Origin: Gemmatimonadota bacterium
Lineage (GTDB): Bacteria > Gemmatimonadota > Gemmatimonadetes > Palauibacterales > Palauibacteraceae
DNA length: 64,000 nucleotides
Reading direction: 5' to 3'
NCBI GenBank assembly: GCA_022826685.1
Contig: JAJDUL010000049.1
Span: forward strand, 62,001 to 126,000
In this document: positions 1 to 64,000 of the stretch, in pieces
Position numbering within the stretch: position 1 is the stretch's first letter
Layout: the number at the start of each line of letters is the position of its first letter
Position numbers and translations under genes: made by a program
Notes under the pieces: model-generated
What the model was told of the DNA's origin: nothing
Databases searched by the model: none
Seen by the model: only the letters and a program-made list of their open reading frames with translations

Positions 1-106
1 TGGAGGAGGTGCCGTGGCCTGTCCAGATGGGCGCACCCTGCCGGTGGGGGCCGGTCCGGACGACCGACCCCCGGCAGACAGAGACTTGGTGGAGTTCGTC
101 GGGCGG

Positions 107-514
107 CTAGTCGCCGCGTCCGAGCATCATCCCGACGACGGCGCCGGCCGCGCCCCACAGGACGCCGGTGACGACGACATCGACGACCACCGAGGCGAGC
201 GTCGAGGTGTTCATCGCGCCCAACGTCACGAACCCGAAGGCGACGGCGATGAGCGCACCGAGCTTCGCGCCCGCCTGAGCGCCGCCCGCGACGTCCGTCG
301 CGCCCTTCCAGCCCAGGGCGGTCGCGAGCACGCCCCCCGAGGCGAGTTGGCCTACGGCGATCCAGAGGAAATCGGGAGACTCCTTGATGACGCCGGTGGC
401 GGACCCCGCGTTGGCTGCGAAGAATCCGCCGAGCACAAGCTCATACAGTACGTAGCCCCCCACGAAAAGGACGACGGCACCGGCGACTGATGCGACGAGG
501 CACTTCGTGTTCAT
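107..514 (-). CDS. Small integral membrane protein, unknown function
   Basis: The predicted protein has 135 residues and is almost entirely hydrophobic, with about four membrane segments (roughly residues 5-30, 50-70, 83-103 and 110-130) and no catalytic motif. Spacing and size resemble small DUF1761-like membrane proteins, but I cannot confirm the family. I chose the ATG at 514 because GGAGGT lies seven bases upstream of it. An in-frame ATG at 598 would add 28 Pro/Gly-rich residues that look non-coding. The gene appears to be transcribed with a long structured leader (see 592-687) from a promoter near 706-735. Function is unknown. Confidence 0.75.
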   Translation of the reverse strand: MNTKCLVASVAGAVVLFVGGYVLYELVLGGFFAANAGSATGVIKESPDFLWIAVGQLASGGVLATALGWKGATDVAGGAQAGAKLGALIAVAFGFVTLGAMNTSTLASVVVDVVVTGVLWGAAGAVVGMMLGRGD

Positions 515-591
515 GGCGTTACCTCCGCCTGAGGGTGGGTGGCCCCCCCTGACACGTCCCGTCCCCGATCCGGCGCAGGCCTGAGACCCGG

Positions 592-687
592 GTGCCATGA
601 CGCAGAAGCTGGGCTATTCCTCGTCGGAGCGCCTGGCAGGCAACGACGCCTCGGCACTCTCGGTAGCTCGCCGATTCTGCGTCACGA
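592..687 (-). promoter_or_regulatory. Structured 5' leader RNA candidate upstream of the 107-514 gene
   Basis: On the minus strand a perfect 10-bp arm TGACGCAGAA (684-675) pairs with TTCTGCGTCA (607-598). Nested inside are GCTA/TAGC (667-664 with 616-613), CGTCG/CGACG (648-644 with 626-622) and GCCT/AGGC (641-638 with 634-631), giving one long interrupted hairpin. It lies between a candidate promoter and the start codon, as a riboswitch or attenuator would. It matches no riboswitch class I can recall. Confidence 0.45.
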
Positions 688-705
688 CACCAGCCTGCCG
701 GATTG

Positions 706-735
706 AGCATAGGAATCGTTAACGGCAGCGGACAA
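706..735 (-). promoter_or_regulatory. Candidate sigma-70-type promoter for the 107-514 gene
   Basis: Reading the minus strand, TTGTCC (735-730) and TATGCT (711-706) are separated by 18 bases. Transcription would start near 699 and include the whole inverted-repeat leader at 592-687. Support is by motif and position only. Confidence 0.35.
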
Positions 736-885
736 GAGCGGCCGCCACGTCGCCGCCCTGATGACGCCCCCTTGAGTCCCGCCCCCATCCTGTGACCAAG
801 AGGCGAACCGCAACGCTCCCGCACGCAACGTTTCCGTGCGAGACGCGGGGCGCATAGGTTGCACATCGACGCTCAGGGAATCGCC

Positions 886-1332
886 ATGCCCAACTCGAAA
901 GCCGACACCGCGAAGCCCGCACCCGCCCCCGGATCCTCCGGCACCGGTGCCAAGCCCCGTCCGCATGCGGATCGCCCCGTCTCGACGGACGCCCCGGCCC
1001 CGATGAACGGCGTCACGATCACCCGTTGGAGTCTCGGAATTTCTCTCACCCTCGCCGTCACCATCCTCGGCGGTGCGTTCACCTTCCAATCGGAGCGGAT
1101 TTCCGGCGTCGAGTCCGAGGTCCGGGATCTGCGCGCGGAACTGCACACCGAGATCAACGGCCTCCGCCAGGAAGTCAGCGCCGACATCCGCGACCTCCGC
1201 CACGAGATGCGGACCGAAATCGGCACCCTCCGCCAGGAAGTCCGCACCGACATCGGCGACCTGCGCGACGAGGTCCGCGAACTCGCCGACGTCATCCGCA
1301 CCCGCGACACCCCGGATGCCGACGCCCAGTAG
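886..1332 (+). CDS. Membrane-anchored coiled-coil protein
   Basis: This 148-residue protein has a Pro/Ala-rich N-terminal tail of about 45 residues, one membrane segment (about residues 46-67) and a C-terminal helix of repeated 11-residue units built on the pattern LR-x-E-(V/I)-R-(T/A)-(D/E)-I. The helix should form a coiled coil on one side of the membrane. The ATG at 886 has AGGGA six bases upstream; a TTG at 859 is an alternative start. A second protein of the same design is encoded at 58897-59316. No enzymatic motif is present. It may be a scaffold or tether, but that is inference. Confidence 0.7.
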   Translation: MPNSKADTAKPAPAPGSSGTGAKPRPHADRPVSTDAPAPMNGVTITRWSLGISLTLAVTILGGAFTFQSERISGVESEVRDLRAELHTEINGLRQEVSADIRDLRHEMRTEIGTLRQEVRTDIGDLRDEVRELADVIRTRDTPDADAQ

Positions 1333-1349
1333 GCCCCCGCCGGTGAGAC

Positions 1350-2624
1350 TTAGAAGCGGTCCAGCCGGGGGTTGACCACGTTGGAGTAGATCGACCCGAA
1401 GGTGTAGGAGAAGCCCACCGACACGCCGTACTCGAAGCCGCTCTGCAGGATGCGCTGCCGCAGGAGCACCTCCTCGGTGGTCGCGTCGCCGGCGGGCACG
1501 TTGAGCTGGTCGCGGATGCGCGAATAGTTCGCGTTCAGCCGCAGCGACAGGCCGCGGAAGATCCGGAAATCGGCCCCCGCGAAGGCCGTGAAGCGGTTCT
1601 TGGACGGATCGTGGAGGAACTGGGAGAAGGTGAGGAACCCGTACGATTCGCCCCACGGCTGGCGGACGCTGAGACGGACTCTGAACCGGTGGTGGGGGAG
1701 GGTCTCCTCGTGCTTCAGGAATACGGTCTGCTCGATGTAGTCGTGGTACCGGAGGCCGATCGTGTACAGAAAATTGAACTGCCTCCGGGTCGACTCCGAG
1801 TAGGGGAAGATGTTGTACTCCAGAGCCGGCCCCACCCGGAGCTGCAGGTCTTCGTTGGCGAAGCTGGAGTGTCCCACTTCGTACGCGGCGCCCGCCGACC
1901 AGTGATCCGACAGGCTCCACACGCTGAGTCCCTCCGCATCGTAGCTCTCGCGGACGCTCGTCACGGATGTCGTGTCCGAAGTCTCGAAGAGCCTCCGGTT
2001 GTAGCTCCCGCCGATCGAGAATTCGAGCTTCAGGGCGTCGGTCACCCGATCGGCCGAGAACCCGCCCCCGAGTTCGTACTCCTCGGTGCGCTCGTCCACC
2101 TCGAACTCGACGTTCGAGCGCAGCCGGAAAGTCCAGAAGTTCCAGGGGTCGTCTTCGGGTCTGGCCGCAGCCTCGCCGCCCTCCGCACCGTCGTAGCGGA
2201 CGTCGATGTTGGCGGCCTGCTCCGTGCGGGCGATGTAGCGCAGCAGTCCCAGTTCGAGTACGCGCGCGACCTCGGTCAGCCGCTGCTCGACCGCGAGGTT
2301 GACGCGGGTCACGACCTCGAGCCGATCCGTGACGTCTGCGAACTCCTCCCGCCCGATGAAGTCGAGCGTGAAGCGCTGGCCACCACTGCCCGTGCCTTCC
2401 GAGGTCATGAGCACGTGGACCTGCGCGTCCTCGCGGTCGCGCGTGTAGTTCACGTACGGGATCTCGCGCCGGTAGAAGTCGAAGTCGCACATGCCGCGGC
2501 CAGCGTCGCAGTCGAAGAAGACGCGAAGGGCGCCGTTGCCGTTGGCGATGGGCGTCACCTCCTGCGCGGGCAGGGGAACGGCGACCAGGCAGGCCGCGGC
2601 AGCGAGACAGGTCGAGAGCTTCAC
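1350..2624 (-). CDS. Probable outer-membrane beta-barrel protein
   Basis: The 424-residue product begins with a signal peptide (about residues 1-20, ending PLPAQ) and is then rich in alternating aromatic and polar strands, for example FRLRSNVEFEV, LKLEFSIGGSYN and FLTFSQFLHD. It ends in Phe after a tyrosine- and phenylalanine-rich last strand, as outer-membrane barrels do. I chose the GTG at 2624 because it places the signal peptide at the N-terminus; AAGGAT lies upstream. It is convergent with the coiled-coil gene, with only 17 bases between the two stops. The substrate or role is unknown. Confidence 0.7.
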   Translation of the reverse strand: MKLSTCLAAAACLVAVPLPAQEVTPIANGNGALRVFFDCDAGRGMCDFDFYRREIPYVNYTRDREDAQVHVLMTSEGTGSGGQRFTLDFIGREEFADVTDRLEVVTRVNLAVEQRLTEVARVLELGLLRYIARTEQAANIDVRYDGAEGGEAAARPEDDPWNFWTFRLRSNVEFEVDERTEEYELGGGFSADRVTDALKLEFSIGGSYNRRLFETSDTTSVTSVRESYDAEGLSVWSLSDHWSAGAAYEVGHSSFANEDLQLRVGPALEYNIFPYSESTRRQFNFLYTIGLRYHDYIEQTVFLKHEETLPHHRFRVRLSVRQPWGESYGFLTFSQFLHDPSKNRFTAFAGADFRIFRGLSLRLNANYSRIRDQLNVPAGDATTEEVLLRQRILQSGFEYGVSVGFSYTFGSIYSNVVNPRLDRF

Positions 2625-2647
2625 TCGGGGATATCCTTGATGGACGG

Positions 2648-3022
<375 letters not shown>

Positions 3023-3142
3023 GGGATCGCTCCGGGTTGTGGGCGCTGTGGCGACGGTCGCCGGGAAACTGATGCTCCGGGGCCGCGCCGCCAACGGTGC
3101 GCGCCGAGACCGCCCGGCTCTCCGGTTCCGGCCGTCCGCGCG

Positions 3143-4282
3143 ATGAGCGCCCTCCGTCTTTCGCTCCGCTCACCGCAACTGCGGCGCGAGGCCGCGGAGG
3201 GGATCCTCGATCCGTCCGCGGCCGCGACAGCCAGGGACGTGATCCGAAGCTGGCATGGATACGACGCGACGCCGATGGTAACACTGCCGGGGCTCGCCGC
3301 GTTGCTGGGAGTGGAATCGGTCCGAGTAAAGGACGAATCGCCGCGCTTCGGGCTCGGCTCGTTCAAGGCGCTCGGCGGGGCGTTCGCGGTCCTGCGCGCG
3401 CTGCAGGACGAGATCGAGCGCCGGAACGGCACGCGTCCGACGGCGGCGGAGCTGCGGGCCGGGCATCCGCTGGCGGCGGAGATCACCGTCACGACCGCCT
3501 CGGCGGGGAACCACGGCCGATCCGTGGCGTGGGGAAGCGCCGAGTTCGGCTGTCGCTGCGTGATCTTCCTTCCGGAAGACGCGATACCGGCTCGCGCCCG
3601 CGCGATCGAGGAACACGGAGCGAGGGTCGTCCGCGTACCCGGCGAGTACGACGGTGTCGTCGGGCACACCGACCGGGAAGCCGCGCGGAACGGCTGGATC
3701 GTCGTCTCCGACACGGCGTACGGAGGGTACGAGGAGACGCCTCGCCGCATCATGGCGGGCTACACGCTCCTCGCCGCGGAGATGCTGGACGACCTTGCCG
3801 ATGCCGGCGCGGCGCCGCTGACGCACCTCTTCGTGCAGGCGGGCGTCGGCGGCCTCGCGACCGGGGTGTGCGGCCATTTCGCGCAGGTGTGCGGCGAGGG
3901 GCGGCCGCGCTTCATCGCCGTCGAGCCGTGGCGGGCCGACTGCTTCGGCCGGAGCCTGCGACTCGGCCGGGCGAGCATGGCGGAACCGCCGTTCCACACC
4001 GCGATGGGCGGTCTCGCCGCCGGCGTCGCGTCGACGATCGCCTGGGACTATCTGGCGCCGCTGCTCGACGCGGCGATCGCGCTCCCCGAGCCCGTGTGGA
4101 CCGCCGGCGCCGAGGCGCTCGAGTCCGGTCGGCTGGGCGCCCGCATCATCGCGGGCCCGTCCGGCGCCGCCGGCGCAGGAGCGCTCCTCGCCCTCGCCCG
4201 CCTCCCCGGCCTGCGCCGGCTCCTCGGCCTCGACGCGTCCTCGAGGGTCGGCGCGCTCGTCACCGAGCAGCGTTTCGACTGA
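3143..4282 (+). CDS. Diaminopropionate ammonia-lyase-like PLP enzyme
   Basis: This 379-residue protein is a fold-type II PLP enzyme. The Schiff-base lysine is K75 in GSFKALGGA, followed by the [13 protein letters not shown] substrate and cofactor loop, the VQAGVGGLA phosphate-binding stretch and a C-terminal AGPSGAAG segment. The opening pattern and length match diaminopropionate ammonia-lyase (YgeX type), which breaks 2,3-diaminopropionate to pyruvate and ammonia. Threonine/serine dehydratase activity is the alternative. The ATG at 3143 has no strong Shine-Dalgarno. It is divergent from the VOC gene and followed in the same direction by an M20 peptidase, suggesting amino-acid catabolism. Confidence 0.85.
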
Positions 4283-4292
4283 CCGCGGCCGC

Positions 4293-4320
4293 TTGCCGCC
4301 GGCCTCCTCGTCCGTATAGT
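4293..4320 (+). promoter_or_regulatory. Candidate promoter for the M20 peptidase gene
   Basis: TTGCCG (4293-4298) and TATAGT (4315-4320) are separated by 16 bases, about 75 bases upstream of the peptidase start at 4396 and just after the stop of the preceding lyase gene. The motif and spacing fit a housekeeping promoter, which would let the peptidase be expressed separately from the lyase. Confidence 0.4.
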
Positions 4321-4395
4321 CGATCACGCCGATCATCGAGTCGCCCGCGCGACCGCCACGGCACGCCGAGTCCCCTCGATCCGCCCGGGAGCCAC

Positions 4396-5769
4396 ATGTC
4401 CGATTTCGCCACCCATATCGACCGCGAACTGCCTCGCTTTCACGACGAACTGACGGCCTTTCTCCGCATTCCGAGCGTCAGCACCGATCCTGGGCATGCG
4501 GGCGACGTCCGCGCGTGCGCGGACTGGGTCGCGGAGCACCTCCTCGCGGCGGGGATGCACGAGGCCGAGGTCATCGAAACCGGGGGGCATCCGATCGCCG
4601 TCGGCGAACGGATCCACTCCGAAGACGCCCCGACCGTGCTCGTATACGGGCACTACGACGTGCAGCCCTCGGAGCCCGACGAGCTGTGGACGAGCCCGCC
4701 GTTCGACCCGGAGATCCGCGACGGCCGCCTCTACGCCCGCGGATCGATCGACGACAAGGGGCAGGTCCACATGCACATCAAGGCGCTCGAGACGCGCCTG
4801 GCGACCGGGGCGGGCGTGCCAGTCAATCTCAAGCTCGTGATCGAGGGCGAGGAAGAGGTGGGAAGCCGCCACCTCGCGGCGTTCCTCCACGAGCACGCGG
4901 AGCGGCTCGCGTGCGACGCGATCCTCGTCAGCGACACCGGGATGTTCTCCCCCGAGTTGCCGTGCATCACGACCGGGCTGCGGGGCATCGTCTACACCGA
5001 GATCAACGTCCACGGCCCCGCGTCGGACCTTCACTCCGGCACCTACGGCGGCGCGGTCGTGAACCCCGCCAACGCGATGGCCGCCATCCTCGCCGGCCTC
5101 CGCGACGAAAATGGCCGGGCCACCGTGCCGGGATACTACGATGCCGTTCGACCCATCAGCCCCCGCGAACGCGCCGATCTCGAACGCCTCCCCATGGATG
5201 AGGAGACGCTCCGCGTGGGCGTCGGGGCACCGGCGCTCGGCGGGGAGACCGGGTTCTCCGCGCTCGAGCGGCTGTGGTATCGCCCCACGCTCGACGTGAA
5301 CGGGCTGCTCAGCGGCTTCACGGGCGAGGGCTCGAAGACCGTCCTGCCCTCGCATGCGATGGCGAAGGTGTCGATGCGGCTGGTTCCGGATCAGGACCCG
5401 GCGCAGGTGGTCGAGGCCTTCGAGGCCCGCGTTCGCGAACTCGCGCCGGAGGGCGTGACCGTCGAGATCAAGCGCTCCCACGGCGGCGCGCCCTGGGTGG
5501 CCGACACCGAACATCCCGTCTTCGACGCCGCGTCCGCCGCGCTGGAGTCGGGGTTCGGCGCTCCGCCCGCGTACATCCGCGAGGGCGGCTCGATCCCCAT
5601 CGTGCAGGAGTTCGAGGAGACGTTCGGCGCCCCGGCGCTCCTCATCGGCTTCGGGCTGCCGGGAAGCAACATGCACGCGCCGGACGAGTGGATCGATCTC
5701 GAGGTCTACCGAAAGGGGATCGCGGCCCTCGCCGACCTCTACGGCCGCCTCGCCGACCCACTCGCCTGA
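4396..5769 (+). CDS. M20 family dipeptidase
   Basis: The protein has 457 residues and is a cytoplasmic zinc dipeptidase of family M20 (CNDP/dapE-like). Metal and catalytic residues are visible in YGHYDVQP (H86, D88), ARGSIDDKGQ (D119/D120), IEGEEEVGS (around 150-157) and a C-terminal NMHAPDEW histidine. A dimerisation domain is inserted near residues 200-330. The ATG at 4396 follows GGGAGCC. Length is normal for the family. It is tail-to-tail with the OsmC gene, with only 12 bases between the stops. The likely role is hydrolysis of dipeptides for amino-acid supply; exact specificity is unknown. Confidence 0.9.
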   Translation: MSDFATHIDRELPRFHDELTAFLRIPSVSTDPGHAGDVRACADWVAEHLLAAGMHEAEVIETGGHPIAVGERIHSEDAPTVLVYGHYDVQPSEPDELWTSPPFDPEIRDGRLYARGSIDDKGQVHMHIKALETRLATGAGVPVNLKLVIEGEEEVGSRHLAAFLHEHAERLACDAILVSDTGMFSPELPCITTGLRGIVYTEINVHGPASDLHSGTYGGAVVNPANAMAAILAGLRDENGRATVPGYYDAVRPISPRERADLERLPMDEETLRVGVGAPALGGETGFSALERLWYRPTLDVNGLLSGFTGEGSKTVLPSHAMAKVSMRLVPDQDPAQVVEAFEARVRELAPEGVTVEIKRSHGGAPWVADTEHPVFDAASAALESGFGAPPAYIREGGSIPIVQEFEETFGAPALLIGFGLPGSNMHAPDEWIDLEVYRKGIAALADLYGRLADPLA

Positions 5770-5781
5770 GCCGCCGCGAGT

Positions 5782-6249
5782 TCAGTCGATCGGGACGACG
5801 TCGAGTTCCGTCGTGATGTCGATGCAGCCGGAAAGCGTTCGGTAGACCGGACACTTCGGCGGATGGGCCTCGAACGCGCGCCGGATCGCATCGGCGTGCG
5901 CCTCATCCGCCTGCAGGAGGTATCGGGCCCGGATCCGCCGGATCACGAGCACGCCCTCGTCCGTCTCGACCTCGCCCTCCACGTTAGCCACCAACCGTCC
6001 CTCATCCGCCTTGACACCGCGCGCTTCCAGCGCGCCCCCGAAGGTTCCGGCCAGTCAGCCGCCGGTCGCGGCGATGACATAGTCGAGTGTCGTGGCAATG
6101 TCGCGGTTGTCGCGAACGCCGTAGTACTCGGCGACTGCGGAATGCACGCCGAAATCGACCGGCGCATCCGTGGCCGGGATCTCCGCCGTGCGATATGGAC
6201 CCTTCTGCCGCACGATCTTCACGTGCGAGTGGTAGACGACTTCACTCAT
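5782..6249 (-). CDS. OsmC family peroxidase-like protein, probable selenoprotein (in-frame TGA = Sec65)
   Basis: Read through one in-frame TGA (6057-6055), this gene encodes 155 residues covering the whole OsmC fold. The N-terminal half ends ...DYVIAATGG, the TGA is codon 65, and the frame continues LAGTFGGALEARGV... to a second redox cysteine, C133, in PPKCPVYRTL. In OsmC/Ohr proteins the codon-65 position is the peroxidatic cysteine, so TGA replaces exactly that residue. Both halves keep family-like sequence without any frameshift, and a SECIS-like hairpin follows the TGA. The ATG at 6249 overlaps the Nudix stop as ATGA, so translation is coupled. OsmC proteins reduce organic hydroperoxides in the cytoplasm. 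The alternative is a nonsense-mutated pseudogene. Selenocysteine machinery (selA, selB, selC, selD) lies outside this window, so the call is inferred. Confidence 0.75.
6019..6057 (-). promoter_or_regulatory. SECIS-like hairpin with its UGA codon
   Basis: On the minus strand, 19 bases after the TGA (6057-6055), a perfect GCGCGC/GCGCGC stem (6035-6030 with 6024-6019) closes the five-base loop TGGAA (6029-6025). The apical loop starts 25 bases after the TGA and has G as its second base. Bacterial SECIS elements have a stem-loop directly downstream of the UGA, with a short loop about 16-37 bases away and a G in its first two positions, so this fits. Confidence 0.65.
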
Positions 6250-6842
6250 TGGCCGGTTCTCTCCGTGATGATGTCGAGGAAGTTCATGACGACGCGGTGC
6301 GTGAGCCCCCAGATGGCGTCGCCCTCGTACAAGATGGAGGGCCACACATGTTCGTGGCCACCATCGGGATAGCGGACTTCCGAGCGCAGTGCCGGGTCAC
6401 GCAGCGCGCGGAGCGGAGCCCACACATGATACTGCACTTCGGCGTTCGTCGAGACCCGTGCGCCCCCCCCGTGCCACGCGACGAAGGGGGAGATGAGGAT
6501 CGACGGGATCCGGCGCGTCACCGGGTGCAGGTCGTCGAGCCGTCCGAGGAACCCGTTGCGCGGAAGATCGAGCCCCACCTCCTCGCGCAACTCGCGGCGC
6601 GCCGTCTCCAAAAGATCCGCGTCCGCCGCGTCCCGGTGTCCGCCGGGAAGCGCCATATGACCGGACCACGGGTCGCCGGGGAGCTCCGCCCGACGGACGA
6701 AGAGCACTTCCAGGTCGCGATCGCGCGGACGGACCACGAGCGTCACGGCCGCGTGCCGCTCCGCCGCCCCGGGATCGACCTCGGTGTGACCCGCCGTGAC
6801 CAGCCGATGAGCGACCCGTACCGCGCTCCAACCCTTGCTCAC
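6246..6842 (-). CDS. Nudix hydrolase, CoA-pyrophosphatase-like
   Basis: The protein has 198 residues. The Nudix box runs from about G68 to L91 (GGHRDAADADLLETARRE followed by LREEVGL), with the extra spacing and preceding GHMALPGG seen in CoA pyrophosphatases of the NudL type. Those enzymes cut CoA or similar nucleotide pyrophosphates. The GTG start at 6842 overlaps the rsgA stop as GTGA, and its own stop overlaps the OsmC start as ATGA, so the three genes are translationally coupled. The exact substrate is inferred from the motif pattern. Confidence 0.85.
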   Translation of the reverse strand: MSKGWSAVRVAHRLVTAGHTEVDPGAAERHAAVTLVVRPRDRDLEVLFVRRAELPGDPWSGHMALPGGHRDAADADLLETARRELREEVGLDLPRNGFLGRLDDLHPVTRRIPSILISPFVAWHGGGARVSTNAEVQYHVWAPLRALRDPALRSEVRYPDGGHEHVWPSILYEGDAIWGLTHRVVMNFLDIITERTGQ

Positions 6843-7750
6843 CGGCCCTTCTCCGCCTCGTCGAGGAGGCGCAGGTAGCTCTCCAGCCGCCGCCGCGCGA
6901 TCGTCCCAACCTCCACGGCCGCGCGAACCGCGCAGTCCGGCTCCACCCGATGCCGGCAGTCCGCGAACCGGCAGGCGTCGCTCATCGCGGCGATCTCGAC
7001 GAAGCCCCCCGACAGCTCCGCCGGATCCAGCTCCCACAGCGCCAGGTACTGCAAGCCGGGCGTGTCCGCCACATAGCCGCCCCCCGGATATCGATAGAGC
7101 GCCGACGCCACGGTCGTATGCCGCCCCCGACCCCGCCGCTCGCTGATCTCGCCCACACGCAGGTCGAGTTCCGGCACGAGTGCGTTCAACAGGCTCGACT
7201 TCCCCACGCCCGACTGCCCGCTGAGCACCGTGATCCGCCCTGCGAGGCGTCCCGAAAGCGCCTCCAGTCCCGCCCTCGATTCGACGCTCGTCCGCAGCGT
7301 TTCCACGCCGAGCGCCGCGTACTGCTCGAGGCCGTCTCCGGGCACAGGCTCCGCGAGGTCCGTCTTGTTCACGACGAGGAAGGCGTCGATGCCGCTCAGC
7401 GCCGCGAGCGCGAGCAGTCGGTCCACCATGAGGAAGTCGGGATCGGGCGCCGTCACCGAGACGACGACGGCGACCTGGTCCACGTTCGCCACGATCACCT
7501 GCTCCCGCCGCTTGGAGACGCCGTGCCGGGAGAGCGCGCCGCTTCGCGCGCGAAGCCGAACGATCCGCATCTCGTCGCCGGCGCGTTCCAGCTCGACGAG
7601 GTCGCCGACCGAAACGATGCGCGAGTCCGTCCGCTTCAGGCGCCCCCGCAGCGAGGCCCGGACCACCGTCTTGGAATCGTCGACGTGATAGACCCCACCC
7701 GCGATCCGCAGCACGCGGCCAACGGTAGCGGAGGGGCCGCCGGAGCTCAC
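6839..7750 (-). CDS. rsgA: Ribosome small subunit-dependent GTPase RsgA
   Basis: The protein has 303 residues, normal for RsgA. After an N-terminal OB fold come the circularly permuted GTPase motifs: G4 NKTD at 128-131, the P-loop GQSGVGKSS at 178-186 and G3 DTPG at 229-232. The C-terminal zinc knuckle uses C260, C265, H267 and C273. RsgA binds the 30S subunit and hydrolyses GTP during late maturation. The GTG at 7750 is 34 bases after the sufU stop, so it probably rides on the suf transcript. The following Nudix gene overlaps it by four bases. Confidence 0.95.
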   Translation of the reverse strand: MSSGGPSATVGRVLRIAGGVYHVDDSKTVVRASLRGRLKRTDSRIVSVGDLVELERAGDEMRIVRLRARSGALSRHGVSKRREQVIVANVDQVAVVVSVTAPDPDFLMVDRLLALAALSGIDAFLVVNKTDLAEPVPGDGLEQYAALGVETLRTSVESRAGLEALSGRLAGRITVLSGQSGVGKSSLLNALVPELDLRVGEISERRGRGRHTTVASALYRYPGGGYVADTPGLQYLALWELDPAELSGGFVEIAAMSDACRFADCRHRVEPDCAVRAAVEVGTIARRRLESYLRLLDEAEKGR

Positions 7751-7784
7751 GCCGAGCTGCGGCTTCCGTCCGGAGTCGGGGAGT

Positions 7785-8282
7785 TCACCCGGAGCCGCCG
7801 TCGGCGTCCGTCCCGTCGCCCAGCTCCTCGAGACAGTTCCACGCCAGCAGTGCGCACTTGATGCGGACCGGAAACTTCGAGACCCCCGCCAGCGTGCGCA
7901 GATCGCCGAGGTCGTCGTCCGACAGCAGCGCTCCGTCTCCGTGCAGGAGGTGCGTGAACTTGCGGGAGAGTTCCAGCGCCTGCTCGAGCGACTTGCCCCG
8001 CACGCGTCCCGTGAGCATCGACGCCGACGCCAGGCTGATCGAGCACCCGCGGCCCAGGAAGCGCGCCTCGGCGATGGTCCCCCCTTCCACGCGCAACATG
8101 AGTTCGATCACGTCGCCGCAAAGCGGGTTGTTCATCGTGATCGCGTGCGTGGCTCCGTCCAGCTGCCCCTTGTTCCGGGGTTTCCGGTAGTGATCGAGGA
8201 TGACTTCCTGGTACAGCTGATTGAGCGACGAAGGGATCTCCCGATCAATCGTCCCGGGCGTCGTCGAACGGGGTTCGATCAT
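7785..8282 (-). CDS. sufU: SufU iron-sulfur scaffold / sulfur-transfer protein
   Basis: The protein has 165 residues. The three SufU/IscU cysteines are C55 (NNPLCGD, with D57), C80 (GRGCSIS) and C143 (RIKCALL), and the insertion around residues 90-130 between C80 and C143 is the SufU-type one. In organisms with this gene order SufU accepts persulfide from SufS and passes it to SufBCD; it replaces SufE, which I do not see here. Its start is four bases after the sufS stop, consistent with a SufS-SufU pair. The final residues (DGTDADGGSG) are a low-complexity tail. Confidence 0.93.
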   Translation of the reverse strand: MIEPRSTTPGTIDREIPSSLNQLYQEVILDHYRKPRNKGQLDGATHAITMNNPLCGDVIELMLRVEGGTIAEARFLGRGCSISLASASMLTGRVRGKSLEQALELSRKFTHLLHGDGALLSDDDLGDLRTLAGVSKFPVRIKCALLAWNCLEELGDGTDADGGSG

Positions 8283-8286
8283 GGCT

Positions 8287-9618
8287 TCAGGCGATGCCGC
8301 CGAAGACTTCGGCTGCCATGGCGAGCCCGTCGCACAGCACGTCGACCTCCCGCGGCGAATTGTAGAAGTAGAAGCTCGCCCGGGCCGTACTGCTGATCCC
8401 GTAGTGGTCCATCAGCGGCTGGTTGCAATGGTGCCCCGCCCGGATCGCGATTCCTCGCTGATCGAGGATCGTGGAGAGGTCGTGCGGATGTATGTCGCCG
8501 TAGGTGAAGGAGAAGACCGCGGTCCGCCCTTCGCGCGGGCCGTACAGGTGGAGCCCTTCGATCTCGTCGAGCCGCTCGAAAACGGCGCGCTTCAGGGTGT
8601 CTTCGTGCGACGCGATCGCCTCCGACCCGAGGTCCGCGAGGAAGCGGGCGGCTTCGCCGAAGCCCACGACGCCCGAGATGTTGGGCGTTCCGGCCTCGAA
8701 CTTGTGGGGAACCTTCGCCCAGGAGGATCGCTCGAGCTTCACGTCCGAGATCATCTCGCCCCCGCCCTGATACGGGGGCATCTCCTCCAACAGTTCTCTC
8801 CTGGCCCACAACGCTCCGACGCCGGTCGGGCCACACATCTTGTGGCTGCTGAACGCGTAGAAGTCGCACCCGATCTTCGCCACATCGGTCAGCATGTGGG
8901 GCGCGGCCTGCGCTCCGTCGATGAGCGTCAGCGCGCCGGCGGCGTGAGCGCGGTCCACGATCTCACGGACCGGATTGACGGTCCCGAGGCTGTTGGAGAC
9001 GTGCGTACAGGCGACCAGCCGGGGACGCCCCTCGAGGAGCCGGTCGTAGTCGTCCAGATCGAGCGTGCCCTCGGGCGTGACGTCGACGAAACGGAGCTTG
9101 CACCCCGTCCGGCCAGCGAGCAGTTGCCACGGCACGAGGTTCGAGTGGTGCTCCATCTTCGTGAGCACGATCTCATCGCCCGCGCCGATGGACGCGTCCC
9201 CCCAACTCGACGCGACGAGGTTCACCGCCTCCGTCGTGCCGCGCGTGAAGACGATCTCCGCCGGGTCTCTCGTCCCCGCATGCGCTGCCACGGAACGACG
9301 CGCGCCCTCGTAGGCCTCCGTCGCCTCCGCGCTGAGCTGATGCACGCCGCGGTGCACATTGGCGTGCTCCTCACGCAGATAGCGCTCGACCCGCCTCAGC
9401 ACGCGGAGCGGCTGCTGTGAACTCGCCGCGTTGTCGAGGTAGGCCAGGGGGTGGCCGTGGACTTCCCTTGAGAGAATGGGGAACTGGGCCCGGATCGCCG
9501 CGAGATCCCAGCCGCCTTCCTCCGAAGCCTCACCCGCATCGCGGCTTCCCGCCGCCTCCCGGGGACGCTCGGACGCCAGGATGCCCGTTGCCTGCTTCGT
9601 ATCCGTCATCTCCGCCAT
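8287..9618 (-). CDS. sufS: Cysteine desulfurase SufS (selenocysteine lyase family)
   Basis: The protein has 443 residues and is a class V aminotransferase-fold PLP enzyme. The PLP lysine is K260 in SSHKMCGPTG and the persulfide-forming cysteine is C398 in RAGHHCNQ. The N-terminal 37 residues are a poorly conserved extension; an ATG at 9609 is an alternative start. SufS takes sulfur from cysteine for cluster assembly, and enzymes of this group also release selenium from selenocysteine. It lies between the Rieske gene and sufU in the operon. Confidence 0.95.
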   Translation of the reverse strand: MAEMTDTKQATGILASERPREAAGSRDAGEASEEGGWDLAAIRAQFPILSREVHGHPLAYLDNAASSQQPLRVLRRVERYLREEHANVHRGVHQLSAEATEAYEGARRSVAAHAGTRDPAEIVFTRGTTEAVNLVASSWGDASIGAGDEIVLTKMEHHSNLVPWQLLAGRTGCKLRFVDVTPEGTLDLDDYDRLLEGRPRLVACTHVSNSLGTVNPVREIVDRAHAAGALTLIDGAQAAPHMLTDVAKIGCDFYAFSSHKMCGPTGVGALWARRELLEEMPPYQGGGEMISDVKLERSSWAKVPHKFEAGTPNISGVVGFGEAARFLADLGSEAIASHEDTLKRAVFERLDEIEGLHLYGPREGRTAVFSFTYGDIHPHDLSTILDQRGIAIRAGHHCNQPLMDHYGISSTARASFYFYNSPREVDVLCDGLAMAAEVFGGIA

Positions 9619-9646
9619 CGGGCTCCGGTCCTCGGCTGGGTCCCGC

Positions 9647-9958
9647 TCAGGAGAGGTCGACCTGGATGTCGTCCCCGTCGATCCTCACGTCGAAGCGCCG
9701 GACCGGCATGACCGCCGGGAGCGCCCTCGGCGCGCCGGTCGCCAGATCGAAACGCGCCCCGTGGAGGAGGCAGGTGATCTCCCCTGCCTCGACCTCGCCG
9801 TCCGAGAGCGGGAACTCCTCGTGGGAGCAGCAGTCCTCGAGCGCGTACACCTCGCCTCCGCTGCGGATGAGAGCGATCGCCAGGTCCCCGGCCATCACCC
9901 CGCACGTTCCATTCTCCGGCACATCGTCGACCTTGGCGACCGTGACGAATCGGCTCAT
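9647..9958 (-). CDS. Rieske-type [2Fe-2S] ferredoxin of the suf operon
   Basis: This 103-residue single-domain protein carries the Rieske ligands as CSH (C44, H46) and CLLH (C63, H66). It has no membrane anchor, so it resembles the small ferredoxin subunits of dioxygenases rather than the cytochrome bc1 subunit. The ATG at 9958 overlaps the sufD stop (ATGA). Rieske genes occur inside suf operons of several phyla. A role as electron donor or as a cluster-bearing partner in assembly is inference. Confidence 0.9.
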   Translation of the reverse strand: MSRFVTVAKVDDVPENGTCGVMAGDLAIALIRSGGEVYALEDCCSHEEFPLSDGEVEAGEITCLLHGARFDLATGAPRALPAVMPVRRFDVRIDGDDIQVDLS

Positions 9959-11286
9959 AGCCCGATCTTCTCCTCGATCGCTTCGCGTACGCGCGCGCGC
10001 ACCCCTTCCATCGGAAGACGCCCCAGCACCTCATCGAAAAACCCGAACACGAGCAGGCGCTCGGCCTGGCGCCGGGTGAGGCCGCGGCTCATCAGATAGA
10101 AGAGTTGCCCGTCCTCCACCTGTCCGATCGTCGCCCCGTGCGAACAGCGCACATCGTCGGCCTCGATCTCGAGGTTGGGAAGCGCGGAGGCATGAGAGCC
10201 CTCGCTCAGCAGCAGGTTGCGGTTCGTCTGATAGGCGTCCGTGAGCTGGGCTCCCTTGTCGACCCGGATCAGCCCGCGGAAGACGCTCGACCCGGCATCC
10301 GTCAGCGCTCCCTTGAAGAGCAGATCGCTGTGCGCGTGCGGCGCCGCGTGATGCTGCAGCGTGTGATGGTCGAAGTGCTGGTCGGAGTCGCCGAACCAGA
10401 GTGCGAGCATCTCGCTGTCGCTCCCGGGCCCGTCGAGACGGCTTGTGACGTCCGCCCGCGAAAGGTCGCCCCCGAGCGCGACGTTGAAGGTCACGACGCG
10501 TGCGTCGCGGCCCGCGGTGACGTGCTGCGTCGAGAAGCGCTTCACGCCGCGGCCGAAGCGCTGGAGCGCGACGTACTCGATCCCCGCGTCCCCCTCCCCC
10601 GTGATCGTCGCCCCGTGAAGCGAGACCGTCTCGGCATCGAGGTCGTCGGAGAGGAACTCGTCGATGACCGCGGCCCGCGCGCCGGACTCCGCGTACACGA
10701 ACGAATGTGCGGAGGAGAGCGTCCCCGCCCGCTCGACGATGTGGAACGCGTGGATCGGCGCCGGCATCTCCACGCCGCGCGGAACGTAGAGGAAGTAGCC
10801 TCCGCCCAGGAGAGCGAGGTGCAGCGCCCAGAGCTTCTCCTCCGCGGGGCCCGGCTGCGCCTCGAGCAGCGCCCGCCTCAGCACCTCCGGATGCCGATCC
10901 GCCGCGTCCCGGATCGAAGACAGGACCACGCCGCTCCGCGCCACTTCGGGTTCGAGTTCGAGGTGCGCGACCCGGCCCTCCCGCAGCACGACGACGCCCG
11001 CGCGCTCCCCGGAGCGTCCAAGCACCTCGCGGACATCCGCCGACAGCGCTTCCGCCGTCGCGGGCGTCGGGACCACCGGAGTGAGCGCCTCGAAACCGAC
11101 CTTCCCGAGGTCAGTGTACCGCCATTCCTCCGACTTCTTCGTCGGCCAGGGAAGGGCGGTGAACCGCTCCCATGCGGCGGCCCGTGCCCCCGCGAGCGCT
11201 TCCGGCTCCGTCAGCGCGCCGGCAAGCGTGTCGAAATCCGCCGCGGCCAGCGTCGACTCCGCCGGCCCGGCTGTCATCGTGCTCAT
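9955..11286 (-). CDS. sufD: SufD, Fe-S cluster assembly protein
   Basis: The protein has 443 residues. It has the SufD N-terminal helical region with the [14 protein letters not shown] signature around residues 47-60, the right-handed beta-helix core, and the C-terminal conserved region with [12 protein letters not shown] and FYLMSRGL. SufD partners SufB and SufC in the scaffold complex and is needed for iron entry. Its start overlaps the sufB stop by four bases and its stop overlaps the Rieske start, so the order is fixed by translational coupling. Confidence 0.95.
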
Positions 11287-12698
11287 CCGACCGATCCCTC
11301 CATCTCCAGCTCGATCAGCCGGTTCAGCTCGATCGCGTACTCGAGCGGCAACTCCTTGGCCACCGGCTCGATGAAGCCGCGCACGATCATCGCCATCGCC
11401 TCCGCCTCGTCGAGCCCGCGACTCATCAGATAGAAGAGCTGCTCGTCGCCGACCTTCGAGACCGTGGCCTCGTGTCCGATGGACGCCGTGTTCTCGTCGA
11501 TCTCGATGTAGGGATAGGTGTCCGTCCGCGACGTCTCGTCGAGCAGCAGGGCGTCACACTCGACGTTGGACTTCGCGCCCTCGGCGCCGTCGTACACCTT
11601 GCACAGTCCGCGGTACGAGGAGCGCCCGAGCCCCTTCGAGATCGACTTCGAGGTGATCTGGGATGTCGTGTTGGGGGCGGCGTGGATCACCTTGCCGCCC
11701 GTGTCCTGGTGCTGGCCGTCCCCCGCGTACGCGATGGAGAGGATCTCGCCGTGCGCCCGCTCTCCGACCAGATAGCACGACGGATATTTCATCGTGAGTT
11801 TCGAGCCCAGGTTCCCGTCGAGCCACTCCATCTTCGCCTCCTCGTGCACGAGCGCCCGCTGCGTGACGAGGTTGTACATGTTGTTCGACCAGTTCTGGAT
11901 CGTGGTGTACCGGAAGCGCGCGCCCTTCTTGACCACGATCTCGATGACGCCGGAGTGGAAGGAGTCCGTCGAGTAGACCGGCGCCGTACAGCCCTCGATG
12001 TAGTGGGCTTCGGCCCCCTCTTCGCAGATGATGAGGGTGCGCTCGAACTGGCCCATGCGCTCCGCGTTGACCCGGAAGTAGGCCTGGAGCGGGATCTCCA
12101 CCTTCACCCCCTTCGGGATGTAGACGAACGACCCGCCCGACCACACGGCCGAGTTGAGCGCCGCGAACTTGTTGTCGTGCGTGGGAACGACGGTCGAGAA
12201 GTACTGCCGGAACAGATCGGGGTGCCTGGCGAGCCCATCCTCGATCGACTCGAAGATCACACCCTGCTCCTCCCACTGCTCCTTCAGCGAGTGGTAGACC
12301 ATCTCGGACTCGTACTGGGCCCCGACCCCGGCGAGCGCCTTACGCTCCGCCTCCGGGATCCCGAGCTTCTCGAACGTGTCCTTGATCTCCTGCGGGACGT
12401 CGTCCCAGGACCGCTCCATCTGGTCCTGCGGCTTCAGGTAGAAGTAGATCTCGTCGAGCGTGTCCTCGAGCTTCGAGAGATCGCCCCCCCACTTCGGCAT
12501 CGGCTTGGAGTAGTAGACCTCGAGCGCCTTGAGTCGGAACTCGAGCATCCAGTCCGGCTCTTCCTTGTGGTGCGAGATCTGTCGGACGATGTCGCTGGAG
12601 AGACCGGGGACGGCCTTGAAGACCGGCTTGTCCTCCGTGACAAATCCGTACTTGTACTCGTCGAGTCCGAGTTCGGTGATCGTCTCGTTCCGGGGCAT
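11283..12698 (-). CDS. sufB: SufB, Fe-S cluster scaffold
   Basis: The protein has 471 residues, the usual length for SufB. Visible hallmarks are the [15 protein letters not shown] region, the [14 protein letters not shown]-like segment (here TVVPTHDNK), and the C-terminal [19 protein letters not shown]. SufB carries the cysteines that accept sulfur and build the nascent cluster in the SufBC2D complex. The ATG at 12698 lies 30 bases after the sufC stop. A long plus-strand open frame across sufC-sufB is only a GC-driven shadow. Confidence 0.97.
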
Positions 12699-12728
12699 GT
12701 CTGTTCCTTCCTTTACGGCTTTACGACG

Positions 12729-13502
12729 TCAGACCGCCGCCACCGCCCGGTGGAGCCAGTCGTAACCCTCCGCCTCCAGCTTGTCGGCGAGCGAGGCGCC
12801 GCCGCTCTCCGCGATTCGGCCCGCCATCATCACGTGTACTCGATCCGGCCGGATATAGTTCAGGATCCTCTTGTAGTGCGTGATCAGCAGGACCCCGAGC
12901 GCCTCGTCGGCTTCGGAGAGGCGGTTCACGCCGCTGGCCACGACCTTGAGCGCATCGATGTCGAGTCCGCTGTCCGTCTCGTCCAGGACCCCGAGCGCCG
13001 GCCGAAGCACGGCCATCTGCAGGATCTCGTTTCGCTTCTTCTCACCGCCGGAGAAGCCGTCGTTGACGTACCGGGCCGCGAAGCCCGGATCCATCCTCAG
13101 CATCTCCATCTTCTCCGTGAGCGTGCGCTGGAACCCGAACACATCCATCTCCTCGCCCTCGCCCAGCCGCGAGTTCACGGCCGTCCGCAGAAAATTGGCG
13201 ATCGAGACCCCCGGGATCTCCGCGGGATACTGGAAGGCGAGAAAGATCCCCGCGCGGCTCCGCTCATCGGGCTCCAGCTCGAGGACGTCCTCTCCCTCGA
13301 ACAGGATCTCGCCGGCCGTCACCTCGTAGGCGGGGTGGCCGGCGATGACCTTGGCGAGCGTGCTCTTGCCGGAGCCGTTGGGGCCCATCAGGGCATGCAC
13401 CTCGCCGCGCTGGACGTCCAGATCGACGCCGCGCAGGATCTCCCCGTCCTCACCGTCGACCTTCGCCCGGAGTCCGCGTATCGACAGAAGCGGTTCTGAC
13501 AT
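12729..13502 (-). CDS. sufC: SufC, ATPase of the SUF complex
   Basis: The protein has 257 residues and is an ABC-type ATPase: Walker A at 40-48 (GPNGSGKST), Q-loop near 91, ABC signature SGGEKKR at 151-157, and Walker B leading into [11 protein letters not shown], the usual SufC form. ATP hydrolysis drives the SufB/SufD rearrangement. The ATG at 13502 has AGAGGA about seven bases upstream. It is the first gene of the directon, about 95 bases downstream of the inferred transcription start. No SufR or IscR-type regulator gene is adjacent. Confidence 0.96.
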
Positions 13503-13581
13503 TCGTGTCCTCTTGCGTTGCAAAAGGCCGGTCACCCAGGGGCGCCGGCCTGGAAACACAGCAATCAATTCGAGATGAACC

Positions 13582-13594
13582 GATAACGATTATC
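13582..13594. promoter_or_regulatory. Palindromic operator candidate at the suf transcription start
   Basis: GATAACGATTATC is a near-perfect 6-1-6 palindrome resembling part of a classical Fur box. It begins about two bases after the predicted start of suf transcription (near 13596), a position where a bound protein would block the promoter. The regulator is not identified. Confidence 0.45.
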
Positions 13595-13602
13595 GACGAG
13601 AC

Positions 13603-13631
13603 AAGGTACGCGGCACACGGCCCCTTATCAA
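13603..13631 (-). promoter_or_regulatory. Candidate suf operon promoter
   Basis: On the minus strand TTGATA (13631-13626) and TACCTT (13608-13603) are 17 bases apart, about 100 bases upstream of sufC. The -35 matches the consensus at five of six bases; the -10 keeps the essential TA and final T. It is bracketed by the two palindromes at 13582-13594 and 13637-13655. Confidence 0.45.
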
Positions 13632-13636
13632 CCCTC

Positions 13637-13655
13637 GTTGAGACCCGTTCTCAAC
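13637..13655. promoter_or_regulatory. Perfect inverted repeat upstream of the suf promoter
   Basis: GTTGAGACCCGTTCTCAAC consists of 7-bp perfect arms with a 5-base spacer. On the other strand it reads with TTGAGAA and TCTCAA half-sites, similar to the Fur-type TGAGAA-x-TTCTCA pattern. It lies directly upstream of the suf -35, where activators bind, and also about 80 bases upstream of the divergent MDR gene, so it could serve either. Confidence 0.5.
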
Positions 13656-13737
13656 CGTTACATGTCGTCTCTCCGCCCCATTTCGAAGAGGTCGGCGGCT
13701 CCTGCACGGGCCGCGGCGCGACCGTAGGTTGGCGGCC

Positions 13738-14772
13738 ATGAAAGCAGCCTACTTCGAACGACACGGAGGGCCCGACGTCATCCGCGTCGGCGACCTGCCC
13801 GAGCCGACGGCGGGTCCCGGCGAGGCGGTGATCCGCGTGCGCGCGGCGGGCCTCAACCACCTCGACCTCTGGACGCGGCGCGGCCTGCCCGGGCTCACGC
13901 TGAAGATGCCGCACATCGGAGGCTCGGACGTGGCGGGCGAGATCACGGCGACGGGGGATGGGGTGGAGGGCTGGACCGCCGGAGACCGGGTTGCGGTAAA
14001 CCCGGGCCTCTGGTGCGTCGACGACGGCTGCGAGTGGTGCGCCCGCGACGAGCACCCCCTCTGTACCACCTACCGCATCCTCGGCGAGCACGTACCCGGC
14101 GGTTTCGCGGAACAGGTCGCGGTCCCGGTGCGCAATCTGGTTCGGCTCCCCGACGGTTTCCCGTTCGCGACCGCGGCCGTCGCCCCGCTCGTATACCAGA
14201 CGGCATGGCGCGGACTTCTTTCGCGGGGGCGGCTGGCGCCGGGAGAGACGGTCCTCGTCACCGGGGCGTCCGGCGGCGTCTCCACCGCCGCGATCCAGAT
14301 CGCGAAGCACCACGGGGCGCGCGTGTTCGCGGTCACGAGTGGGCCCGCGAACACGCGGCGCGTGGAGGCGCTGGGCGCGGACCTCGTCATCGATCGTCTC
14401 GAGGAGGATTTCTCGCGGCGCGTCTGGGCGGAGACGAAGAAGCGCGGCGTCGATCTCGTCCTCGACAGCGTGGGCGCGGCGACGTGGGAGGGCTGCGTTC
14501 GCACGCTGGCGCGTGCGGGCAGGATGGTCGTGTACGGTGCGACGACCGGGCCGCAGGGCTCACTCAACATCGCGCGTCTGTTCTGGAGTCAGACATCGAT
14601 CATGGGGACCACGATGGCCACGCGTGCCGAGTTCGAGGCGGTGATGGCCCTCGTGCTGGACGGCACTCTTACCCCCATCGTCGACGACGTGTGGCCGCTG
14701 GACCGGGCGCGCGAGGCCCACGAGCGGCTGGAGGCGGGCGGGGTCTTCGGGAAGCTCGTCCTCGAGCCGTGA
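13738..14772 (+). CDS. Zinc-type MDR oxidoreductase (quinone oxidoreductase/alcohol dehydrogenase-like)
   Basis: The protein has 344 residues and the medium-chain dehydrogenase layout: a GroES-like N-terminal domain with GGSDVAGEI, a structural-zinc lobe with cysteines spaced as CVDDGCEWCARDEHPLC, and a Rossmann domain with VTGASGGVSTAAIQ binding NADPH. The substrate is not determined by sequence; quinones, enals or alcohols are all possible. The ATG at 13738 is used; an in-frame TTG nine bases upstream is less likely. It is divergent from the suf operon, and its stop is four bases before glpD. Confidence 0.85.
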   Translation: MKAAYFERHGGPDVIRVGDLPEPTAGPGEAVIRVRAAGLNHLDLWTRRGLPGLTLKMPHIGGSDVAGEITATGDGVEGWTAGDRVAVNPGLWCVDDGCEWCARDEHPLCTTYRILGEHVPGGFAEQVAVPVRNLVRLPDGFPFATAAVAPLVYQTAWRGLLSRGRLAPGETVLVTGASGGVSTAAIQIAKHHGARVFAVTSGPANTRRVEALGADLVIDRLEEDFSRRVWAETKKRGVDLVLDSVGAATWEGCVRTLARAGRMVVYGATTGPQGSLNIARLFWSQTSIMGTTMATRAEFEAVMALVLDGTLTPIVDDVWPLDRAREAHERLEAGGVFGKLVLEP

Positions 14773-14776
14773 CCTC

Positions 14777-16495
14777 GTGACGGCTCCGGGGCGCGCCGAG
14801 CGGTTCCGGAACCTCGCGGAGACCGCCTTCGACATCCTCGTTATCGGCGGCGGCATTTCCGGCGCCGCCGTCGCGCGTGACGCGGCCCGCCGCGGTTTTC
14901 GCACCGCTCTCGTCGAAGCCGCGGATTTCGCGTCGGGCACGAGCAGCCGTTCTTCCCGCCTCGTCCACGGCGGCCTGCGCTACCTGGAGCACTTCGAGTT
15001 CGACCTCGTGTTCGAGGCGAGCCAGGAACGGCGGACTCTGCTCCGCATCGCGACCCACCTCGTCCGGCCGCTGGAGTTCCACTTTCCGATTTTCCGGGAC
15101 GGTCGCATCGGCCGGAGAAAGCTGGACGCGGGGATGTGGCTCTACGACGCGCTATCGCTGTTCCGCAACATCGAACGCCATCAGATGCTCGACGCCGAGG
15201 CCATGCTCGACCGTGAACCGGGACTGCGCGCCGAGGGGCTTCTCGGCGGCGCGCGCTATTTCGATGCCCAGGTCGACGATGCGCGGCTCGTCGTCACGAC
15301 CATCGTGGCGGCCCTCGAGGCCGGTGCGACCGTGGTCAACCGGGCCGAAGTCGTCCGCATCGACGCTTCGGACTGGCCGGGCCACCGGGCGCGGGTGAGA
15401 GATGCGGAGAGCGGACGGGAAGTGGAGGTCGACGCCCTCGCGATCGTGAACGCGACCGGCGCGTGGGCCGAACAGATGCTCGACCGCGTCACCGCGGACG
15501 CACGGGGGTCCGGCCCGGGGGAGGGCGCGGCGGCCGCCGTGCGTATCCGTCCCTCGCGCGGGACGCACATCCACGTCGCGCGCGAACGAGTGGGGCACTC
15601 CGGTGCCCTGATCTTCGAGGCGCCCCAGGACGGCCGCGTGATGTTCATCCTCCCGTGGCGGGAGGACCTCACCCTCATCGGCACCACGGACGAGTTCTTC
15701 GACGGCCGCCCGCACGAGGTCGCGGCCACCCCGGGCGACATCGCCTACCTGCTCGACGCCACCCGTCGCCTGCTCCCGGCATCGAAGCTGGGCCCGGAGG
15801 ATGTGATCAGCGCCTGGGCCGGCCTGCGGCCGCTCGTCGCGCCGCCCGCGGACGGCGACCAGGAGGGCGCCGTGTCGAGGGAGTTCGAGGTCCACCAGCA
15901 TCCCCCGGGCGTCTTCACCCTGAGCGGAGGAAAACTGACCTCTCACCGGCACATGGCCGAGGCGACGCTGGACCGCGTGCAGGCGTTCCTTGCGCCGGCC
16001 GGCGTGAAGGCGATTCGGAAGGTGGACACGGACAAGGTTCCGCTCCCCGGCGCGCGATTCCGGGATCTGGAGGCGCTGCGCAGCCGGATCCGGGCACGTG
16101 CCCGCTCGCAGGGATTCGAGCGCGCTTCCGCCGACCGCCTCACACGCGCGTACGGGACGAGAGCGAACCGGGTTCTCGACCTCGTCGATCGTAATCCGCG
16201 GCTCGGCGAGAGGGTCGTCGCCGGGAGGCCGCACCTTCTGGCCGAAGCGGTGTATTCAGTGCGGAGCGAGATGGCCCTGCACGTCGAGGACATTCTCTTT
16301 CGGCGGATGCGGGTCGGCCTCGAGACGCGCTCCGGGACGCCGGAGGCGGCGCGCCGCGTCGCCGAAGTCGTGGCCCCGGAGCTGGACTGGACAGCCGAAC
16401 GACGGACGGAGGAAGTGAAACGGGCGCTGGCCTTCAGGGCGGTGGACGACGGCGCGATCCGCGAGCTCGCGGCCCGCGCAAAGGCGGGTCGCTGA
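14777..16495 (+). CDS. glpD: FAD-dependent glycerol-3-phosphate dehydrogenase
   Basis: The protein has 572 residues. It opens with the FAD dinucleotide-binding motif ILVIGGGISGAAVARDAARR (about 19-38), followed by the family signature SSRLVHGGLRYLEHFEF, a DAO domain, and the C-terminal helical GlpD domain. GlpD oxidises glycerol-3-phosphate to dihydroxyacetone phosphate at the membrane and passes electrons to quinone. The start is GTG at 14777, just after the MDR stop. No glpF or glpK is adjacent, so it may serve phospholipid-derived glycerol-3-phosphate. Confidence 0.92.
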   Translation: MTAPGRAERFRNLAETAFDILVIGGGISGAAVARDAARRGFRTALVEAADFASGTSSRSSRLVHGGLRYLEHFEFDLVFEASQERRTLLRIATHLVRPLEFHFPIFRDGRIGRRKLDAGMWLYDALSLFRNIERHQMLDAEAMLDREPGLRAEGLLGGARYFDAQVDDARLVVTTIVAALEAGATVVNRAEVVRIDASDWPGHRARVRDAESGREVEVDALAIVNATGAWAEQMLDRVTADARGSGPGEGAAAAVRIRPSRGTHIHVARERVGHSGALIFEAPQDGRVMFILPWREDLTLIGTTDEFFDGRPHEVAATPGDIAYLLDATRRLLPASKLGPEDVISAWAGLRPLVAPPADGDQEGAVSREFEVHQHPPGVFTLSGGKLTSHRHMAEATLDRVQAFLAPAGVKAIRKVDTDKVPLPGARFRDLEALRSRIRARARSQGFERASADRLTRAYGTRANRVLDLVDRNPRLGERVVAGRPHLLAEAVYSVRSEMALHVEDILFRRMRVGLETRSGTPEAARRVAEVVAPELDWTAERRTEEVKRALAFRAVDDGAIRELAARAKAGR

Positions 16496-17265
16496 ACGGG
16501 CGGCCATGCCGATGGGGCCACGTTCTTGCCGCCCTTGCGTGGCTCGCGGCGGCGTGCGCTCCGGCCGACGACACGTCCGATTCGTCCGGCGTCCCGCCCG
16601 ATTCCACGCCGGCCGCCGACGCTGCGGCGGTCCCTCCGCTCCCGGGCGAGGGACCGACCCGGGAATATCGGATCCTCCTCGTCAACCCGCTCGACGTCGA
16701 CGCGCACGTCTCCGCCGCGGCGGGGGCGGGAAGCGTCGTGCTCGATACCGTGCCGCGCCGGGATTCGGTCCGGGTGAACGTCCGGGTGCGCGCCGATCTC
16801 GTCCGCCTCGAGGCTCGGGATGCGGAGGGCGTACTCCTGGCGGCGACCGACCTCGCGCTGGCCGGGGACACACTCAATCGCTGGGCCATCGACGCTGACG
16901 CTCCCATCCGGCGTGTCACCTTCGGGCCCGAGAGTTCGTTAAACGGCAGGAAGGCCTTATACTATGGGAGCGATCTGTGTCCGGATCCGGCGTTGGGTGC
17001 GGCGTTAGGTGCAGGGACGATGGAGGAGGGGGGACGCCATGAAGAAGCTGAGGATCGCGCTGGCGCTCGTCGCGAGTATCGCGATGATCGTCGTCGGGCA
17101 GCGTCAGGTCGGCCAGAAGGATGTGCGGACGCAGAAGGCCGACGTCCAGGGGTTCGATTCCGAGAACGAGGCCTTGTTCATCTAGCTCGACGGCCGGCGG
17201 CCTCGCCGGCCCTTACGTTTCGAGTACCGTCGGGCACTCTCGGGTCGGACGGTGACGGAGCATGA
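16492..17265 (+). CDS. Putative lipoprotein with non-canonical CTG start; 3' end uncertain
   Basis: The frame encodes a short basic n-region, a hydrophobic stretch and a lipobox (LAAAC at about residue 22), then an Asp/Pro/Ala-rich linker and a compact domain to about 16930. No ATG, GTG or TTG lies in frame upstream of the lipobox. The only fitting start is CTG at 16492, which overlaps the glpD stop (CTGA) and has AAAGG eight bases upstream. The open frame runs to 17265, but after about 16930 the composition looks non-coding and the 48-residue gene at 17039 overlaps it. The true end may be earlier, for example through a shift to the TAA at 16940. Function is unknown. Confidence 0.45.
   Translation: MNGRPCRWGHVLAALAWLAAACAPADDTSDSSGVPPDSTPAADAAAVPPLPGEGPTREYRILLVNPLDVDAHVSAAAGAGSVVLDTVPRRDSVRVNVRVRADLVRLEARDAEGVLLAATDLALAGDTLNRWAIDADAPIRRVTFGPESSLNGRKALYYGSDLCPDPALGAALGAGTMEEGGRHEEAEDRAGARREYRDDRRRAASGRPEGCADAEGRRPGVRFRERGLVHLARRPAASPALTFRVPSGTLGSDGDGA
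16935..16963 (+). promoter_or_regulatory. Candidate promoter for the 48-residue peptide gene
   Basis: TTCGTT (16935-16940) and TATACT (16958-16963) are exactly 17 bases apart. The -10 is close to consensus, in sharp contrast to the GC-rich surroundings. Transcription would begin near 16970, about 70 bases before the small gene at 17039. Confidence 0.4.
17039..17185 (+). CDS. Small 48-residue exported or membrane peptide
   Basis: MKKLRIALALVASIAMIVVG begins a signal-like or transmembrane helix of about 20 residues, followed by a polar 28-residue tail rich in Gln, Asp and Glu. A strong GGAGGAGG lies upstream of the ATG, third codon positions are almost all G or C, and a consensus-like -10 lies about 75 bases upstream, so translation is well supported despite its size. 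It resembles no family I know. It could be a small membrane protein, a secreted peptide or a processed precursor. Confidence 0.6.
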   Translation: MKKLRIALALVASIAMIVVGQRQVGQKDVRTQKADVQGFDSENEALFI

Positions 17266-17282
17266 CAGGTCCAGGACACCGC

Positions 17283-18539
17283 ATGAGTCCAGCCAAATGC
17301 GACGTCACCCGACGGATCGGCTCGCGTGCACACCTTGCCCGCGTCGCCATCGTGCTGCAGGCGGTGGGGCTCGCCGCATGCACCGGAGAGGGCTTTGGGC
17401 CGCCGCCCCCCTTCTCGGATTGCTCGCTTCCGCTCCTGAACTTCACGGACGCCGGCGCCGCGCGCTCAAACATTCCGGCGCTCACCAATCCCGAGGTCGC
17501 CACGCGGCTCATCGCGCCCCACGTCGGTTACGTCAATCGCGGCGACCTCGTGATCGGGCTCGAATTCAACGGCCAGCCTCTCGCCATACCGCTGAAGCTC
17601 CTCTGGTATCACGAGGTCCTGAACCTGCAGGCCGACGTCGACCCGACCGTCCCGAATGCGACGGGAGAACGGCTCACGATCACCTATTCGCCGCTCACGG
17701 GATCCGTCCGCGTCTTCGATCCCGCGGCGACCGAGACGCCGGATTTTGCGGTGTCCAACTACGTCCTCGACAACAATCTCGTGATGGACGACGGTTCCGG
17801 GACGCTCTACCCCCAGTTGACGCGATCCGCCACGTGCGGCCCGCAGGACGGCATCAGCTTGAAGCGCGTCCCGTACGAACTGATGGTGTACGGGGCCTGG
17901 CTCCAGGTCTTTCAGGACACCTGGATCGCAACGCGCGTGACGGGGCATGACTTCCTCTACACCCTCTACCCGTACGGGAACTACCGGGATCCGGACAACG
18001 CATCGCTCTTCTATCCGACGTCCGCCCCGATCGACTTGCGCCGAAGGCCCAAGGAGCGCGTGGTCGGAGTCCCGTCGGGGACCGGCGGCTACGCATTCGC
18101 CATCTCGGACCTGAGAGAGGTGGCCGCGCAGGACCAGGAGGGGCAGAACTTCACCGTCTGGGCCGCGAGTGCCCGGGTCGGAGGAGAACCCGTGGTCGCG
18201 TTCTGGAATTCCGTCGCGCAGAGTGCGCGGATCTACCACGCCCGTGTCAACGGGCGGTCTCTCACGTTCGAAGTCGTCGACGGTCGCCGGCAGGACGTGG
18301 AAACGGGGAGCGTTTGGAACTTCGGCGGCGAGGCCGTGGCGGGCCCGCTCGACGGAGAGAGACTTGAGCCTCACCCCGAGGCGTACCACGCCTTCTGGTT
18401 CGCCTGGGCCGCGTTCCAGCCGGACACAGAGGTGTGGGAGCCCCCGATTCCCCTCACCGGCTCCGCGGACTTCGCGCCGACGGATGACGCGACGCTGCTA
18501 CCGGACGATCCGGATCTGTCGAGACGGCGTCCGCGCTGA
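17283..18539 (+). CDS. DUF3179 domain lipoprotein
   Basis: The protein has 418 residues. A lipobox follows the signal helix (VGLAAC, cysteine near residue 33). The DUF3179 domain is visible in IPALTNPEVATRL, YVNRGDLVIGLEFNGQ, IPLKLLWYHEVLN and the following strands. Members are exported proteins of unknown function found in many environmental bacteria. I prefer the ATG at 17283 (AGGA upstream) to the ATG at 17262, whose GGAG is too close. The 3' end faces the propeller gene across a hairpin. Confidence 0.8.
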   Translation: MSPAKCDVTRRIGSRAHLARVAIVLQAVGLAACTGEGFGPPPPFSDCSLPLLNFTDAGAARSNIPALTNPEVATRLIAPHVGYVNRGDLVIGLEFNGQPLAIPLKLLWYHEVLNLQADVDPTVPNATGERLTITYSPLTGSVRVFDPAATETPDFAVSNYVLDNNLVMDDGSGTLYPQLTRSATCGPQDGISLKRVPYELMVYGAWLQVFQDTWIATRVTGHDFLYTLYPYGNYRDPDNASLFYPTSAPIDLRRRPKERVVGVPSGTGGYAFAISDLREVAAQDQEGQNFTVWAASARVGGEPVVAFWNSVAQSARIYHARVNGRSLTFEVVDGRRQDVETGSVWNFGGEAVAGPLDGERLEPHPEAYHAFWFAWAAFQPDTEVWEPPIPLTGSADFAPTDDATLLPDDPDLSRRRPR

Positions 18540-18545
18540 GCCGCG

Positions 18546-18563
18546 CCGCCGCCCGCCCGGCGG
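18546..18563. terminator. Hairpin between convergent genes
   Basis: CCGCCG (18546-18551) pairs with CGGCGG (18558-18563) around a 6-base loop, in the 24 bases between the DUF3179 stop and the stop of the minus-strand propeller gene. There is no U-tract, so it would be a weak, possibly bidirectional, terminator. Confidence 0.35.
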
Positions 18564-19763
18564 TCAGCGCGCCCCGGGCACCGCGGGCATCGGGTACTTC
18601 TCGAGCCAGGCGAAACCGAAGTCGTCGTTCCGGACCAGGTAAGCGCTCTCCGCTCCGAAAGTGACGAGCCGCCGCTCCCCGGGCAGTTCCACCTGGGCGA
18701 CTCGCTGCCCGCCCGCGTCGAACACATCGTACAGGTGCGCTTCCCCCGCCGGCACATGGCGCCGGACCCACGCCCGGCCCTCTCCATCGACCGCGACCGC
18801 GCCTGCGGGAATGACGGGCTTCACGTCGGGCCACTCGAAGTCGGAGGGATCCGCATTGCTGGAGCCTGAAGGTGCCCGGCTCATGGACATCCGCATCCCG
18901 CTCCCATCGTCCGTGGCCTCGACACGCAGACCGCCTCCGAGTTGGTCGAGCCACTCGTCCTGGTCCGCCCGCCGCACCCGCACCGGCTCGTACGGTATCC
19001 CGGGCCCCCGCGTCACCCCGGCCGCGAGGTCCAGCCACTCCAGTCGGTAGTCGTCCGCGCGCGCGACCGCCACCCGGCCGTCCCAGGCCACGTTCCACGC
19101 ATCCTGGTTGGAGAACGGCACGGGCCGGATGTTCACGCTGCGGTTGTTGGCGTCCCCGGACTCCACGCGCGTCTGTTCCGCAAGCCGGACCCGTCCGACC
19201 TCGGAGGTCTCGCCCGTCGCCGGATCGAAGCGCGCCACGGCCGCGGAGTCAGATATGCCCGCCATCCCGTCGAGTCGCTGCTGGAAGTAGATCCCGCCTT
19301 CGCGGTCGGTCCCCACCGGAATCATCATCGTCATCCCGGCATTCGGCCCTCCCCGGGCGATGGGCCACGTCTCGCCGAAGCTGAGGTCCGCTTCGATGCG
19401 GGTGAGCCTGGCGTTGCCGAGATCGACGAGGAGCGTCGCGCCGTCGGGAAGGGGGAAGAGACCGTCCGGCGTCCGATACTCCTCCGGCCCCTGGCCCGTG
19501 TTCGTCAGCGTGTCCGCGCCGCCCCCGGGCATCCAGGCGATGACCGCCGCCCCGAAACCGTCGGCGATGAGTACGCGGCCGTCCTCGAGTTCGCGCACGC
19601 CACGCATGGAACCCAGGCCGTCCTCGAAGGCCGCGGTCGCCATCCCGAACGAAATCCGCGGCGCCTCCTGCGCCTCCGCCCTGAGAAGGGCCGTTGGCGA
19701 CAACGTCATCGCAGCCACCAGCCCGACGCGGATCGCCCCGGAGTTCCGTGCCGTGTTCATCAT
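18564..19763 (-). CDS. Exported six-bladed beta-propeller-like protein
   Basis: The protein has 399 residues: a signal peptide ending near residue 31 (LLRAEAQ), then repeated short-strand blades such as GVRELEDGRVLIADGFGAAV, LFPLPDGATLLVDLG and AVAVDGEGRAWVRRHV. This is the NHL/6-bladed propeller pattern common in secreted proteins of Gemmatimonadota and Bacteroidota. No catalytic residues can be named. The ATG at 19763 is followed by a second Met. It lies 26 bases after a small membrane-protein gene and is probably co-transcribed with it. Confidence 0.7.
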   Translation of the reverse strand: MMNTARNSGAIRVGLVAAMTLSPTALLRAEAQEAPRISFGMATAAFEDGLGSMRGVRELEDGRVLIADGFGAAVIAWMPGGGADTLTNTGQGPEEYRTPDGLFPLPDGATLLVDLGNARLTRIEADLSFGETWPIARGGPNAGMTMMIPVGTDREGGIYFQQRLDGMAGISDSAAVARFDPATGETSEVGRVRLAEQTRVESGDANNRSVNIRPVPFSNQDAWNVAWDGRVAVARADDYRLEWLDLAAGVTRGPGIPYEPVRVRRADQDEWLDQLGGGLRVEATDDGSGMRMSMSRAPSGSSNADPSDFEWPDVKPVIPAGAVAVDGEGRAWVRRHVPAGEAHLYDVFDAGGQRVAQVELPGERRLVTFGAESAYLVRNDDFGFAWLEKYPMPAVPGAR

Positions 19764-19789
19764 CGAATTCCCGCCAATCCTCTCACCAG

Positions 19790-20026
19790 TTACCAGTTCT
19801 CTTCGGGCTCGTCCCAGGTCTGGGCCCAGAATTCGTCCTCTTCGGCCCTCGCCAGCTCGAGATCCACCGGTTCGACGTCCTCCGCGTCCACGCGGCCCAC
19901 CGTTTCGATGCGCTGCACGATCTCGTCCGTCACGCCGGGGCGGGTCCGGCGACGCAACTGGCTCCGGCGTCTCCAGCCGGCCACCGCCACCAGCACCGCA
20001 AGCGCCACGAAAATGTAACCGGTCAC
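19790..20026 (-). CDS. Small single-pass membrane protein
   Basis: The 78-residue product has one N-terminal membrane helix (about residues 3-19), a run of arginines just after it (RRRSQLRRRTR), and an acidic C-terminal half. The positive residues place the tail in the cytoplasm. It starts with GTG at 20026 and lies directly upstream of the propeller gene in the same direction. I do not recognise a family. Confidence 0.55.
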   Translation of the reverse strand: MTGYIFVALAVLVAVAGWRRRSQLRRRTRPGVTDEIVQRIETVGRVDAEDVEPVDLELARAEEDEFWAQTWDEPEENW

Positions 20027-20105
20027 CGCTTCCCACTATTCTCGCCGGCCGGCGGACCGTGGCGGGAGCCGCGTTGCCCCCGCCACCGGCTATGCACGGG
20101 CTATG

Positions 20106-22817
20106 CTAGAGCCCCAGCCAGTGCTCGAACTTGACGAGGAAGATATTGGTGGAGGGAATCCGCGCGAGGTCCGTCAGATCGTCGCCGAGGCGGAACGAAC
20201 CGTCGTTGCGGAACGCCTGCTGGTCGCGGCTCCAGACGAGGAACACGGTCGATCCGGGCCGATACTGCCAGCGCAGGACCAGGTTGGAGCGGAACGACTT
20301 CACGTTGAAGTCGGGATCCGCGAAGCCGAAGTCGGCCTTCCCGTCCCGGTCGGCGTCGACCTGGTAGAGTCCGAAACCGTTCGCCTCCAGCCGCCGGATC
20401 TCGTTCTCGCCGTACGTCCGGAAGCGGTCGGAGAAATCGGAAGCCCGCGGATCATCGACTTCCATGAAACGGTCGTAGCTCCCCGCGCTCACGAAGGGCT
20501 GGGCGTAGAACTGAAGGGAAAGATCCGGGCTGAACGTGTAGTTCAGGCGCGTCGTGATCGAGACCGTCTGCTGGCTCAGGCGGGCGAACACGTAGTGCGT
20601 CCCGTCGGAGCCGTCGGGCCGCGAGACGAACTGCCACGCCCGATCGTTCCACTGCACGCTCGGGCCGAAGTTGAGCTGGAGACGGCTCGACGGTTGGAGC
20701 GTCACGTTCGGCGACAGGCCCAGGCGGCGGGTCGCGGTGCGGTACTCTCCTCCCGCGTTGAAGACGGCTCCGAGCCGCACGGGCTTCCGCTGGTCCGTGA
20801 ACACGCCGCCCCAACTGCTCCACTGGCTCGGCTGGTAGAGCGCGGGCCCGCCGCGCAGCGCCGTGGTGGCGAGCCCCGCCCACTCCTGATTGAACCCGGC
20901 GAAGCCGCGCCAGAAGTTCTTGAGCTGGAAGTTCCCGTTCACGTTGCCGCCCGTGAACTGCCGTTCCCCGTTGAACGTCCAGCCGGACCAGGTCGCCGCG
21001 TTCACGCCCCAGTTCCGGAACGGCCCCTGCGGCCGGAACTGCTCGTAGTTCACCCAGACCGCCCCGACCCGGTAATCCGCGTTCTGCTGGAATCCGAGGT
21101 CATTCGACTCGAAGCCGGGCGACCGGTTCTCGCCGAACAGTCCGTAGCGCCAGTTCCCGCCTCCCACCTTCGAGAAGCTGATCGTCGACGTGCTGCCCGA
21201 GAGGCGCGTACGGGTGGGGTCCAGTCCGTGCCGGGAGTCCGGGCTCTGGAAGTAGTGGACGGAGGAACGCTGGATGCGCGCGATCGCCGCCGGGCTCCCG
21301 CTCACGGTGCTCCCGATCACGTGACCGTCGATCTGATAGTTCCCGTTTCCGAACCGATGGCGGAAGTCGAACCCTCCCGTGTACGCCTCGTCCGCCAGGA
21401 AGGCGAGCGTCCCGCCGGAGCCGAGACCCCGGTTCGTGGCGGTGGCGATGACGCCGACGGCGCTCTCGCCGTCGCGGAAGTCCTTGATGACCCGCGCCAC
21501 CGCGTAGTTGGTCATCGGCTCCACGAGTTGCGCGCCGGATGTGCCCCCCGGCGAGATGAAGCGCGCGTTCTCGTTCGAGGTGAGGGCATCGAGGAACCCG
21601 ATCGACCAACCGTCCGCCGTCTTCCCGGACAGCTTCGCCGCTCCGAGAATGCTCGTCGCCTCCGGCACGTCGCGGTATTCCGCCGGGCCGGTCACGGACC
21701 CCTGGGGCGTACGCCCGATCCTGCGGCTGTAGAAGAGCGACTCGTTGTTGTCATCGCCCCCGCCGAAGGAAAACCCGAAGATGTCCGACCCCTCCTGGAA
21801 GAACGGCCGCTTCTCGGGAAAGAACGTCTCGAAGGCCGTGAGGTTCACGACGGACGGATCCGCTTCGACCTGCCCGAAATCGGGGTTCACGGTGACGTCG
21901 AGCGTGAGATTCTCCGTGATCCCGTACTTCAGATCGCCCCCCACCGTCTGGCGCAGGGCCGTGGCCGCGTAGAACGGATTGTCGGCAGTGCCCGGCGCCC
22001 GCGTCGCCGACGAGAGGACGTAGGGCCGTACCTCCAGATTGCGGCGCGGCCGGAGGCCCTGTAGGTCGCGCAGCGTGCCGAAGGCGGACACGACCCGCGA
22101 GCGGTCCTCCGGCAGGGGCGACCACACGCTCAACTCCTCGAGGCGGGCGATCTCGCGCAGGAAGTTGATGCCCCACGTGCTTCCGGAACCGCTGTCCGAC
22201 GAGCCGGCGAACCGAAGTTGCGAGAGGGGGATCCGCAGTTCGGCGGTCCAGCCCGTCTCGTCCGAGCGCGTCGCGCTCTCCCACACCGCGTCCCAATCAC
22301 CGTCTTCTTGCGTGTCGGAGAACATCAGCGCGTCGCTCTGGACGCCCGCCACGCTGACGGAGAAGCGGAACGCCGTGCGGTGATCGAAGTAGCTGTCGAA
22401 CGCGACGGAAAAGGCGTCCGTCGTCACCTGCTCATCGCGGCGCGCGAGCCGGCGGATGATCCCGTCGGGGTCGCGGTCGTACATCCGCGCGCCGATGTAG
22501 ACGGCGTCGTCCGTATAGAGGACCCGGACCTCGGTGCGCTCGCTCGCCGGCTCGCCCGGGTCGGGCTGAAACTGGACGAAGTCGGTGGCGACCGACGCGG
22601 CGCTCCACGCGGGTTCGTCCAGCCGTCCGTCGATCTGCGGCGGTTCCGTCGCGCGGACGGCCCGGAGCGCGGGGGCCGCGGCGGCCCGTGCGTTTGTCTC
22701 GCCGCCGATCGCGGAGTCCTGCGCCGCAAGCGGCGCGGTCAGGCCCATCAGCAACACGAACGCCGCCCATCGGCGCAACGGGGCGGCGGAATCTATCAGG
22801 AACGAGAAAACCCCCAA
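20106..22817 (-). CDS. DUF5916 outer-membrane protein with CBM9-like domain
   Basis: The protein has 903 residues. A signal peptide ends near residue 32 (PLAAQ). Residues about 55-250 form a carbohydrate-binding-family-9-like domain (IDGRLDEPAW, VLYTDDAVYIGARMYD), and the rest is the DUF5916 region, which contains NPDFGQVEADPSVVNLTAFE and FFPEKRPFFQEG, followed by beta-barrel-like strands to the C-terminus. The function of the family is unknown; a surface role linked to polymer binding or uptake is often assumed. The TTG at 22817 has GGAAGG upstream. Confidence in the family is high, in the function low. Confidence 0.88.
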   Translation of the reverse strand: MGVFSFLIDSAAPLRRWAAFVLLMGLTAPLAAQDSAIGGETNARAAAAPALRAVRATEPPQIDGRLDEPAWSAASVATDFVQFQPDPGEPASERTEVRVLYTDDAVYIGARMYDRDPDGIIRRLARRDEQVTTDAFSVAFDSYFDHRTAFRFSVSVAGVQSDALMFSDTQEDGDWDAVWESATRSDETGWTAELRIPLSQLRFAGSSDSGSGSTWGINFLREIARLEELSVWSPLPEDRSRVVSAFGTLRDLQGLRPRRNLEVRPYVLSSATRAPGTADNPFYAATALRQTVGGDLKYGITENLTLDVTVNPDFGQVEADPSVVNLTAFETFFPEKRPFFQEGSDIFGFSFGGGDDNNESLFYSRRIGRTPQGSVTGPAEYRDVPEATSILGAAKLSGKTADGWSIGFLDALTSNENARFISPGGTSGAQLVEPMTNYAVARVIKDFRDGESAVGVIATATNRGLGSGGTLAFLADEAYTGGFDFRHRFGNGNYQIDGHVIGSTVSGSPAAIARIQRSSVHYFQSPDSRHGLDPTRTRLSGSTSTISFSKVGGGNWRYGLFGENRSPGFESNDLGFQQNADYRVGAVWVNYEQFRPQGPFRNWGVNAATWSGWTFNGERQFTGGNVNGNFQLKNFWRGFAGFNQEWAGLATTALRGGPALYQPSQWSSWGGVFTDQRKPVRLGAVFNAGGEYRTATRRLGLSPNVTLQPSSRLQLNFGPSVQWNDRAWQFVSRPDGSDGTHYVFARLSQQTVSITTRLNYTFSPDLSLQFYAQPFVSAGSYDRFMEVDDPRASDFSDRFRTYGENEIRRLEANGFGLYQVDADRDGKADFGFADPDFNVKSFRSNLVLRWQYRPGSTVFLVWSRDQQAFRNDGSFRLGDDLTDLARIPSTNIFLVKFEHWLGL

Positions 22818-22991
22818 GGTGACCTTCCTTAAGCAGCCCGAACTCCAAACCTCGCGAAGTAGGACGCGTCGAGCCGTCGAAAGGTTGCGGTCCGTACCTG
22901 GCTTGCAACATCGGCAGCCGCGTCAATGGCGGGAACGAGGCCGGCGGAGAAAAAGTTGCAGCGGGTCAGCCGTCCGGGTCAGTCGCCCACG

Positions 22992-23954
22992 TCAGCCGCC
23001 CGCGTCGGCCTCCAGGCGGGCGATCTCGGCCTCGGACGCGATGTAGCCGAACCCCGCCCAGCCGGAGCCCTCGAGGATGCGGCGGTACATGTCCGCCGCC
23101 TGCGCCTCGCGGCCGTTGTAGAGGTGCCAGGTCGCGACTCCGTAGGCCACTGCCACGCCCGCCGGGTCACCGCTCTCGGGATCCCACAGTTCGTCCGCGT
23201 CGAGTTCCCCCTTGTACATGAGGAGGAGCCGGTGATAGCTGGTGTTCTCGATGACGTCGAGATCCGCCGTCACCGGTTCGAGGACGGCCTCCGCCTCGGC
23301 ATCGCGGCCCAGACGGCGGAGGGCCATGTACCACCAGTGCGAGATGGCCACGAGCTGGTCGGGGTTCGTCGTCACCGCCATATAACCCTCGTACGACGGC
23401 AGCGCTCCCTCGAAGTCCCCCTTCAGGTAGCGGGCCAGAGCCAGGTGGTAGTGGATGTTCGACTGCAGCGTGCTCGTCGGAATGCCGCGCGCGTTGGGCT
23501 GTCCGTCCGGTTCGACCGCGTCCTCCTCGCCCTGCACCAGGCCCGCGGCGTGAGACAGGTCCTCGATGGCGCGATCGAACTCCCGCACGCTGATCCAGCG
23601 ATGTCCTCGATGACGGTACATCCTCGCATCGTTCGGGTGCTTCTCGATCCCCTCCGAGAAGATCTGGATCGCCTCGCGAAACGCCCCCGTGTACCCAACG
23701 CGCCGGCCGAGCCAGATGATCGCATCCGCGTCATCCGGGTCGGCGTCGTAGTCCGCTCGCGCGACTTCGATGTCGCGCTGCTGCTCCGCCGAAGCGGGGG
23801 ATGGATGGAGCGGTTCGCCCAGGAGGGAGATCGCCTCCGCCCCCGCAGGGAGGCCGCCCCCGCCGGAGGTTCCGGCCTCGTCCGCCGGCTCGTCGCAGGC
23901 GGCAAAGCCGAGTGCGAGCGCGAGAGCGCAGAGTTCCGTTCGATAGCGTTTCAT
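22992..23954 (-). CDS. TPR repeat lipoprotein
   Basis: The protein has 320 residues. A lipobox (LGFAAC, cysteine at about residue 20) is followed by an Asp/Glu/Gly-rich linker and helical repeats with tetratricopeptide patterns, for example AREAIQIFSEGIEKHPNDARMY-like and ALARYLKGDFEGALPSYE. It probably sits in the periplasm, anchored to a membrane, as a protein-interaction scaffold. It is about 170 bases upstream of the DUF5916 gene in the same direction; the gap between them shows no further gene. Confidence 0.8.
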   Translation of the reverse strand: MKRYRTELCALALALGFAACDEPADEAGTSGGGGLPAGAEAISLLGEPLHPSPASAEQQRDIEVARADYDADPDDADAIIWLGRRVGYTGAFREAIQIFSEGIEKHPNDARMYRHRGHRWISVREFDRAIEDLSHAAGLVQGEEDAVEPDGQPNARGIPTSTLQSNIHYHLALARYLKGDFEGALPSYEGYMAVTTNPDQLVAISHWWYMALRRLGRDAEAEAVLEPVTADLDVIENTSYHRLLLMYKGELDADELWDPESGDPAGVAVAYGVATWHLYNGREAQAADMYRRILEGSGWAGFGYIASEAEIARLEADAGG

Positions 23955-24077
23955 CGTTATTCCTCGGGCGAGAGGTTTCTCCGGCTCGTAAAACCCGACC
24001 CGGATGACGAGCGTACGGCGGACTGCCGGGATTCAACATCAAGCCGGAATCGTGGGCGCGCCGCAAGGGAGGTGGAC

Positions 24078-24365
24078 ATGACCGAGGAACACAGGGTGCC
24101 GGGTGAGAACCTCGTCCGGAAGATCAAGGAGATCATCCGGGAGGGGAACGTCCGCCGCATCACGATCCGGAACGAGGACGGAAAGGAACTCATCGAGGTT
24201 CCGCTCTCCATCGGCGTCGTGGGGACGTTGATGCTGCCCGCCTGGGCCGCGATCGGCGCCATCGCCGCGCTCGTCACGAACTGCTCGATCGTCGTGGAAC
24301 GCGAAGAACCCGAGGAAGAAACGGACCGATACCCGGTATCCACCGACAGCGAGGACGGCGGGTAG
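24078..24365 (+). CDS. DUF4342 domain protein
   Basis: The protein has 95 residues. The DUF4342 pattern is clear: NLVRKIKEIIREGNVRRITI with EDGKELIEVPLSIGV, followed by one membrane segment (about 51-72) and an acidic tail. In larger family members this segment follows a UBA-like domain; its role is unknown. GGGAGGT sits just upstream of the ATG, a strong ribosome site. It is divergent from the TPR lipoprotein gene. Confidence 0.8.
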   Translation: MTEEHRVPGENLVRKIKEIIREGNVRRITIRNEDGKELIEVPLSIGVVGTLMLPAWAAIGAIAALVTNCSIVVEREEPEEETDRYPVSTDSEDGG

Positions 24366-24429
24366 CGGCCCGCCAGGGCGGAGCATCGGTCTCGGCAACG
24401 CCGGACCGGACGACTATCTTGAAAGGAAC

Positions 24430-24449
24430 GGCGTCCTCGCCAAGACGCC
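24430..24449 (+). other. Hairpin in the leader of the 24474 lipoprotein gene
   Basis: GGCGTC (24430-24435) pairs perfectly with GACGCC (24444-24449) around an 8-base loop, about 25 bases before the ATG at 24474. It could terminate transcription after the DUF4342 gene or shape the leader of the next operon. There is no U-tract. Confidence 0.3.
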
Positions 24450-24473
24450 TGATCCGAAACTGACGGAGGTTTC

Positions 24474-24938
24474 ATGAAGAAGCGTTTGCGAACGTTCTGC
24501 GTACCGCTGGTCGTCGCGACCCTTGTCGTCGGCTGTGGCGGCGACGACACGATGGACCCGGAGCCGCCGGACGTCGCGGGGCCGCCGGACGTCACGGGCA
24601 CATACAATCTCGTATCCCTGTCCGGTGTGATCACCATGGGTGCGACGATCGGACCGCCGATTGCCGTGGGAACGGCCATGCTGTCGCAGAACCCTGCATC
24701 GGGTGACACTGCGACCGGCTCGATGTCCATGTCCCTCACCTTTACGAACCCGCTGAACGGCGAAGTCACGGAGATCGCGGACCAGGGGACGTTTACGCTG
24801 CGGACGGACGGGAGCTGGGAGTTTGCGGGGCAGGCGCAGCAGAACATCGGCACGTTCACGATGGCGGGGAACGTTCTCACCGTCATGGTGACGGAGCCCC
24901 CGGCGGCGGTCGCGACCACAGTTTGGCAGCGGCAGTAG
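24474..24938 (+). CDS. Small lipoprotein of unknown function
   Basis: The product has 154 residues. The signal peptide ends in a lipobox (VVGCGG, cysteine at about residue 21), followed by an acidic Pro-rich linker and a beta-rich domain (GTYNLVSLSGVI, SMSLTFTNPLNGEVT, GTFTLRTDGSWEF) resembling lipocalin-like or META-type folds. ACGGAGG precedes the ATG. Its end overlaps the start of the TonB receptor gene by 16 bases, so it is the first gene of that operon and may be an accessory surface lipoprotein. Confidence 0.75.
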   Translation: MKKRLRTFCVPLVVATLVVGCGGDDTMDPEPPDVAGPPDVTGTYNLVSLSGVITMGATIGPPIAVGTAMLSQNPASGDTATGSMSMSLTFTNPLNGEVTEIADQGTFTLRTDGSWEFAGQAQQNIGTFTMAGNVLTVMVTEPPAAVATTVWQRQ

Positions 24939-27088
24939 CGGCCGGCGTCCGCCGTTGTCTCGCGGCGTGGGCGGCGCTCGCCCTGTTCGTGGCGAGCGAC
25001 CGCCTGGCCGCCCAGGCCCAGGATGCGGTACGGGGCCGCGTGCTGGATGCGGAGACGGGTGCGCCGGTCGCGGGGGCCGCCGTCTTCATCCGAAACACCA
25101 CTTTGACGGCGACGACGAGGGCCGACGGCGGCTTCGGGATCGCCTCGCCCGCCGACGGGACCTTTACCCTCGTCGTCGTCGCGGACGGCTTTCGCGCCGC
25201 TGAACGCGAACTTCAGACCGGTTCGTCGGACGAACTTCGCATCGCTCTCGAACGCCGGCTGTTCGACGTTCCCGAGTTGACCGTGACGGCGAACCGCTCC
25301 GCCGCCCGTCCCGGCGAAGCCCCGGTGAGTGTCGCCGTGATGAGTTCCGACGAACTCGGCAACCGCGACGCCGTGACGCTCGACGAGGCGCTCCCCTTCG
25401 CGCAGGGCGTGATCTTCAACTCCGGCCAGATGGACATCCGCGGCGCCACCGGCATCGCGCGGGGTGTCGGAAGCCGGGTCCTCATGCTCCTCGACGGCCA
25501 CCGCGTGCTCTCCGGCGTGGGCGCGTCGATCGATTTCAGCGGCCTCCCCGTGCTGGACGTGGATCAGATCGAGATCGTGAAGGGTCCACATTCCACGCTG
25601 TGGGGGACGAACGCGCTGGGCGGCGTCGTGAACGTGATCACGAAACGCCCGCCGGCGGAGCCCGAGACCATCGTCCGCGGCTACGTGGGACTCTTCGACA
25701 CTCCGGCCCGGCACTCGTTCACGGACGAGAGCCTGAGCAGGGAAGGGATCGCGCTCCAGCATTCCCGCCGCCTCGGCGATGTCGGCACCACCCTGTACCT
25801 TGCGCGCGAGGAATCGGACGGGTTCCGGCAGAACGGGGCGCTGGAACGCTGGCGGGTGCGGCTCAAGACCGTTTTCCCCGCGGAGTCCTCCAATCCCTGG
25901 GAGATCTTCGTCAACTGGACCCGGAGGGACGAGGAGGAGTTCTTCACCTGGTTGTCGGCGGATCGTCCGCTGGAGGTCGATCCGGCCGAACTCGGCGACT
26001 GGATCCGGGCGGACGACGTCGTATTCGGGGTCACGGCCACGCCGTATGTGAGCCAGAAGCAGCGCCTGCAGTTGCGCCCGCACATCTACCACGCGCGGAA
26101 CCAGAACCACTTCCACGACAATCGGGACTTCCACCGCTCGACGCGGGTCGGCACCGACGTCCAGTGGTCCCTCTTCCCGAACGCCTCGCACGCGTTGACG
26201 ATCGGCGGGGAAGGCGCGTGGACGGGCGTAAGCTCCAACTTCCTCGATCCGACGCCCGAGGTGACGGACCTCGCGGTGTTCGCGCAGGACGAAATCACCT
26301 TCTCGGACCGGGTTCGCGGCTCCGTGGGGCTGAGGCTCGACTACCACGAGGCGTCGTCGGCGATGACGGATGTCGTGCTCAACCCGAAACTCGGGGTCGT
26401 CTTCGAGGCGAGCGAGCGGCTGAGCCTGCGCGGATCCCTGAGCCGGGGATACCGTGCGCCGAGCGTGTCCGAACAGTTCACGTCGACGACCCAATTCGGG
26501 TTCCGCGTCGTCCCCAACCTCGAGATGCGAGGAGAGTCGGCGTGGGCCCGCGAAGTCGGCGCGACGGTGGCCCTCAGCGACCGCGTATGGTTCGACACGG
26601 GGTTGTTCTGGAGCGATTACACCGACCTCATCGAACCCACGCCGGCACCGGACGAGTTCTTCACCTTCCAGTTCCGCAACGTCGCCGAAGCCATGGTGCG
26701 GGGAGTCGACGCGGGCCTGCGGATCGGCGTGATCCCGAATCGTCTGGACCTCAATACGAACTACACCTTCCTCGACACGAGGGACGACCGGACCGGACGC
26801 GCGCTCCCCTACCGTTCGCGACACAACTTCACGGCGACCGCCTCCGGCTGGAGGGGCGCCGTCGCGATCGACTTCCGCCACCGGAGCCGCGTGGAGCAGG
26901 TGCTCGCCTTCCCGCTCGACGAGCGCAACGCGATCACCCTCGTCGACCTCCGCGCGCGCACCGAGATTCTGGGGACCCGCGTACAGGCGAAGATCGAAAA
27001 CCTGTTCCAGACGACCTACGTGGACGTGCAGGAACGGAGTCCGGGACCCACCCGAAGCTTCCGCCTCACCGTCACTCCCCGCTTCTAG
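24923..27088 (+). CDS. TonB-dependent outer-membrane receptor
   Basis: The protein has 721 residues. A signal peptide (to about residue 32) is followed by a carboxypeptidase-like regulatory domain (GRVLDAETGAPVAGAAVFI), a plug domain (about 110-235, with VEIVKGPHSTLWG-like sequence and GGVVNVITK) and a 22-strand-type barrel ending in RLTVTPRF. It imports a scarce ligand using TonB energy. The TTG at 24923 overlaps the preceding lipoprotein gene. The next gene, a PQQ dehydrogenase, begins directly after its stop. The ligand is unknown; PQQ, a cofactor metal or the dehydrogenase substrate are the natural guesses. Confidence 0.9.
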   Translation: MAAAVAAGVRRCLAAWAALALFVASDRLAAQAQDAVRGRVLDAETGAPVAGAAVFIRNTTLTATTRADGGFGIASPADGTFTLVVVADGFRAAERELQTGSSDELRIALERRLFDVPELTVTANRSAARPGEAPVSVAVMSSDELGNRDAVTLDEALPFAQGVIFNSGQMDIRGATGIARGVGSRVLMLLDGHRVLSGVGASIDFSGLPVLDVDQIEIVKGPHSTLWGTNALGGVVNVITKRPPAEPETIVRGYVGLFDTPARHSFTDESLSREGIALQHSRRLGDVGTTLYLAREESDGFRQNGALERWRVRLKTVFPAESSNPWEIFVNWTRRDEEEFFTWLSADRPLEVDPAELGDWIRADDVVFGVTATPYVSQKQRLQLRPHIYHARNQNHFHDNRDFHRSTRVGTDVQWSLFPNASHALTIGGEGAWTGVSSNFLDPTPEVTDLAVFAQDEITFSDRVRGSVGLRLDYHEASSAMTDVVLNPKLGVVFEASERLSLRGSLSRGYRAPSVSEQFTSTTQFGFRVVPNLEMRGESAWAREVGATVALSDRVWFDTGLFWSDYTDLIEPTPAPDEFFTFQFRNVAEAMVRGVDAGLRIGVIPNRLDLNTNYTFLDTRDDRTGRALPYRSRHNFTATASGWRGAVAIDFRHRSRVEQVLAFPLDERNAITLVDLRARTEILGTRVQAKIENLFQTTYVDVQERSPGPTRSFRLTVTPRF

Positions 27089-29257
27089 TTGTCGCGTCGC
27101 GGCAATCCGGGCGCCCGCCCGCTGGCTGGCGCGCTCTTTGCGGCCTGCGCGCTGGCGGCCTGCGAACCGTCACCGCCCGGCGACGCGGCCGGCGCCGTCA
27201 CCCGGGACCGCCTGCTCGCGACCGACACGGTCGCCGCGGAGTGGCTGACCTCCGGCCGGGACTTCGGGGAGACCCGGTACTCCCCGCTCGGGCGCATTCA
27301 CGTCATGAACGCGGTCGCCGTGGGGCTCGCCTGGGAGTACGAGTGGCGGTCCCACGTCGGCTCCGTGCACTGGGGGCTCGAGGCCACGCCCGTCGTCGTC
27401 GACGGCATGATGTATTCGCCGGGCCCCTGGGGAAGCGTCGCGGCGCTCGACGCGGCGACGGGGGAGCCGGTCTGGCGCTACGATCCGCAGGTCGACCCGA
27501 GCACCACGCGCAAGGGCTGCTGCGGTCCCGTCAACCGCGGACTCGAGGTGTGGGAGGGCCGCGTCTACATCGGAACCTTCGATGGCTGGCTGGTGGCGCT
27601 CGACGCGGCGACGGGGGAGGAGATCTGGCGCGTCGACACCTTCATCGACCGATCCCTCTCCTACACGAGCACGGGCTCGCCGCAGGTTGCAGGCGACGTC
27701 GTCGTCCTCGGAAACGCGGGCGGCGACTTTGGCGTGCGCGGGTACATCACGGCGTACGATCTCGAGACGGGCGAGGAGGCGTGGCGCTTCTTCACGGTCC
27801 CCGGCAATCCGGCGGACGGCTTCGAGCACCCGGAGATGGAGGCGGCCGCGGCCACGTGGGACCCGGACTCGGCCTGGGAGGGAGGACTCGGGGGCACCGT
27901 ATGGGGCGAGATGGCCTACGACCCCGTGCTCGACCTTCTCTACGTGGGAACGGGGAACTCCTACCCGTACCCGATCTGGCACCGGAGCCCGTCGGGGGGC
28001 GACAACCTCTACCTCGTCTCCATCCTCGCGATCGACCCGAAGACGGGCCGCCTCGCCTGGCACTACCAGACGGTGCCCGGCGAGATCTGGGACTACACGG
28101 CGACGCAGAACATCATCCTGAGCACCGTCACGATCAACGGCCGGCCGCGCGACGTCCTCCTCCAGGCCCCCAAGAACGGCTTCTTCTACGTGCTCGACCG
28201 CGCGACGGGCGAGCTGCTGCAGGCGGAGAACTTCGTGACCGTCACCTGGGCGCACGGGATCGATCTCGAGACCGGCCGGCCGATCCCGAACCCCGCCGCG
28301 GACTATCGCGACGAGCCGCGCGTCGTCTTCCCCTCCTCCGCGGGCGGACACAACTGGCAGCCGATGTCCTTCAATCCCGAGACGGGCATCGCCTACATCC
28401 CCGCCCGCGAACAGGCGATGCTGTGGCGTTCGCTGGATGAATTCGACCATCGGCCCGAGGTCGCGTACGAGGGCTTCACGGCCTCCTGGCCTCCGTTCCC
28501 GGAAGAGTTCGCGCACCTCGCCGAAGGTCTCCCCGATATCGGCCCCAACGAGTTTCTCCTCGCGTGGGATCCCGTCGCGGGGCGCGAGTTGTGGCGGGTG
28601 CCGCGCGGCAGCATGTGGAACGGGGGCACCCTCGTGACGGGCGGAAACCTCGTCATCCAGGGGACGGCGGCGGGCACGCTCGACTTCCACCAGGCCGACA
28701 CCGGCGAACGCATCCACAGCATCCATCTCGGCACCGGCGTCATGGCGGGGCCCATGACGTACGAGGTCGACGGCGTGCAGTACATCGCGGTCATGGCGGG
28801 CTACGGCGGGCCGAGGGGCTCCGCCTATCCGCTCGGCTCGGCGGCGTACGACTACGACAGCGCGGGACGGCTGCTCGTCTTCCGTCTCGATGGCGGCGAG
28901 GTGCCGCTACCCCCCGCGCAGATCGCGCCGACGACCCCGGAACCGCCGGATCTCGCGCTCGACGCGGCCAGGGTCCGACGCGGGGCGGAACTCTTCGGGG
29001 TCCACTGCGGCATCTGTCACCGGGCCTCCGACGAACATCTCTCCGCCTATCCCGACCTGCGCCGCATGGATGGCGGCGCGTGGGAGAGTTTCGACGCGGT
29101 GGTGCTCGGCGGCGCGCTCGCCGTGAACGGCATGGCCGGCTTCGGCGACCTTCTCTCGATGGAGGACGTCACCGCGATCCGACACTATCTCACGAGCGAG
29201 CAGCGGCGCCTGTGGGAGGCGGAGTCGGCCGCCGATCCCGTCCCGGACGGCCGCTGA
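27089..29257 (+). CDS. PQQ-dependent alcohol dehydrogenase with C-terminal cytochrome c domain (quinohaemoprotein)
   Basis: The protein has 722 residues. A lipobox (LAAC, C25) suggests a lipid-anchored periplasmic enzyme. The eight-bladed PQQ propeller includes the vicinal disulfide C144-C145 (KGCCGP), tryptophan-docking repeats such as ALDAATGEEIWR, and the active-site WDYTATQN with D335. A single haem site CGICH (640-644) follows. The residue two after D335 is Thr rather than Asp, which fits the calcium rather than lanthanide type. It starts with TTG immediately after the TonB stop. Electrons would pass PQQ to haem c to the respiratory chain. The alcohol or sugar substrate is unknown. Confidence 0.88.
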   Translation: MSRRGNPGARPLAGALFAACALAACEPSPPGDAAGAVTRDRLLATDTVAAEWLTSGRDFGETRYSPLGRIHVMNAVAVGLAWEYEWRSHVGSVHWGLEATPVVVDGMMYSPGPWGSVAALDAATGEPVWRYDPQVDPSTTRKGCCGPVNRGLEVWEGRVYIGTFDGWLVALDAATGEEIWRVDTFIDRSLSYTSTGSPQVAGDVVVLGNAGGDFGVRGYITAYDLETGEEAWRFFTVPGNPADGFEHPEMEAAAATWDPDSAWEGGLGGTVWGEMAYDPVLDLLYVGTGNSYPYPIWHRSPSGGDNLYLVSILAIDPKTGRLAWHYQTVPGEIWDYTATQNIILSTVTINGRPRDVLLQAPKNGFFYVLDRATGELLQAENFVTVTWAHGIDLETGRPIPNPAADYRDEPRVVFPSSAGGHNWQPMSFNPETGIAYIPAREQAMLWRSLDEFDHRPEVAYEGFTASWPPFPEEFAHLAEGLPDIGPNEFLLAWDPVAGRELWRVPRGSMWNGGTLVTGGNLVIQGTAAGTLDFHQADTGERIHSIHLGTGVMAGPMTYEVDGVQYIAVMAGYGGPRGSAYPLGSAAYDYDSAGRLLVFRLDGGEVPLPPAQIAPTTPEPPDLALDAARVRRGAELFGVHCGICHRASDEHLSAYPDLRRMDGGAWESFDAVVLGGALAVNGMAGFGDLLSMEDVTAIRHYLTSEQRRLWEAESAADPVPDGR

Positions 29258-29274
29258 CCCTCCCCCTCTTCAGT

Positions 29275-29296
29275 CCTGGGGCTCTTCAGCCCCGGG
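29275..29296. terminator. Bidirectional terminator candidate
   Basis: A 9-bp stem (29275-29283 with 29288-29296, one G-T pair, GGGGCT/AGCCCC core) closes a CTTC tetraloop at the junction of two convergent genes, just after the PQQ dehydrogenase and across the last codon of the DUF6941 gene. There is no clear U-tract. Confidence 0.45.
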
Positions 29297-29717
29297 GCGG
29301 CTCGGCGGGTCCCTCGGCCTTCGCGACGTCGAGTTCGACCGTCCGCTTCAGATCCCGGTTGATGAAGATGGGAATCGTGTATCCGCCGTACTTCTGAAAC
29401 GTCAGGTTGTTGATGCCCACGACGTGATTGAAGGTGGCGGCCTTCCCCGGCGGGCCCTGGACGGAGAACTCGCCCGCCACCTTGAACAGTTCCCCTCCGT
29501 CCTCGTCCATGCACCGGATTTCGAGTTCGTGCTGCCGGTCGGTCTCGGACGGCTCGGCCCGGATCCTCAGGACGAGTTGCATGGACGGGTGGGTCACCGG
29601 CATGGCCCCGGCGTACAGCGTGTCGAAGAGACCCATGAGATTGAGCTTGCCGTCGCTCGAGGTATTGGCGGCGTCGGCCAGTGTGGCCAGCACGATTTCC
29701 ATTCGTCGGTTCTCCAT
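29286..29717 (-). CDS. DUF6941 family protein
   Basis: The protein has 143 residues. The family signature is at the N-terminus: LATLADAAN followed by GKLNLMGLFDTLYA, then beta strands typical of these small cytoplasmic proteins (LVLRIRAE, HELEIRCMDEDG, FSVQGPPGK). The function is unknown. The first Met at 29717 is used; MEIVLATL at 29702 is equally possible. It is the last gene of a minus-strand run coming from the symporter. Confidence 0.75.
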   Translation of the reverse strand: MENRRMEIVLATLADAANTSSDGKLNLMGLFDTLYAGAMPVTHPSMQLVLRIRAEPSETDRQHELEIRCMDEDGGELFKVAGEFSVQGPPGKAATFNHVVGINNLTFQKYGGYTIPIFINRDLKRTVELDVAKAEGPAEPPRG

Positions 29718-29795
29718 TGGAAAAAAGAAACTGCCTTGGGTCGGAGCGGACCCGGAGTGTAGCGGGTCGAGCGCTGCGGCGAATCCGCGCGGGTG

Positions 29796-30464
29796 TCAGC
29801 CGAAGATCCCGCCCACGATCTCGAGGATCGCCTCGAACACGCTGGCGGCGGCATCGCCCACGGCGTCGAGCGCGGCCGGCGCCGCCTCCGCCGCGGCCGC
29901 CACGGCGTGACCGCCGGCGTACGCCCCCACGAAGACGAGGTCCGGTGCCCAGAAGAGCGTCTCGAACAGGACATCGGCGCCGGCCTCCGCCGTGCGCCCG
30001 ATCGCGCCGTCGCCTCCGCGCCGCGCGACGAGCCGGTCCCTCTCCAGCTCCCAGATCGCCTCGAGTTCGTGGTGGTCGAACCACACGCCCTTGCACCGCT
30101 TGCAGACATCGAGCGTGAGGGAGGACTGGCTCACCTGCAGCATCCGGGTGTCGCAGACGGGGCAGTTCAGGCGGATCTTCGCCCCGCAAGCGGCGCATTT
30201 CGGCGCGTCACGGTCCACGAACGCACGGCACGCGTGGCACTGGGCCCGGTGCCGCTCCTCTCGCGCGGGGATCTGTGCCCACAGCGACTCGGGCCGCTCG
30301 GAACGGAGGCGCTGCACCTCCCCCAACTCGAACCACATGCCGCCGCAACGGGCGCAATGGTCGAGCGTCAGCGGCCCCGAGGCGTCTCCGGCCCGGGTCC
30401 CGAGGGACGTCTTCTCCATCTTGGTGCCCAGACATACGGGGCACGGCCAGCGCGTCTCGCTCAC
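29796..30464 (-). CDS. Zinc-ribbon (zf-TFIIB) protein with hydrophobic C-terminus
   Basis: The protein has 222 residues. Two zf-TFIIB modules each pair CPVC with a C-x-x-C-G/K-x-x-WF half (CPVCLGTKM with CARCGGMWFE; CPVCDTRM with CKRCKGVWFD), and a third zinc pair, CHAC and CAAC, lies between them. The C-terminal 60 residues are Ala-rich and probably membrane-associated. Proteins of this type are not shown to be transcription factors; a role in protein handling at the membrane is one idea. It ends 79 bases before the DUF6941 start. Confidence 0.8.
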   Translation of the reverse strand: MSETRWPCPVCLGTKMEKTSLGTRAGDASGPLTLDHCARCGGMWFELGEVQRLRSERPESLWAQIPAREERHRAQCHACRAFVDRDAPKCAACGAKIRLNCPVCDTRMLQVSQSSLTLDVCKRCKGVWFDHHELEAIWELERDRLVARRGGDGAIGRTAEAGADVLFETLFWAPDLVFVGAYAGGHAVAAAAEAAPAALDAVGDAAASVFEAILEIVGGIFG

Positions 30465-30480
30465 GACACCGGCTCTCCCC

Positions 30481-30933
30481 TCACGGCTCGAGGAGCCCGC
30501 GCGCGGCTTCCTTCTCCGACAGGTGCCGGACGTCGTGGAAGGTGTACACGAGCAGGCCCGAATCCGTGACCTCGATCTCGGCCATTTCCCGCGCCATCAG
30601 TTCGTTGAGGAGTTCCTCGGCCGTCGTCGTCGGCACTGCCAGTTCCCCCGCAACCTCGACCGCCGTCAGCCGACCGCCGTGGCGCCCCGCCATCTTGAGG
30701 ATCTCGGCCTCGAGCGTGTCGCGGCGGAGTTCCTCCCGCCGGTGTTCGATGCGGCGCCCGACCCCGAAGTGGCGCGCGAGGAGCAGGCCGCCGCCCGCGG
30801 CGGGCAGTCCGGCCGCGATGAAAAGAGCGAAGAGCGTTCTCAGGGCGAACGGATCGGCGCCCGAGCGAAGGAACCCCACGAACACGAAGAGTGCGAGCGC
30901 CAGGAGGGCGACGCTTCCGACGAGCCTGCCCAC
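30481..30933 (-). CDS. Membrane protein with cytoplasmic winged-helix-like domain
   Basis: The product has 150 residues: two membrane segments (about 5-22 and 33-52), then a charged linker and a winged-helix-like domain (LEAEILKMAGRHGGRLTAVEVA followed by TTAEELLNELMARE and a beta wing). It may sense or bind a partner near the membrane. It lies just downstream of the symporter gene and upstream of the zinc-ribbon gene in the same direction. The family is not recognised. Confidence 0.65.
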   Translation of the reverse strand: MGRLVGSVALLALALFVFVGFLRSGADPFALRTLFALFIAAGLPAAGGGLLLARHFGVGRRIEHRREELRRDTLEAEILKMAGRHGGRLTAVEVAGELAVPTTTAEELLNELMAREMAEIEVTDSGLLVYTFHDVRHLSEKEAARGLLEP

Positions 30934-30954
30934 GGCGTCAGACTCCGGCCGGGC

Positions 30955-32448
30955 TCACGCGGGGTCGCCCTCGTACACGAAGCGTTCGACCGCGCCGTGG
31001 ATCCGCGACACGGTCACGTCGCTCGGCGGAACCGTGAACCGGCTCACGACCCAGGTCACGACGAAGTTCACGAGCAGTCCCCACACCCCGCCGTGCAGGC
31101 CCAGGGGATGAGGCACGACGAGGAGCGTCACGCACAGCGTCGCGAGACCCGCCCCGATGCCTGCGATCACTCCCGCCTTCGTCGTCAGGTGTCGGCCCGG
31201 GAAGCAGACCCCGAGAACGGCCGGCATCAGCTGCAGCGCCCCCGAACCCGACAGAGCCACGAGCTGAACGAGGAAATCGAACGTGCTCACGGAGAGGAGG
31301 TACCCGACGGCGAGGAGGGCCACGACGATCAGCCGGCCGATGAGGATGTAGTGGTTCTGGGTCGCGCCGGTGCGGATGTAGCGCTGGTACACGTCACGCG
31401 TCAGCACCGTCATGTTCGCGTGAAGCATCGAGTCGAGCGTGGACATCGCCGCCGCCGTCGCGCCGGCCAGGATCGCGCCCGTGAGCCAGGCCGGGGCATA
31501 CGCGAAGAGCATCTCCGGGAAGATCCGGTCCGGGATCGCGATGTCGGGCATCACGAGCGCGCCCCCCAGGCCCACGAGCGCCGCCGGGATGTAGAGCGTC
31601 ATGAGGTAGATGGGCGTTGTCGCGCCCAGCAGCTTGATCGTGCGGGCCGAGACCGCGGTGTAGTACCGGATGAAGAGGTGCGGCTGGAAGATGATGCCGA
31701 AGGAGAGCACGACGATCATCCCGAACCACATCCCCGGGGTGAAGAAGCCCTCCGGCCCCGGGAGCGACAGCAGATCGGGCCGCTGCGCCGCGACCTGCCG
31801 CCACAGTTCGAACGGTCCGCCGAAAAGCTCGAAGGCGAGCACGAGGGCGCCGGCCCACACGGCGACGTACATCCACACGCCCTGGATCACATCCGTCCAG
31901 TAGACCGCGCGCAGTCCGCCCGCGATGAGATAGCCCGCGGCCACCACGAGCAGGATCAGCGTCCCCAGTTCGAACGAGATCCGGTCGCCGGACGCGACGG
32001 AGAGGATGTAGCCCAGCCCCACCGCCTGGACCTGGATGTAGAGGATCGTGAACAGCACCGACACGATGGCGGTCACGACCCGCACCGCATCCGACTCGTA
32101 GAAATCCGCCAGCAGGTCGGCCGGCGTGATGTAGCCGAAGGTCTTCCCCAGCGCCCAGATCCGGCTTCCGAGCACGTAGGTGATCCCCCCCACAAGCACG
32201 GTCCACGCGCCCGCCGCCCAGAACCCGATCCCGTGCGTGTAGAAGAAACCGCCCGAACCGAGGAAGGCGAACGCCGAATGGTAGGTCGCGACGACGGTGA
32301 GATAGAGGACGATGAACCCGGCTTTGCGTCCGTAGAGGAGAAAGTCCTCCAGGTCCACCGACATGCGCCGGTTCGCGACCGCCCCCAGCACGATGGTGGC
32401 GACGAGATAGACGAAGATGAGGCCGGTCGCGACGACCCAGGCCTCCAT
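30955..32448 (-). CDS. Sodium:solute symporter (SSF family)
   Basis: The protein has 497 residues with about 13 membrane helices. SSF features include the N-terminal helix pair with the FLLYGRK segment, the YTPADLLADFY-like helix (here ITPADLLADFYES) and TAAAMSTLDSMLHANMTVLTRD, the conserved sodium-site region. The substrate cannot be read; organic acids, amino acids or sugars are possible. The ATG at 32448 overlaps the stop of the DUF3311 gene (TGATG), so the pair is coupled, as is usual for this SSF subgroup. Confidence 0.9.
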   Translation of the reverse strand: MEAWVVATGLIFVYLVATIVLGAVANRRMSVDLEDFLLYGRKAGFIVLYLTVVATYHSAFAFLGSGGFFYTHGIGFWAAGAWTVLVGGITYVLGSRIWALGKTFGYITPADLLADFYESDAVRVVTAIVSVLFTILYIQVQAVGLGYILSVASGDRISFELGTLILLVVAAGYLIAGGLRAVYWTDVIQGVWMYVAVWAGALVLAFELFGGPFELWRQVAAQRPDLLSLPGPEGFFTPGMWFGMIVVLSFGIIFQPHLFIRYYTAVSARTIKLLGATTPIYLMTLYIPAALVGLGGALVMPDIAIPDRIFPEMLFAYAPAWLTGAILAGATAAAMSTLDSMLHANMTVLTRDVYQRYIRTGATQNHYILIGRLIVVALLAVGYLLSVSTFDFLVQLVALSGSGALQLMPAVLGVCFPGRHLTTKAGVIAGIGAGLATLCVTLLVVPHPLGLHGGVWGLLVNFVVTWVVSRFTVPPSDVTVSRIHGAVERFVYEGDPA

Positions 32449-32681
32449 CAGAGTCCCCGCCTCTGTACCCGGATCAGAACCCCGATGAGGAGGCAGTAGA
32501 GGACGAGCAGGTACACGTAGAGGAAGGGCATGCCGCCGATCCACGGCTCGACGCGGTTCCCGATCACGTAAACGAACGGCCACTGCGTGAACGCGAACAG
32601 CACCAGGAAGAGGACGGTGAGCCGGCGGCCCGTCGGCGTTCGTGGCAGGAAATGCGACCGGAAGCGTGTCATGGTCGCCAA
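32448..32681 (-). CDS. DUF3311-type small symporter partner
   Basis: The protein has 77 residues and two membrane segments (about 22-40 and 50-70). The NRVEPWIGGMPFLYVYLL stretch is the DUF3311 pattern. These genes almost always sit directly before an SSF symporter, as here, and are thought to form a small subunit. It is the first gene of the run that continues to the DUF6941 gene. Confidence 0.85.
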   Translation of the reverse strand: MATMTRFRSHFLPRTPTGRRLTVLFLVLFAFTQWPFVYVIGNRVEPWIGGMPFLYVYLLVLYCLLIGVLIRVQRRGL

Positions 32682-32727
32682 ACTACTGACTGGCCGGCAC
32701 CACCGGCCAGCCGTGAAGGGGCCGGCG

Positions 32728-33873
32728 TCAGCGGCCGGCGTCCTCGCCCACGATCGTCACGTCGAAGCGGTCGAGCACGAGGTCGATCGGGTTCGCGATC
32801 GTGAGCCGGCCGTCGCCGGCGAAGAGCAGCGCGACCGGCTTGCGGTCGTCCGGGCCCGCGTTCCCGTTGCGGTCCAGATCGCGCGCCACGATCAGGGAAC
32901 CGGAATCGCCGCCCTTGCTGAAGTTGCAGCACACCATGATCTGACCGACAAAGCGGCCCACCTGCGACCCGGCCGACCCGTAGGTCACGTTGATCGACGC
33001 GTTGACCGCCTCCACCTCCCCGACCGTGAGGCGCGTCGTCCGCCCGTACTTCTGGACCTGCAGCCCCGGCTTCGCCGCCATGGTCGTGCTGCGCGGCGAC
33101 CCATAGCCCCCCACCGGCGTCTCCGGCAGCACCTCGTCCGTGCGCGCGATCGCCGCATCGATCCGGTTCGACGCGAACGGCGACAGGACCACGGGTTCGA
33201 ACGCCGCGAGGGTCGCGAACGCGTCCCCCGGGTCCGAGCCGCCATCGACGGGTCCCGGCTGCAGGAGAACGTCGCCCGGCTGCCCCTCGCCGCCCGGCAC
33301 GAACACATGCCAGTTGCTGAGCGCGTACCGGCGCTCGCCATCGGTCACGACGGCGCCGATCGTGCCCGCCGTGGAGCGGGTGTGGCCCGTGGACACGCCC
33401 ATCGGCACCGGCCGATCGAAGCGGCCCGTGGGTACCGGCCCTTCGTCCGCAGAAACCGGGGCGACGGGTTCCGGCGGCAGGACGCGGAACGGACCCGCCG
33501 GCTCGACGGTGACGGGGAAGAGGCCGAGCGTCTCCGGGATGCCCTGGAGACCACGGGATACGGGGGACGCGGAAGGGTCGACGAAGACCTTGATCGTCGG
33601 CGCTCCGGCGTCCGTGAACCCGATTCCCACGCCGACCACGCCCGGAACGGCGAAGAGCGTCGATTCGTTGTCGCTCTGTACCTGCATGGCGGCGGCGAGC
33701 CACTCCTGGGCGGAGGGGCCCGGGGGACGCAGCGGCGGACGCGTGGGAAGCCGCGGCGGAGGCAGCGTCGGGGGCCGTGTCGGCCAGGACGTCAGCGTCC
33801 AGTGGATGCCGACCCCGACGCACGTGGCGACCGCGATCGTAATCGCAAGAACGAGGTTCCGGCGCGGCGTCAT
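32728..33873 (-). CDS. Exported trypsin-like protease, NAL1-like, with N-terminal GVVGVGIG domain
   Basis: The protein has 381 residues: a membrane or signal helix (7-25), a Pro-rich linker, a small domain (about 60-132, PGVVGVGIGFTDAGAPTIKV), then a PA-clan serine protease. The triad is H189 (LSNWHVF), D239 (RIDAAIA) and S324 (GGDSGS). The domain order resembles NAL1-type proteases of plants and bacteria. The small N-terminal domain also exists alone in the next upstream gene (33893-34138). The substrate is unknown. An internal processing role for the small domain is inference. Confidence 0.75.
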   Translation of the reverse strand: MTPRRNLVLAITIAVATCVGVGIHWTLTSWPTRPPTLPPPRLPTRPPLRPPGPSAQEWLAAAMQVQSDNESTLFAVPGVVGVGIGFTDAGAPTIKVFVDPSASPVSRGLQGIPETLGLFPVTVEPAGPFRVLPPEPVAPVSADEGPVPTGRFDRPVPMGVSTGHTRSTAGTIGAVVTDGERRYALSNWHVFVPGGEGQPGDVLLQPGPVDGGSDPGDAFATLAAFEPVVLSPFASNRIDAAIARTDEVLPETPVGGYGSPRSTTMAAKPGLQVQKYGRTTRLTVGEVEAVNASINVTYGSAGSQVGRFVGQIMVCCNFSKGGDSGSLIVARDLDRNGNAGPDDRKPVALLFAGDGRLTIANPIDLVLDRFDVTIVGEDAGR

Positions 33874-33892
33874 CGCCTGTCCTCTCCGCCCG

Positions 33893-34138
33893 TCACGCGC
33901 TGCCGGCCGATGAGCCCGCCGGTCCGTTCCCCTGCGCCCGGAACGGGCCCCCGCCGACCACCCGCACCGGGTGTCCTTCGTAGCGGTCGGGGATCGATTT
34001 CCGGGAAGAGGACCCGGAGAGGTAGACCTTCAGGCACGGGTCCCCGTTGTCGGCTCCGATGCCCACGGCGGACACGTCCCTGCGCGAAAGCAGCTTCTCG
34101 GCGAGTCGCTGCTGCGCATCTTCGATCGAGCGTTTCAT
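33893..34138 (-). CDS. Free-standing copy of the protease N-terminal domain
   Basis: The 81-residue protein has a short helix followed by DVSAVGIGADNGDPCLKVYL, IPDRYEGHPVRVV and GGPFRA. These align with the N-terminal domain of the protease encoded 19 bases downstream (VVGVGIG, TIKVFV, GPFRV). It has no signal peptide, unlike the protease, so it may stay in the cytoplasm. It could be an inhibitor, chaperone or regulator of the protease, or a separate binding protein; none is proven. Confidence 0.65.
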   Translation of the reverse strand: MKRSIEDAQQRLAEKLLSRRDVSAVGIGADNGDPCLKVYLSGSSSRKSIPDRYEGHPVRVVGGGPFRAQGNGPAGSSAGSA

Positions 34139-34217
34139 GCGCCTCCTTACGAGAGTCCCGCTCTCCAGGTGTCGGTGTGTCGGCGGATCGCCGTGCCGCC
34201 GCCGGCGGATCGCCGCT

Positions 34218-35537
34218 TCACGGAGTCCCCGCGAGCGGCCGGTGTCGGTAGACGACTCCGCCCCGCATCACGAGTACGACGTGCTCGAGGGCGCCGATAT
34301 CGGCCGTCGGGTCGCCCGCGACCGCGATCACGTCGGCCTCGAACCCCGGCGCGAGGGTGCCCACCGTCTCCTCGAGTTCGAGCGAAGCCGCTGCCAGGCT
34401 CGTGGCCGAAATGATGGCCTCCATCGCGTCCTGTCCGCCTTCACGCACCCTGTACACCAGTTCCGTCCAGTTGCGCCCGTGCGCGCCCGCCACGGCGTCG
34501 GTTCCGAACACGATGTCGAGCCCTTCGACGTCGAGCGCTTCGCGGAAGGCGCCGAGCGCGACCGGCACGGCCTCGCGCATCTGGCGGAACCCCTCTTCCG
34601 TGTAGTTCCCGATGCCGAGGTAGCGGTCCTGGTTCACGAAGTAGTTCTCGAAGATCAGGTGCGTGTGCGGATCGTAGTAGAGTCCGTGTTCGGCCAGGAG
34701 TTCGAGCGTCTCGCGGTCGAGGAGGGCGCCGTGCTCGATCTGCCGGCAGCCGGCGAGGGCCGAGCGCCTCGCGCTCTCGGGGCCGTGGGCGTGGACCACG
34801 GCGCGCAGGCCGTGCTCGCGCGCCTGGCCACAGGCGGCGTCGAGCTGTTCCTGGCTCAGCGTGGGCGCGCCGCCGACCCTGATGCTGGCGGAGGCGAAGA
34901 TCTTGATCACGTCCGCGCCCGCCTCGGCCAGCGTGTCCACGCGCGCCCGGATCTCCTCCGGTCCGCCGCTCCCGGCCGTGATCGGGAGGATCGACGTCAG
35001 GATCCGCGGACCCGGGAGCGATCCGCGCGCAATCGCGTCCCGGACCGGCACATCCTCCGGTCCGCCGAGGCTCTGCACCGTCGTAACGCCGCTCGCGAGC
35101 ATGTTCCACGCGTTCTCGGCCGCATAGAGCACCCGGTCCTCCGCCGTGCTCGTCGGCCCCGCACTGCCCAGTCGTCCCGTCGCCGCGTCGAAGTGCCAGC
35201 CGAGATGAACGTGCGTGTCGATGAGCCCCGGAAGCGCGGTCGCCCCCGGAAGTTCGTATACCACGGCGCCCTCCGTGGTCCCCTCCGCGGCGATGGCTTC
35301 GATCCGGCCGTCGCGGACCACGAGTTCCCGGCCCGTGAGCACGGCGCCGCGCCCGTCGAGGATCCGGTCCGCCCGAATCACGACCACGGCGCCCGGATCG
35401 GCGGCGTGCAGACCCGACGCGTCCTGCCCGGCGTCCGTCGCGCACCCGCCCACGACCGGGATCGTGAGGACGGCGGCGGCCGCTCGGGCGATCAGAGCCC
35501 TGTGGCTTCGCGTCGAATCGGTAGCGCATGGGGGCAT
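34218..35537 (-). CDS. Exported amidohydrolase (imidazolonepropionase/prolidase-like)
   Basis: The protein has 439 residues. A signal peptide ends in a lipobox (VVGGCA, cysteine at about residue 32). The metal-dependent hydrolase motifs are DTHVHLGWH (HxH), a lysine in VIKIFAS, histidines in VVHAHGPES and IEHGALLD, and an aspartate in FGTDAVAG. This is the pattern of exported cyclic-imidedipeptidase or Xaa-Pro dipeptidase-type amidohydrolases. The substrate is not defined. It is divergent from the NTF2-like gene. Confidence 0.85.
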   Translation of the reverse strand: MPPCATDSTRSHRALIARAAAAVLTIPVVGGCATDAGQDASGLHAADPGAVVVIRADRILDGRGAVLTGRELVVRDGRIEAIAAEGTTEGAVVYELPGATALPGLIDTHVHLGWHFDAATGRLGSAGPTSTAEDRVLYAAENAWNMLASGVTTVQSLGGPEDVPVRDAIARGSLPGPRILTSILPITAGSGGPEEIRARVDTLAEAGADVIKIFASASIRVGGAPTLSQEQLDAACGQAREHGLRAVVHAHGPESARRSALAGCRQIEHGALLDRETLELLAEHGLYYDPHTHLIFENYFVNQDRYLGIGNYTEEGFRQMREAVPVALGAFREALDVEGLDIVFGTDAVAGAHGRNWTELVYRVREGGQDAMEAIISATSLAAASLELEETVGTLAPGFEADVIAVAGDPTADIGALEHVVLVMRGGVVYRHRPLAGTP

Positions 35538-35642
35538 GACATCAAGACTAGTTGCTCGTGCGCGGCTCAGGTAGGATCACGCGACACCCGCGGCCCCGGC
35601 AGAGCTCTCGCTGCAGGGGCTGCCAGATCCGGAGGAGCTGTG

Positions 35643-36170
35643 ATGAACGTGATGAACAACGCCGGCCGCCGGCCGCATCGCCCCCTGGCTCGCTTTGCCG
35701 TCCTCGCCTTCCTCATCGCGCCGGTGCTCCCGGCCGCGCCTCTCGCCGGGCAGGACAATGCCCGGGCCGACGTCTCCGCGATCCTCGACGCGCTCCACGA
35801 GGCGGCCTCGCAGGCCGACTTCGACCGCTACTTCAGCCTCTACGCCGACGAGGCCGTCTTCCTCGGCACCGACGCGACCGAGCGCTGGACGCGCGAGGAG
35901 TTCATGGACTACACGAAGGCCCGCTTCGACACGGGCACCGGCTGGACCTACCACATGCTCGAGCGCCACATCTCCATCGCGCCCGGGGGGCGCACCGCCT
36001 GGTTCGACGAGCGTCTGGAGAACGCCAACCTCGGCGAAACGCGCGGCAGCGGCGTGCTCGTGATGGAAGGCGGGGGTTGGAAGATCGCGCAGTACAACCT
36101 CACGATCCCGATTCCCAACGAGATGGCCCGCGAGGTCGCCGAGCGCATCCGCACCCTCAAGGGCGGCTGA
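35643..36170 (+). CDS. Exported NTF2-like (SnoaL-type) protein
   Basis: The protein has 175 residues: a signal peptide to about residue 37 (APLAGQ), then a cone-shaped NTF2 fold with ADVSAILDALHEAASQADFDRYFSLYADEAVFLG and the usual GSGVLVMEGGGWKIAQYNLTIPIPN ending. Exported members of this group often carry out ketosteroid-isomerase-like or purely binding roles. The ATG at 35643 follows GGAGGAG. The nearby amidohydrolase gene is divergent, so a shared control region is possible. Confidence 0.8.
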   Translation: MNVMNNAGRRPHRPLARFAVLAFLIAPVLPAAPLAGQDNARADVSAILDALHEAASQADFDRYFSLYADEAVFLGTDATERWTREEFMDYTKARFDTGTGWTYHMLERHISIAPGGRTAWFDERLENANLGETRGSGVLVMEGGGWKIAQYNLTIPIPNEMAREVAERIRTLKGG

Positions 36171-36172
36171 AC

Positions 36173-36202
36173 GCCCGGGGCGGCGAAGCGCCCCCGCCGG
36201 GC
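36173..36202. terminator. Bidirectional terminator candidate
   Basis: GCCCGG (36173-36178) pairs with CCGGGC (36197-36202), and inside it GGGGCG (36177-36182) pairs with CGCCCC (36189-36194), giving one long GC hairpin between convergent stops at 36170 and 36214. There is no U-tract. Confidence 0.45.
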
Positions 36203-36213
36203 AGCTCCGGCTT

Positions 36214-39200
36214 CTACCGGCGGGCGGCGAGCGTGCCGTCCGCGTCGATCGTGACCTCCAGCGGAGTCGGCGCGTCCAGCGGCGTGACCGTCTCGGAGCC
36301 ATCGGGCCAGCGGACGCGGACGGCGGTCGGCGTGGTCGCCAACCCCATCACCTGAACCGGATCGTCCTGCGACCAGTAGCCTCCGCCGGCCCGCACCTCT
36401 CGCAGCGGACCGAGGGTCCCACCGGCGTACTCGAGGCGGATGGCGGCGCCGATGGCCGCCGGGTTGCCGGGGCCGCCGCGCAGCCGGACACGCAGCCCGG
36501 GCTTCGCGCCGGTATTGCGGTACAGCTTCGTCCCGGCCGCGTTCTGGCTGATGAGGACGTCCACGCGCCCATCGGCATCGTAGTCCGCGAACGCCGCCCC
36601 GCGCTGCTCGCCGTACACCGCGATGCCCGACCGCTGTCCCGGGACCGGCGTCAGCGCCCCCGTTCCGTCGCCACGCAGCCACAGGCCGCGTCCCCCGTCG
36701 TTCCGGTCCGCCTCGCCGCGCAGCGCGAACAGGTTCTGGCTCAGGAAGACATCCTCGTGTCCGTCGCCGTCCACGTCGGCCACGCCCGCGTGAAACGCCG
36801 GTGCCAACTGCGCTTCGCGCGGCAGCTCGAACGCCTCGAACGACCCCCCTCGGTTGATGAACACGGTGTGCGCGAGCGTCGTCGCCTCGACCGTCGGGAG
36901 GAGATCCGCGGGCTGCTCCAGGATCTCGTTCACGCCCAGCTGTCCGTAGTGCTCGAACCCCTGGATGCGGCCGCGAAGGAAGGGGAGGCCGCCGGCCAGC
37001 GTGAGGAGTCCCCGCACCGGCACCATCGAGCGCGTGAACTCGTCGTAGCGCGCCTCGATCACATCGCGGAAGCCATCGTTGTCGAGATCGGCGTGATAGG
37101 CGGTCGCCGGGCGCTCGGAGCTCGCGGTGAACTGCGAGTTGAGGCCCCGGTTGGAGGCGATGAGGTCGGGCAGCCCGTCTCCGTTCAGGTCTCCCGCCGT
37201 CACCCCGTTCCACCACCCGGTCCGGGACTCGAGCCCGAAGGCGGCCGTCGCGTCTTCGAATCGTCCGTCGCGATTGACGAAGAGCCGCACGGGTCCCCAC
37301 TCGATGGCGAGCAGGAGATCCGGGTCTCCGTCCGCGTCCACATCGCTGAAGACGGCGCCGGACACAAGACCCACGTTGGTCAGGGCCGCCGCGTTCGACT
37401 CGTCGAGGACGTAGCGGTCGCCCTCGTTGAGGAAGAGACGAGAGGTCGCCGCGACCGGATACCGGCCGGGGATCACGCGGCCGCCCGCGAAGAGATCGAC
37501 GTCGCCGTCCCCATCGTAGTCGGCCGCGGCGAGAGGGCCGGTGCTCGATTCGGCGGACGCGAGCGTCTGCGCCTCGCGGAGCGTCGTCCCGGAGGACCGC
37601 AGCACCGTAGCCGATGGGGCCGCCCGGTCGGTGCCGTCGTACGTCGCGGTTCCGACGACGACCGTGGCGCCGGCCCGGCCGGGGACGACGACGAGGCCCG
37701 TCTGATCGCCCGGCGATGGCGCCGGCCCGGCCGTCCCGCCGCCGCGTGCTCCGCGGTCCGGCGAGAACCCGCCCTCGCCGTCGCCGTGGAAGACCGAAAG
37801 GCCGGCGCCGCCCCCCCCGCCGATCAGGGCGTCCGTGTCTCCGTCACCGTCGATATCGCTCCACGCGACGCCCGGGCCGCCCTGTCCCAGACGCCAGGTG
37901 ACGAGCGGCTGCTGCGCGAAGTCGTCGAACGCGTTCTCCCGGTGACGGTGCCCGAGCAGCGCGGACACGTCGTCGAACAGGGGCGCCTCCGATCCCGTCG
38001 CCCCGGAAGCCGCCGGCGCGCCGCCATCCGCCGGTTGCCGGATCTCGTAGATGCGGTTCGCGCGCACGTCCTCCACCCGGCTCGTCGTCCCGTCCCTCCA
38101 CGTGACATCGAGCGTCATCTCTCCCTCGTCGGCGGCGAAGCTGGCCATCGCCTCCGAACCGGAGAGGTAAAGGCCTCCCGCGACGATCTCCTTCGTCTGC
38201 GCCGGCAACTCGCCGCCCGAGAGGCGAACCCGCGCGCCGACGCCGCCGGTGTTGGGTCCCAGGCCGACGAGCCGCACCGCCACGCGCGGTGCCCGGCCCA
38301 CGTTCCGGTACACCCCCGCGGGCGCCAGCAGCCGGTTCGTGACGATGTCCAGGTCCCCGTCCCCGTCGAGATCCGCCGCCGCCATCCCGTGCGTGATATC
38401 CTCATCCCCCGCGAACCCCCACGCCTCTCCCACCTCCTCGAAGGTCAGGTCTCCGCGATTGCGGAAGGCGACGTTGGAGAGGCGCAGCGGCGGGAAGCCG
38501 AGAATCCGCTGCCGCCAGTCCATCGACCCCACCCTCTGCGCCGCGTCCTTGTCCATCGCGTCGTAGAAGTGCCCCGTCCCGATGAGCAGGTCCTCGAACC
38601 CGTCGAGATCCACGTCCACGAACGTGCTGCCCCACGACCAGCCGGACGCGTCGAGGCCCGCGAACTGCGCGGCCTCCGTCCAGGTCCCGTCCCCCCGGCT
38701 CAGGTAGAGCGTGTTGCGCGGCTTCTGCGGCCGGTTCACGATCCGCCCCGCGAACTGCGGGTCGGCGACCCCGCCGACGATCTGCTTCATGCGCAGCCGT
38801 TGCTCCCGGCTCAGCATCTCCGCCACGAAGAAGTCCGTGAATCCGTCCCGGTCCACGTCCGAAAAATCCACGGCCATGGAGGCGAAGCTCGTACTCCGCA
38901 TCGCGAGCGGATCGAGCATCCGGAAACGCCCCGTCCCGTCGTTGATCCAGATGTGGTCCGGGCTGTGGAAGTCGTTGCAGACGTACAGGTCGGGATCCCC
39001 GTCTCCGTCCATGTCCTGGAAACGCGCCGCGAGCCCCCACTCCAGCGGCTCGGCCTCCAGGGGCCGCCCCTCCTCGTCGAGGAACGCGCCCTCCGTCCAC
39101 GGCACCGGCGTGAACCGTCCCGTTCCGTCGTTCAGGTAGAGCCGGTCGGGCTCCGCGAGTTCGAGCCGGGGGACCATCCCTTCCCGGACCTCACCGAGCG

Positions 39201-39936
39201 TGAAGTGTTCCCGCCATTCGGGGAGGATCTCGAAGCCCCCTTCCGTCTGCCGGTAGATGCTGCTCGGCTGCATGTCTTCGGGGGGGAAGAGATCCTGCAC
39301 CGTCGCGACCTTGTTGTTCACCACGTAGAGGTCGAGGTCCCCGTCCCCGTCGATGTCGGCGAGCGTCATCGACATGCTCCCGAGCGTCGAGGAGAGCCCC
39401 GCCGCCTCCGTCCCGTCCGTAAAGTGCCCCGTCCCGTCGTTCAGGTAGAGCGCGTTCGGTCCCCCGAGCGCATGGACGAGCAGGTCGAGGTCGCCGTCGC
39501 CGTCCACATCCGCGAACGCTGCCCCCGTCGAGAAGCGGTCCGCCGCCGCGACCCCGGCCTCTTCGGCGATCTCCTCGAAACGCCATCCGCCCAGGTTCCG
39601 GTAGAGCCGATTCGGCCCGTCCATCCCCGCGAAATAGAGGTCGACGCGGCCGTCCCCGTCCACGTCCCCCGCGGCGACGCCGGACCCGTTCAGGAAGTGG
39701 CTGTTTTCGATGTACTGCGCTTCCGTCACCACGTTCTCGAACGAGATTCCGGTCTCCGAGGGGTCGAGTCGCTCAAACCCCGGCTCGTCCTCTCCCGACA
39801 CCCGAAGCTCGGCCCAGCGGTACCCGTCCTCCTCGACCCAGTCCGGCGCTCCCGGTCCGCACCCGCCGCCGAGCGCGGCCGCCGCCAGCAGCGTGACGTG
39901 GATGAATGATCGGGCGTCTTGAGGGATATCGGGCAT
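36214..39936 (-). CDS. Large VCBS/FG-GAP repeat lipoprotein with two ASPIC/UnbV domains
   Basis: The protein has 1240 residues. A lipobox (LGGGC) lies near residue 26. About a dozen calcium-binding FG-GAP/VCBS blades follow, each with DxDxDGxxD loops such as DVDGDGRVDLYFAG and DIDGDGDLDLYVV. One ASPIC/UnbV domain lies at about 550-650 and a second at the C-terminus. Such proteins are surface-exposed propellers; UnbV modules occur in secreted proteins of unclear function. A calcium-rich binding or adhesion role is likely. A long plus-strand open frame over it is an artefact of the repeated Asp codons. Confidence 0.88.
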   Translation of the reverse strand: MPDIPQDARSFIHVTLLAAAALGGGCGPGAPDWVEEDGYRWAELRVSGEDEPGFERLDPSETGISFENVVTEAQYIENSHFLNGSGVAAGDVDGDGRVDLYFAGMDGPNRLYRNLGGWRFEEIAEEAGVAAADRFSTGAAFADVDGDGDLDLLVHALGGPNALYLNDGTGHFTDGTEAAGLSSTLGSMSMTLADIDGDGDLDLYVVNNKVATVQDLFPPEDMQPSSIYRQTEGGFEILPEWREHFTLGEVREGMVPRLELAEPDRLYLNDGTGRFTPVPWTEGAFLDEEGRPLEAEPLEWGLAARFQDMDGDGDPDLYVCNDFHSPDHIWINDGTGRFRMLDPLAMRSTSFASMAVDFSDVDRDGFTDFFVAEMLSREQRLRMKQIVGGVADPQFAGRIVNRPQKPRNTLYLSRGDGTWTEAAQFAGLDASGWSWGSTFVDVDLDGFEDLLIGTGHFYDAMDKDAAQRVGSMDWRQRILGFPPLRLSNVAFRNRGDLTFEEVGEAWGFAGDEDITHGMAAADLDGDGDLDIVTNRLLAPAGVYRNVGRAPRVAVRLVGLGPNTGGVGARVRLSGGELPAQTKEIVAGGLYLSGSEAMASFAADEGEMTLDVTWRDGTTSRVEDVRANRIYEIRQPADGGAPAASGATGSEAPLFDDVSALLGHRHRENAFDDFAQQPLVTWRLGQGGPGVAWSDIDGDGDTDALIGGGGGAGLSVFHGDGEGGFSPDRGARGGGTAGPAPSPGDQTGLVVVPGRAGATVVVGTATYDGTDRAAPSATVLRSSGTTLREAQTLASAESSTGPLAAADYDGDGDVDLFAGGRVIPGRYPVAATSRLFLNEGDRYVLDESNAAALTNVGLVSGAVFSDVDADGDPDLLLAIEWGPVRLFVNRDGRFEDATAAFGLESRTGWWNGVTAGDLNGDGLPDLIASNRGLNSQFTASSERPATAYHADLDNDGFRDVIEARYDEFTRSMVPVRGLLTLAGGLPFLRGRIQGFEHYGQLGVNEILEQPADLLPTVEATTLAHTVFINRGGSFEAFELPREAQLAPAFHAGVADVDGDGHEDVFLSQNLFALRGEADRNDGGRGLWLRGDGTGALTPVPGQRSGIAVYGEQRGAAFADYDADGRVDVLISQNAAGTKLYRNTGAKPGLRVRLRGGPGNPAAIGAAIRLEYAGGTLGPLREVRAGGGYWSQDDPVQVMGLATTPTAVRVRWPDGSETVTPLDAPTPLEVTIDADGTLAARR

Positions 39937-40092
39937 GCGCCTCGCGGGAGTTCGAGATCGACTCGCTCCGTCGTACACGAGACACAACGAGCGAGCGGGC
40001 TGTATCATATCACCTGCCTATCTCGCCGGTATGCGCGGCGCTCGCCGCTACCGGGGGAGGATCGTCACAGGAAAGCTCATGTGGGGTGACGA

Positions 40093-40530
40093 ATGAAGGC
40101 ACGCAGATACGCGCGGGTCGCCGTCCTGATCGTTCTTCCGGGGGTGCTCGCGGCCTGCCGTTACACGACGGATCCGGCGGAGATGCCCCTCACGGGGGAC
40201 TGGCTCGGCCGCGTGCTTCGCATCGATGGCGGGCTGGCCTGGCAGTTCCGGCTGCAGGAAGACGGGATGGGCAACGTCTCCGGCACCGTCAGCCGAACGG
40301 ATTTCTCCGTGATCCCGGGGCCGAGCGAAACCATATCCCCCGGGACCGTGGAGGGTGTCCACGCCTCCTCGGAAGTCAGGCTGATTCTCGACTACGGATC
40401 GTTTTCCGAGGCCTATGAAGGGCGCTTCAGAGCCGACGATCGCATCGAAGGCTTCCTTGTACGTGGGACGACCGTACAGTCCATCGCCGTAGTGGAACTC
40501 AGACGGATCACCCGGGGCTCCGACGAGTGA
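40093..40530 (+). CDS. Small lipoprotein of unknown function
   Basis: The protein has 145 residues. The lipobox is LAAC (cysteine near residue 22). The rest is a small beta-rich domain (GDWLGRVLRID, WQFRLQEDGMGNVSGTV, LILDYGSFSEAYEGRF) of lipocalin-like layout. It is divergent from the VCBS gene. Its stop overlaps the GTG start of the SDR gene (GTGA), suggesting coupled expression. Function unknown. Confidence 0.7.
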   Translation: MKARRYARVAVLIVLPGVLAACRYTTDPAEMPLTGDWLGRVLRIDGGLAWQFRLQEDGMGNVSGTVSRTDFSVIPGPSETISPGTVEGVHASSEVRLILDYGSFSEAYEGRFRADDRIEGFLVRGTTVQSIAVVELRRITRGSDE

Positions 40531-41966
40531 TTCTCGTCACCGGGGCGAGCGGTTATGTCGGCGGCCGCCTCGTCCCGGCGCTCGAAGAGGGTGGAGCCCG
40601 GGTCCGCTGCCTCGCCCGCAAGCCCCAGTACCTCGCCGGCCGGTTCTCGAGCCGGACCGACGTCGTCGCGGGCGACGTGCTCGATCCCGATTCCCTCCGC
40701 AAGGCCCTCCAGGGAGTAGATGCCGCCTACTACCTCGTACACTCGATGGGATCGAAAGAGGATTTCGGCGAGCAGGACCGGGTCGGGGCCCGCAACTTCG
40801 CCCGCGCCGCGCGTGAGCGGGGCGTGCGCCGGGTGATCTATCTCGGCGGTCTCGCCGGTGACGGCCCGTTGTCGCCCCACCTCGCCAGCCGCCTGGAGGT
40901 CGGTCGCATCCTCGCGTCGGAAGGGGTGCCGACGCTGGAGTTCCGCGCCTCCATCATCATCGGATCGGGGTCGCTCTCCTTCGAACTGCTGCGGAGTCTT
41001 GTCAACAAGCTGCCGGTGATGGTCACGCCACGCTGGGTGGGGACCGCGGCCCAGCCCATCGCGATCGATGATGTCATCGCGTACCTGATTCACGGACTCG
41101 ATATTGAGCACGAGGGCAGCGCCGTGTTCGAAATCGGCGGACCTCGACGGGTCACCTACGGCGAATTGATGCGCGAATACGCCCGCCAGGCCGGTGTCCG
41201 CCGGGTCATGATTCCGGTCCCCTTCCTCAATCCCCGTCTGTCGAGTCTTTGGCTCGGCCTTGTGACGCCCGTGTACGCGCGCGTGGGTCGGAAACTCGTC
41301 ACGAGCCTGCGCAACGAAACCGTCGTCCGCGACACGGCGGCGCTGGAGCGCTTCCCGGTTCGTCCTCTCGATGTGAGCGAGGCGGTCGCCCGCGCGCTGC
41401 GCGAGGAGGACCGGGAGATGGCCGGGACGCGTTGGAGCGATGCAGTGTCCTCGAGCGGCCGACAGCCGCTCTGGGGCGGAAAACGGTTTGGTTCGCGCAT
41501 CGTCGACCGCCGGCAGGCCGTGGTCCGGGCCGACGCCGCCGGAGCCTTCGCTCCGATCCAGCGTATCGGCGGATCCCGGGGCTGGTACTTTGCGAACTGG
41601 CTGTGGACGTGGCGTGGTGCTGTGGATCTGCTCGCGGGCGGCGTCGGCATGCGCCGCGGCCGGCGGCATCCGGTCGACGTTCGGCCGGGGGACCCGCTCG
41701 ATTTCTGGCGCGTCGAGGCCTTCGAGCCCAACCGCCTCCTGCATCTGCAGGCCGAAATGAAGGTGCCCGGCCGGGCTTGGCTACAGTTCGAGGTGGAACC
41801 TGCGGAGGAGGGAAGCCGCATCACCCAGACGGCAGTCTTCGACCCCCTGGGTCTGGGCGGCCTGCTGTACTGGTATGGCCTGTACCCCATCCACTGGCTG
41901 ATCTTCCGCGGCATGCTTCGGGGCATCGCGCGTCGCTGCGATTCGCAGTGCCCGGAAAGGATCTGA
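40527..41966 (+). CDS. SDR-type NAD(P)H-binding protein with DUF2867 domain
   Basis: The protein has 479 residues. The N-terminal Rossmann domain has VTGASGYVGGRLV and the atypical-SDR features of NmrA/NADH-binding proteins; the C-terminal 170 residues (about 305 onward, with WYFANWLWTWRG and RGRRHPVDVRPGDPLDFWRV) are DUF2867. This two-domain form is common in bacteria and its substrate is unknown. It is co-directional with, and overlaps, the lipoprotein gene before it, and ends two bases before the next gene. Confidence 0.85.
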   Translation: MILVTGASGYVGGRLVPALEEGGARVRCLARKPQYLAGRFSSRTDVVAGDVLDPDSLRKALQGVDAAYYLVHSMGSKEDFGEQDRVGARNFARAARERGVRRVIYLGGLAGDGPLSPHLASRLEVGRILASEGVPTLEFRASIIIGSGSLSFELLRSLVNKLPVMVTPRWVGTAAQPIAIDDVIAYLIHGLDIEHEGSAVFEIGGPRRVTYGELMREYARQAGVRRVMIPVPFLNPRLSSLWLGLVTPVYARVGRKLVTSLRNETVVRDTAALERFPVRPLDVSEAVARALREEDREMAGTRWSDAVSSSGRQPLWGGKRFGSRIVDRRQAVVRADAAGAFAPIQRIGGSRGWYFANWLWTWRGAVDLLAGGVGMRRGRRHPVDVRPGDPLDFWRVEAFEPNRLLHLQAEMKVPGRAWLQFEVEPAEEGSRITQTAVFDPLGLGGLLYWYGLYPIHWLIFRGMLRGIARRCDSQCPERI

Positions 41967-41968
41967 AC

Positions 41969-42304
41969 TTGGACATCATGGCGCTCATCGCCCGTGCCCC
42001 GTGGCGCGAGGCGGTGACCTACCGGGAGACCTGGCCCCACGAGTACGTCGTGAGCGGGAAGGACGGGCAGCAGGAACTCCTCGCCGCCTTCTGTGAACGC
42101 ATTCGGCGCGGCGAGGGCGTCACCTGCCGGTTCTTCCATCAGACGCGCGAGTACCTGTTCCTCGGCGACCACAAGTACTGGACGATGACGGAGTGCGCGG
42201 AGATGGACGTGGAGAACGGCGACTACGTCCTCAACCGCGCGCGCTTCTACCGCGACCGCCGCGATTTCGAGATCCGGAAAGGCGACACCGGCAAGCGCGA
42301 GTAG
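41969..42304 (+). CDS. Conserved hypothetical protein
   Basis: The protein has 111 residues with a compact, charged sequence: REAVTYRETWPHEYVV, QELLAAFCERIRRGEG, CRFFHQTREYLFLGDHKYW and NRARFYRDRRDFEIR. I recall similar small proteins in other genomes but no assigned function. The TTG at 41969 is preferred because AAGGAT lies eight bases upstream; the ATG at 41978 is too far from it. It follows the SDR gene by two bases. Confidence 0.65.
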   Translation: MDIMALIARAPWREAVTYRETWPHEYVVSGKDGQQELLAAFCERIRRGEGVTCRFFHQTREYLFLGDHKYWTMTECAEMDVENGDYVLNRARFYRDRRDFEIRKGDTGKRE

Positions 42305-42451
42305 CTACCAGAGACGGTCGACGCCGTGCCGGTCGAACACGCGGTCGGGCGCAAGGTTCCCTCCATCGGGCGGACATTGCAGGTTATCGCGCCCGCTGGA
42401 TCATCACCGCCCGCGAAGGCGATGACCGCGCACCCCACAACGGAGTCTCCC

Positions 42452-42958
42452 ATGTTCGCTCAACAGACCCTCATGCAGTTCGACCACATCGTGTCGGGCT
42501 GCCGCGCTACCCTGGAAGCCGTGCCGGATGACCGCCTCGACTGGCGTCCGCACGAGAAATCGTGGACGCTCGGCGAGCTGGCGACCCACGTCGCGATGCT
42601 CCCCAACTGGACCGTGGCGACGCTGACCATGTCCGAGTTCGACGTCGCTCCGGAAGGCGGCGAGCCGCCGCAGAATCCCGAACTCAAGTCTTCGGCCGAA
42701 CTCGTCGCGGCGCTCGACCGGAGCGCGGCCACGGCGCGGGAGGCGATCGAGGCCACCCCGGAGGAGGCCTTCGCCGATTCGTGGACGCTGAAGGTGGCGG
42801 GCGAAGATCGCTTCTCGATGCCCAAGGCGGTCGTGCTGCGAAGCTTCGTCCTCGACCACCTGATCCACCACCGGGCGCAGCTGGGCGTCTACCTGCGGCT
42901 TCTCGACGTGCCGGTGCCCCAGATGTTCGGGCCCACGGCGGACCATCCGGATATGTGA
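42452..42958 (+). CDS. DinB family protein
   Basis: The protein has 168 residues and is a four-helix-bundle DinB/YfiT protein. The metal-binding histidines are H46 (ELATHVAML), H136 and H140 (LDHLIHHRAQL). Members are often metal-dependent thiol S-transferases using bacillithiol or similar thiols; the substrate here is unknown. GGAG lies six bases before the ATG at 42452. The gene is convergent with the small coiled-coil gene that follows. Confidence 0.85.
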   Translation: MFAQQTLMQFDHIVSGCRATLEAVPDDRLDWRPHEKSWTLGELATHVAMLPNWTVATLTMSEFDVAPEGGEPPQNPELKSSAELVAALDRSAATAREAIEATPEEAFADSWTLKVAGEDRFSMPKAVVLRSFVLDHLIHHRAQLGVYLRLLDVPVPQMFGPTADHPDM

Positions 42959-42979
42959 CGGGAAAGGGAGGCGGTACGG

Positions 42980-43336
42980 TCAGTCCAGGAGCTTGAGCCA
43001 GCTCCGCAGCTCGCTCGCCTTGTCGGCCTGGCGGCTGATCGATTCGCGGTTCACGTCGTTCAGTTCGGTGGGACCCCGGTCGGGAACCGTCCCTGTCGCC
43101 TCCGCCGCGGCGTACGCCTCCTCGGCGTTCCTGAGGGCATCGACGAAGGCTCCGGCCTCCTGGTGCACCAGGGTCGCGGCGTCGGCCTTCGCTTCCCGGG
43201 CCGTTTCCAGTCGTTCCTCCGCCCGTTTCACCGCGAGAGTGGCGGTGGCCAGCGCGCGGTACGCCGCGTCGTACGCCTCTTCCCTCGACATCGCCTTCCT
43301 GTAGGCGTCGAGGGCTCTCTTCGCCGGATCCTTCAT
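42980..43336 (-). CDS. Small coiled-coil protein
   Basis: The protein has 118 residues, almost all helical, with long heptads (AVKRAEERLETAREAKADAATLVHQE) and no membrane segment or cysteine. Its ATG at 43336 overlaps the stop of the amidohydrolase gene (ATGA), so the two are translated together, which suggests a partner role. I do not recognise the family. Confidence 0.6.
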   Translation of the reverse strand: MKDPAKRALDAYRKAMSREEAYDAAYRALATATLAVKRAEERLETAREAKADAATLVHQEAGAFVDALRNAEEAYAAAEATGTVPDRGPTELNDVNRESISRQADKASELRSWLKLLD

Positions 43337-44490
43337 CTCGCGTCCCCCTTCGGAAAGCGGCTTCGATCGATGTCGGGGATGAGCCGGAGCGCGTTCTCGA
43401 AGTAGACCTTCCGCAGGACCTCGTCCGGGAGGTCGAGGCCGTACATGCGCCAGAAGGCGTGGTACCTGCGATAGTAGGGGAAGTACTCGTCCGCGGTCTC
43501 CAGCACCCGGAAGTACGTGGGGTACTCGCTCGGCGCCCAGGAGTCCTTTCCCATCAGGATCCGATCCTGGTATCTGGTGAAGAACTCGCGGGCGAAGCGG
43601 GGCTGCCGGCCCGGCTCGTAGATCACGGCGCCGAGCCCGACGTTCATGTTGGGAATCTCGTCCAGCGTGCGTCCGAGGCGGCCGAGGTCGTGGCCGAGCC
43701 ACGCGAGGTGCGCGGCGATGAATGTCGTCTCCGGGTGCCGGCGGAACATGTTCAGTTGCTCGCCCAGGACCTGCTCGAAGGAGGGCGGGCCGCTCTGCCG
43801 GCGGCCGGGCCGCACGCGAAGCTCGAGCCAGCGCTCGTTTCGCGCGTCCACCTCCTGCCAGAACTCCGCCGGGTCCCCCGAGTGGATGAGGACGGGGATC
43901 CCGAGTTCGCCCGCCTTGGCCCAAACCGGATCGAGACGGGGGTCGTCCACCGGCACGCGCCGGTCGGCCGCGTCGGTGATCCACAGCCCCAGGCTCTTGA
44001 AGATCTTTAGGCCGCGGGCGCCGGCTCGGACGTCGGCCTCGAGGCGTGCCGCGGCGAGCGGCCCGAACTCGGGGTCGTCGATGTCGTTGAAGTCGACGTT
44101 CGCGAACACGACGAAACGCCCGGGATAGGCGGCCTCGAAGGCCTCGATCTGCTGCGCGAGCCGGGGTCCGGTGCCGCCGCTGAGGTTGACGCCGACGGCG
44201 AGGTTGAGCGCATCCATGTCGCGGACGAGCTGGTCCAGCTGTGGCCGCGGCATCGTCCCGTTGAGGTGCAGGTGGACGTCCACGAAGGGGAAGGCGGCGC
44301 GCGAGACGGGGTTTTCCGGTACGACGAGCGTCGAGCGGGGGTCGTACGCCTCGACCGTCATCGGCGGGGACGTGTCCGGGGGCATGGGCGGGCCGCGCCG
44401 CGCCTGCGCTTCGGCCTCGGCCGGGGTCACGACCGGCCAGACCCCGCTCAACAAAACCGCGATCAGCGCGGTCGTTCGTCCATCCCTCAT
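43333..44490 (-). CDS. Exported amidohydrolase_2 family hydrolase or decarboxylase
   Basis: The protein has 385 residues. A signal peptide (about 1-29) is followed by a metal-dependent TIM-barrel with VDVHLHLNG, VLIHSGDP, FIAAHLAWLG and a C-terminal aspartate region (ILMGKDSW). This pattern fits the ACMSD/amidohydrolase_2 group, which includes decarboxylases as well as hydrolases. It sits between the creatininase-family gene and the small coiled-coil gene, all in one direction. Confidence 0.82.
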   Translation of the reverse strand: MRDGRTTALIAVLLSGVWPVVTPAEAEAQARRGPPMPPDTSPPMTVEAYDPRSTLVVPENPVSRAAFPFVDVHLHLNGTMPRPQLDQLVRDMDALNLAVGVNLSGGTGPRLAQQIEAFEAAYPGRFVVFANVDFNDIDDPEFGPLAAARLEADVRAGARGLKIFKSLGLWITDAADRRVPVDDPRLDPVWAKAGELGIPVLIHSGDPAEFWQEVDARNERWLELRVRPGRRQSGPPSFEQVLGEQLNMFRRHPETTFIAAHLAWLGHDLGRLGRTLDEIPNMNVGLGAVIYEPGRQPRFAREFFTRYQDRILMGKDSWAPSEYPTYFRVLETADEYFPYYRRYHAFWRMYGLDLPDEVLRKVYFENALRLIPDIDRSRFPKGDAR

Positions 44491-44529
44491 CCCTGCATCT
44501 CCATCTCCGGGCCGAAATCCGACGCGTCT

Positions 44530-45288
44530 CTACCTCGCGAAATGCGCGGCCATGCGGTCGGCCAGCGCGGCGATCATCTCTTCGCCGAGTTCGGCGCTCG
44601 CCCCCCGCGCATCGCCGAGGATGCCGTTCGGCGTCACGCTCGCGAACCCCTCGCTGAGCACGCGCCGGATGAGTTCCGGCTCCTCCTCCGGCGTCGTCAG
44701 GCGCCCGCATTCGGCCAGTCCCTCGCGGACGATGCCATCGTGCATGGCCATCATGAGCGAGGTCTCGGCGATGTCGGCGTGGCCACCCACGCGTGCCCCG
44801 AGGCCCGCCTTCGCCTCCGCGACCCCGCGCCAGACCCCGATGACCTCGGCCAGGTCCGCGTACACGTCCACGGAACAGTCGGGCCCCGCCGCTTCGTTGA
44901 ACGCGTCAAGCGCCTCGGCGAGCGGGGCGAAGTTCCCGCCGTGCGTGGGGACAAAGCAGACGCGCCGGAAGCCGTGGTGCGCGAGGCTGACGACGTAGTC
45001 CCTGCACACCGCGAGGAAGGTCTCTTTCTCGAGGGAGACGGTGCCGGGGAACGCCATGTGGTGCGCCGACCAGCCGACCCGGATGGTGGGCGCGACGAGC
45101 GCGCCTCCGAGCCGCCGGGCGATCTCGACCGCGAGCCGGTCGCCGTGCTCCGCGTCCACGAAGAGCGGCAGGTGGGGCCCGTGCTGCTCCACCGCCCCCG
45201 CCGCGACGACGACGGTCGTGACCCCGGCCTCGATCGCCGCCCCGATCTCGGGCGAGGTCATCCGTTCCATTCTGATTTCCGCCGACAT
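44530..45288 (-). CDS. Creatininase family hydrolase
   Basis: The protein has 252 residues with the creatininase metal sites: EQHGPHLP (E34, H36) and D45 in FVDAEHGD, H in THGGN near residue 115, and a late E in AETSLM. Family members include creatininase and mycofactocin- or FAPy-type amidases, so the reaction is amide hydrolysis on an unknown compound. The ATG at 45288 is chosen because upstream in-frame residues are low-complexity. It lies 39 bases before the amidohydrolase start and probably forms an operon with it. Confidence 0.85.
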   Translation of the reverse strand: MSAEIRMERMTSPEIGAAIEAGVTTVVVAAGAVEQHGPHLPLFVDAEHGDRLAVEIARRLGGALVAPTIRVGWSAHHMAFPGTVSLEKETFLAVCRDYVVSLAHHGFRRVCFVPTHGGNFAPLAEALDAFNEAAGPDCSVDVYADLAEVIGVWRGVAEAKAGLGARVGGHADIAETSLMMAMHDGIVREGLAECGRLTTPEEEPELIRRVLSEGFASVTPNGILGDARGASAELGEEMIAALADRMAAHFAR

Positions 45289-45422
45289 GGATGGCGCTCC
45301 GGCTCGCTGGGGCTGGGAGGCGGGAGGCATCAGGTCCCGCAGCCTGTCGCAAGCCGAAGATCCCCCGACCCGGACGGGGGCGCTACCCCGGGATCAGGCT
45401 GGCTGGGCGCGCCGTCGCGCCG

Positions 45423-46967
45423 TCACCGCGACCTGTGCGCCTCGAACTCGGGGATGCTCACCTCGCGCCACGTCTCACAGGAAACGCGACTCACGCCCGT
45501 AGCGTCGTGAAGTTCAACGAAGCATTCGTCGGGTTCGCCCATGTGCAGACGCGCCTCCATCGTGAGCCCCCGGACGTAGATGGTGCGCCCGCCGAGAGCG
45601 GCCTCCTCGGAGACAAACATTTCTCGGGGGTCCAAGCCGTTCGCCAGCGCCAGGGCCTTTTGCAGGCCGATGAGGTTCCCGATCGCGGCATCGGAGCGCC
45701 GGTCATGATCCCTTCCCGAGATCCGGATCCGGATATCGAACTCCTGGGGCACGTCTGCATCGAGATTGATCGATGCGCCCAGGTCGGCCAGACGAGGCAC
45801 GAACGCGCTGGTAAAGGACTCGGCCGCGTCTCGCGTGAGCTGGCCATCGGCAGCGAGCGAATCGATGTGGGACGTGAGCGCGGCCGCGAGCCTGCGACTC
45901 TCAGCCTGCGACTCGAGGATCGGCCCGATCTCCGAATCCGCGGGCGTCAGCGCCGCGTCGGGGAAGCCCGCCGGCGACCGGTCGGTGCAATAGACCAGAC
46001 CCAGGACGAGCACGGACACGGCGCCTCCCCTCAGCACGCCGCGGACCCAGAGGGGAGCCGAGGACGGTGCCGTCGTCATGATCATCCTGAGCCTCTCTTC
46101 GAGTTTCGCTCCCGCCCTGGCGGCATGCGCGGTACTGCCGAAGGCTGGCGGCCGGGGTGTGCGGAGTGTCGTCATCAGGTCGACGGTGCGGAGCAGCGAC
46201 CGGGCGTAGGTTCGCGGTTCGGCCTGCACCGAGGATACCGCGAGCGCGTCCGCGCAGGCCTCCTCGGCAGACCGCAGACGCCGTCGGGCCCACCAGGCCA
46301 CCGGGTTCCACCAGAAGGCGGTGCACGCCGCCCACTCGAGCCACCGCACCACATGATCTCGCCGCCTGACGTGCGCGAGTTCGTGGGCCAGGACGCAGCG
46401 CAGTTCATCCCTCGAAAGCGCCGCGAGCAGAGTCGAAGGAATCAGGACGCGTACCGGCCCGAAGGTCCACCACACCATGGGCGAGATGTCCGCTCGCGTC
46501 GTGTGGATCGTCGGGATGCGGCGGAGGCCGAGCGATGCGCCGGTCTCGTCCGCCAGACGCTGGACCTCGGGCGGAGCGATCTCCGCAGCCAGAACCAGTT
46601 GGCGCCGAAACCGCGCGGTCCGCGCCAGCGTCCCTGCGAGAACGACCACGGCGCCGGCAAGCCACAGCCAGACGACCGTCGATTGTCCGAAGAACGCGCC
46701 CCGGTCGCCGGAAACACTTCCGGGCGACGGTGGTTGCGCCACGGTGCTGAACGCATCCGCTGCCTGCGGAACCGCCCCCGCGGCCCCCGGGGAAAACACG
46801 GGAATCGAGACGAGCGGCGGCATGACCAACGCGCCCAGAGTCAGGAGCCAGAGCGCATGCGACAGCGCAGGCCGCCGCACACGGCGCTGCACGGTCCACG
46901 CCAGGCCCGCCAGGACGACGGAGACGGCCAGCTTGCTGGCGCCGATCTGGAGGATCAGGTCCGTCAT
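45423..46967 (-). CDS. BlaR1-like M56 family membrane metallopeptidase, copy A
   Basis: The protein has 514 residues. Four membrane segments surround an M56 zinc-protease domain with H195-E-L-A-H199 (LAHELAHVRRRDH). After a further membrane segment near 310-326 (VLVLGLVYC), an outer C-terminal domain of about 180 residues replaces the penicillin-binding sensor domain of true BlaR1. The ATG at 46967 overlaps the stop of the BlaI gene (ATGA). It should cleave the adjacent repressor after sensing an unknown signal. It is a paralogue of the gene at 47392-49032. Confidence 0.82.
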   Translation of the reverse strand: MTDLILQIGASKLAVSVVLAGLAWTVQRRVRRPALSHALWLLTLGALVMPPLVSIPVFSPGAAGAVPQAADAFSTVAQPPSPGSVSGDRGAFFGQSTVVWLWLAGAVVVLAGTLARTARFRRQLVLAAEIAPPEVQRLADETGASLGLRRIPTIHTTRADISPMVWWTFGPVRVLIPSTLLAALSRDELRCVLAHELAHVRRRDHVVRWLEWAACTAFWWNPVAWWARRRLRSAEEACADALAVSSVQAEPRTYARSLLRTVDLMTTLRTPRPPAFGSTAHAARAGAKLEERLRMIMTTAPSSAPLWVRGVLRGGAVSVLVLGLVYCTDRSPAGFPDAALTPADSEIGPILESQAESRRLAAALTSHIDSLAADGQLTRDAAESFTSAFVPRLADLGASINLDADVPQEFDIRIRISGRDHDRRSDAAIGNLIGLQKALALANGLDPREMFVSEEAALGGRTIYVRGLTMEARLHMGEPDECFVELHDATGVSRVSCETWREVSIPEFEAHRSR

Positions 46968-47332
46968 CCTTCCTCCAGGATCCTCCGCAGCCGTTCGATC
47001 TCCTCGGGCTCGAGCTTCCGCTCTTCCAGCAACTGCGTGATCATGGGGACGAGCGAGCCGCCCGTAATGCGGTCGGCCAGCGCCTCGAGCCGGGCGGAGG
47101 CGTACTCCTCCCGGCTGATCCGGGCGGAGAAGAGTTGGGTTCCGAGGCTCGCGTCACGGTGGACGAAGCCCTTGTCCTCAAGTCGCTGCAGGAGGCGCTG
47201 GATCGTGCCGTGCGCCGACCTCGTCGTGTCCGGGTAGAGCCGTTCCCGGAGCCGGCGCGCGGTGAGGCGCCCCTCCTTCCAGAGTCGCTCCATGACCGCA
47301 AGTTCGGCGTTGGCCAATCGTGGTGTCGTCAT
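46964..47332 (-). CDS. BlaI/MecI/CopY family transcriptional repressor
   Basis: The protein has 122 residues. The winged-helix pattern is clear: LANAELAVMERLWKEG, LTARRLRERLYPD, AHGTIQRLLQRLEDKGFV, then the dimerisation helices near the C-terminus where BlaR-type proteases cut (around LEERKLEPEEIE). The ATG at 47332 is used. It is flanked by two BlaR1-like protease genes, an unusual arrangement. The likely binding sites are the palindromes at 49065-49101. Confidence 0.85.
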   Translation of the reverse strand: MTTPRLANAELAVMERLWKEGRLTARRLRERLYPDTTRSAHGTIQRLLQRLEDKGFVHRDASLGTQLFSARISREEYASARLEALADRITGGSLVPMITQLLEERKLEPEEIERLRRILEEG

Positions 47333-47391
47333 CTGAAGCTCTTTCTCGATCGTTGCTGACGCTGGCTGTCGAACACCAGGGTCCGGCTCCG

Positions 47392-49032
47392 CTAGTCCTT
47401 CGGACGGCGCACGACGAGCCTTCCGGTGCCGAGCCTTCCGGTGCTGGTCTCCGCCGATTCGCACGTCATGGTCATGATCCCGGCAGTACGCTCGTCCGTC
47501 GGAAGCACCGTGCCTTCCGCACCCTCACACACCAGATGCATCCCCTCGAAGAACGAGAGGTTCTTGTTCGAACTCCGATCCACCCGGAGATGTTGGGCGA
47601 GTTCGGAGTGGAGGGCTTCCGGCGAGAGCGGGTCGCCCGAAAGCGCGGAACGAAGCCCGGCAAGATTCAGCGCGACCGTCGTGAAGTCTCCGGTTCCGTC
47701 TTCCGGCGTCACGGCCAGGAAGAAGTCGGCGGTGCTGCGGTCCGGGTCATCGCCCCGGTCTTTCGACAGGCCTCGGGGAACGGAAAGAGCCTGGTCCCGA
47801 AGGGCCTCCGCGAGTTCGCTCGGGAGTGCGTGCTCCGTTGCCATTGCCTCTATTCGGTCGCCGAGCATTCGTATCGCTTCCAGGGGCCGGTCCGCAGCCG
47901 GGACGCGTCGGAGCAACACCCCGTCGTCGTCGAAGTAGAGGATGTCGCCGTCCGGGGTCGGGGCATCGTCGTTCAGGAGCGTGGACTCGCTTACCGCCGG
48001 CACCCGCGCCGGGTCGACGGAGGTGAGGTCGGACTGGTCGGTGCAGTAGATGAGGCCGCCCGCGAGCAGGCAGACGGCGCCGCACCGCAGGGCGGCGCGG
48101 AGCCAGAGCGGGGAGTGGGTCGGGGTTCGGTTCGTCATGATCACGCGGAATCTCCTTTCAAGCCGCGACGGTCGGCCGCAGCGATCGATCGTGCTCGCGA
48201 AAGTCAGGGGCCCCGGAGTCCGGGCGGTGGACATGAAGTCGATCACCCGGAGCAGCGCCCGGGCGTAGGTGCGGGGTTCGGCGTTGATCGTCTCGACGGC
48301 CAACGCATCGCAGCACACCTCCTCGGACGCCCGCAGCCTCCGGCGCGCCCACCAGGCGACGGGGTTCCACCAGAAGGCCGCGCACGCAAGCCATTCGAGC
48401 CAGCGCACGACGTGGTCGCGACGCCGGATATGGGCGAGTTCGTGCGCGAGGATACAGCGCAGTTCGGACACATCCATGTCGGCCAGCAGTTCCGAGGGAA
48501 GCAGGACGCGAACCTTCCCGCCGGCCCACCACACCATGGGAGACAGCTGGGCGCGCGTCGCGTGCACGGTCGGGACCGCGCGGAGTCCGAGTCCGAGGGC
48601 GATCTCCCCGGCGAGGCGCTGGACCTCGAGTGGCGCGGTCTCCGATGCTCTCGCGAGCGAGCGGTGGAAGCGCAGGGTGCGCGCGAGCGTCCAGGCGAGG
48701 ACGGATGCCGTGCCCAGGAGCCAGAGCCAGACAAGCGTTTCCCTCCCGTGGCTTCCGAACCAGCTGAACAGGATGGCCCAGGCCGACGGCGTCGGCTCCG
48801 CGTGCGCAAGGCTGATGGCGACCGGGGCCAGAGGCACGACCGGATCGACTCCCGCGGACCAGACGGGAACAGAGACGAACGGCGGCACGAGCAGGACCGC
48901 GAGCGGCAGCAACCACAGCCCGTGCGCCAGCGAAGGGCTACCGGGGCGCCGCGTCGCGATCCACGCCACTCCGGCAAGGCCGATCGAGATTGCCAGCTTG
49001 CTGGCCCCGATCTGGAGAATTACGTCCGTCAT
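47392..49032 (-). CDS. BlaR1-like M56 family membrane metallopeptidase, copy B
   Basis: The protein has 546 residues and the same plan as copy A: matching N-terminal segment (ILQIGASKLA), M56 domain with H197-E-L-A-H201, a membrane helix near 325-342 followed by YCTDQS, and a C-terminal outer domain of about 200 residues that differs from copy A and has no penicillin-binding motifs. It is the first gene of the blaR-blaI-blaR operon, starting just downstream of a strong promoter with embedded operators. It may sense a different ligand from copy A. Confidence 0.82.
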   Translation of the reverse strand: MTDVILQIGASKLAISIGLAGVAWIATRRPGSPSLAHGLWLLPLAVLLVPPFVSVPVWSAGVDPVVPLAPVAISLAHAEPTPSAWAILFSWFGSHGRETLVWLWLLGTASVLAWTLARTLRFHRSLARASETAPLEVQRLAGEIALGLGLRAVPTVHATRAQLSPMVWWAGGKVRVLLPSELLADMDVSELRCILAHELAHIRRRDHVVRWLEWLACAAFWWNPVAWWARRRLRASEEVCCDALAVETINAEPRTYARALLRVIDFMSTARTPGPLTFASTIDRCGRPSRLERRFRVIMTNRTPTHSPLWLRAALRCGAVCLLAGGLIYCTDQSDLTSVDPARVPAVSESTLLNDDAPTPDGDILYFDDDGVLLRRVPAADRPLEAIRMLGDRIEAMATEHALPSELAEALRDQALSVPRGLSKDRGDDPDRSTADFFLAVTPEDGTGDFTTVALNLAGLRSALSGDPLSPEALHSELAQHLRVDRSSNKNLSFFEGMHLVCEGAEGTVLPTDERTAGIMTMTCESAETSTGRLGTGRLVVRRPKD

Positions 49033-49064
49033 CCGTCTCCTGCTCGATTCGATGAGTCCATTTC

Positions 49065-49079
49065 ACGACGACGTGTCGT
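49065..49079. promoter_or_regulatory. Operator 1 of the blaR-blaI-blaR operon (likely BlaI site)
   Basis: ACGACGACGTGTCGT is a perfect 5-5-5 palindrome just downstream of the -10 (49086-49081), covering the transcription start. The same ACGAC-GTCGT half-sites occur in operator 2, with centres 21 bases apart, about two helical turns. Confidence 0.6.
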
Positions 49080-49080
49080 A

Positions 49081-49109
49081 ACTATACGACGCGATGTCGT
49101 ATCGGTCAA
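49081..49109 (-). promoter_or_regulatory. Promoter of the blaR-blaI-blaR operon
   Basis: On the minus strand TTGACC (49109-49104) and TATAGT (49086-49081) are exactly 17 bases apart, the best promoter in the window. It is about 50 bases upstream of the copy B start codon and overlaps both palindromic operators. Confidence 0.65.
49085..49101. promoter_or_regulatory. Operator 2 of the blaR-blaI-blaR operon (likely BlaI site)
   Basis: TACGACGCGATGTCGTA is a 6-5-6 perfect palindrome lying in the 17-base spacer between the -35 (49109-49104) and the -10 (49086-49081) and touching the -10. Binding here would block RNA polymerase, as BlaI and MecI do at their own promoters. Confidence 0.6.
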
Positions 49110-49182
49110 GCGAAGACCCGCGGACGAGAGGGAAGCGGGGTGGGAGCGCATGGTGGGAGCGCCGGATCGGCGGGGACCCCGT

Positions 49183-49210
49183 TTCAGATTCCGGTGGGTT
49201 CATCTATTGT
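49183..49210 (+). promoter_or_regulatory. Candidate promoter for the first BNR gene
   Basis: TTCAGA (49183-49188) and TATTGT (49205-49210) are 16 bases apart, in an AT-richer patch about 95 bases upstream of the ATG at 49307. It faces away from the blaR promoter, 74 bases from its -35, so both could respond to the same operators. Confidence 0.35.
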
Positions 49211-49306
49211 ATACGGGCTGTAGGGTCGGGTGGGGTGGCCGGTGCCGGTTTCCTTGCCCGTACCGCCCCCTCCCCGCGGAACTCCTGCCGAAACGAGGTA
49301 AGCAAG

Positions 49307-52300
49307 ATGCGTACGCGCTCAGGGCTCCCGGTCGCAGTGTCTCTACTCGCGGTGCTCGCCCTCACCGCAGCCCCTCGCCCCGCGCTGGCTCAGGACGCCG
49401 ATCTGCAGGCGGCCGTGCAGGCGCTCGAATGGCGCGAAATCGGACCCACGATCATGGGCGGCCGCGTCGCCGACCTCGCGGTCGACGAAGCCGATCCGTC
49501 CACCTTCTACGTCGGCGTCGCGACGGGCGGCGTGTGGAAGACGATCAACGGCGGGTCGACCTTCGAGTCCATGTTCGACGACCAGACCATGCTGTCCGTC
49601 GGGGACATCACCCTCGCCCCGTCAAACCCGAACGTGGTGTGGGTCGGCTCCGGCGAGCCGCAGAACCGGCAGTCCTCCCCGTGGGGGATGGGCGTGTTCC
49701 GGTCGACGGACGCCGGTCGCACGTGGGCCCACCTCGGACTCGAGGAGACGCACCACATCTCCCGCATCCAGGTCCACCCGCGGAATCCGGACGTGGCCTA
49801 CGTGGCGGCGATGGGTCGCCTGTGGGGCTCGAACCCGGAGCGTGGCGTCTACCGGACGATGGACGGCGGGGAGACGTGGGACCTCGTTCTCTACGTTGAC
49901 GAGCACACGGGCGCGATCGACCTCGCGATGGATCCTGGCGATCCGATGACGCTGTTCGCGGCGATGTACCAGCGGCAGCGCACGCTGTGGGGCTTCAACG
50001 GCGGCGGGCCGGGCGGCGGCATCTACCGGACGATGGACGGCGGCGACAACTGGACGAAGCTCGCCGGCGGCCTGCCGGAGGGTGACGTCGGCCGCATCGG
50101 GCTCGACATCTACCGGCGCGACGGCAACGTCGTGATGGCGATCGTCGAAGCCGACGCTCGCGCTCCGGGTGGCGGTGGCGGCCCGCAGGGTCCCGGAGAT
50201 CCCGACCGCAAGACGGGGACCTGGAAGTCGACCGACCGCGGCGACACGTGGGTGCAGACGAGCACGACGAACAACCGTCCCATGTACTACAGCCAGATCC
50301 GCATCGACCCGAACGATCCGGAGCGGATCTACCTGGGCGGCTCGAGCCTGTACCGGTCCTCCGACGGCGGGAACAACTTCACGCCGGACGCGGCCTCGGA
50401 GGTCCACTCCGACCACCACGCGCTCTGGATCAACCCGGCGAACTCCGACCATCTCATCCTCGGCGGCGACGGCGGCGTCTCGATCAGCTGGGACCGCTCC
50501 GACAACTGGCGCCAGCTGACGAACCTGCCGCTCGCGCAGTTCTACGAGATCGGCGTCGACAACCGCGAACCGTACCACGTGTGCGGCGGCCTGCAGGACA
50601 ACGGCTCGTGGTGCGGCCCCTCGGACACCTGGTCCAACCAGGGGATCCGGCCCCGCGACTGGTACAACGTGGGGAGCGGCGACGGCTACTTCACCGTCCT
50701 CCACCCCAACGGCGAGGAGATGATCGCGGAGTCCCAGAACGGGAATCCGATGCGGGTGAACCTCAAGACGGGCGAGCGGCTGCGGATGCGTCCGCTCGGG
50801 CGTCCGGAGGGGGATGATGAGGATCTGCCCGACTTCCGCTGGAACTGGGATACGCCGGTCGAGGTGTCGCCGAGCGATCCGAACACGGTCTACTACGGGT
50901 CGAACGTCGTATTCAAGACGCCCGACTACGGGCAGACGTGGGAGCAGATCTCGCCGGATCTCACGAAGGCCATCGACCGCCAGACGCTGTCGATCATGGG
51001 CGTCCTCGGCTCCGAGCCGATGATGTCGGCCAACGACGGGACATCGACCTTCGGCAACATGATCTCGATCGAGGAGTCGCCGCTCGATCCGATGGTCGTG
51101 TATGCGGGCACGGACGACGGGACCCTGCAGGTCACGCGGGACGGCGGCGGGACGTGGACGAACGTGGCGCCGAACATGCCGGGCGTCCCAGACCAGCTGT
51201 ACATGACGCGCATCGTCGCCTCGCACGCCGACGCGGGCACGGTGTGGGTCGCGGGGGACAACCACCGCAACGACGACATGGCCCCCTACCTGTACGTCTC
51301 GAACGACTTCGGCGAGTCGTGGCGGGCGGTCAGGGACGGGATCCCGGACGGCTGGTCGCTGAACGCGCTGGCGCAGCACCCGCGAGCGGCGAACCTCCTC
51401 TTCGCCGGCAACGAGATCGGCACCTATTTCTCGGTCGACGCCGGCAACTCGTGGCAGCCGCTGCTGCGGAACATGCCGCCGGCGCCGGTGGACGACATCA
51501 AGATCCAGGAGCGCGAGAACGACCTCGTGATCGGCACGCACGGGCGCGGGATCTGGATCATGGAGGACATCACCCCGCTCGAGGAGTTGAGCCAGGAAAT
51601 CCTCGCCTCCGAGGCGCACCTCTTCTCGACGCAGTCGGCGGTCGCGTACAACCCGTACACGCCGCAGGGCTGGACGCCGGGCGTGTGGGAGGCGGAGAAC
51701 CCGCCGCAGGGCGCACGGATCCGCTACTGGCTGGGGAGCGACCTTCCGGAGGCCCCGATGGCCGACGAGGAAGGCGGCGACACCGGCGAGCGGATCGTGA
51801 CCTCCGGTCCGTCCGCGAACGGCGATGACCCGGCGCCGATGTCCGAAATGGCGGGCAAGGCGACGATCACGATCCTCGACTCCGATGGCTCCGTCATCCG
51901 TGAACTCGAGGGCGGCGGCGACCGCGGCCTGAACGAGGTCATCTGGGATCTCCGCTACGAGCCGCCGCCGGCCGCGCCGGGCGGTGGCAACTTCTTCCGC
52001 TCCGGCAGCGTGGCGCCGAAGGTCCTCCCGGGGACGTACACGGCGCAGCTGGAGGCGGCGGGGCACACGCTTCAGACGTCGGTCACGGTGCGGCTCGATC
52101 CGCGCGTGAACATCAGCCAGGGCGACCTCATGGCGAGGCAGGAAGCGCTTATGAGCGCCTACGCGCTGGCGAAGCCGACGAACGAGGGGCTGCAGGCGCT
52201 GGCCCGGATGCGCGAGCACCTGTCGGCCATCGAGGGCCAGATCGAGGGCCACGACGTGTCCGAGTCCCTCACCGGAGAGGTCGAAGCCGTGGGCGAGGAG

Positions 52301-52561
52301 CTGGACGAGATCGGAGACGTGCTCGACACGGCCCGGGGCGGTGCGGGCGTGTCCGGTGGCCTGTCCGGCTACCACACGGCGCCGACGGCGGACATGCTCT
52401 ACCAGCTCGAACGCGGCTGGGGTGCGCTTCCCGGCGCGATCGACCGCCTCAACGCCGTGATCGAGGACCGCATGCCGGCGCTCTACGCCGCGCTGCAGGC
52501 CGCGGGGGTCCGTCCGGACCTCGGCGATCCGGTGCAGGTCCCGATGCCGCCGATGCGCTGA
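49307..52561 (+). CDS. Exported sortilin/VPS10-like BNR-repeat protein, copy 1
   Basis: The protein has 1084 residues: a signal peptide (to about 28, PALAQ), then two beta-propellers of BNR/WD40-YVTN blades with repeated SxDGGxTW-type Asp boxes (TMDGGETWDLV, STDRGDTWVQ, TPDYGQTWEQI), the pattern of sortilin Vps10 and exo-sialidase-like proteins. A C-terminal domain follows (about 790 onward), with a FlgD-like Ig-type part (VIRELEGGGDRGLNEVIWDLR) and a helical tail. No hydrolase triad is evident. The ATG at 49307 has GAGGT upstream. It is a tandem paralogue of the gene at 52695. Confidence 0.85.
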   Translation: MRTRSGLPVAVSLLAVLALTAAPRPALAQDADLQAAVQALEWREIGPTIMGGRVADLAVDEADPSTFYVGVATGGVWKTINGGSTFESMFDDQTMLSVGDITLAPSNPNVVWVGSGEPQNRQSSPWGMGVFRSTDAGRTWAHLGLEETHHISRIQVHPRNPDVAYVAAMGRLWGSNPERGVYRTMDGGETWDLVLYVDEHTGAIDLAMDPGDPMTLFAAMYQRQRTLWGFNGGGPGGGIYRTMDGGDNWTKLAGGLPEGDVGRIGLDIYRRDGNVVMAIVEADARAPGGGGGPQGPGDPDRKTGTWKSTDRGDTWVQTSTTNNRPMYYSQIRIDPNDPERIYLGGSSLYRSSDGGNNFTPDAASEVHSDHHALWINPANSDHLILGGDGGVSISWDRSDNWRQLTNLPLAQFYEIGVDNREPYHVCGGLQDNGSWCGPSDTWSNQGIRPRDWYNVGSGDGYFTVLHPNGEEMIAESQNGNPMRVNLKTGERLRMRPLGRPEGDDEDLPDFRWNWDTPVEVSPSDPNTVYYGSNVVFKTPDYGQTWEQISPDLTKAIDRQTLSIMGVLGSEPMMSANDGTSTFGNMISIEESPLDPMVVYAGTDDGTLQVTRDGGGTWTNVAPNMPGVPDQLYMTRIVASHADAGTVWVAGDNHRNDDMAPYLYVSNDFGESWRAVRDGIPDGWSLNALAQHPRAANLLFAGNEIGTYFSVDAGNSWQPLLRNMPPAPVDDIKIQERENDLVIGTHGRGIWIMEDITPLEELSQEILASEAHLFSTQSAVAYNPYTPQGWTPGVWEAENPPQGARIRYWLGSDLPEAPMADEEGGDTGERIVTSGPSANGDDPAPMSEMAGKATITILDSDGSVIRELEGGGDRGLNEVIWDLRYEPPPAAPGGGNFFRSGSVAPKVLPGTYTAQLEAAGHTLQTSVTVRLDPRVNISQGDLMARQEALMSAYALAKPTNEGLQALARMREHLSAIEGQIEGHDVSESLTGEVEAVGEELDEIGDVLDTARGGAGVSGGLSGYHTAPTADMLYQLERGWGALPGAIDRLNAVIEDRMPALYAALQAAGVRPDLGDPVQVPMPPMR

Positions 52562-52611
52562 CGCGAACGCCGGACCGCCGGCGCCAGGTGTTGGCCGGGC
52601 TCAAGCCGAAA

Positions 52612-52650
52612 CCGCCCGCCGCGAGCCCCCGGATCGGGGCTTGCGGGCGG
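52612..52650. terminator. Strong intergenic hairpin between the two BNR genes
   Basis: CCGCCCGC (52612-52619) pairs with GCGGGCGG (52643-52650); inside, AGCCCC (52624-52629) pairs with GGGGCT (52636-52641) around a 6-base loop. It lies 50 bases after the first BNR stop. There is no U-tract, so it could terminate partially or stabilise the upstream mRNA. Confidence 0.5.
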
Positions 52651-52694
52651 GCGGCGCTGCCTGCGGAAACCCCCGCCGAAGCGAGGTAATCGAG

Positions 52695-55600
52695 ATGCGT
52701 ACTCGCTCAACGCTCTCCGTTGCGCTGTGGCTCGTCGCACTGTCGGCCCTCACCGCCGCACCCCGCACCGCGCTGGCCCAGGACTCCGACATGGCGGCGG
52801 CCGTCGCTGCACTCGAATGGCGCGAGATCGGCCCCGCGATCATGGGCGGCCGTATCTCCGACATCGCCGTTGTCGAGTCCGATCCCTCCACCTTCTACGT
52901 CGGTGTGGCCACGGGCGGCCTGTGGAAAACGATGGATCACGGGACGACGTTCGAGTCCGTCTTCGACGAGCAGCCGATGCTGTCGATCGGAGACGTGACG
53001 ATCGCCCCTTCCAACCCGAACGTCGTGTGGGTCGGGTCGGGCGAGCCGCAGAACCGCCAGAGTTCCCCATGGGGGATGGGTGTGTTCCGCTCGACGGACG
53101 CCGGCCGGACATGGACGCACCTCGGGCTCGAGGAAACGCACCACATCGCCCGCATCGAGGTTCACCCCCGGAATCCGGATGTGGCTTACGTGGCCGCCAT
53201 GGGCCACCTGTGGGGTTCGAACCCCGAACGCGGCGTCTACCGGACCAGGGACGGGGGCGAGACGTGGGAGTTGGTCCTTTACGTCGACGAGCACACGGGC
53301 GCCATCGACCTCGCCATGGACCCGGGCGATCCGATGACGCTGTTCGCGGCCATGTACCAGCGGCAGCGCAAGGTGTGGGGCTTCAACGGGGGCGGCCCGG
53401 GCAGCGGCCTCTACAGGACGGTGAACGGCGGCGACACCTGGACGAAGCTGGCGGGCGGTCTGCCCGGAGGTGAGCTGGGCCGCATCGGAATCGACATCTA
53501 CCGGCGCGATGGCGACCTCGTCATGGCGATCGTCGAAGCCGACAAGCGGGCCCCCGGACAGGTTGATCCGGTCGGCGGGGCGGCGGTGGACCCGGATCGC
53601 AGGACGGGGATCTACAAGTCGACCGATCGGGGCGAGACCTGGACGCAGGTCAGTGCGACCAACAACCGTCCCATGTACTACAGCCAGATCCGCATCGACC
53701 CCAACGACGCCGACCGCGTCTATCTGGGCGGACGCGATCTGTACCGCTCTTCCGACGGGGGCCGCACCTTCACGCCGGATGCGGCCGCCGGGGTCCACCC
53801 CGACCACCATGCCCTGTGGATCAACCCGGCCAATTCCGACCACCTCATCCTGGGCGGGGACGGGGGCATCGCGATCAGCTGGAGCCGCTCCGACACCTGG
53901 CGGCAACTCCGCAACCTGCCGCTCGCGCAGTTCTACGAGATCGACGTCGACGACCGCGACCCGTACCACGTGTGCGGCGGCCTGCAGGACAACGGCTCGT
54001 GGTGCGCCCCGTCGGAGACATGGTCCGATCACGGGATCCGGTCGCGCGACTGGTACAACGTGGGGATGAGCGATGGCTATTTCACGGTCCTCCACCCCGA
54101 CGGCGAGACGATGCTTGTGGAGGCCGAAGACGGAAGGATGATGCGGTCGAACCTGAAGACGGGCGAGCGTCTTTTCCTGCGGCCGCTCGGACGCCCCGAG
54201 GGTGATGAGAAGGATCCTCCCGAATACCGCTGGAACTGGAACGCGCCGATCGAGGCGTCGCCTGGTGACCCGAACACGATCTACTCCGGCGGGAACGTCC
54301 TCTTCAAGTCGATCGACTACGGGCAGACGTGGGAGCAGATCTCCCCGGACCTGACGAAGAACATCGACCGCGGGGCGCTTGAGATCATGGGCGTCCCCGG
54401 CTCCGAGCCGATGATGTCGGCCAACGACGGCACGACGAGTTTCGGAAGCCTGGTCTCGATCGAGGAGTCGCCGCTCGATCCGCTGGTGGTCTACGTCGGG
54501 ACCGATGACGGGAACCTGCAGGTGACCCGGGACGGCGGAGCGACGTGGACGAACACTTCCCCGAACATGCCGGGCGCGCCCGACCAGTTGTACATGACGC
54601 GCATCGTCGCTTCGCACGCCGATGCCGGGACCGTGTGGGTGGCGGGGGACCAGCACCGCGACGACGACATGGCTCCCTACATGTACGTCTCCGACGACTA
54701 TGGGGCGTCGTGGCGGGCGATCACGACCGGACTCCCGGATGGCTGGTCGCTCAACGCGCTGGCGCAGCACCCGCGCGCTGCGAACCTCCTCTTCGCCGGG
54801 AACGAGATCGGCACCTACTTCTCCATCGACGCGGGCAGCTCGTGGCACCCGCTGCGCCGGAACATGCCGCCGGCGCCCGTGGACGACATCAAGATCCAGG
54901 AGCGCGAGAACGATCTCGTTGTCGGCACCCACGGCCGCGGCATCTGGATCATGGAGGACATCACGCCGCTCGAGGAGTTGAGCCCGGCCGTGCTCGCCTC
55001 GGACGTCCACCTCTTCTCGTCGCAAGCGGCCGTGGCCTACAACCCGTACACGCCGCAGAGCTTCACGCCCGGCATCTTCGCGGCGGAAAACCCGCCGCCG
55101 GGCGCGCGGATCCGCTACTGGCTGGGAAGCGACGTTCCCGAGACGGCGGGGCGCGCCACGGTCAGGATCGCGGACGGAGAAGGCAACCTGCTCCGCACAC
55201 TCGACGGGAGCGGAACGCGTGGCCTGCACGAGGTGATGTGGGATCTGCGGCTGGAGCCGGTCCCCGCCACGCTGGGCGGCGGGGATTTCTACCGCGCAGC
55301 TGCCACGGCTCCGAGGGTGCTGCCCGGAGCCTACACGGTACGCCTCGAGGCGGCGGGCCGGACGCTCGAAACCTCCGTGACCGTAAGGCTCGATCCGCGC
55401 TTGAACATCGGCCGGGACGAGTTGACCGCGCGCCAGGACGCGCTCCTGCGCGCCTATGCGCTGGCGAACCCGACGAACGAGGGTGTGCAGGCCGTGGCCC
55501 GGCTGCGCGGGCACCTGTCGGATATCCGGGCCCGGCTCGCGGGCCATGAGGCAGGGGAGTCGCTGACCCCCGAAGTCGAGGCGGTCGGTGCGGAACTGGA

Positions 55601-55856
55601 TGCGATCGGCGAGGAACTCGTCCTCGCGCACGCGGGCGCGGACGTCTCCGGCTGGCTCTCGGGATACTATACGGTGCCGACCGCCGACATGCTGTATCAG
55701 ATCGAGCGCGGCTGGGAGGCGCTGCCGGACGCCATCGACCGTCTCAACATCCTCGTCGAGGAGCGCATGCCGGCGCTCTACACGGCGGTGCGGCAGGCGG
55801 GGATCCATCCCGACCTCGGAGAGCGGATCAGGGTGCCCGTTCCGCCGATGCGCTGA
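52695..55856 (+). CDS. Exported sortilin/VPS10-like BNR-repeat protein, copy 2
   Basis: The protein has 1053 residues and the same architecture as copy 1, closely similar throughout, including the signal peptide start MRTRS and the end of the protein (RVPVPPMR versus QVPMPPMR). The main difference is a shorter segment before the FlgD-like part, where copy 1 has about 30 extra residues rich in Glu and Gly. The ribosome site and about 35 bases before the ATG also match copy 1, so the duplication included the leader. It is followed by the M14 peptidase gene. Confidence 0.85.
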   Translation: MRTRSTLSVALWLVALSALTAAPRTALAQDSDMAAAVAALEWREIGPAIMGGRISDIAVVESDPSTFYVGVATGGLWKTMDHGTTFESVFDEQPMLSIGDVTIAPSNPNVVWVGSGEPQNRQSSPWGMGVFRSTDAGRTWTHLGLEETHHIARIEVHPRNPDVAYVAAMGHLWGSNPERGVYRTRDGGETWELVLYVDEHTGAIDLAMDPGDPMTLFAAMYQRQRKVWGFNGGGPGSGLYRTVNGGDTWTKLAGGLPGGELGRIGIDIYRRDGDLVMAIVEADKRAPGQVDPVGGAAVDPDRRTGIYKSTDRGETWTQVSATNNRPMYYSQIRIDPNDADRVYLGGRDLYRSSDGGRTFTPDAAAGVHPDHHALWINPANSDHLILGGDGGIAISWSRSDTWRQLRNLPLAQFYEIDVDDRDPYHVCGGLQDNGSWCAPSETWSDHGIRSRDWYNVGMSDGYFTVLHPDGETMLVEAEDGRMMRSNLKTGERLFLRPLGRPEGDEKDPPEYRWNWNAPIEASPGDPNTIYSGGNVLFKSIDYGQTWEQISPDLTKNIDRGALEIMGVPGSEPMMSANDGTTSFGSLVSIEESPLDPLVVYVGTDDGNLQVTRDGGATWTNTSPNMPGAPDQLYMTRIVASHADAGTVWVAGDQHRDDDMAPYMYVSDDYGASWRAITTGLPDGWSLNALAQHPRAANLLFAGNEIGTYFSIDAGSSWHPLRRNMPPAPVDDIKIQERENDLVVGTHGRGIWIMEDITPLEELSPAVLASDVHLFSSQAAVAYNPYTPQSFTPGIFAAENPPPGARIRYWLGSDVPETAGRATVRIADGEGNLLRTLDGSGTRGLHEVMWDLRLEPVPATLGGGDFYRAAATAPRVLPGAYTVRLEAAGRTLETSVTVRLDPRLNIGRDELTARQDALLRAYALANPTNEGVQAVARLRGHLSDIRARLAGHEAGESLTPEVEAVGAELDAIGEELVLAHAGADVSGWLSGYYTVPTADMLYQIERGWEALPDAIDRLNILVEERMPALYTAVRQAGIHPDLGERIRVPVPPMR

Positions 55857-55953
55857 AGGTCCGTTGCGGCGGGGGGCTTGGGCTTCCGGGCACGCCGTCG
55901 CCATAATGAGCACCGCTATCCCGCATGTGATCTGCTGCAAGGAGAGTCCGCAC

Positions 55954-58755
55954 ATGTCGTTCTTCGCCCCCCATCGGACCGCGGTCCGCGGAGCCCTGCC
56001 GACCGTCGCGATCGTCCTCGGAGTCCTGGCCGTCCGGCCCGGCCTCGCGCAGGAGCTGACGACCCCGGAGGCCTTCTTCGGCCACGAAATCGGCGCCGAC
56101 TACGAACTCCCGGACTACGGCGACCTCACCCGCTACTGGGAGACGCTGGCCGCCGAGTCCCCGCGCATGACGCTGCAGTCGATCGGGACGACGGCCGAGG
56201 GTCGCGACCAGCTGATGGCGATCGTCACCTCGCCTGAAAACCATGCGAACCTCGACGAGTACCGGGAGATTTCCGCCCGCCTCGCGCTCGCCAGGGGCGT
56301 GACGGAGGACGAGGCGCGAGAACTCGCCAGACGCGGAAAGGCCGTCGTGTGGATCGACGGCGGCCTCCACGCGACGGAGGTGCTCGGCGCGCAGCAACTG
56401 ATGGAGACGCTGTGGCAGTTCGTGAGCGGGACCGACGACGAGACGATGCGGATCCTCGACGACGTCATCATCCTCTTCGTCCACGCGAACCCCGACGGGA
56501 TGGACCTCGTCTCGAACTGGTACACGCGGGTCGAGGAGAAGACGGAGCGCTCCACGCGCGGGATCCCCGTCCTCTACCAGAAGTACGTGGGGCACGACAA
56601 CAACCGGGACTTCTACACGTCCTTCCAGCCGGAATCCGAGAACATGAACCGGCAGATGTACCGGACGTGGTATCCGCAAATCGTCTACAACCACCACCAG
56701 ACCGGACCCACCGGGACCGTGCTCTTCGCGCCTCCCTTCCGCGATCCCTTCAACTACAACATCGACCCCATGGTCATCACCGGGATCGATCTCGTGGGAT
56801 CCGCGATGCACTCACGCTTCACGGAGGAGGGGAAGCCGGGGGCGACGCGGCGGCGCGGCGCGAACTACTCCACTTGGTGGAACGGCGGCCTGCGCACGAC
56901 CCCCTACTTCAAGAACATGATCGGGCTCCTCACGGAGACGATCGGGAACCCGACGCCGATGGAGATCCCGCTCATCCTCGAACGGGTTCTGCCCAACGAC
57001 AACCTGCCCGCGCCGATCGAGCCGCAGCCGTGGCACTTCCGACAGTCGGTCGACTATTCGGTGACCGCGAACAAGGCGGTGCTCGACGTCGCCTCGCGCT
57101 ATCGCGAGACCTTCCTGTACCGCATCTGGCGCATGGGGATGAACTCGATCGAGCGCGGCAGCAGGGACAGCTGGACGATCCACCCGAGGCGGGTGGACTG
57201 GCTGCGCGACGAGATGCGGGCCGGGGCGGCGGAGGCGGACTTCGCCCGCAACGTGGGCGGCTTCGGCGGGAGCCGCGGCACGCGGGCGGACTACGACAGG
57301 CTGTTCGATCCCGACCTGCGCGATCCCCGCGGGTACATCCTCCCCTCGGACCAGGACGACTTCCCGACCGCGACGAAGTTCGTCAACTCGCTGCTCGAGA
57401 ACGGCGTGATCGTCGAGCGGGCGACGTCCGACTTCAGCGTGGGCGGCAGGCAGTATCCCTCCGGCTCCTACGTAGTACAGGCCGCGCAGGCCTTCCGGCC
57501 GCACGTCCTCGACATGTTCGAGCCGCAGGACCACCCGGACGACTTCCTCTATCCGGGGGCGTCGCCGACCCCGCCGTACGACAACGCGGGCTGGACGCTG
57601 GCGATCCAGATGGGGGTCGAGTTCGACCGCATCCTGGAGAGCTTCGACGGACCGTTCGAGGAGATCACGGAGTGGAACGCGAGCCCCATGCCGGGGACGG
57701 TCGCGGACGCGGGTGGCGCGGACGGCTTCCTGTTCAGCCATGAGGCGAACAACTCGTTCGCGGCGATAAACCGCCTGCAGGCGTCGGGGCACGAGGTCTA
57801 CTGGCTCACTTCGCCGCTGCGCGAGGACGGCCGGATGCACCCGGCCGGCACCTTCTACGTCAAGAGTCGGCGAGGGACGGACGACGCGGTCGAGTCGCTG
57901 GCCGCCGAGCTGGGCATCGACTTCCAGGGTCTGGACGACGATCCGGACGCCGAAGCTCTGCGGCTGCGGGCGCCGCGCATCGCGCTCTGGGACACGTACG
58001 GCGGCTCCATGCCGTCCGGCTGGATCCGCTGGATCCTCGAGCAGTTCGAGTACGCGGACTTCGAACTCGTCTTCCCGCAGCGGCTCGACGCGGGAGGCCT
58101 GAGCGAGGACTACGACGTCATCATCTTCCCGCAGGGCGCCATCGGTACGCGGTTCCAGTTCGGCGGCTTCGGCGGACCGGAGCCCGAGACGATTCCCGAG
58201 GAGTACCGGGACCGGCTCGGCCGGGTCACCTCGGATGCGACGACGCCGGCACTGCTCGAGTTCCTCGAGGACGGCGGCTCGATCGTCACCATCGGCGGTT
58301 CGACGGCACTCGGGAACGAGCTGGGGCTTCCGCTCGAGGACCATCTCGTGAAGGACGGAGAACCGCTGGGTCGGGAGGATTACTACGTACCCGGGTCGAT
58401 TCTGAAGGTCACGGTGGACAACACGCGGCTCGTCGCCACGGGGGTTCCGTCGGAGCTCGCGGTATCGTTCAACAACAGCCCCGTATTCGGCGCCTCGGCG
58501 CTGGCGGCGAGGAACGACGGGGCGAACGGAGTTACTCCGCTCGCCTGGTTCGACGCCGACGCCCCTCTCATCAGCGGGTGGGCGTGGGGCCAGGAGTACC
58601 TGCAGGGTGGCGTGACGATGGCGGAAGCGAAGGTGGGCAACGGGCATCTGTACCTGTTCGGCCCGCTCGTCACGCGGCGCGCGCAACCGCACGGCACCTT
58701 CAAGTTCCTGTTCAACGCGATCGCCCTCTCGACCGCCGAGCCCGACCGGCCGTAG
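55954..58755 (+). CDS. Exported M14-family zinc carboxypeptidase-like protein
   Basis: The protein has 933 residues, much longer than the 300-residue catalytic unit. A signal peptide (to about 32) is followed by the M14 domain with zinc ligands H139 and E142 (GGLHATEV), the substrate-arginine-like region NNRDFYT, and H247 or H248 (YNHHQTG). The remaining 500 residues hold an extra domain, including a class-I glutamine-amidotransferase-like fold region without an obvious catalytic cysteine. It probably trims peptides at the cell surface. AAGGAG precedes the ATG; an upstream ATG at 55906 is less likely. Confidence 0.85.
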   Translation: MSFFAPHRTAVRGALPTVAIVLGVLAVRPGLAQELTTPEAFFGHEIGADYELPDYGDLTRYWETLAAESPRMTLQSIGTTAEGRDQLMAIVTSPENHANLDEYREISARLALARGVTEDEARELARRGKAVVWIDGGLHATEVLGAQQLMETLWQFVSGTDDETMRILDDVIILFVHANPDGMDLVSNWYTRVEEKTERSTRGIPVLYQKYVGHDNNRDFYTSFQPESENMNRQMYRTWYPQIVYNHHQTGPTGTVLFAPPFRDPFNYNIDPMVITGIDLVGSAMHSRFTEEGKPGATRRRGANYSTWWNGGLRTTPYFKNMIGLLTETIGNPTPMEIPLILERVLPNDNLPAPIEPQPWHFRQSVDYSVTANKAVLDVASRYRETFLYRIWRMGMNSIERGSRDSWTIHPRRVDWLRDEMRAGAAEADFARNVGGFGGSRGTRADYDRLFDPDLRDPRGYILPSDQDDFPTATKFVNSLLENGVIVERATSDFSVGGRQYPSGSYVVQAAQAFRPHVLDMFEPQDHPDDFLYPGASPTPPYDNAGWTLAIQMGVEFDRILESFDGPFEEITEWNASPMPGTVADAGGADGFLFSHEANNSFAAINRLQASGHEVYWLTSPLREDGRMHPAGTFYVKSRRGTDDAVESLAAELGIDFQGLDDDPDAEALRLRAPRIALWDTYGGSMPSGWIRWILEQFEYADFELVFPQRLDAGGLSEDYDVIIFPQGAIGTRFQFGGFGGPEPETIPEEYRDRLGRVTSDATTPALLEFLEDGGSIVTIGGSTALGNELGLPLEDHLVKDGEPLGREDYYVPGSILKVTVDNTRLVATGVPSELAVSFNNSPVFGASALAARNDGANGVTPLAWFDADAPLISGWAWGQEYLQGGVTMAEAKVGNGHLYLFGPLVTRRAQPHGTFKFLFNAIALSTAEPDRP

Positions 58756-58829
58756 GCGCCGCGGACCGGCTGGATCTGCGGTGTTGACAGCGAGTTGACG
58801 CAAGCGAGGAGGATGCGGTGTGTTCGCTC

Positions 58830-58845
58830 GCCGCATCCCTGCGGC
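58830..58845. other. Small perfect hairpin upstream of the 58897 gene
   Basis: GCCGCA (58830-58835) pairs with TGCGGC (58840-58845) around a TCCC loop, 75 bases after the M14 stop and 50 bases before the next start. It may end the M14 transcript or fold the next leader; there is no U-tract. Confidence 0.3.
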
Positions 58846-58896
58846 GTACCTTGCAGAGTCGACTCGGGAGGTGTCGTTGCGAAGGAAGAGGGCCGC

Positions 58897-59316
58897 ATGA
58901 GCGGCGAAATGATCGCGATTATCGCGGCCACCATCGCGCTGGCCGGCGTGATGGTGCCGGGCATGCGCGGGATGCGCCGCGACATGAACCGGCTGGAAGT
59001 CCGACTCACCGAGCGCATGGCGGCGTCGGAGACGAAGCTCACCGAACGCATGGCGGCGTCGGAGGCCAAGTTCACCGAGCGCATGGGAGCGCTGGAGGCC
59101 AAGTTCACGGAGCGCATGGGAGCGCTGGAGGCCAGGTTCACCGAGCGCATGGGAGCGCTGGAGACGAAACTCACCGAGCGCATGGGAGCGCTGGAGACGA
59201 AGCTCACCGAGCGCATGGGTGCGTCGGAGATGAAGCTCACCGAGCGCATCGCGCGGCTCGAGGGAGCGTTCGAGGGATCCACGCGCGGTCGGGAGCCGCG
59301 CAAGACGCGGCACTAG
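58897..59316 (+). CDS. Membrane-anchored coiled-coil protein built from 11-residue repeats
   Basis: The protein has 139 residues: an N-terminal membrane helix (about 3-22), then eight hendecads of the form TERMGALEAKF (one partial), making a near-perfect right-handed coiled coil, and a basic tail (RGREPRKTRH). The repeat is encoded by a 33-bp tandem repeat (59008-59262). AAGGAAGAGGG lies before the ATG at 58897. It resembles the protein at 886-1332 in plan. The start of the next glycosyltransferase gene lies eight bases after its stop. Confidence 0.8.
   Translation: MSGEMIAIIAATIALAGVMVPGMRGMRRDMNRLEVRLTERMAASETKLTERMAASEAKFTERMGALEAKFTERMGALEARFTERMGALETKLTERMGALETKLTERMGASEMKLTERIARLEGAFEGSTRGREPRKTRH
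59008..59262 (+). repeat. 33-bp tandem repeat, seven full copies and one partial
   Basis: Units start at 59008, 59041, 59074, 59107, 59140, 59173 and 59206; the partial eighth unit starts at 59239. Each begins with ACCGAGCGCATG or a one-base variant. Unit length is a multiple of three, so copy changes keep the frame of the coiled-coil protein. Some neighbouring units differ by only one or two bases. Confidence 0.9.
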
Positions 59317-59323
59317 TCGAACG

Positions 59324-60217
59324 CTGCCCTCGATCTCCGTCGTACTCAGCACGTACAACGCGCCGGACGAACTGGGACGCACGCTGTGCGGCTATCGGGC
59401 GCAGACGCACAGTGATTTCGAGGTGGTTATCGCCGACGATGGATCCGGCCCGGAGACGCGTGACCGGATCGAGCAGTTACGGGCGTCCGCCGGTCTCGAG
59501 ATCTCCCACCTGTGGCAGCGGGACGACGGATTTCGGAAGTGTCGAATCCTGAACCGCGCGATCGCGCAGGCCCGCGGAGACTACCTCATCCTTAGCGACG
59601 GCGACTGCATCCCGCGAGACGACTTCGTGGAGACGCACGCCCGGCTCGCCAGGCGAGGGCACTTCGTTTCCGGCGGAAGGGTTCGCCTCGCCCCCCACAT
59701 CGGATCCCGGATCCGGAGAAACGATGTGCTCGGTGGTTCGCTGTTCGACGAACGGTGGTTGAGGGCGAAGGGCGCGATCCTACGGGGTCGGGACCGCAAC
59801 AAGCTCACGGTTTCCGCGCGCCGCGCGGGGTGGCTCGACCGCCTGACGACGACGCGGGCGACGTGGAACGGGCACAACGCCTCGGCCTGGAAGACCGACC
59901 TCCTGCGCGTGAACGGCTTCGACGAGCGCATGACGTATCCGGTCGAGGACCGCGAACTCGGCGAGCGTCTCCGCAACGCCGGGATTCGCCCCATCCAGGC
60001 TCGGCACCGGGCGGTCTGCGCTCACGTCGAACACGACCGGCCGTGGCTGGATCCGGAAGCGCAGGCGACGAACGAACGACTGCGCGCCGAAACGCGCGGC
60101 GTGCCCCGGCCGCTCCAGATCTTCCAGGGTCTCGCGCGTGGTCGCGACTGGACGGAGCACGGGATTCGCAAGGGTCCGCGATCCGCCGAATCCGTCGGAC
60201 CCGACACTCACATGTAG
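59324..60217 (+). CDS. Family 2 glycosyltransferase, probable CTG start
   Basis: The protein has 297 residues and is a GT-A fold enzyme: SISVVLSTYN at the N-terminus, the nucleotide aspartate in IADDGSG, the metal DxD in LSDGDC, and the acceptor-side ED in VEDRELG. No ATG, GTG or TTG lies in frame upstream of the essential first strand. A CTG at 59324 gives an N-terminus that begins exactly at that strand. It ends with a 10-bp overlap with the convergent glycosyltransferase gene. It likely acts in surface glycan synthesis. Confidence 0.78.
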   Translation: MPSISVVLSTYNAPDELGRTLCGYRAQTHSDFEVVIADDGSGPETRDRIEQLRASAGLEISHLWQRDDGFRKCRILNRAIAQARGDYLILSDGDCIPRDDFVETHARLARRGHFVSGGRVRLAPHIGSRIRRNDVLGGSLFDERWLRAKGAILRGRDRNKLTVSARRAGWLDRLTTTRATWNGHNASAWKTDLLRVNGFDERMTYPVEDRELGERLRNAGIRPIQARHRAVCAHVEHDRPWLDPEAQATNERLRAETRGVPRPLQIFQGLARGRDWTEHGIRKGPRSAESVGPDTHM

Positions 60218-61029
60218 CGGTCGATTCCGCGTTCTGCGCGCACCGCGTCGGAGCGGAGCCGGTGTTCGAAGCGCTTGCGGCTCGCGGGATCCGGCGGGCG
60301 CAGCTCGTGCCAGAGGTGCAGGACGGGGACGGCGTAGCGGCCTTCCTTGCGGCGTACTCCGTTCCGGATGAGGCGTACGACGAGGTCGTTGTCCTCGAAG
60401 CCCCAGCCCTGGAAGCCCTCGTCGAAGCCGTTCACCGCCATGAAGTCGGAGCGCCACAGGGCGAGATTGCATCCCTTGACGCCACGCCACCGTCGCGGCG
60501 ACACCCGGCGCAGAGGTCCCAGCGGCACGCGCAGCAAAGGGGCGAACCGGTCCACGCGCCCCCGGAACCATTCACCGAGCCAGCGGACGGCGCTCCAGCG
60601 CACGATTCCGGGATCCTGCTCGATCGCGGTCCGCGAGAGTCCGGGGTCGAGCCTCACGCGGCTCCCGTGGACGAAATGCCCCGGCTCGGCGAGCCGGGCG
60701 TGCCTCTCGACGTAGTCCGGCCGCACGAGACAGTCGCCGTCGAGAAAGATGAGGTACGGCTGTTCGGTCGCGGCGGCGGCCCTGTTCCGGACCGCGGCCA
60801 GACGATACCCGCGGTCCTCCTGCCGGATGTGCCGCACCTCGATGCTGGATTCCTCTGCGTGCCGTTCGACGAGTTTCCGGGTGTCCGGGCCGGAACCGTC
60901 GTCCGCCACGACGATCTCGAACCGGCGGTACGTCTGTTCGGCGAGACTCCGCAGAACCGCGTCGAGCGCGTCGGGCCGGTCGTAGGTCGAGACGATGACC
61001 GCGATGGCGGGGCCGTCGAGCGCCTTCAC
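60208..61029 (-). CDS. Family 2 glycosyltransferase
   Basis: The protein has 273 residues with AIAVIVSTYDRPDALDAVL, the aspartate of VADDGSG, the DxD in FLDGDC and the catalytic-side GWGFEDNDLV typical of galactosyl- and chondroitin-type GT2 enzymes. The GTG at 61029 overlaps the sulfotransferase stop (GTGA), so the three minus-strand genes in this cluster are coupled. Its 3' end overlaps the plus-strand glycosyltransferase gene. The sugar donor and acceptor are unknown. Confidence 0.88.
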   Translation of the reverse strand: MKALDGPAIAVIVSTYDRPDALDAVLRSLAEQTYRRFEIVVADDGSGPDTRKLVERHAEESSIEVRHIRQEDRGYRLAAVRNRAAAATEQPYLIFLDGDCLVRPDYVERHARLAEPGHFVHGSRVRLDPGLSRTAIEQDPGIVRWSAVRWLGEWFRGRVDRFAPLLRVPLGPLRRVSPRRWRGVKGCNLALWRSDFMAVNGFDEGFQGWGFEDNDLVVRLIRNGVRRKEGRYAVPVLHLWHELRPPDPASRKRFEHRLRSDAVRAERGIDRYM

Positions 61030-62012
61030 GCCAGTGTCGTGTCCCGGGGATACGCGGGACACGCCACCGGGTAACCCGCGCGCTCCATGACGGGGCCGAA
61101 CGCGGCTTCGATCCGGGCCGCGTCCGCCGGATCCATCTCATCTTTCCAACCCTCCGCCTGCCCCCGGCGAATGAACTGCCCCCCGCCCAGGGCACGCCCC
61201 GCGTACGCCTCCGCGCCGTGACGCTCCTCGAGGTCCCGCATGGCCTCGAACGACCCGCGCGCCACCGCCTGGGAGAGTCGCTCGGACGTTCCCGCGGGAA
61301 CGTCTCCGGCGGAAACATGTGTCGCGGGGACCGCGCCGATGAAATCCGCCACGCGCCGCAGCGCCGCCTCGCGGTCGGCCACGAGGTCTTCATAGCGCAC
61401 GATGCAGACCCTCTCGCCGCCCTCCGCGCGTCGAAGCGCGGCCGCGACCTGCCGGTCCCATCTCCCCAGGTGCCGGTGCCAGCCGTCGAACGGAGCGCCG
61501 CCGGAGAGGTATCCGTCGACGAACCTCGAGAGCGTCATGTCACGGTCGTCGAACATCGTCGCGAACATGTGCCGGAACGAAACCAGGACCGCTCGCGGAT
61601 CGCGTACGAGATAGACGGTCCCCGGATAGCGGCGCGAATAGCGGGGATACTCGTTCCGGAAGACCCTCGGATCCGGAAGGTGGTCGTAGTCGGCGATCGC
61701 ATGGTCGCGACCGTGCACGAACGGGACGTAGTCGCCGACGTTGTACAGGTTCACGTCCTCGTGGCGATCGTCGGACAGGAGCACGGCCAGCATGTATGCG
61801 AGCCAGGTGTTCCCCGACTTCGGGTGTCCCACGAGGAAGACATCGGTGGACCGCAGGGCCCGGCGAAACTCGGGCTCCCGGAGCCGATTCCGAAGGCCGT
61901 CGCGCAGCCGGTAATACCCGACTCGGCGCTTGCCGCGACCGAACCATCGCTTGAAGGCCGGGACCGGGCGGCGGCGAACCCGGGGCGGGTCGAGCCTCGG
62001 GGGCCGGTTCAC
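61026..62012 (-). CDS. PAPS-dependent sulfotransferase
   Basis: The protein has 328 residues. The 5'-phosphosulfate loop is GHPKSGNTWLAYML and the 3'-phosphate site is VYLVRDPRAVLVSF; a late RRGQAEGWKDEM segment matches the family's GxxGxWK motif (here with changes). It transfers sulfate from PAPS to a hydroxyl of a sugar, lipid or small molecule. The GTG at 62012 overlaps the upstream stop (GTGA); a GTG at 62021 is an alternative. Placement between glycosyltransferases points to a glycan acceptor. Confidence 0.85.
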   Translation of the reverse strand: MNRPPRLDPPRVRRRPVPAFKRWFGRGKRRVGYYRLRDGLRNRLREPEFRRALRSTDVFLVGHPKSGNTWLAYMLAVLLSDDRHEDVNLYNVGDYVPFVHGRDHAIADYDHLPDPRVFRNEYPRYSRRYPGTVYLVRDPRAVLVSFRHMFATMFDDRDMTLSRFVDGYLSGGAPFDGWHRHLGRWDRQVAAALRRAEGGERVCIVRYEDLVADREAALRRVADFIGAVPATHVSAGDVPAGTSERLSQAVARGSFEAMRDLEERHGAEAYAGRALGGGQFIRRGQAEGWKDEMDPADAARIEAAFGPVMERAGYPVACPAYPRDTTLA

Positions 62013-63721
62013 CGGGACCACGGAACCTGCCGTCCGATGAGTTCGGACACCTCGTCCGGATCGAAGGCGTACTCCCGTTCGAGGTGATCGCGCACCCAGC
62101 CCGGCATGGGGACGGGGGCCGAAGCGTTCACCGGCGTCTCCAACGACGCTCTGTCCGCCACCATCTCTCCGGCTTCGAGAAACCCGAACAGATCCCGTAT
62201 AAGATCTTCAGGCTGTTCCCGGATCTCCTCCAGGAAGCCGAAGAAGAAGTGCCCGGGCGGGAAGTGCTCGAGCCAGACACGCAGGCAGCCCGCGTAGTCG
62301 CTGCGGCGCCGGACCGGATCGCTGTCGAAGTAGGAGATGAGTTCGTCGCGGCCCACCGACTCCAGGGCCTTCCCGCGCCAACGCGGAAAGCCGTTGCGCG
62401 CCTGAGACCAGGCCCGTTCGATCGGGTCGCGCATCATGAAGACGAGTCTGACGTCGGGCATCCACTCGGCGATCCGCCGGATGACTTCCGGTTCGAGAAC
62501 CGCGTAGGCGGGCGTGAATTCGCCCCGTATCCGACCTCCGCCCCGAGCCCGGACGAACCGGGCAAGATACCGGAGCCGATCGATTCGATCGCGCGCGGGC
62601 CCGCTTGCGGCCGGCGCCCCGAGCTTGCGATCGAAGAAGTGGATTTCCTTGCGGTCCATCCGGATCTGCGGGTGGCTCGAGAGCTGCGCCGCCACCCAGC
62701 TCGTGCCCGCGCGCGTGGCGCCGATCCCGAGAAAACGAGGCATCCGGCGCGACAGAACGCGCTTGCGCGCCGGGCGCTCGCCGCCCCGGGATCTGCCCGC
62801 CCGCCCGCCGCCCGGACGCTTGTCGGCCCGATGCCCGCCGCCCGCCGCCCGCCCTCCGCCCGCTCCCGGCGACCGCGACGGACCGATCTGGTCATCGAGA
62901 AAGGTCGAGGGCAGGTGGCGAACCGCGACGCCCGCCCGGCCGTCACGGAGGCGCTGGAAGGTCGCCCATTCACGTCGCTTGCGGGGCGAGGGGAACTCCG
63001 TCGTCGACCAGTGATCGAACTCCTCCTCGTCCACGAACTTGAGTTCATGGAAACAGACGGGCGCGAAGTGGCGCGTGCGGAGCCGGCGGGGCCGGATGAG
63101 CTGCTCCCAGTGTTCGCGCTTGTGGAACCTGACGGGATAACCGCAGGGAGCGATCCGCACCTCCCGGTTCACCTCCCCGCGCCGGGCCAGAAACGACCCG
63201 TCGGGCGTCCGATACAGGGTCTGTCCGGCGAGAGACCAAGCGGCGGGCCACCCGCGTCCGAGTCCGGCGAGCAGGCTGGCGAAGGCACTCCGCAACTCGC
63301 GTGCGAGCACCATGTCCGCGTCCCACTTACAGGCATAGCGCAGCGTGCAGCGCGACAGCGCCCAGTTCGTGAAATAGACCAGGGAATGCAGCGAGTCGGC
63401 GGGCGTCCCGTCGTGCTCGGGCCCGAACCGGCCCACCGCGAACGGATAGGAATGAAGGCGGATCTTCGCCCCCGCGTCGCCGGATCGCTGCAGGCGCCGC
63501 ACGATCTCGGCCGTGTCATCGCGGCTGCCGTTGTCGATGACGTGGATCTCGTCGAACACCGGGAGGATCGAGCGCAGGCAGTGCTCGATCTTCGTCGCCT
63601 CGTCCTTCGCCCGCACGAAGGCGCTCGCCCCCGGCGTGCGATTCCGGCGCGGGAGGGAGAACGCGTACTCCCCGCTTCCTTCCCGGTTTCGAAACTCCAT
63701 CAGGCTGGGCACTATCGCCAT
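62009..63721 (-). CDS. Glycosyltransferase-sulfotransferase fusion protein
   Basis: This single frame encodes 570 residues. Residues about 30-275 are a GT2-like domain (SAFVRAKDEATKIEHCL, VIDNGSRDDT, and the metal-site-like WDADM at 133-137). A Gly/Arg-rich linker covers about 281-325. A separate sulfotransferase domain follows (328-570), with GATRAGTSWV at 334-343 as the PAPS loop and VFMMRDPIERAWSQ at 427-440. An internal Met at 327 could start a free sulfotransferase. The start at 63721 lacks a clear ribosome site; Met at 63700 is an alternative. It is translationally coupled to the downstream sulfotransferase gene. Confidence 0.82.
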   Translation of the reverse strand: MAIVPSLMEFRNREGSGEYAFSLPRRNRTPGASAFVRAKDEATKIEHCLRSILPVFDEIHVIDNGSRDDTAEIVRRLQRSGDAGAKIRLHSYPFAVGRFGPEHDGTPADSLHSLVYFTNWALSRCTLRYACKWDADMVLARELRSAFASLLAGLGRGWPAAWSLAGQTLYRTPDGSFLARRGEVNREVRIAPCGYPVRFHKREHWEQLIRPRRLRTRHFAPVCFHELKFVDEEEFDHWSTTEFPSPRKRREWATFQRLRDGRAGVAVRHLPSTFLDDQIGPSRSPGAGGGRAAGGGHRADKRPGGGRAGRSRGGERPARKRVLSRRMPRFLGIGATRAGTSWVAAQLSSHPQIRMDRKEIHFFDRKLGAPAASGPARDRIDRLRYLARFVRARGGGRIRGEFTPAYAVLEPEVIRRIAEWMPDVRLVFMMRDPIERAWSQARNGFPRWRGKALESVGRDELISYFDSDPVRRRSDYAGCLRVWLEHFPPGHFFFGFLEEIREQPEDLIRDLFGFLEAGEMVADRASLETPVNASAPVPMPGWVRDHLEREYAFDPDEVSELIGRQVPWSR

Positions 63722-63802
63722 CGGCGCATTGCTCTCGGATCCAAAGCGCGAATATGCTCCCCCAGGTTGAAAGCGAGTCGAATTCGAGCGAAGAGACAAC
63801 CA

Positions 63803-64000
63803 ATGCCGAACTCCAGAAAGAGCCGGGTGCGACGAATCGCGGCCCTCACGATTGGGTTGGCAGCGCTGGGGGGTTCGGTACAGGCCGGCGCCGCGCAGGC
63901 GAATCCGGACATCCTCGTGAGCGGCGACTGGCTCGTCGAACACCGCGACGACCCCGGTGTGGTCGTGCTGCATGTGGGGATGGCGAGCATGGGACGACCC
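63803..64000 (+). CDS. Exported rhodanese-like sulfurtransferase (partial, cut by window end)
   Basis: Only the first 66 codons are in the window. A signal peptide (to about residue 32, ending AGAAQA) is followed by NPDILVSGDWLVEHRDDPGVVVLHVG, which is the usual first strand and helix of two-domain thiosulfate sulfurtransferases. The active-site cysteine lies beyond the window, so activity cannot be judged. It is divergent from the fusion gene, with 81 bases between the two starts. Confidence 0.65.
   Translation, partial: MPNSRKSRVRRIAALTIGLAALGGSVQAGAAQANPDILVSGDWLVEHRDDPGVVVLHVGMASMGRP

Follow-up and report, generated by a model that had tools for sequence, protein, structure and literature searches.

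Is the TGA triplet in the middle of an OsmC-like gene of a Gemmatimonadota bacterium a stop signal, or is it read as selenocysteine? The gene is on the minus strand of the window, i.e., the whole stretch of 64,000 nucleotides that was analysed (Table 1). Translation of positions 6249 to 5782 gives 155 codons followed by a terminal TGA, and the single internal TGA (6057-6055) is codon 65. An earlier note on this DNA, made from the sequence alone, had described a frame open on both sides of this triplet, with the flanks AATGG and LAGTFGG and an intact Cys133, all of which is borne out by the translation. It had also proposed a probable selenoprotein, and the sequence tests named beforehand were run and turned out in favour of that proposal. 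Without read-through, the list of open reading frames contains only fragments of the gene, one of 96 amino acids that ends at 6055 and one of 70 amino acids that starts at 5994, as had been predicted of a gene-finder. Annotation that lacks a matching selenoprotein model would call the gene two fragments or a pseudogene. The Pfam OsmC profile PF02566 matches the read-through protein with 44.8 bits (E 1.8e-11), above the gathering cut-off of 27.5. The match comprises residues 55-148 and therefore spans the TGA.

Table 1. Positions of the osmC-like gene, its signals and its upstream neighbours in the window
Feature	Positions	Strand	Remarks
Predicted OsmC-domain selenoprotein gene	5782..6249	(-)	155 residues, Sec at codon 65; terminal stop TGA 5784-5782
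In-frame TGA, predicted selenocysteine (U65), at the peroxidatic-cysteine position	6055..6057	(-)	conserved TGA; Cys codon in selA-less relatives
Codon of C133 (second redox cysteine, in the motif CPV; presumably the resolving residue)	5851..5853	(-)	TGT; invariant in 24-row alignment
Predicted bacterial SECIS hairpin GCGCGCU-GGA-AGCGCGC	6019..6035	(-)	7 bp; loop GGA 6028-6026; 26 nt after TGA
Nudix hydrolase gene, immediately upstream	6246..6869	(-)	start uncertain
rsgA GTPase, same directon	6839..7750	(-)	ORF list
suf directon: sufC, sufB, sufD, Rieske protein, sufS, sufU	7785..13568	(-)	ORF list

Relatives were collected by a protein search of genome contigs with search patterns that left out the TGA codon. 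The 40 loci found are 96% down to 50% identical to this gene and come from Gemmatimonadota, Chloroflexota, Actinomycetota, Calditrichota, Poribacteria and Desulfosarcina; at the position of codon 65, all 40 have TGA. Within Gemmatimonadota, a match with an E value of 1e-20 or lower is present in 109 of 395 genomes, and each of the matches listed has an internal TGA. A larger comparison comprises 111 OsmC loci, i.e., this gene, its paralogue, the 40 relatives, 29 Gemmatimonadota matches and 40 further loci. There is exactly one TGA per matched stretch, which in 111 of 111 is at the codon of the peroxidatic cysteine (Cp), and Gly-Thr is found three and four residues past it in every locus. On this comparison of sequences, the recurrence of TGA at the same codon excludes a chance origin of the internal TGA. 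Since some of the 111 loci represent the same genome reached twice, the hairpin counts given below are based on 71 distinct 42-mers.

The coding sequence was compared with that of nine relatives, seven close and two distant. Among the seven close relatives, few amino acids differ on either side of the TGA: dN is 0.007-0.065 and dS 0.22-0.31 in the upstream part, and the corresponding values for the downstream part are 0.011-0.027 and 0.08-0.26; in the distant relatives, L092 and L011, silent sites are near saturation. Random disruptions, which the earlier note had named as evidence against its proposal, are not the rule. Among the Gemmatimonadota matches listed, a further stop is present only in G101 (2 TGA) and G434 (1 TGA, 1 TAG). 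In the Actinomycetota copy of genome G1267 (L230, G1267:C1:3821200-3822500) the match is split over three stretches, across frames, and this copy may therefore be a pseudogene with a frameshift, or else reflect an error of assembly.

The genome has a complete set of the selenocysteine genes whose presence had been named as a check: selA (498 bits), selB (370 bits) and the tRNA-Sec gene selC (79.7 bits, anticodon TCA) are on contig C69, and selD (369 bits) is on contig C35. ARAGORN detects no tRNA gene in the window itself. The selD gene (L221, G000:C35:13378-14298) displays an in-frame TGA within the motif GUACK, and thus the enzyme that supplies the selenium is probably a selenoprotein too. 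Among 41 genomes, those of this gene and its 40 relatives, 40 have selB above the cut-off, compared with two of 14 control genomes. The tRNA-Sec gene is likewise over its cut-off in 40 of 41, at a threshold that also fires in five of 14 controls; at 55 bits or more, the count by rows is 39 of 41. Within Gemmatimonadota, selA (E 1e-60) is found in 102 of the 109 genomes that have the gene and in 180 of the 286 that lack it (Fisher 7.6e-11, not corrected for kinship). At the thresholds used, selA was not detected in seven of the 109 Gemmatimonadota and two of 31 Actinomycetota TGA-form genomes, these being draft genomes.

Outside Gemmatimonadota, some homologues have no stop in the matched region. 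TGA is present in 30 of 31 Chloroflexota matches, and the remaining one (G553) is uninformative on codon 65, as the match begins after that codon. Of the 31 Desulfobacterota matches, 27 contain TGA and four are free of stops. The latter are weak (E 6.6e-13 to 5.2e-12), and the three that were read, L196-L198, have Cys at the codon. Actinomycetota have six stop-free genes that cover the codon, in four genomes (G1044, G1108, G1119, G1173), and all six display TGC or TGT at this position. None of these four Cys-form genomes has selA, compared with 29 of 31 TGA-form genomes (Fisher 2.9e-4). Thus the proposed check on homologues at codon 65 yields TGA, or a cysteine codon in four genomes without selA. 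In a tree of 81 hand-picked rows whose root is unsettled, the six Cys genes group as a single clade next to most of the branch with the motif U-L-x-G-T (U, selenocysteine), and the other Sec branches fall outside this grouping. Because the six genes are a single clade, one event may underlie the whole selA contrast. The family provides a natural experiment, with the Sec form where selA is nearly always present and the Cys form in four selA-less genomes, and with both forms at hand the advantage that selenium gives to an enzyme of the OsmC type can be tested directly.

The bacterial SECIS (bSECIS) model, as given in PMC13188914, has a stem of 4-16 bp, a loop of 3-9 nt that has a G among its first two bases, and a distance of 16-37 nt after the UGA. 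The predicted hairpin starts at base 22 counted after the first base of the TGA, and its 7 bp, GGA loop and 26 nt spacing are within these limits. All seven pairs are found in 64 of the 71 distinct sequences, six pairs in three, and two to three pairs in four, which belong to one clade. In two of the stem pairs, the second base of an Ala or Val codon is matched with the third base of the codon opposite. The codon pairs at these places are GCG/GCG in 40 sequences, GCA/GTG in 17, GTG/GCA in 10 and GCC/GCC in four. Where Ala is opposite Val (GTG), its codon is the pair-restoring GCA in 27 of 27 distinct sequences; this codon represents 6.3% of Ala codons in nearby open reading frames and 7.9% at the remaining Ala positions within the genes themselves. 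Sequences were counted here, not events, and six changes among the four codon states are required on a tree of 88 proteins. The pattern of codon pairs shows that the predicted hairpin is kept by compensating codon changes. As a putative recoding hairpin with base pairs that are preserved through rare codons, this element is a further part of the natural experiment that the family provides.

A second set comprises 37 TGA genes (15 from Chloroflexota, 21 from Actinomycetota and one from Desulfobacterota), a few of which repeat loci of the first set. The full seven pairs are present in 29 and not in eight; TGA-bearing OsmC genes without the full 7-bp hairpin are L171, L202, L205, L206, L208, L214, L215 and L218. 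The single Ala opposite Val in this set is encoded by GCG, which forms a G-U pair, so that the GCA rule applies to 27 of 28 cases across both sets; GCA is also found opposite an Ala codon in four genes. In the GCC/GCC clade (L142, L145, L146, L147) the usual register of the hairpin is lost. A GGGC-GGA-GCCC structure can form there at 18 nt from the TGA, and is possibly a shifted SECIS. In the six Actinomycetota Cys genes, three to six of the seven pairs remain, and in three of these genes neither of the first two loop bases is G. Folding energy was also considered but is unconvincing as SECIS evidence by itself, as stability is not exceptional relative to synonymous redraws: for L001, L012 and L002, respectively, 122, 100 and 81 of 1000 redraws were as stable, and for L142 the number was 799. 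Rfam models gave nothing above gathering scores over the window.

The conserved TGA, the selenocysteine machinery, the compensated hairpin and the presence of Cys in selA-less relatives together indicate that the gene is almost certainly a selenoprotein gene, with selenocysteine inserted at codon 65, and not a pseudogene. A nonsense mutation that splits an ordinary osmC gene, or a sequencing error, would account for the two fragments that result if the TGA is not read through, but the chance of this is negligible given a TGA at the same codon in all 111 loci, which come from several phyla, purifying selection on either side of it, extra stops only in G101 and G434 among the matches listed, and full Sec machinery in the genome. 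It is very improbable as well that the TGA is read as another residue without selenium, be it by TGA = Trp recoding, by near-cognate read-through or by insertion of Cys via tRNA-Sec. In favour of such a reading, the chemistry of read-through is invisible in DNA, and the replacement of Sec by Cys is known from other systems. Nevertheless, the hairpin agrees with the bSECIS model, its pairing is less complete among the Cys forms, and the selA-less relatives carry Cys and not Trp. In addition, the relatives terminate with TGA, TAG or TAA, and TGA terminates this same gene; a recoded genome was rejected. By the proposed selenocysteine mechanism, SelB and the Sec-tRNA(UCA) would decode the in-frame UGA, directed by the hairpin downstream of it.

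What function might the protein have? An AlphaFold2 model (pLDDT 91) retrieves OsmC/Ohr structures in Foldseek, the best being 2onf at 1.3e-9, with 1lql, 1ml8 and 1nye also found. Identity to these solved proteins is 9-19% in the 50 structure matches shown; profile searches against PDB sequences give weak matches, with E values of 0.0014 and higher, and phmmer found no match to PDB sequences at 0.001. An alignment of 24 rows shows no variation at R20, D56, U65 and C133, or at T69 (position U+4); C142 is not conserved. The active site of Xylella Ohr has Arg19, Glu51, Cys61 (Cp) and Cys125 (the resolving cysteine, Cr), and that enzyme is reduced by a lipoylated protein, according to PMC5962072. 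Compared by sequence positions, the protein described here has the same layout of Arg, acidic residue, Cp and Cr, with similar spacing. A selenium-based organic hydroperoxidase is proposed because of the OsmC/Ohr fold and these matching residues, and peroxidase chemistry is likely on both counts. The selenolate of Sec65, held by Arg20 and Asp56, would attack an organic (lipid) hydroperoxide, Cys133 would resolve the selenenic acid, and a lipoylated or thioredoxin-like partner would reduce the Se-S bond. The explanation in its entirety, a UGA codon recoded to selenocysteine in an OsmC/Ohr-type hydroperoxidase, is regarded as highly probable.

The gene is last in the order sufC-sufB-sufD-Rieske-sufS-sufU-rsgA-nudix-osmC, and the stop codon of the Nudix gene overlaps the osmC start as ATGA at 6249-6246. 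The earlier note had placed the gene at the end of a suf directon, and the gene order is as described; the arrangement is a local feature of the eight nearest relatives only, however. In these (L003-L010), which include the named Candidatus Palauibacter, the order from sufB to nudix is kept, sufC being beyond the flank examined. At the remaining 32 loci, of which several are short pieces of contigs, no suf linkage was seen. Weak paralogue matches are present elsewhere (SufC, 28%, on L018; ADH, 27%, on L011), and an all-against-all comparison of open reading frames displays recurring neighbours in Longimicrobiales-like loci. As a local feature, suf linkage says little about function, and the assignment of a function from gene neighbourhood was rejected, the linkage being confined to L003-L010. 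These data also bear on whether the gene encodes a selenoprotein that is not a peroxidase but another OsmC-fold thiol/selenol redox protein, for example one tied to suf in persulfide or Fe-S repair. Such a role is unlikely, yet it deserves some weight in view of the low identity to solved OsmC/Ohr proteins, the weak PDB profile matches and the place of the gene at the end of the suf directon in the nearest relatives; against it are the 32 loci where suf linkage was not seen and the invariant counterparts of the Ohr Arg, acidic, Cp and Cr positions.

The literature on OsmC-like selenoproteins goes back to 2005 and includes the Sargasso Sea and GOS surveys; the published ones have a UxxT motif, according to PMC1088965, PMC2398784, PMC9312934 and PMC13188914. 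The statement in the earlier note that Sec-containing OsmC-like proteins had been described is correct, but the published motif is not that of this gene, which reads U-L-A-G-T. The corresponding NCBIfam model is NF041052 (OsmC_like_Se), and the published UxxT family is presumably the same as NF041052: its TGA-bearing member L233 (153 bits) reads U-L-L-T, i.e., UxxT. Both this family and the present protein have an OsmC domain with Sec, here predicted, at the Cp position. Filing the gene under NF041052 was nonetheless rejected, as the score of the protein (P0001) is 12.2 bits, where the cut-off is 95, and its motif differs from that of L233. The second OsmC paralogue of the genome, L002, scores 19.5 bits, and BLASTP of L233 against the present protein gives 20.8 bits. 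None of the NCBIfam models reached its cut-off with this protein. As judged from sequence, the gene is a member of a branch separate from the NF041052-type OsmC selenoproteins. A literature search, with most subscription journals outside its coverage, found no paper that names this U-L-A-G-T branch, and the main text of a recent selenoprotein paper, PMC12013277, does not mention OsmC.

Two further Sec branches can be compared with the gene. The paralogue L002 (G000:C53:67692-68138), with the motif U-M-L-G-T, has TGA at the same Cp codon and the hairpin at the same place, but is only 32% identical and has a GCA/GTG stem where this gene has GCG/GCG. A third branch, U-M-M-G-T (U-M-T-G-T in L179), comprises L172-L195, L199, L231 and L232, mostly from Desulfobacterota with some from Actinomycetota. 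It too has the OsmC domain and the TGA codon, but is a separate clade (99/96 in the 81-row tree), and the stretch past its TGA does not encode the GGALEAR hairpin. A joint reading, which is tentative and somewhat doubtful as a whole, is that U-L-x-G-T, U-M-L-G-T and U-M-M-G-T are the Sec branches of an OsmC selenoprotein group without a curated model of its own, distributed in Gemmatimonadota, Chloroflexota, Actinomycetota and Desulfobacterota. The group would have Sec by default and a Cys clade where the Sec machinery was lost, and would function as a selenium-based lipid hydroperoxidase that in Palauibacter-like bacteria is co-expressed with Fe-S cluster assembly.

With respect to well-known families, the protein scores 17.7 bits with TIGR03562, below the cut-off of 85.8. 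It has in common with the OsmC/Ohr hydroperoxidases (PF02566) the Pfam match, the fold matches and, at the level of sequence positions, the layout of Arg, acidic residue, Cp and Cr. The difference is at the peroxidatic position itself, where the hydroperoxidases have cysteine and this protein is predicted to have selenocysteine.
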